NCBI GenBank assembly: GCA_002087915.1
Contig: LWDP01000050.1
Location: forward strand, 1 to 13,162
DNA from: Enterospora canceri
Lineage: Eukaryota > Microsporidia > Enterocytozoonidae
Length of the DNA: 13,162 nt
Direction: 5' to 3'
Position numbers and translations under genes: made by a program. The notes under the pieces were generated by a model. That model was not told where the DNA came from and made no database searches. It worked only from the letters and a program-made list of their open reading frames with translations. Positions 1-13,162 of this stretch are shown piece after piece (position 1 is the first letter of the stretch; each line of letters opens with the position of its first letter).

Positions 1-3000
1 CCTTACTACTATTACTATTATCCTTACTACTATTATTATCACCCTTACTACTATTGTTACTACTATTACTACTATTACCCTCTACCAGTATCTTCTCTAC
101 CACTTCATCTGGCTGTACTGTTACCACCCCCTTAGCACCACCAAATCGTATTTGATAGGCAGATGGCACGTAATTCAGCCCAAGTGACTCGGCAATGCCT
201 CTTCCAAGCTGACGCGTGATTACTCCAGCCCCATCAGTGAAGACGTATCCATTTCTGACCACGTCTCCAAGAACAACGACCCTGTCAACCCCAACGGCCT
301 CCTTCGTGGCACTGAATGCCTGTCCAATTCGCACCGCATACTTCCCAATGTTCTTGATCTTCCTGAAGTCACCCAGCCACCCTCTGACGTAATCGGCGCC
401 TATGACCCGTCTGCCTGCAATCAGCGTCGATATGAACCAGGCATTGTGGGCACTCATCTGGGCAGCAGTCATCACCAGAAAGAAGTACTTTCTGGGGCCA
501 ACAAACATCCCATCGAGGAGAGTGCGCCTGAAGAAGTCGTAGACGGCCTCCTGCCCCCTGGCCAGGTCGTTCTGGAACTTCGTGTCCTCGTCCTCTCGCA
601 GCGAGACGCGCAGGAAGCGGTCTGGCTCGAAGTTCCTGAGAACGCGGTTGGTGTCGTTTGGCTGCTCCCAGTTGTAGAAGGTGCGAAGGGGCGTGACCAG
701 AACAGATCGGATTTCAACTGTGGTCGAATGGTCTCTTTTGGGGCGGAATCGATTTGGTCGAATCTGCCTGAATTCGACCACTGCCTTTCTGAGGTTGATT
801 TTATCGAGGCGGTGAGAGAGGCGTCTTTCGAGGTGGCGGCAGAAGTCGCCTACGTCCGTGTTGTCTGCGATGTAGGCGAGGTCTCCTTCGGTGAAGACGT
901 CCGTGAGGAAGCGGGCCTTCCAGGAGACCAGGACGAGGACGTGGTAGAGGGAGGCGAAGTCGAGGAGGGCCGTGAAGTAGGCGACGATCTGGGACGAGTC
1001 CAGGAAGGAGAGCGAGGAGTCTCGTGGCTCCCTGACCTCGCTGTAGTGGACCACGGGATAGAACTTGGCCAATTGGGCAACGAGGTGCTCCAGGACGGAC
1101 GAGGGGGATACGTCCACGAAGTTGACCTCGTTTGGGGCGGATCCAACTCCGCTCTGGTCGAGTTGCACCGTGAATTTGATGTCTCCGCGTCTCTCGAACC
1201 AGTCGATCTCCTCCCTCGTGCATCGGTCCCATCTCGCCAGCTTCAGCTGTGCCATATTTTGGTATTTCATGCAAACTGTCGCATATTTCACATCCTGGCA
1301 GGAATAGACGCGAGGAAGTGTCTTCAGGAGGACGTAGACGTCGACGTGTCCATCTGCATCGATTCGGTCGTATTCTGCGATGATCTTCTCCACTGAGCTC
1401 CTTCTGATTTGGATCATGTAGTTTCTGAAGAAGATTGTGATTTCATTTGATGAGAATTCGGTGATGAATTTTGAACACGGTTTGCTATGGTTGTTGGATG
1501 ATAGCAGATTGATTCGGTAGTCAGATATGTCACTATCGTAGTTGTCGTTGTTATTACTATTATCGTAATTATTACTACCCTTATTACTATCATCCTTATT
1601 ACTACCCTTATTACTATTATTACTGTTACTGCCATCACTTTCCACTTCCACTTCAAACTTCATTCCGCCTATAAATTGGTAGTAGTTCACAACTGTACCA
1701 ATTTCAACTGAATCAGTCAGAACAGTCGCATTCAACACGGCTGGTCTCACAGGGTACTCAACTGGAAACCGACATGCTCCAAATACGCTCTTTACGGCGC
1801 ACCTGGAACTGGTTCTGGCCGTGACAAAGAAGTTGTTGTTGAACAGTTCGACGCCTTCAACAAGGGGACTCCTGAGAAGAGCCTGCTTCGTCTCCTCAAC
1901 GAAGGCGTAGAACTGGACCACCTCGCTGTCACTGCAGAAGAAGCAGTTGTTGCTGAAGCCATCGGTGTCAACCAGAATGCATTTCAGGCGACTGAGGACG
2001 TCCTGCTTCTTCTGCTGCCCCTCTGCCAGTTTATGCTCATACGAACAAAATTGATCCAATTCGTCTTTCTGATCAGGAGAGAGCATCAGAAAGAGCTGGG
2101 CCCTGAGATGGACGTAGACACGCGAGAAGAGGATCACCTTGGCCTGGCGACCCAGTCTGTGAAGCTGTGATACGCTGCTGGTCAGCACCAGATTCACCTT
2201 GATGTCCTTGTAGTTTTTGAATGTTCCGGCCGTGATTCGCCATTGCGTGGAATCGAAGGTGCCTTCGACCCTGTGCTTCAGAATCTGCCACAGAATCCGC
2301 ATCTCTGCCTCAGTGGCGTAGACGAAGACCTCGCGACTCTCCATCTCCTTCAGAAGCCTGAAGAATTCCAGGAGACGGGCACTGATGAACCCAGTTTCAA
2401 CGGTCTTATCAAATCTCTTACCAAAATGGATGAAATCAAATAGGCCGCTTTGAAGGAGCTCTCCTGCCTTGGAACTACCCTTTTTTACGCTGAAGAGAGT
2501 CACAGTCTCCCCACTGCTGATTCGGAATGCCCTCTCGTTCTTCTCAACTCGTTCAGCCTGATAAATCACAATCTTCCTCTCTTCAGCAAATCCACCGTAG
2601 AAGTTCAAGTTGTCGTGGCCAAGGGAGCATTTTGACGGTGTCGAAGCAGATTCGTTGAAGTAGCGGACTGGATTCAGGGTGAATTCAGCTTTGATCACCG
2701 AATTGGAGATGGAATCAAAGAGCTCGTCTGCCTCCTTGGAGATGGGGCCGTAGAAGTCGTCTTTGATCACAAACAGAAGGCGCTCCTGGTCGTCGACGAC
2801 CTGTTTGATCGCAGACAGCTCGCTCTCCTGCATTCCGCTTTGGACAAATGTCAGGCCACGGCGCAAGCCAGAGAAGTTTCTGGCCAATTTGTCCCTGAGG
2901 CTGTCACAGTTGCTGAAGATGACGCAATGGCCGTCTTGGAGTCTCTCGACGAAGTGAGAGAGATCGACGTAGGCAGAGACGCCCTTTCCTGGCAGTGGGC

Positions 3001-3115
3001 AGTAGATCAGCTCGCTTCCAGAAAAGAGCACCTTTGCGAGGCCACGGGAGTTTCGGTCCCTGAATTTCGACAAATTGTGGAATTTGGTTTCCAGATCGCT
3101 CCTAGAAGTGTCTAT
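1..3115 (-). CDS. RNA-dependent RNA polymerase (RNAi type) with degenerate Dicer-like helicase N terminus; 3' part outside the window
   Basis: Makes dsRNA from RNA templates in RNAi; cellular RDR/QDE-1/Rdp1 family. The frame is open from 3160 (after a TAG at 3163-3161) to the left edge. I number from an ATA codon at 3115, which directly follows a CCC motif; no in-frame ATG occurs before 2833. RdRP signatures: NRVLRNF and FLRVSLREDED near residues 820-845, AAQMSAHNAWF near 880, GDFRKIKNIGKYAVRIGQAF near 915-935, VFTDGAG near 960, and SAYQIRFGGAKGVV near 982-998. The catalytic DxDGD motif should lie beyond the window. Residues 1-440 resemble a worn SF2 helicase: R-x-R...L then PLPGKG (40-45) in the motif I position, CVIFSNCDSLRDKLA as motif Ia, REVFVYATEAEMRILWQIL (about 258-276) as motif IV, and VNLVLTSSV...RLGRQAKVILF as motif V/VI. 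A Ser/Asn/Lys-rich insert sits near residues 495-525, and another low-complexity run is at the left edge. RdRP identity is strong. The helicase reading is inference, as no clear DExH box is visible. Confidence 0.85.
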   Translation of the reverse strand, partial: MDTSRSDLETKFHNLSKFRDRNSRGLAKVLFSGSELIYCPLPGKGVSAYVDLSHFVERLQDGHCVIFSNCDSLRDKLARNFSGLRRGLTFVQSGMQESELSAIKQVVDDQERLLFVIKDDFYGPISKEADELFDSISNSVIKAEFTLNPVRYFNESASTPSKCSLGHDNLNFYGGFAEERKIVIYQAERVEKNERAFRISSGETVTLFSVKKGSSKAGELLQSGLFDFIHFGKRFDKTVETGFISARLLEFFRLLKEMESREVFVYATEAEMRILWQILKHRVEGTFDSTQWRITAGTFKNYKDIKVNLVLTSSVSQLHRLGRQAKVILFSRVYVHLRAQLFLMLSPDQKDELDQFCSYEHKLAEGQQKKQDVLSRLKCILVDTDGFSNNCFFCSDSEVVQFYAFVEETKQALLRSPLVEGVELFNNNFFVTARTSSRCAVKSVFGACRFPVEYPVRPAVLNATVLTDSVEIGTVVNYYQFIGGMKFEVEVESDGSNSNNSNKGSNKDDSNKGSNNYDNSNNNDNYDSDISDYRINLLSSNNHSKPCSKFITEFSSNEITIFFRNYMIQIRRSSVEKIIAEYDRIDADGHVDVYVLLKTLPRVYSCQDVKYATVCMKYQNMAQLKLARWDRCTREEIDWFERRGDIKFTVQLDQSGVGSAPNEVNFVDVSPSSVLEHLVAQLAKFYPVVHYSEVREPRDSSLSFLDSSQIVAYFTALLDFASLYHVLVLVSWKARFLTDVFTEGDLAYIADNTDVGDFCRHLERRLSHRLDKINLRKAVVEFRQIRPNRFRPKRDHSTTVEIRSVLVTPLRTFYNWEQPNDTNRVLRNFEPDRFLRVSLREDEDTKFQNDLARGQEAVYDFFRRTLLDGMFVGPRKYFFLVMTAAQMSAHNAWFISTLIAGRRVIGADYVRGWLGDFRKIKNIGKYAVRIGQAFSATKEAVGVDRVVVLGDVVRNGYVFTDGAGVITRQLGRGIAESLGLNYVPSAYQIRFGGAKGVVTVQPDEVVEKILVEGNSSNSSNNSSKGDNNSSKDNSNSSK

Positions 3116-3118
3116 GGG
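3116..3118 (-). promoter_or_regulatory. CCC start-proximal motif of the RdRP gene
   Basis: On the minus strand TTTTATCCC abuts an ATA codon, just as TTTTTACCC abuts the ATG of the Rae1 gene and GCCC abuts the ATGs of Clp1 and PSP1. The match in position and sequence is why 3115 is taken as the intended start, although the codon is ATA. Confidence 0.6.
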
Positions 3119-3176
3119 ATAAAATTTGACTGCTTTTTGGTTGTGGCTGCTTATAGGCGACTATGCTCAATTTTTC

Positions 3177-3258
3177 AGTATTGTGGCCGAGCGGTCTAAG
3201 GCGTTAGGTTCAAGCTCTAATCACATTGTGGTCGCGGGTTCGAATCCCGTCAATACTA
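3177..3258 (+). tRNA. tRNA-Leu (anticodon CAA), no intron
   Basis: The sequence folds into a complete class II cloverleaf of 82 bases. The acceptor stem AGTATTG pairs perfectly with CAATACT, with A as discriminator. The D arm is GCC/GGC. The anticodon arm TTAGG/TCTAA has loop TTCAAGC, placing CAA at 3211-3213 (reads UUG, Leu). The long variable arm is CAC-ATT-GTG, and the T arm GCGGG-TTCGAAT-CCCGT closes with one G-U pair. Pol III A box TGGCCGAGCGG (3184-3194) and B box GGTTCGAATCC (3237-3247) are intact. CCA is not encoded. There is no intron after the anticodon, although tRNA-Leu(CAA) often carries one in other eukaryotes. The gene diverges from the RdRP gene and lies just before Clp1. Confidence 0.97.
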
Positions 3259-3263
3259 TTTTT
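3259..3263 (+). terminator. RNA polymerase III terminator of tRNA-Leu
   Basis: A run of five T immediately follows the discriminator base, as expected for Pol III termination. Only 17 bases separate it from the Clp1 start codon. Confidence 0.85.
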
Positions 3264-3269
3264 GGGCTG

Positions 3270-3280
3270 TTTTGGTGCCC
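3270..3280 (+). promoter_or_regulatory. TTTTGGTGCCC start-proximal element of Clp1
   Basis: This 11-mer ends directly at the Clp1 ATG (3281). The same 11-mer occurs on the minus strand before the Trf4-like gene (5523-5513). It supports ATG 3281 over the in-frame TTG at 3272 as the start. Confidence 0.6.
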
Positions 3281-4447
3281 ATGGTTGAGACGAAATCAGA
3301 GCAGAGGGTGGAGATCCCAAGAAACAGGGAATACCGAATTGAGGCGGGAGAGCACCACAGGTACAGGACAAGGGTGGTTCGGGGACTAGCGGAGGTGAAG
3401 GGTGCCGAGATGGTCAATGACAAGTGGTACGTCTTCACAAACACGAAGACGTCCCTGTTCTCATTCACAGGCTGCGAAATAGAGGTCGATGGAGAATGCG
3501 AACTAGCGTATATTGGTGAGAGGGCCGCCTATCCGAAAATATACGACATTTTCAGCAAAATAAGGCCAGGTGAAAATGTGCTCGTTCTGGGAGATGGACG
3601 CAGCACGCTGGCACTCACACTCTGCAACTACTTCGTGAGAGACCACAAGACGGTGCTATTCACCGAAACAGACACGTCTCGTGGTAACGTGTTTCCTGGT
3701 ACAATTTCTACCTCTCGCATAAACACCATTTCATTTGGGAACTTTAAGCTTAATACGCCATTTTGTTTGTATTACGGCTCTAGGGAAATTGAGAATACCG
3801 AATTGTACGAGTTACAGCTTCGTGTGCTGGCTGAGAAGAACAAGGAGCTGCTTCAGGATAAGACGGTCTCTGGCAGCGTTCTTCTTGGTCCGTTCACTGA
3901 CTTCGGGATGCTGGATAAAATGGTGGAGTTGTTTGGAGTAACTCGCATAGTTGTTTCCAAGAACGAGAGACTCTACAGCCGAATCAGGCAGCGAGGCCTG
4001 GAAGTTGAAGTCGACTTCGTCCAGAACAGCGGCTACGTCGAGGAGAACAAGGTGTCGAGGTCGATCAAGCGATACTTTGAGGGTGAGGAGTTGGTTGAAG
4101 TCAACAACAACATGGCCCTGAAAAATGTGTACACGCCTAGCAAAATTGTTCTAGGGAAATCAGGCGCATTCACAGCAGTGAAGATCGGAGAGGAGTTCGT
4201 GGCACCAGATACGGCATTGCCACTCGGTGCCACGCGTAAGGTGGGCGTAGTCGGCGTCGAAGAGGTCGAATTGGTTGAAAATGCGGTGTTGGCCATTTCA
4301 GAGGCGAAGGAACGAGACGATGTGGCCACGAGCCCAGTTGTGGGGTTTCTGGTCTGTTTGGACGAGTCATCGGGCAAAATGCTCAGTGTCCAGCCCAAGT
4401 TGCCAAAGCTGTCGTTCCTGATTCAGGGAACTCTGCGATATTTTTAG
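3281..4447 (+). CDS. CLP1: Clp1-type mRNA cleavage factor / polynucleotide kinase family protein
   Basis: Clp1 is a nuclear subunit of the pre-mRNA 3'-end cleavage machinery. In animals it is also an RNA 5'-hydroxyl kinase linked to tRNA splicing. This 388-residue protein aligns with the family throughout. The N-terminal beta domain (about 15-85) holds GLAEVKGAE and FSFTGCEIEV. The central P-loop domain has VLVLGDGRSTL (100-110), TETD...PGT (128-141) and a YYGS segment. The C-terminal part ends with PLGATR, VVGFLVCL, LPKLSFLIQGTLRYF. The Walker A loop is shortened and its Lys is Arg (GDGRST), and the Gln of the usual ELDVGQG motif is Arg (R134). ATP binding and kinase activity are therefore doubtful. 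A structural role, as in yeast Clp1, is more likely. The start lies only 22 bases after the tRNA, so promoter elements probably overlap the tRNA gene. The 3' end converges on the Trf4-like gene with a 25-base gap. Confidence 0.93.
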   Translation: MVETKSEQRVEIPRNREYRIEAGEHHRYRTRVVRGLAEVKGAEMVNDKWYVFTNTKTSLFSFTGCEIEVDGECELAYIGERAAYPKIYDIFSKIRPGENVLVLGDGRSTLALTLCNYFVRDHKTVLFTETDTSRGNVFPGTISTSRINTISFGNFKLNTPFCLYYGSREIENTELYELQLRVLAEKNKELLQDKTVSGSVLLGPFTDFGMLDKMVELFGVTRIVVSKNERLYSRIRQRGLEVEVDFVQNSGYVEENKVSRSIKRYFEGEELVEVNNNMALKNVYTPSKIVLGKSGAFTAVKIGEEFVAPDTALPLGATRKVGVVGVEEVELVENAVLAISEAKERDDVATSPVVGFLVCLDESSGKMLSVQPKLPKLSFLIQGTLRYF

Positions 4448-4472
4448 TCTCCTATTTATGCAAGTTCAATTC

Positions 4473-5507
4473 TCAGACATTCTTCTTTTTCTTGTACAGT
4501 TTCACGTTGTCGCTTCTCTGCTGCAACTCCTTCTGGTTGAACTTGAACCAGATGTCGTTGAGGATTCTTCTGTCTACGCGCGACTTCAATGCCTCTGCCA
4601 TCGTCTTGTAGCATTTCCTGAACAAATCCTGAATTCTGCCAATTTGACTGCAATTTGGTGTCACGTTGCTGAAGTCGTCGCATATCGGATCGTCTATGAA
4701 TATGCAGAATCCAGACTCATTCTTCCTGTACTTCCCATCCTTCACGTTCACAACTGCTCTTCTGAAGTCGATATGCGCGTAGTACATGAAGAAGTCCATC
4801 ATAAACGCGCCCAGATTCTGTTTGATGCTGGATGATTCAGTCAGAGGATGAAGCTGTAGGAAGTTGAGAATGAGCAGAAACTGAGCATACGCACTCAAGC
4901 CACCACTGTGTGTCTCACTCAGGCATCTTCTCTTCATGAAATACTTCAGTAGGACAGCCATGTACTCGATGTCACGAATCTCTTCCTTTTTCTTCTTCAT
5001 AAACTCCCCTGATACCAATCCGTCTTTTTGATTTACGCTGATATCTATTTTTATTTTGTACTTTTTATCAGTGCACTTTAGAATTGGAATACGCGCCTTC
5101 TTCAGGTGAATGATCTCACCATCGCAGAAGTCGTGCTTCAGGAGCACCTTGAAGATCTCCCTAAGGACGTCATTTGCTGTTCGATACTTCAGGTCGCCTT
5201 CTTGCTCATAGAGCACAGTCACGTCGATGTCCGACTTCCCTACCATCATATCAGTCATAAATGAGCCATATTTCTCAACTTTGATACTGTTTTCAGCAAA
5301 CTCTCGTTCCAGGACACTCTTCAGCTTCTGAAAGACCTCTTCACGAAGCATCTTCTCAGCCTGGTCGAGAACCACGCGGTCGTAGACGCCAAGCAGCTCC
5401 TCATTGAGTCTGTCGATTGGCTCTGCGTACTTCTTTGCCCGTTCTTGCACCTTCAGGACGTGTGTGACTGGATACGACTTGTAGGAGAACTTTCTTTTTT
5501 TGTCCAT
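4473..5507 (-). CDS. Trf4/Cid-family non-canonical poly(A) polymerase
   Basis: Family members add short A or U tails to RNA. Trf4 works in the nuclear TRAMP complex with the exosome, while Cid12 acts beside the RdRP in fission yeast. The 344-residue protein has the nucleotidyltransferase signature GS at 81-82 followed by SDIDVTVL with catalytic Asp93 and Asp95, and a third Asp in KIDISVN (Asp155). The PAP/25A-associated region is clear: ETHSGGLSAYAQFLLILNFLQLHP (198-221), close to the Trf4 consensus. A short Lys-rich tail follows. The protein is shorter than yeast Trf4 and no extra domain is visible. ATG 5507 is preferred to the in-frame GTG at 5528 because GGTGCCC lies just before 5507. The gene converges with Clp1, and its upstream neighbour is in the same direction with a 48-base gap. 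Trf4 is the likeliest assignment, but Cid12-like or another subfamily is possible. Confidence 0.9.
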   Translation of the reverse strand: MDKKRKFSYKSYPVTHVLKVQERAKKYAEPIDRLNEELLGVYDRVVLDQAEKMLREEVFQKLKSVLEREFAENSIKVEKYGSFMTDMMVGKSDIDVTVLYEQEGDLKYRTANDVLREIFKVLLKHDFCDGEIIHLKKARIPILKCTDKKYKIKIDISVNQKDGLVSGEFMKKKKEEIRDIEYMAVLLKYFMKRRCLSETHSGGLSAYAQFLLILNFLQLHPLTESSSIKQNLGAFMMDFFMYYAHIDFRRAVVNVKDGKYRKNESGFCIFIDDPICDDFSNVTPNCSQIGRIQDLFRKCYKTMAEALKSRVDRRILNDIWFKFNQKELQQRSDNVKLYKKKKNV

Positions 5508-5512
5508 AAATT

Positions 5513-5523
5513 GGGCACCAAAA
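5513..5523 (-). promoter_or_regulatory. TTTTGGTGCCC start-proximal element of the Trf4-like gene
   Basis: The minus-strand 11-mer TTTTGGTGCCC ends five bases before ATG 5507. It is identical to the element before Clp1. The rejected GTG start at 5528 would put this element inside the coding region. Confidence 0.6.
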
Positions 5524-5555
5524 GGCACTTTATTTTCAACTGATTTCCATCACAT

Positions 5556-6629
5556 TCAACGCAACTCGGTGTCCAGAAGCCTGGTGATGTTGTCGAGGAC
5601 GCCAACCACGTCGTGCTTCTGTGCCTCTGCCTCAGGAAGAAGATCCTCCTGGTCAATTGGCTGCGTCAGTGATACACGAGTCCCACTTCCTGCCATATTT
5701 GAGTTCTTTGCTGCCCCAAGTAGCACTCTTGCCTGCTTTGCTGCTGTCTGTTCAACCTGGCTCCTTCCTACGCCTGGATTCTCCCTCTTTGTTCTTTCTG
5801 GTATCTTTCTATCGTGCTTCATGCATTCTGTCATTCTCCTTGTTCCCTCCTTCACGTCCACAACCCCAAATACCTGATTCTGGGCACCCGTGTTGCATCC
5901 TGTGAGAATGAAGCTCTCCTTGAAGTAGGCCAGACACAATTCGCCCTTCTTGAGACTGAATGTCCTGTCGTGGTAGTCGATGGTGCTGACTGACAGGTCA
6001 AACTGCCCCGGTGCCATCGAATCGTAGTCATCTGACTCGATGTCCCTTCCTGTTTTAATTCCCTCATTTTCTACCTCTTCTCTTTGCACATTCATATTGG
6101 CCCTAGCCTTCTCCTCCTTCTTTTTGGTATTTTTAGCCTCTTTCACCCCGTAATTTGGCACCTTGCTACTCTCCCCTTCTTCTCTTGATATCGTCGTAGT
6201 CAGCGTCCCAATTCCCTTGCTTCGTCCCAGTTTCCCATCACCGATGTTGTCGAATAGTCCACCACTGTTTTCCTTCTTCTTTGGCTGCAAATCCATGAAA
6301 TGCACCGTCTTTGACTCCTCCTCTCCTTCTTCTTCTCCTGGCTCCTTCTGCCACGTGTAGTTCTCCACCTTCTTCATCTCGTTCTTCTGTGCCAATCCAA
6401 CTGTAGTCTGATCACTGTTGAGTCTGAAAGTGTAGTACTCTCCATCAGTGAAAAAGTACAATTTTCTCTTATGGATCACTGTATGCATTTTATCAATATC
6501 AGCCCTGTTTCCCGAAAATAGCAGACATCCGCCCCTGTTTGACACAAACTGGCCAGCCATCTGCTTCAGTCGCGGTAGCCCCAGAAGCCTGAGCCCCAGA
6601 ACCAGTCTCAGGTGTCCTAGTAGAATCAT
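5556..6629 (-). CDS. Hypothetical protein, two short folded blocks joined by a charged low-complexity linker
   Basis: I do not recognise this 357-residue protein. It begins with a hydrophobic, Arg-containing stretch (residues 1-23, rich in Leu, Arg and Gly). A first folded-looking block follows (about 25-85, with GGCLLFSG and LYFFTDGEYYTFRLN). A Glu/Lys/Ser-rich linker (about 90-205) leads to a second block (about 210-270, with FDLSVSTIDYHDRTFSLKKGELCLAYFKESFILTGC). The tail is polar and ends in VVGVLDNITRLLDTEL. The gene is co-directional with the Trf4-like gene downstream and divergent from Rei1. The start is uncertain: unlike its neighbours, ATG 6629 has no CCC within ten bases; the nearest is 28 bases upstream. 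A second in-frame ATG at 6560 would remove the hydrophobic leader. The leader could be a targeting sequence or simply untranslated. Confidence 0.7.
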   Translation of the reverse strand: MILLGHLRLVLGLRLLGLPRLKQMAGQFVSNRGGCLLFSGNRADIDKMHTVIHKRKLYFFTDGEYYTFRLNSDQTTVGLAQKNEMKKVENYTWQKEPGEEEGEEESKTVHFMDLQPKKKENSGGLFDNIGDGKLGRSKGIGTLTTTISREEGESSKVPNYGVKEAKNTKKKEEKARANMNVQREEVENEGIKTGRDIESDDYDSMAPGQFDLSVSTIDYHDRTFSLKKGELCLAYFKESFILTGCNTGAQNQVFGVVDVKEGTRRMTECMKHDRKIPERTKRENPGVGRSQVEQTAAKQARVLLGAAKNSNMAGSGTRVSLTQPIDQEDLLPEAEAQKHDVVGVLDNITRLLDTELR

Positions 6630-6661
6630 CCTGAAATAAAACAGTCGAAAATAAACAGGGG

Positions 6662-6700
6662 TGTTTTAGGGTGTTGATTGGAAGCAAACACCCCAAAACA
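6662..6700. promoter_or_regulatory. Inverted repeat in the divergent promoter between the hypothetical gene and Rei1
   Basis: TGTTTTAGGGTGTT (6662-6675) and AACACCCCAAAACA (6687-6700) form 14-base arms with 13 matching positions around an 11-base spacer. The right arm ends directly at the Rei1 ATG and carries its CCC motif. Read on the minus strand, the left arm offers the same kind of motif to the divergent gene. It could be a hairpin or paired binding sites. Confidence 0.6.
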
Positions 6701-7234
6701 ATGTTATTCTGCACATCGTGCAATCGCACCATTGAGGACACAGAGCACTACAAGACGGAGATGCACGTCCTAAACAGCATGCGGAAGTGCAGAGGGGAGG
6801 AGCCAATCGCATACGCGGACTGCGAGAGCTGCTCGTCTTCAGACGAGGTCTCTTTGAGAGGAAGCGACTCTGGTGAATTCGAGTCGCTGAGCAGAAGGGG
6901 CCTGGACATCCACGCTGGAATTACGGTGAATTTGGCCAATGAGAGGGCGACCTGCATCTTCTGCCCTGAGACTGGGACACCAGTTCACTACCACAAAATG
7001 CATGGACTCGATTCAGAGCAAATTAGCTTCGTATTCAGTGGAATCTGCTTCATTTGCAAGGATGGTTTCGTGACACAGGGGGAGTTAGTGAGACATATGG
7101 AGCAAAACAGGCACCGAAACGTGCTGACTGATGGCGTCAGTCTCTACCTGGAAAATGGGAAGATTCTCCACCAGGACAAAATGAAAATGACAAATTGCCA
7201 CGGATTTGGAAGCCAGGGATTCAGAAGGAGCTAG
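6701..7234 (+). CDS. Rei1-like zinc-finger 60S ribosome maturation factor (short form)
   Basis: Rei1/ZNF622 acts in the cytoplasm on pre-60S particles, helping to release and recycle Arx1 after export. This 177-residue protein keeps the finger pattern. Finger one is near the N terminus: C4-x2-C7 with H16 and H22 in the HYKTEMH segment, as in the family's HMKTEWH. The second has CIFC at 85-88 with H98/H101 and an MHGL segment. The third has CFIC at 116-119 with H132 and H138 (VRHMEQNRH). An acidic Ser-rich linker (about 41-66) follows finger one. It is less than half the length of yeast Rei1, with linkers and C terminus pared down. ATG 6701 immediately follows ACACCCCAAAACA; the in-frame GTG at 6671 is rejected. 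The 3' end converges on Rae1 with a 40-base gap. Confidence 0.8.
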   Translation: MLFCTSCNRTIEDTEHYKTEMHVLNSMRKCRGEEPIAYADCESCSSSDEVSLRGSDSGEFESLSRRGLDIHAGITVNLANERATCIFCPETGTPVHYHKMHGLDSEQISFVFSGICFICKDGFVTQGELVRHMEQNRHRNVLTDGVSLYLENGKILHQDKMKMTNCHGFGSQGFRRS

Positions 7235-7274
7235 TCGCCACTTCCACAAAATGCTACTTCATAAATCACCTTTA

Positions 7275-8225
7275 TTACAGTCTCTGTAGGTCGCTGATCT
7301 TGATCTCTGGTCTCGTATACTGCTGCTGGAAGCCCTTGGACCAGTCATCTCCAACTGCAAATGCCACCTTCCTGTTTTGAACCACCATGGCCGTGATTGG
7401 TGCCGAATACTTCGCCCCTGCCATTTTGTACTTCGTGGCCTTGTTGATCACGTAGACGAATCCATCGGATCCACCACTCAGCAGCATGTTCTCGTCCAGA
7501 AATCTGATCTGATTCACGCTGTACAGCTTCTCGTCCTGTCTGTGCTGTCTCATCGTGAAGGAGCTCTTGGTGTTCGTGTTGAAGACCTGGATCTTCCCTT
7601 CTACCGATCCAACAGCAATGTCGACTCCAAATCGAGTCGGACTTATCGCAATCGACCTGATCGCGTACTCAAATGACGTCATAAACTCCTCAGACTTGTT
7701 GGTTGCCAAATTCACCAGAACGGCCTTCTTGTTCCTGAGACCAAGTGCCAGGTACTCGCCAACGCAATCCATACAATAAATCTTGGACTGCATGTTCACA
7801 GAATGCACCTCCTTGAATTCCGAATCGAATATTTTGTAGAATCCATCAAATGAGGCAGTGACTACGAAGTTGTTCATGAGGCGGACTGCCTTCACCGAGT
7901 TATCGTGCGCCTTGATTGTCTTCCGTACTCCTTCACTGCGCATGTCAACTGCTACGATATTTCCGTCTACGAGGCCTGCTACCACGAATGCCTCTCCAAT
8001 GAGACAGACTGAAAGAACTGGAGCTCCCAAGTTTTCGTAAATTTTGAGGGGTTCGAATCCGCCGAGATGGTTTTTTTTGTAGATGCGGACACATCCGTCC
8101 CAACTGGAGACGGCCATGAGGGAATCAGCGAGGGAGATGTCACTGACGGTGTCCTCTGGCGCATTTGGCACCTCAGTGGCCTCGATCTCCTTCGTTGTCT
8201 GTGATTTTGGCGCATACGAGTTCAT
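7275..8225 (-). CDS. RAE1: Rae1/Gle2-type WD40 mRNA export factor
   Basis: Rae1/Gle2 is a beta-propeller at the nuclear pore that works with Nup98-type partners in mRNA export. The 316-residue protein is little more than the propeller. WD-type blades include SLMAVSSWDGCVRIY, VTASFDGFYKIFD, IAVGSVEGKIQVF and LLSGGSDGFVYVI. The CVG...YLALGLRNK and GSVEGKIQVF...FTMRQHR regions match the Rae1/Bub3 group. The DWSKG motif (about 294-298) followed by an aromatic and polar tail points to Rae1, not Bub3. ATG 8225 is preferred because TTTTTACCC abuts it. An in-frame ATG at 8267 would add 14 residues and lacks a coding-strand CCC. The stop codon lies within TAATAAA, so it overlaps a possible polyadenylation signal. 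Confidence 0.88.
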   Translation of the reverse strand: MNSYAPKSQTTKEIEATEVPNAPEDTVSDISLADSLMAVSSWDGCVRIYKKNHLGGFEPLKIYENLGAPVLSVCLIGEAFVVAGLVDGNIVAVDMRSEGVRKTIKAHDNSVKAVRLMNNFVVTASFDGFYKIFDSEFKEVHSVNMQSKIYCMDCVGEYLALGLRNKKAVLVNLATNKSEEFMTSFEYAIRSIAISPTRFGVDIAVGSVEGKIQVFNTNTKSSFTMRQHRQDEKLYSVNQIRFLDENMLLSGGSDGFVYVINKATKYKMAGAKYSAPITAMVVQNRKVAFAVGDDWSKGFQQQYTRPEIKISDLQRL

Positions 8226-8228
8226 GGG
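8226..8228 (-). promoter_or_regulatory. CCC start-proximal motif deciding the Rae1 start
   Basis: The minus strand reads TTTTTACCC directly before ATG 8225. The MYG1 gene has the near-identical TTTTTACCCT before its ATG. This favours 8225 over the upstream ATG at 8267. Confidence 0.55.
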
Positions 8229-8299
8229 TAAAAATGTGGCTGTTTCACATCTACGAGTCAAATGCATAACTACCCCTAGAACACCACCAGTCTATTTAT

Positions 8300-9049
8300 T
8301 CAAATTGCCTTAGTAAAATCAAACGCGTTCTTTGGCCTCTCGCTGACCGTGTCCTTGGCACCTGCCTTCTCCAAGTTCAGCCCAGCCTCCTTGTTGTTGA
8401 ATACGTAGGCGTAGTAGACGTAGAAGAAGTCCAAATAGAGCCCAGTCTGAACCAGGGCAGTGACGATCATGAACATTTCGATGTACCGCTTCTGCCACCT
8501 CAGAATCACAAAATGGACGAAGTAGCAGAACCTGTAGAGCCCAAGAGTCAGAATGTACTTGGAAGTCATCGACTCGCAGTCCTCGCTCTCCTGGGTCATC
8601 ACAAGCTGCGGCAGAATGGCAACGGCCTCCAGTGCCAAACTGATGTTGTAGCAGAGATCCTCGTAGTAGTTCCAGTAGGTGTTTCTGGTAGCCAGAAACC
8701 CAGCCAGGGCGGCAACAACGAGAATGACCGTGATTGGAAATGAGTCGTGTCTTCGGTAGTAGCTCTTTCTGAAGCGGAAGAAGATGAGAAAGACCATTGC
8801 AAACTGGTAGAAGAGAAAGGCCGTCTTGATCACGTTTGAGTAGACGATCTTCCAGGAGTATTTGAACCAGTGGCGAAGGTGGAGATACCGGAGACAGTAC
8901 GTGATGAGGTAGAGGACGTTTGTCTTGAGACTGAGGCCCGAGACACTCTTGGTCTTGAGCACCTTCCTTATTATGATTATTCTTGATGCAATTAGTAGCC
9001 ATTCTGCTGCGTTACAGAACAGTTCTGAGACCACTGTGAGTTTGTCCAT
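8300..9049 (-). CDS. ERD2/KDEL-receptor-like protein, copy A
   Basis: ERD2 recycles escaped ER proteins from Golgi to ER by binding a C-terminal K/HDEL tail. This 249-residue, seven-span-like protein has the family framework: KTKSVSGLSLKT (32-43), CLRYLHL with Arg54, a SYYRRHDSFPITV loop (96-108), LEAVAILPQLVM (140-151, Glu141), the QESEDCESMTSKY loop, and LGLYR with Arg173 (matching Arg159 of the human receptor). The family His near residue 12 is Cys/Asn here, and the Trp corresponding to human W166 is Phe. A polar C-terminal extension of about 30 residues is unusual; it ends in KNAFDFTKAI. ATG 9049 is preferred to an in-frame TTG at 9088; a CCCCC run lies 8 bases before 9049. It is the first of three tandem paralogues. 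Confidence 0.9.
   Translation of the reverse strand: MDKLTVVSELFCNAAEWLLIASRIIIIRKVLKTKSVSGLSLKTNVLYLITYCLRYLHLRHWFKYSWKIVYSNVIKTAFLFYQFAMVFLIFFRFRKSYYRRHDSFPITVILVVAALAGFLATRNTYWNYYEDLCYNISLALEAVAILPQLVMTQESEDCESMTSKYILTLGLYRFCYFVHFVILRWQKRYIEMFMIVTALVQTGLYLDFFYVYYAYVFNNKEAGLNLEKAGAKDTVSERPKNAFDFTKAI
8562..8629 (-). repeat. 68-base tract identical to 10566-10633 (ERD2-like A side)
   Basis: It encodes the LEAVAILPQLVMTQESEDCES region of copy A. It matches copy C base for base, including synonymous positions, while sequence on either side differs widely. Eight further bases match beyond a single mismatch (8553-8560). Confidence 0.9.
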
Positions 9050-9186
9050 TATTAAAAGGGGGCGGGAAAAATAACTCAATTTGATCAATAAGGTGAGAAA
9101 TAGACTATTGGTTGGTGATGATACTGGTATTATTAGTGGTGTAGGACGTATGCAACTAGCATAGTCAGAATGGATTCATCCACCTG
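9050..9186. other. Intergenic gap between ERD2-like A and the small membrane protein
   Basis: It holds 137 bases. Next to the ERD2-like A start is a minus-strand CCCGCCCCC block (9058-9066). The rest is AT-rich and must contain the 3' end of the small membrane protein transcript. I see no RNA gene in it. Confidence 0.5.
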
Positions 9187-9510
9187 TCATAGGTTCTTGA
9201 ACTGGATTGTTTTGCACTTTTTAGGAAAAGTGCCTGGTGATGCCTGGTTTCCCTCATCCTTCACTTGGTGTCTTTCTGGTATAAAATGCTGCTTTATGTT
9301 CAGAATAAAGAATAGAACAACAACCACAGTAGCACAGACTACACTGATCCAACTCATCAGCAGCACATTCTGAAATGGATCAACGGAATCAATGACCCTC
9401 TTGTCCAGGTATCTGTCTGTGAACCTGCTTACGAGGCTACTTAGCTTCGAGACAGCGTTGCTGTACGTGTCTGGTACACATGAAATTGTTCCAAATAGGG
9501 TACTAAACAT
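9187..9510 (-). CDS. Small single-span membrane protein, function unknown
   Basis: This 107-residue protein has one clear membrane segment at about 49-71 (strongly Val/Ile/Leu/Phe). A polar, mildly amphipathic N-terminal half precedes it and a basic tail (FPKKCK near the end) follows. I do not recognise the family. It could be a type II or tail-proximal membrane protein of the secretory system, but only its place among ERD2-like genes suggests that. Reality as a gene rests on the ATG at 9510 preceded by CACCCTTT, the same start context as its neighbours, and on filling the gap between two co-directional genes. Only 17 bases separate it from ERD2-like B upstream. Confidence 0.65.
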   Translation of the reverse strand: MFSTLFGTISCVPDTYSNAVSKLSSLVSRFTDRYLDKRVIDSVDPFQNVLLMSWISVVCATVVVVLFFILNIKQHFIPERHQVKDEGNQASPGTFPKKCKTIQFKNL

Positions 9511-9527
9511 AAAGGGTGATTATTTTA

Positions 9528-10163
9528 TCATTTTTGTCTTCTAAACTTCTCCTCTATGTTCACGCGTATGTGTTTGTAGTAGACTCTGATGAAATCAGCC
9601 ACCAGAGCCAGTCCAAATAGCCCAATCAGACTGTTGAATACTCTGCCTCGACCAATGTCATCCACCAGGTTCAGTGTCTTACCAGTTGAGTAGTAGAAGA
9701 GTATTCTGCCATTCATTGACTCACAGTCTCCACTCTCCTGCATCATCACAAGCTGTGGAATCACGCTCAGTGACTCCAGCACCACTCCCACGCACCAGAA
9801 TGCTTCGATGAATCCACCCCGTCTTATACTGCCCAATAATCCAATTCCTAGGGAAATGAGCATCAGAATCCAAATTGACATTTTATCAGCCTGTTTATCG
9901 TACGTCTTGTTGTATTTGAATAGAATCAGCACAATTATTCCGATCTGGTACTCCAACATTGCTATTTTGCACAGATTGCTGCTCAGGTGGTAGAGGGAGA
10001 CGTCTGACCACTCCTTTGGGTTTGAGAACTGGAGGACGTATCCAATGAGCATGCAAGTGTTTGACTTGAGGCTGATTCCGCTCACTGTCTGCATCCGTCG
10101 CATCTTTCTGAATACGAGTAGTTTTGACACGATGACAAGAGTGAATCCAAGTAACTTGAGCAT
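9528..10163 (-). CDS. Divergent ERD2-like protein, copy B (ligand-site residues lost)
   Basis: Family membership is shown by MQTVSGISLKSN (24-35) and VVLESLSVIPQLVMMQESGDCESM (127-150), which parallel the same blocks in copies A and C. The 211-residue protein keeps several hydrophobic spans. The residues that bind the retrieval tail are mostly gone: the Arg of the RYLDL segment is Gln45, and the LGLYR block is replaced by an unrelated YSTGKTLN stretch. Only Glu130 remains. It is thus unlikely to be a K/HDEL receptor; altered cargo choice, a structural role or decay are all possible. The frame is intact and the start has a good context (CCCCC five bases before ATG 10163), which argues against a simple pseudogene. 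Confidence 0.82.
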   Translation of the reverse strand: MLKLLGFTLVIVSKLLVFRKMRRMQTVSGISLKSNTCMLIGYVLQFSNPKEWSDVSLYHLSSNLCKIAMLEYQIGIIVLILFKYNKTYDKQADKMSIWILMLISLGIGLLGSIRRGGFIEAFWCVGVVLESLSVIPQLVMMQESGDCESMNGRILFYYSTGKTLNLVDDIGRGRVFNSLIGLFGLALVADFIRVYYKHIRVNIEEKFRRQK

Positions 10164-10363
10164 ATTAAGGGGGAAATTTAGGCAGGTAAGTGGATTATAA
10201 ATGGTAGAACACGATAATTAGAGGCTGATGAGAGACCAATCAATTTATAGGTAGAATTGTATATAGAAAGTTACTATCTAACTACCTACATATCTACCTA
10301 CATATCTACTTACACCCTTCTATATACACCACACTATTCACAACTTTACTAATAATTATGTTA
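10164..10363. other. Intergenic gap between ERD2-like B and C
   Basis: This 200-base gap has a minus-strand CCCCC run (10169-10173) beside the copy B start, and a TAC/CTA-rich repeat patch toward the copy C stop codon. A CTGATGAG string (10226-10233) is present but I see no RNA structure to go with it. Confidence 0.5.
10282..10315 (+). repeat. Short tandem repeat CTACCTACATAT
   Basis: Two exact 12-base copies (10282-10293 and 10294-10305) are followed by a partial third (CTACTTACAC). The patch lies in the 3' flank of ERD2-like C. Similar CTACCTA-rich sequence recurs in that gene's 5' flank (about 11146-11183). Confidence 0.8.
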
Positions 10364-11059
10364 TCAATTCTTTATCATACTCTTGAAGTTGTTTCCCTTG
10401 TTAATACAGTAGTTGTAATAGACCTTGAAGAAATCAACATACAAAGCAGTCTGAATCAGACTCGTGAATATCATCAGCATATCAACAGTCTCACCTGCCA
10501 TTTTGCGTATCACAAAATAGATGAGGTAATTCAGCCTATAGAGACCAAGGAAGAAGATGTACTTTGAAGTCATCGACTCGCAGTCCTCGCTCTCCTGGGT
10601 CATCACAAGCTGCGGCAGAATGGCAACGGCCTCGAGAATGAGACTGAGGGTGTAGAGGAAGTCTTCAATGAAGAAGAGGCGGGAGCTGATGATCAGGGCA
10701 ATCAGACAGCTTGCTCCAACCAGAACGGTGATTGGGAAGCTGTCGAATCTGCCGTAGTAGCTCTTTCTGTACCTGATTCCAATGAGGTAGCAGACGTAGA
10801 GTTGATAGGCGGTGAGGAAGATCTTGAATGTCGTATTGTAGATCTGGAGGTAGTTTATGGCCAGACGGCCTAGGGATCGATTGACGTATTTGATGCGTCT
10901 GATATCCACGTATCTGCAGAGGTAGACCAGGAGATAGACAGCCTGCGTCTTGAGACTCAGCCCGGAGACACTCCTTGAATTCCACACCTTGTGGAGCAGG
11001 AAGACCCTGCTGATGACCATCAGGGCGTCTCCCAGGAATCTGAATAGATTTGTTAGCAT
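10364..11059 (-). CDS. ERD2: ERD2/KDEL-receptor-like protein, copy C
   Basis: This 231-residue copy is closest to a canonical ER retention receptor in length and residues. It has FLGD near the N terminus (8-11), SRSVSGLSLKT (28-38), LCRYVDI with Arg49, SYYGRFDSFPITV (100-112), LEAVAILPQLVM (142-153, Glu143), QESEDCESMTSKY, and LGLYR with Arg175. An Arg at 185 lines up with human Arg169. The usual His near residue 12 is absent, and Phe replaces the Trp at the human 166 position. Human receptors use these sites for tail recognition and pH response, so signal preference may differ. Its best candidate role is the main retrieval receptor. ATG 11059 has CCCCTT immediately before it. It is head of the tandem cluster and diverges from PSP1. 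Confidence 0.92.
   Translation of the reverse strand: MLTNLFRFLGDALMVISRVFLLHKVWNSRSVSGLSLKTQAVYLLVYLCRYVDIRRIKYVNRSLGRLAINYLQIYNTTFKIFLTAYQLYVCYLIGIRYRKSYYGRFDSFPITVLVGASCLIALIISSRLFFIEDFLYTLSLILEAVAILPQLVMTQESEDCESMTSKYIFFLGLYRLNYLIYFVIRKMAGETVDMLMIFTSLIQTALYVDFFKVYYNYCINKGNNFKSMIKN
10566..10633 (-). repeat. 68-base tract identical to 8562-8629 (ERD2-like C side)
   Basis: Partner of the tract in copy A, in the same orientation and the same codons. Copy B has only a partly matching equivalent near 9718-9770. Confidence 0.9.
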
Positions 11060-11269
11060 AAGGGGTAATACGAGGCAAACAAATTAGGAGCACAATTAGT
11101 GCCGTTAGTTAAGGTGGTTAGTATAATATTGTGATATTGTAATTTACTACCCTATCTAATCAACTACCTACCTAATCACCTACAACATTCTTTTGTGCTA
11201 TTATTTTTTGTGCTATTATTTTTTGTGCTATTATTTTTGTGCTATTATTTCTCATAATTCTTTTAGCCC
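11060..11269. other. Divergent promoter region between ERD2-like C and PSP1
   Basis: This 210-base gap serves two divergent genes. It has a CCCC motif for ERD2-like C (11062-11065 on the minus strand), a CTACCTA-rich stretch, a T-rich tandem repeat, and a CCC motif (11267-11269) abutting the PSP1 ATG. No RNA gene is apparent. Confidence 0.55.
11191..11250 (+). repeat. Four-copy TTTTGTGCTATTATT tandem repeat before PSP1
   Basis: GTGCTATTATT recurs four times, starting at 11195, 11210, 11225 and 11239, separated by T runs. Unit lengths are therefore 15, 15 and 14 bases. The repeat ends 19 bases before the PSP1 start codon, inside its presumed promoter or 5' leader. Confidence 0.9.
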
Positions 11270-12043
11270 ATGTCACACAAAAATAGAAGACGATCTCTGA
11301 ACATAGACAAGCCAGCAATGGTGCAAGACAGACTTCTTCCTTTTGATGGTGGCATCTGGGTTGAGACCAGCGAGCAGTGGGCGGAGGAGGAGACTCCTGG
11401 CGCAGCACCGGAGCCAGTCGACCAGGAAACTGAGGAAGCAACAATCTGCACAAATAGTTCAAATAGCATAAGAAGTGATATACGAAACAGTAGAGAATAC
11501 CTGATTGTGTTTGAAAGTGGGAGAACACTGGTTGGAATGAGTTCGACTGACTACGGGAGGAACGTGATGGTCGTGGTGGAGGCAGACAGGGGCGAGGACG
11601 TGGGACTGGTCGTCGACGTCCTCTCTGAGGGCGAGAAGGAGAATCTGCCCAATTCAACCCAGTCGTATGCCCAACTATTTCTATCAGAATATTTTGATAG
11701 GCTGAATTACAGGCACGCCTCAACAAGGGCGTTCTTTGCCACCAACTACCAGCACGCGGAGCCAAAGAGGATTCTGCGACCAGCCACCTCGTCAGAGGTG
11801 GAGCGTCTCCACGAGAGGAGGCAGCAGGAGAGAATGGCCCTCGAATACCTGAACCACATCAAGGACGTCTACTCCGTCGACATGGAGATCACCAAGTGCG
11901 AGTACCAGTCTGACTCAAAGCGTATTACGTTCTACTATAGAAGCACGAAGCGAATTGACTTCAGGGAGCTGGTGAAGGAGCTGTTTAAGCACTTCAAAAT
12001 CAGAATATGGATGTGTAGTGAAAACAGGGAGTTCTACAAGTAA
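11270..12043 (+). CDS. PSP1-domain protein
   Basis: The PSP1 C-terminal domain is shared by the yeast polymerase suppressor PSP1 and bacterial RicT/YaaT proteins; its biochemical role in eukaryotes is not settled. The 257-residue protein has a polar, acidic N-terminal 70 residues. The domain follows, from about 77 to 253: YLIVFESGRTLVGM, VVVEADRGEDVGLVV (101-115), then PKRILRPATSSEVERLHERRQQE (165-187), and ITFYYRSTKRIDFRELVKELFKHFKIRIWM (219-248). The last two blocks match the family's hallmark (RRILR.A...E...L and LTFYF....RVDFR.LV..L...F.TRI). GCCC abuts ATG 11270. A KRILRPAT hallmark and a clear end at the stop suggest a complete gene. Confidence 0.9.
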   Translation: MSHKNRRRSLNIDKPAMVQDRLLPFDGGIWVETSEQWAEEETPGAAPEPVDQETEEATICTNSSNSIRSDIRNSREYLIVFESGRTLVGMSSTDYGRNVMVVVEADRGEDVGLVVDVLSEGEKENLPNSTQSYAQLFLSEYFDRLNYRHASTRAFFATNYQHAEPKRILRPATSSEVERLHERRQQERMALEYLNHIKDVYSVDMEITKCEYQSDSKRITFYYRSTKRIDFRELVKELFKHFKIRIWMCSENREFYK

Positions 12044-12050
12044 AACCAAT

Positions 12051-12112
12051 AGAGTTATCAAAAGAGTTATCTAAAAGAGTTATTAATAGAGTTATCTAAA
12101 AGAGTTTACTCT
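12051..12112 (+). repeat. AGAGTTAT tandem array with terminal palindrome
   Basis: AGAGTTAT starts at 12051, 12063, 12076 and 12088, with a variant AGAGTTTA at 12101. The spacing alternates 12, 13, 12, 13, so the true unit is a 25-base doublet. The final copy merges into the palindrome AGAGTTTACTCT, which could act as a weak hairpin. Confidence 0.85.
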
Positions 12113-12186
12113 ATTGAATGGAGTCACTTTAAAACATTCTACTCACTTTAATATTTGACTCACCTTAAGCAGTTTATTCTTTTTTA

Positions 12187-12189
12187 CCC
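12187..12189 (+). promoter_or_regulatory. CCC start-proximal motif of the MYG1 gene
   Basis: TTTTTACCCT directly precedes ATG 12191. It supports that ATG over the in-frame TTG at 12155. Confidence 0.55.
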
Positions 12190-12190
12190 T

Positions 12191-13150
12191 ATGAAACCAC
12201 GTGGATCCATTTTCAAGAAGCGTCCTCTCCTTGTAACTCATTCTGACACGTTCCACGGTGATGAGATCCTGGCCACTGCCTTCCTAATGGAACTGTTTCC
12301 CAACTTCAGACTGATCAGAACGAGGGATAAGGCCGTCATTGAGACTGGCGACATCGTCTACGACGTCGGATTCGTTTGTGATCCGGCAGCAAACAGGTAC
12401 GACCACCACATGGGCTGGTTCAATGAGACATTCAGTCCGAAATACGACATCAAGTTGTCTAGTGCTGGACTGATCTACAAGTACTTTGGCACCGATGTGC
12501 TTGAGAAGAGGGGAGTGAGGCGGCTGCTCAGTGACACCCTCTACGACTTCATCGTCGATAAAGTGTACAGGGACATCTTTCTACCAGCAGATGCAATTGA
12601 TAACGGATATGAACTCCCTGGTGGAATTAGGGTGAGATCAATTCAGGATGTCGTTGGCTCGTACAACACGAATGGTGGCACGGCCAACTACCACCAGAAA
12701 CAGGACAGTCGATTCCACGAGGCCCTTGCTGTGGTACGGGCTGACTTGGTGAACTACCTTGACAACCTGTGTGGGAGGTACGTTCCGAAACTGGAGGTGG
12801 TTTACACCGAAATGAGCAGATTGAGGAGTACGAACATTTATGTAGCAGAAGATGCCTATGATACGCAGTTGATCAAGGATGTGGAGGAAATGTACGAGTT
12901 CAACTTGGATTACATGATACTGCCTAGGAGGGAGAAGTACGTCATCTACTGCTTTACTAAGAGGGGGAAGCAGTTTGAGTCAAAGAGGCCACTGAAGAAG
13001 GAGTGGAGAGGGAAAGAAGGAGAGGAGTTAAAGAGGATTTCTGGGATAGAAGGAATACAGTACGTGCATGCAACTGGATTCACTGGGGCAGCTGAGACAC
13101 TTGAAGGGGCAATTACGATGTGTAGGGCAGGTAGTAATAATAGTAGTTAG
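12191..13150 (+). CDS. MYG1: MYG1-type (UPF0160) DHH-family exonuclease
   Basis: MYG1 is a 3'-5' RNA exonuclease described in nucleoli and mitochondria of animals and yeast, where it trims rRNA and mitochondrial transcripts. The 319-residue protein covers the full family length. It has THSDTFHGDEILATAFL (16-32; family form THNGTFHCDE), IRTRD (42-46), DIVYDVG (54-60), the RYDHH motif (69-73), KLSSAGLIYKYFG (88-100), a DAIDNG segment, EEWRG-like KKEWRGKEGEEL, and the C-terminal SGIEGIQYVHATGF hallmark. Metal-binding His and Asp residues in the first and DHH motifs are present, so it is probably active. The C terminus ends in Ser/Asn residues encoded by AGT/AAT triplets. Nothing marks a mitochondrial leader, as expected for an organism with reduced mitochondria. 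Confidence 0.95.
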   Translation: MKPRGSIFKKRPLLVTHSDTFHGDEILATAFLMELFPNFRLIRTRDKAVIETGDIVYDVGFVCDPAANRYDHHMGWFNETFSPKYDIKLSSAGLIYKYFGTDVLEKRGVRRLLSDTLYDFIVDKVYRDIFLPADAIDNGYELPGGIRVRSIQDVVGSYNTNGGTANYHQKQDSRFHEALAVVRADLVNYLDNLCGRYVPKLEVVYTEMSRLRSTNIYVAEDAYDTQLIKDVEEMYEFNLDYMILPRREKYVIYCFTKRGKQFESKRPLKKEWRGKEGEELKRISGIEGIQYVHATGFTGAAETLEGAITMCRAGSNNSS

Positions 13151-13162
13151 AGTTGTTATAGT

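Follow-up and report, generated by a model that had tools for sequence, protein, structure and literature searches.

A putative pseudo-helicase on the RNAi-type RdRP of Enterospora canceri and its microsporidian relatives

Introduction

Helicase-RdRP fusions are known from a few scattered lineages. We observed that an open frame at one end of a contig from the microsporidian Enterospora canceri joins RdRP signatures to a long N-terminal segment, which an earlier note had read as an SF2 helicase that has lost catalytic residues. This raises three questions: is the segment a helicase fold, has it lost the motifs for ATP use, and where does the fusion come from? The DNA analysed here (the window) comprises 13,162 nucleotides and is the entire contig C48 of a 2.24 Mb assembly with 75 contigs.

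Results

Gene and domain layout

The RdRP frame is stop-free across 1053 codons and reaches the contig end; its residues are numbered from the codon at window 3118 as residue 1. A tRNA-Leu(CAA) gene adjoins the upstream stop of the frame and thus limits the possible start sites. The first ATG on the minus strand below 3175 lies at 2833-2831, in frame and within the RecA1 fold. Across window 2831-3175 (-) there is no ATG before RdRP residue 96, yet the frame is open and family-conserved. The features are as follows, with the domain assignments N-terminal to the polymerase being predictions.

2..3160, minus strand: open frame of the RNAi-type RdRP, ending at the contig end, with an in-frame stop at 3161-3163
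2621..3061, minus strand: RecA1-like half of the putative pseudo-helicase, residues 20-166 (AF2 and structure comparison; weak in the profile test of this half)
2978..2998, minus strand: motif I (Walker A) site, PLPGKGV, with GxGK[ST] missing (family alignment)
2753..2767, minus strand: motif II site, IKDDF; the family mostly has IFDD/IFED
2669..2680, minus strand: motif III site, TLNP; family TxSPxxF, with T in 32/34 and P in 33/34 rows
1994..2389, minus strand: RecA2-like half of the putative pseudo-helicase, residues 244-375 (AF2, structure comparison and profile comparison)
2375..2383, minus strand: SxK heading the Helicase_C-like half, SAR in the window; S in 30/34 and K in 28/34 rows
2081..2134, minus strand: motif V/VI strand, family IxFDFxP, with QxxGRxR gone (profile comparison and family alignment)
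1751..1924, minus strand: RRM-like unit, residues 399-456 (AF2 secondary structure)
1289..1741, minus strand: PH-like domain, residues 460-610 (AF2), aligning with plant RDR2 from RDR2 residue ~100
725..1288, minus strand: linker from the PH-like to the catalytic domain (alignment, AF2 and structure comparison)
104..697, minus strand: RdRP catalytic domain, N-terminal third (PF05183 positions 1-209 of 582), with PSAYQIR at 146-166
3177..3258, plus strand: tRNA-Leu(CAA), 13 bases past the stop that bounds the RdRP frame upstream

PF05183 matches residues 808-1005 with 162 bits (cut-off 23.8) over profile positions 1-209 of 582, which bears out the RdRP signatures that had been claimed at residues 820-998. 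The part of the chain in the window carries no RNase III domain by Pfam, where a Dicer would have two. The DxDGD loop is expected past the contig end, and DLDGD is present in 39/39 relatives (alignment A1). When the assembly was searched with two relatives and the RdRP model, a single RdRP place came up, and no 3' half of the gene elsewhere. Asn/Ser-rich low-complexity inserts occur in the frame at 2-103, at the contig end, and at 1484-1657 (-), the latter inside the PH-like domain. The contig end in this Asn/Ser-coding stretch is likely an assembly break.

Between the helicase-like and PH-like regions, residues 399-449 are modelled by AF2 as beta-alpha-beta-beta-alpha, which is more RRM-like. 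The earlier note had suggested a Dicer DUF283 region near residues 420-440; we consider this reading of residues 399-456 unlikely, given the RRM-like secondary structure and the lack of any match to a DUF283 Pfam model in scans of the longer segment.

Some observations lie outside this N-terminal question. The relatives P0002 and P0051 have 733 and 746 residues, respectively, without a Pfam family after their RdRP domain match, and the family consensus keeps conserved stretches there, e.g. GMFDxND and FNLL. The window also holds three tandem KDEL-receptor (PF00810) genes at 8300-9088, 9528-10163 and 10364-11059 (-), which are pairwise 30, 34 and 49% identical and are the only three PF00810 matches in the genome.

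The N-terminal segment is shared by microsporidian RdRPs

A search with the window recovered P0002 (37% over 28%), and relatives were collected in a search with the P0002 polymerase region, from the best 120 of 1224 hits (7992 candidates scored). At least 12 of them are named to species, e.g. Nosema granulosis, Vittaforma corneae, Vavraia culicis and Hepatospora eriocheir. The 12 species-named members of the set of 39 are all Microsporidia by NCBI taxonomy; the other 27 were assigned by similarity, and 24/39 also by tree. A Pfam scan covered 24 of the 39. In P0098, the closest relative of the window (53% over 209 columns), the predicted protein does not start until the polymerase.

Ahead of DLDGD, 33/39 relatives have 1106-1487 residues and the remaining six have 580-997. 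The N-terminal alignment kept the 33 and left out P0002, P0058, P0061, P0074, P0081 and P0087, all of which are shorter ahead of the core and show no TxSPxxF within the first 600 residues. Since P0058 is labelled 'partial' and some short relatives lie on short contigs, truncation is likely for some. The start of P0074 resembles that of full-length members and the protein is ~250 residues short, so part of the pseudo-helicase module may have been lost internally. With 33 relatives aligned, the N-terminal segment was shown to be homologous, as judged by sequence, across microsporidian RdRPs.

A helicase fold is recognised at the family level

Searches with the N-terminal segment alone gave no informative match. 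PDB sequences returned only three irrelevant matches at E<=10, Pfam returned none at E<=10 (HMMER filters discard most matches above 0.1), and a collection of 5.8 billion proteins returned only the protein itself at E<=1, among 7995 scored candidates. AF2 on the protein sequence alone gave no usable model (mean pLDDT 33), and a later model was built on the alignment of relatives. In that model, structure comparison assigns a predicted RecA-like SF2 helicase fold to residues 20-375. A structural match of the N-terminus to such a fold had been set in advance as the test of the helicase reading, and it came out positive by AF2 and structure comparison. Foldseek TM-scores were <=0.29 by query length, low because the model is multi-domain. 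By VIA-align, DEAD-box, SWI2/SNF2 and RIG-I chains tie as matches to the model.

Using hhalign, we then compared 12 intact helicase-RdRP fusions with a family profile that combined the window and the 33 relatives. With insertions kept, the score was 55.3 (E 4.6e-6) with the window and 45.2 (E 1.1e-4) without it; the controls, both derived from insertion-stripped rows, gave ~20.0 (best of 40 shuffles) and 15.3 (reversed profile). For this reason the fair control is the like-for-like comparison with insertions stripped, which gave 43.0 (E 2e-4) against 18.3 for the best of 60 column shuffles. Tested separately, the RecA2 half scored 41.9 against a best shuffle of 20.1, and the RecA1 half gave a weak 24.0 against 18.0 (E 0.021, probability 2.3). 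Global hhalign swung with insertion treatment, from E 5e-9 with insertions kept to 0.47, below shuffles, with insertions stripped, and was therefore set aside as evidence. The window sequence by itself scored below the chance ceiling (20.0 against 24.4, the best of 100 shuffles), with its best match in the same register. These comparisons confirmed that the helicase likeness exceeds chance at the family level.

Could the segment instead be an ordinary RdRP N-terminal domain that resembles a helicase by chance? No sequence library recognises it and the window alone stays within the shuffle range, as this explanation would have it. However, the predicted fold is SF2, the family profile beats its like-for-like controls, and the structural alignment with plant RDR2 does not begin until model residue ~460. 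We judge a pure RdRP N-terminal domain unlikely on these grounds, to the point of being scarcely credible, and hold with high confidence that the protein is an RNAi RdRP fused to an ATPase-dead tandem-RecA pseudo-helicase.

The catalytic motifs are lost and the segment is retained

The family profile places PLPGKG, a motif-IV-like region running from 2383 downward and the V/VI strand in register with intact helicases, at the positions where the earlier note had seen them. Together with the predicted fold at residues 20-375 and the profile match, this upholds its central claim of an N-terminal SF2 helicase minus its catalytic residues. At the SF2 motif sites, the family conserves LxYxP (I), IFDD/IFED (II) and TxSPxxF (III), and two more conserved points are SxKL, which precedes motif IV, and the IxFDFxP of the V/VI strand.

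Within the first 450 residues, GxGK[ST] and QxxGRx[RS] each occur in 0/33 relatives, compared to 12/12 intact fusions, and the window likewise has no GxGK[ST] and no motif VI. DExH is present in 12/12 intact fusions; such strings appear in 2/33 relatives, neither at the motif II site. The window thus has neither Walker A (GxGK[ST]) nor DExD/H, the marks of an active SF2 DExD/H helicase. Motif III and SxKL are separated by 96 residues in the window and by 51-134 across the 34 rows, compared to 157-171 residues from motif III to SPK in intact fusions (7/9 measurable). With motifs I, II and VI absent and the stretch from motif III to SxKL short, we read the segment as a pseudo-helicase.

In 11 close pairs of relatives, median identity was 50% for RecA1, 46% for RecA2, 53% for the PH-like domain, 48% for the linker and 79% for the polymerase part; RecA1 identity was only 18-29% in 3 of the 11. 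Over all pairs of the 33 relatives, the medians were 18-19% for the RecA halves and 22% for PH and linker. Judging by the close-pair identities, the putative pseudo-helicase segment is not drifting freely.

These data bear on the possibility that the helicase shell has lost all function and persists as a fossil for the sole reason that the polymerase is folded around it, in a gene that may itself be decaying here. Such decay would account for the loss of motifs I and VI, the lack of an ATG ahead of residue 96, the absence of the catalytic half from the assembly searches and the shorter N-termini of 6/39 relatives. In contrast, the segment aligns throughout in 33/39 relatives, whose group is noted for reduced genomes, its identity in the 11 close pairs is near the PH and linker values, and the frame stays open for 1053 codons; the contig end would be explained by the low-complexity stretch, a common assembly break. 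We consider a fossil unlikely.

The fusion looks older than the microsporidia

On trees of the RdRP domain, the window falls inside the microsporidian clade (window on 35% of columns). In a tree of 67 rows, microsporidian RdRPs group with intact fusions (SH-aLRT 98), as they do in a plant-rooted tree of 45 rows without the window (UFBoot 96 / SH-aLRT 97), a set picked after the 67-row tree was seen. The best tree with microsporidia and other fungi as one clade was rejected (p-AU 0.025). The fusion clade of the 67-row tree has 19 rows, 13 with a precomputed Pfam helicase and six without: P0091, P0093 and P0099 were called fusions by eye in both trees, and P0101, P0104 and P0110 show none by Pfam. 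The rotifer Brachionus calyciflorus (P0100) is the only named organism in this clade among the matches listed. For P0097, the one fusion tested, the best solved-structure matches of the helicase are AncD1D2 (an ancestral Dicer helicase), DCL1 and RIG-I/LGP2. Two further intact fusions, P0049 and P0050, have a weak N-terminal match to the RIG-I C-terminal domain that falls below the cut-off (E 0.062 and 0.022); perhaps they carry RIG-I parts in a different order.

According to a section of PMC4791657, RDR helicases form a separate clade from the helicases of Dicer, supported at 100%. Since microsporidian RdRPs group with intact fusions and this separate clade is published, the fusion predates the microsporidia or arrived as a unit; on the trees, it looks older than the microsporidia. 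As far as the sequences indicate, what changed in microsporidia is that the ATPase was lost, the fusion itself being inherited or acquired whole.

The second of these routes, in which the helicase-RdRP gene came from an animal host or another donor and its ATPase was lost afterwards, would leave the domain identity the same. It fits a neighbouring clade that holds the rotifer Brachionus calyciflorus and not other fungi. However, Brachionus is the sole named row of that clade among the matches listed, and the AU test reached just p 0.025. Fusions are also described in Dictyostelium and oomycetes (parts of PMC3661229 and PMC4791657), which suits an ancient fusion with later loss in other fungi equally well, and we regard acquisition from a donor as improbable.

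Dicer and the RNAi pathway of the genome

RNAi genes in this genome include a Dicer on C30, which has two RNase III domains, and an Argonaute on C57. On the question of whether this Dicer has a helicase domain, RNase III is all that Pfam finds, with no Pfam family or PDB sequence match in the N-terminal ~700 residues, and residues 1-620 compared with intact helicases by hhalign scored 21.7, below the maximum of 27.5 from 100 shuffles. By eye, parts of the Dicer N-terminus (L011 1263-5135, -) resemble a worn Helicase_C. A BLASTP comparison of the pseudo-helicase segment with this Dicer turned up nothing of significance (best E 0.27). We recognised no separate Dicer-type helicase gene in the genome on examining the best non-RdRP hit, C54, which looks Brr2/Ski2-like by eye; further hits lie on C19 and, as weak pieces, on C1, C64 and C8. 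In the Dicer clade of microsporidia, helicases are reported to be incomplete (excerpt of PMC12663654). In the funRNA table, the row for microsporidia gives three numbers, the last being 0, under columns that are unlabelled in the excerpt (PMC4290597).

An RNase III-only Dicer (Pfam) and the incomplete helicases of its clade (PMC12663654, in the same excerpt) are what one would see if, as the earlier note proposed, the RdRP of this lineage had received its helicase from Dicer. We do not follow this proposal: the microsporidian RdRPs group with fusions from outside microsporidia, and RDR and Dicer helicases are split with 100% support (PMC4791657, same section). Transfer from Dicer inside microsporidia is therefore judged unlikely, indeed very improbable.

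Discussion

The best overall explanation of this locus is probably an RNAi RdRP with a pseudo-helicase. The chain would run from an ATPase-dead tandem-RecA pseudo-helicase through an RRM-like unit, a PH-like domain and a linker to a double-barrel polymerase. Its ancestor would have had an active dsRNA helicase, which gave up ATP use and retained the fold. That fold might now serve as a passive module that keeps duplex RNA, template or product, in place at the polymerase and that perhaps also acts as a docking site for a Dicer that itself has no recognisable helicase. RNA synthesis would stay in the barrel, and the N-terminus is expected to neither unwind nor translocate. We put forward this passive RNA-holding or docking role of the putative pseudo-helicase tentatively, at somewhat less than an even chance. 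More doubtful is the wider proposal that microsporidian RNAi went from ATP-driven to passive dsRNA handling, an siRNA pathway without a Dicer/RIG-I-type ATPase in which the pseudo-helicase clamps or docks the duplex for a Dicer that has no working helicase.

RdRPs of this clade occur in at least 12 named microsporidian species, and full N-termini keep the predicted fold after loss of Walker A and the arginine finger. This may offer a natural experiment on the role of a Dicer/RIG-I-type helicase fold in small-RNA synthesis apart from ATP hydrolysis. The placement of microsporidian RdRPs with the fusion clade, and not with other fungal RdRPs, bears on the origin of their RNAi machinery. Because the domain is invisible to sequence libraries, it is missing from annotation, and we found no description of a helicase in microsporidian RdRPs in the openly licensed full-text literature.

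Comparison with known systems

Set against known helicase-RdRP fusions, the window protein has the predicted N-terminal SF2 fold and the RdRP grouping, and its motifs I, II and VI are not intact. Dictyostelium RrpA, RrpB and RrpC likewise carry a helicase and an RNAi RdRP on one chain, alongside Dicers without a helicase, according to parts of PMC3661229 and PMC4894637. In these fusions motif II is still DExH (DEVH; PMC4791657, in part), whereas in the window motif II is not DExH and motifs I and VI are gone. The RDR gamma fusions of Peronosporomycetes, Hydra and Nematostella share the domain order of the window, and microsporidia are not among the groups named in the fusion listings of that section (PMC4791657). 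Oomycete RDRs are described there as retaining GxGKT and DE[C/A]H (PMC4791657), and the window has neither.

Close counterparts include P0097, P0100 (Brachionus) and P0102, in which the helicase is placed as in microsporidian RdRPs and which group with them on the RdRP trees; fusions of this type keep GxGK[ST], DExH and QxxGRx[RS] (12/12), whereas microsporidian RdRPs are without motifs I and VI. Plant RDR2 matched nothing of the helicase part in the alignment rows listed, its match beginning at model residue ~460. Another ATPase-dead helicase is XPF, of the XPF/Hef group; XPF, however, is a DNA repair nuclease, whereas the protein in the window is an RNA polymerase.
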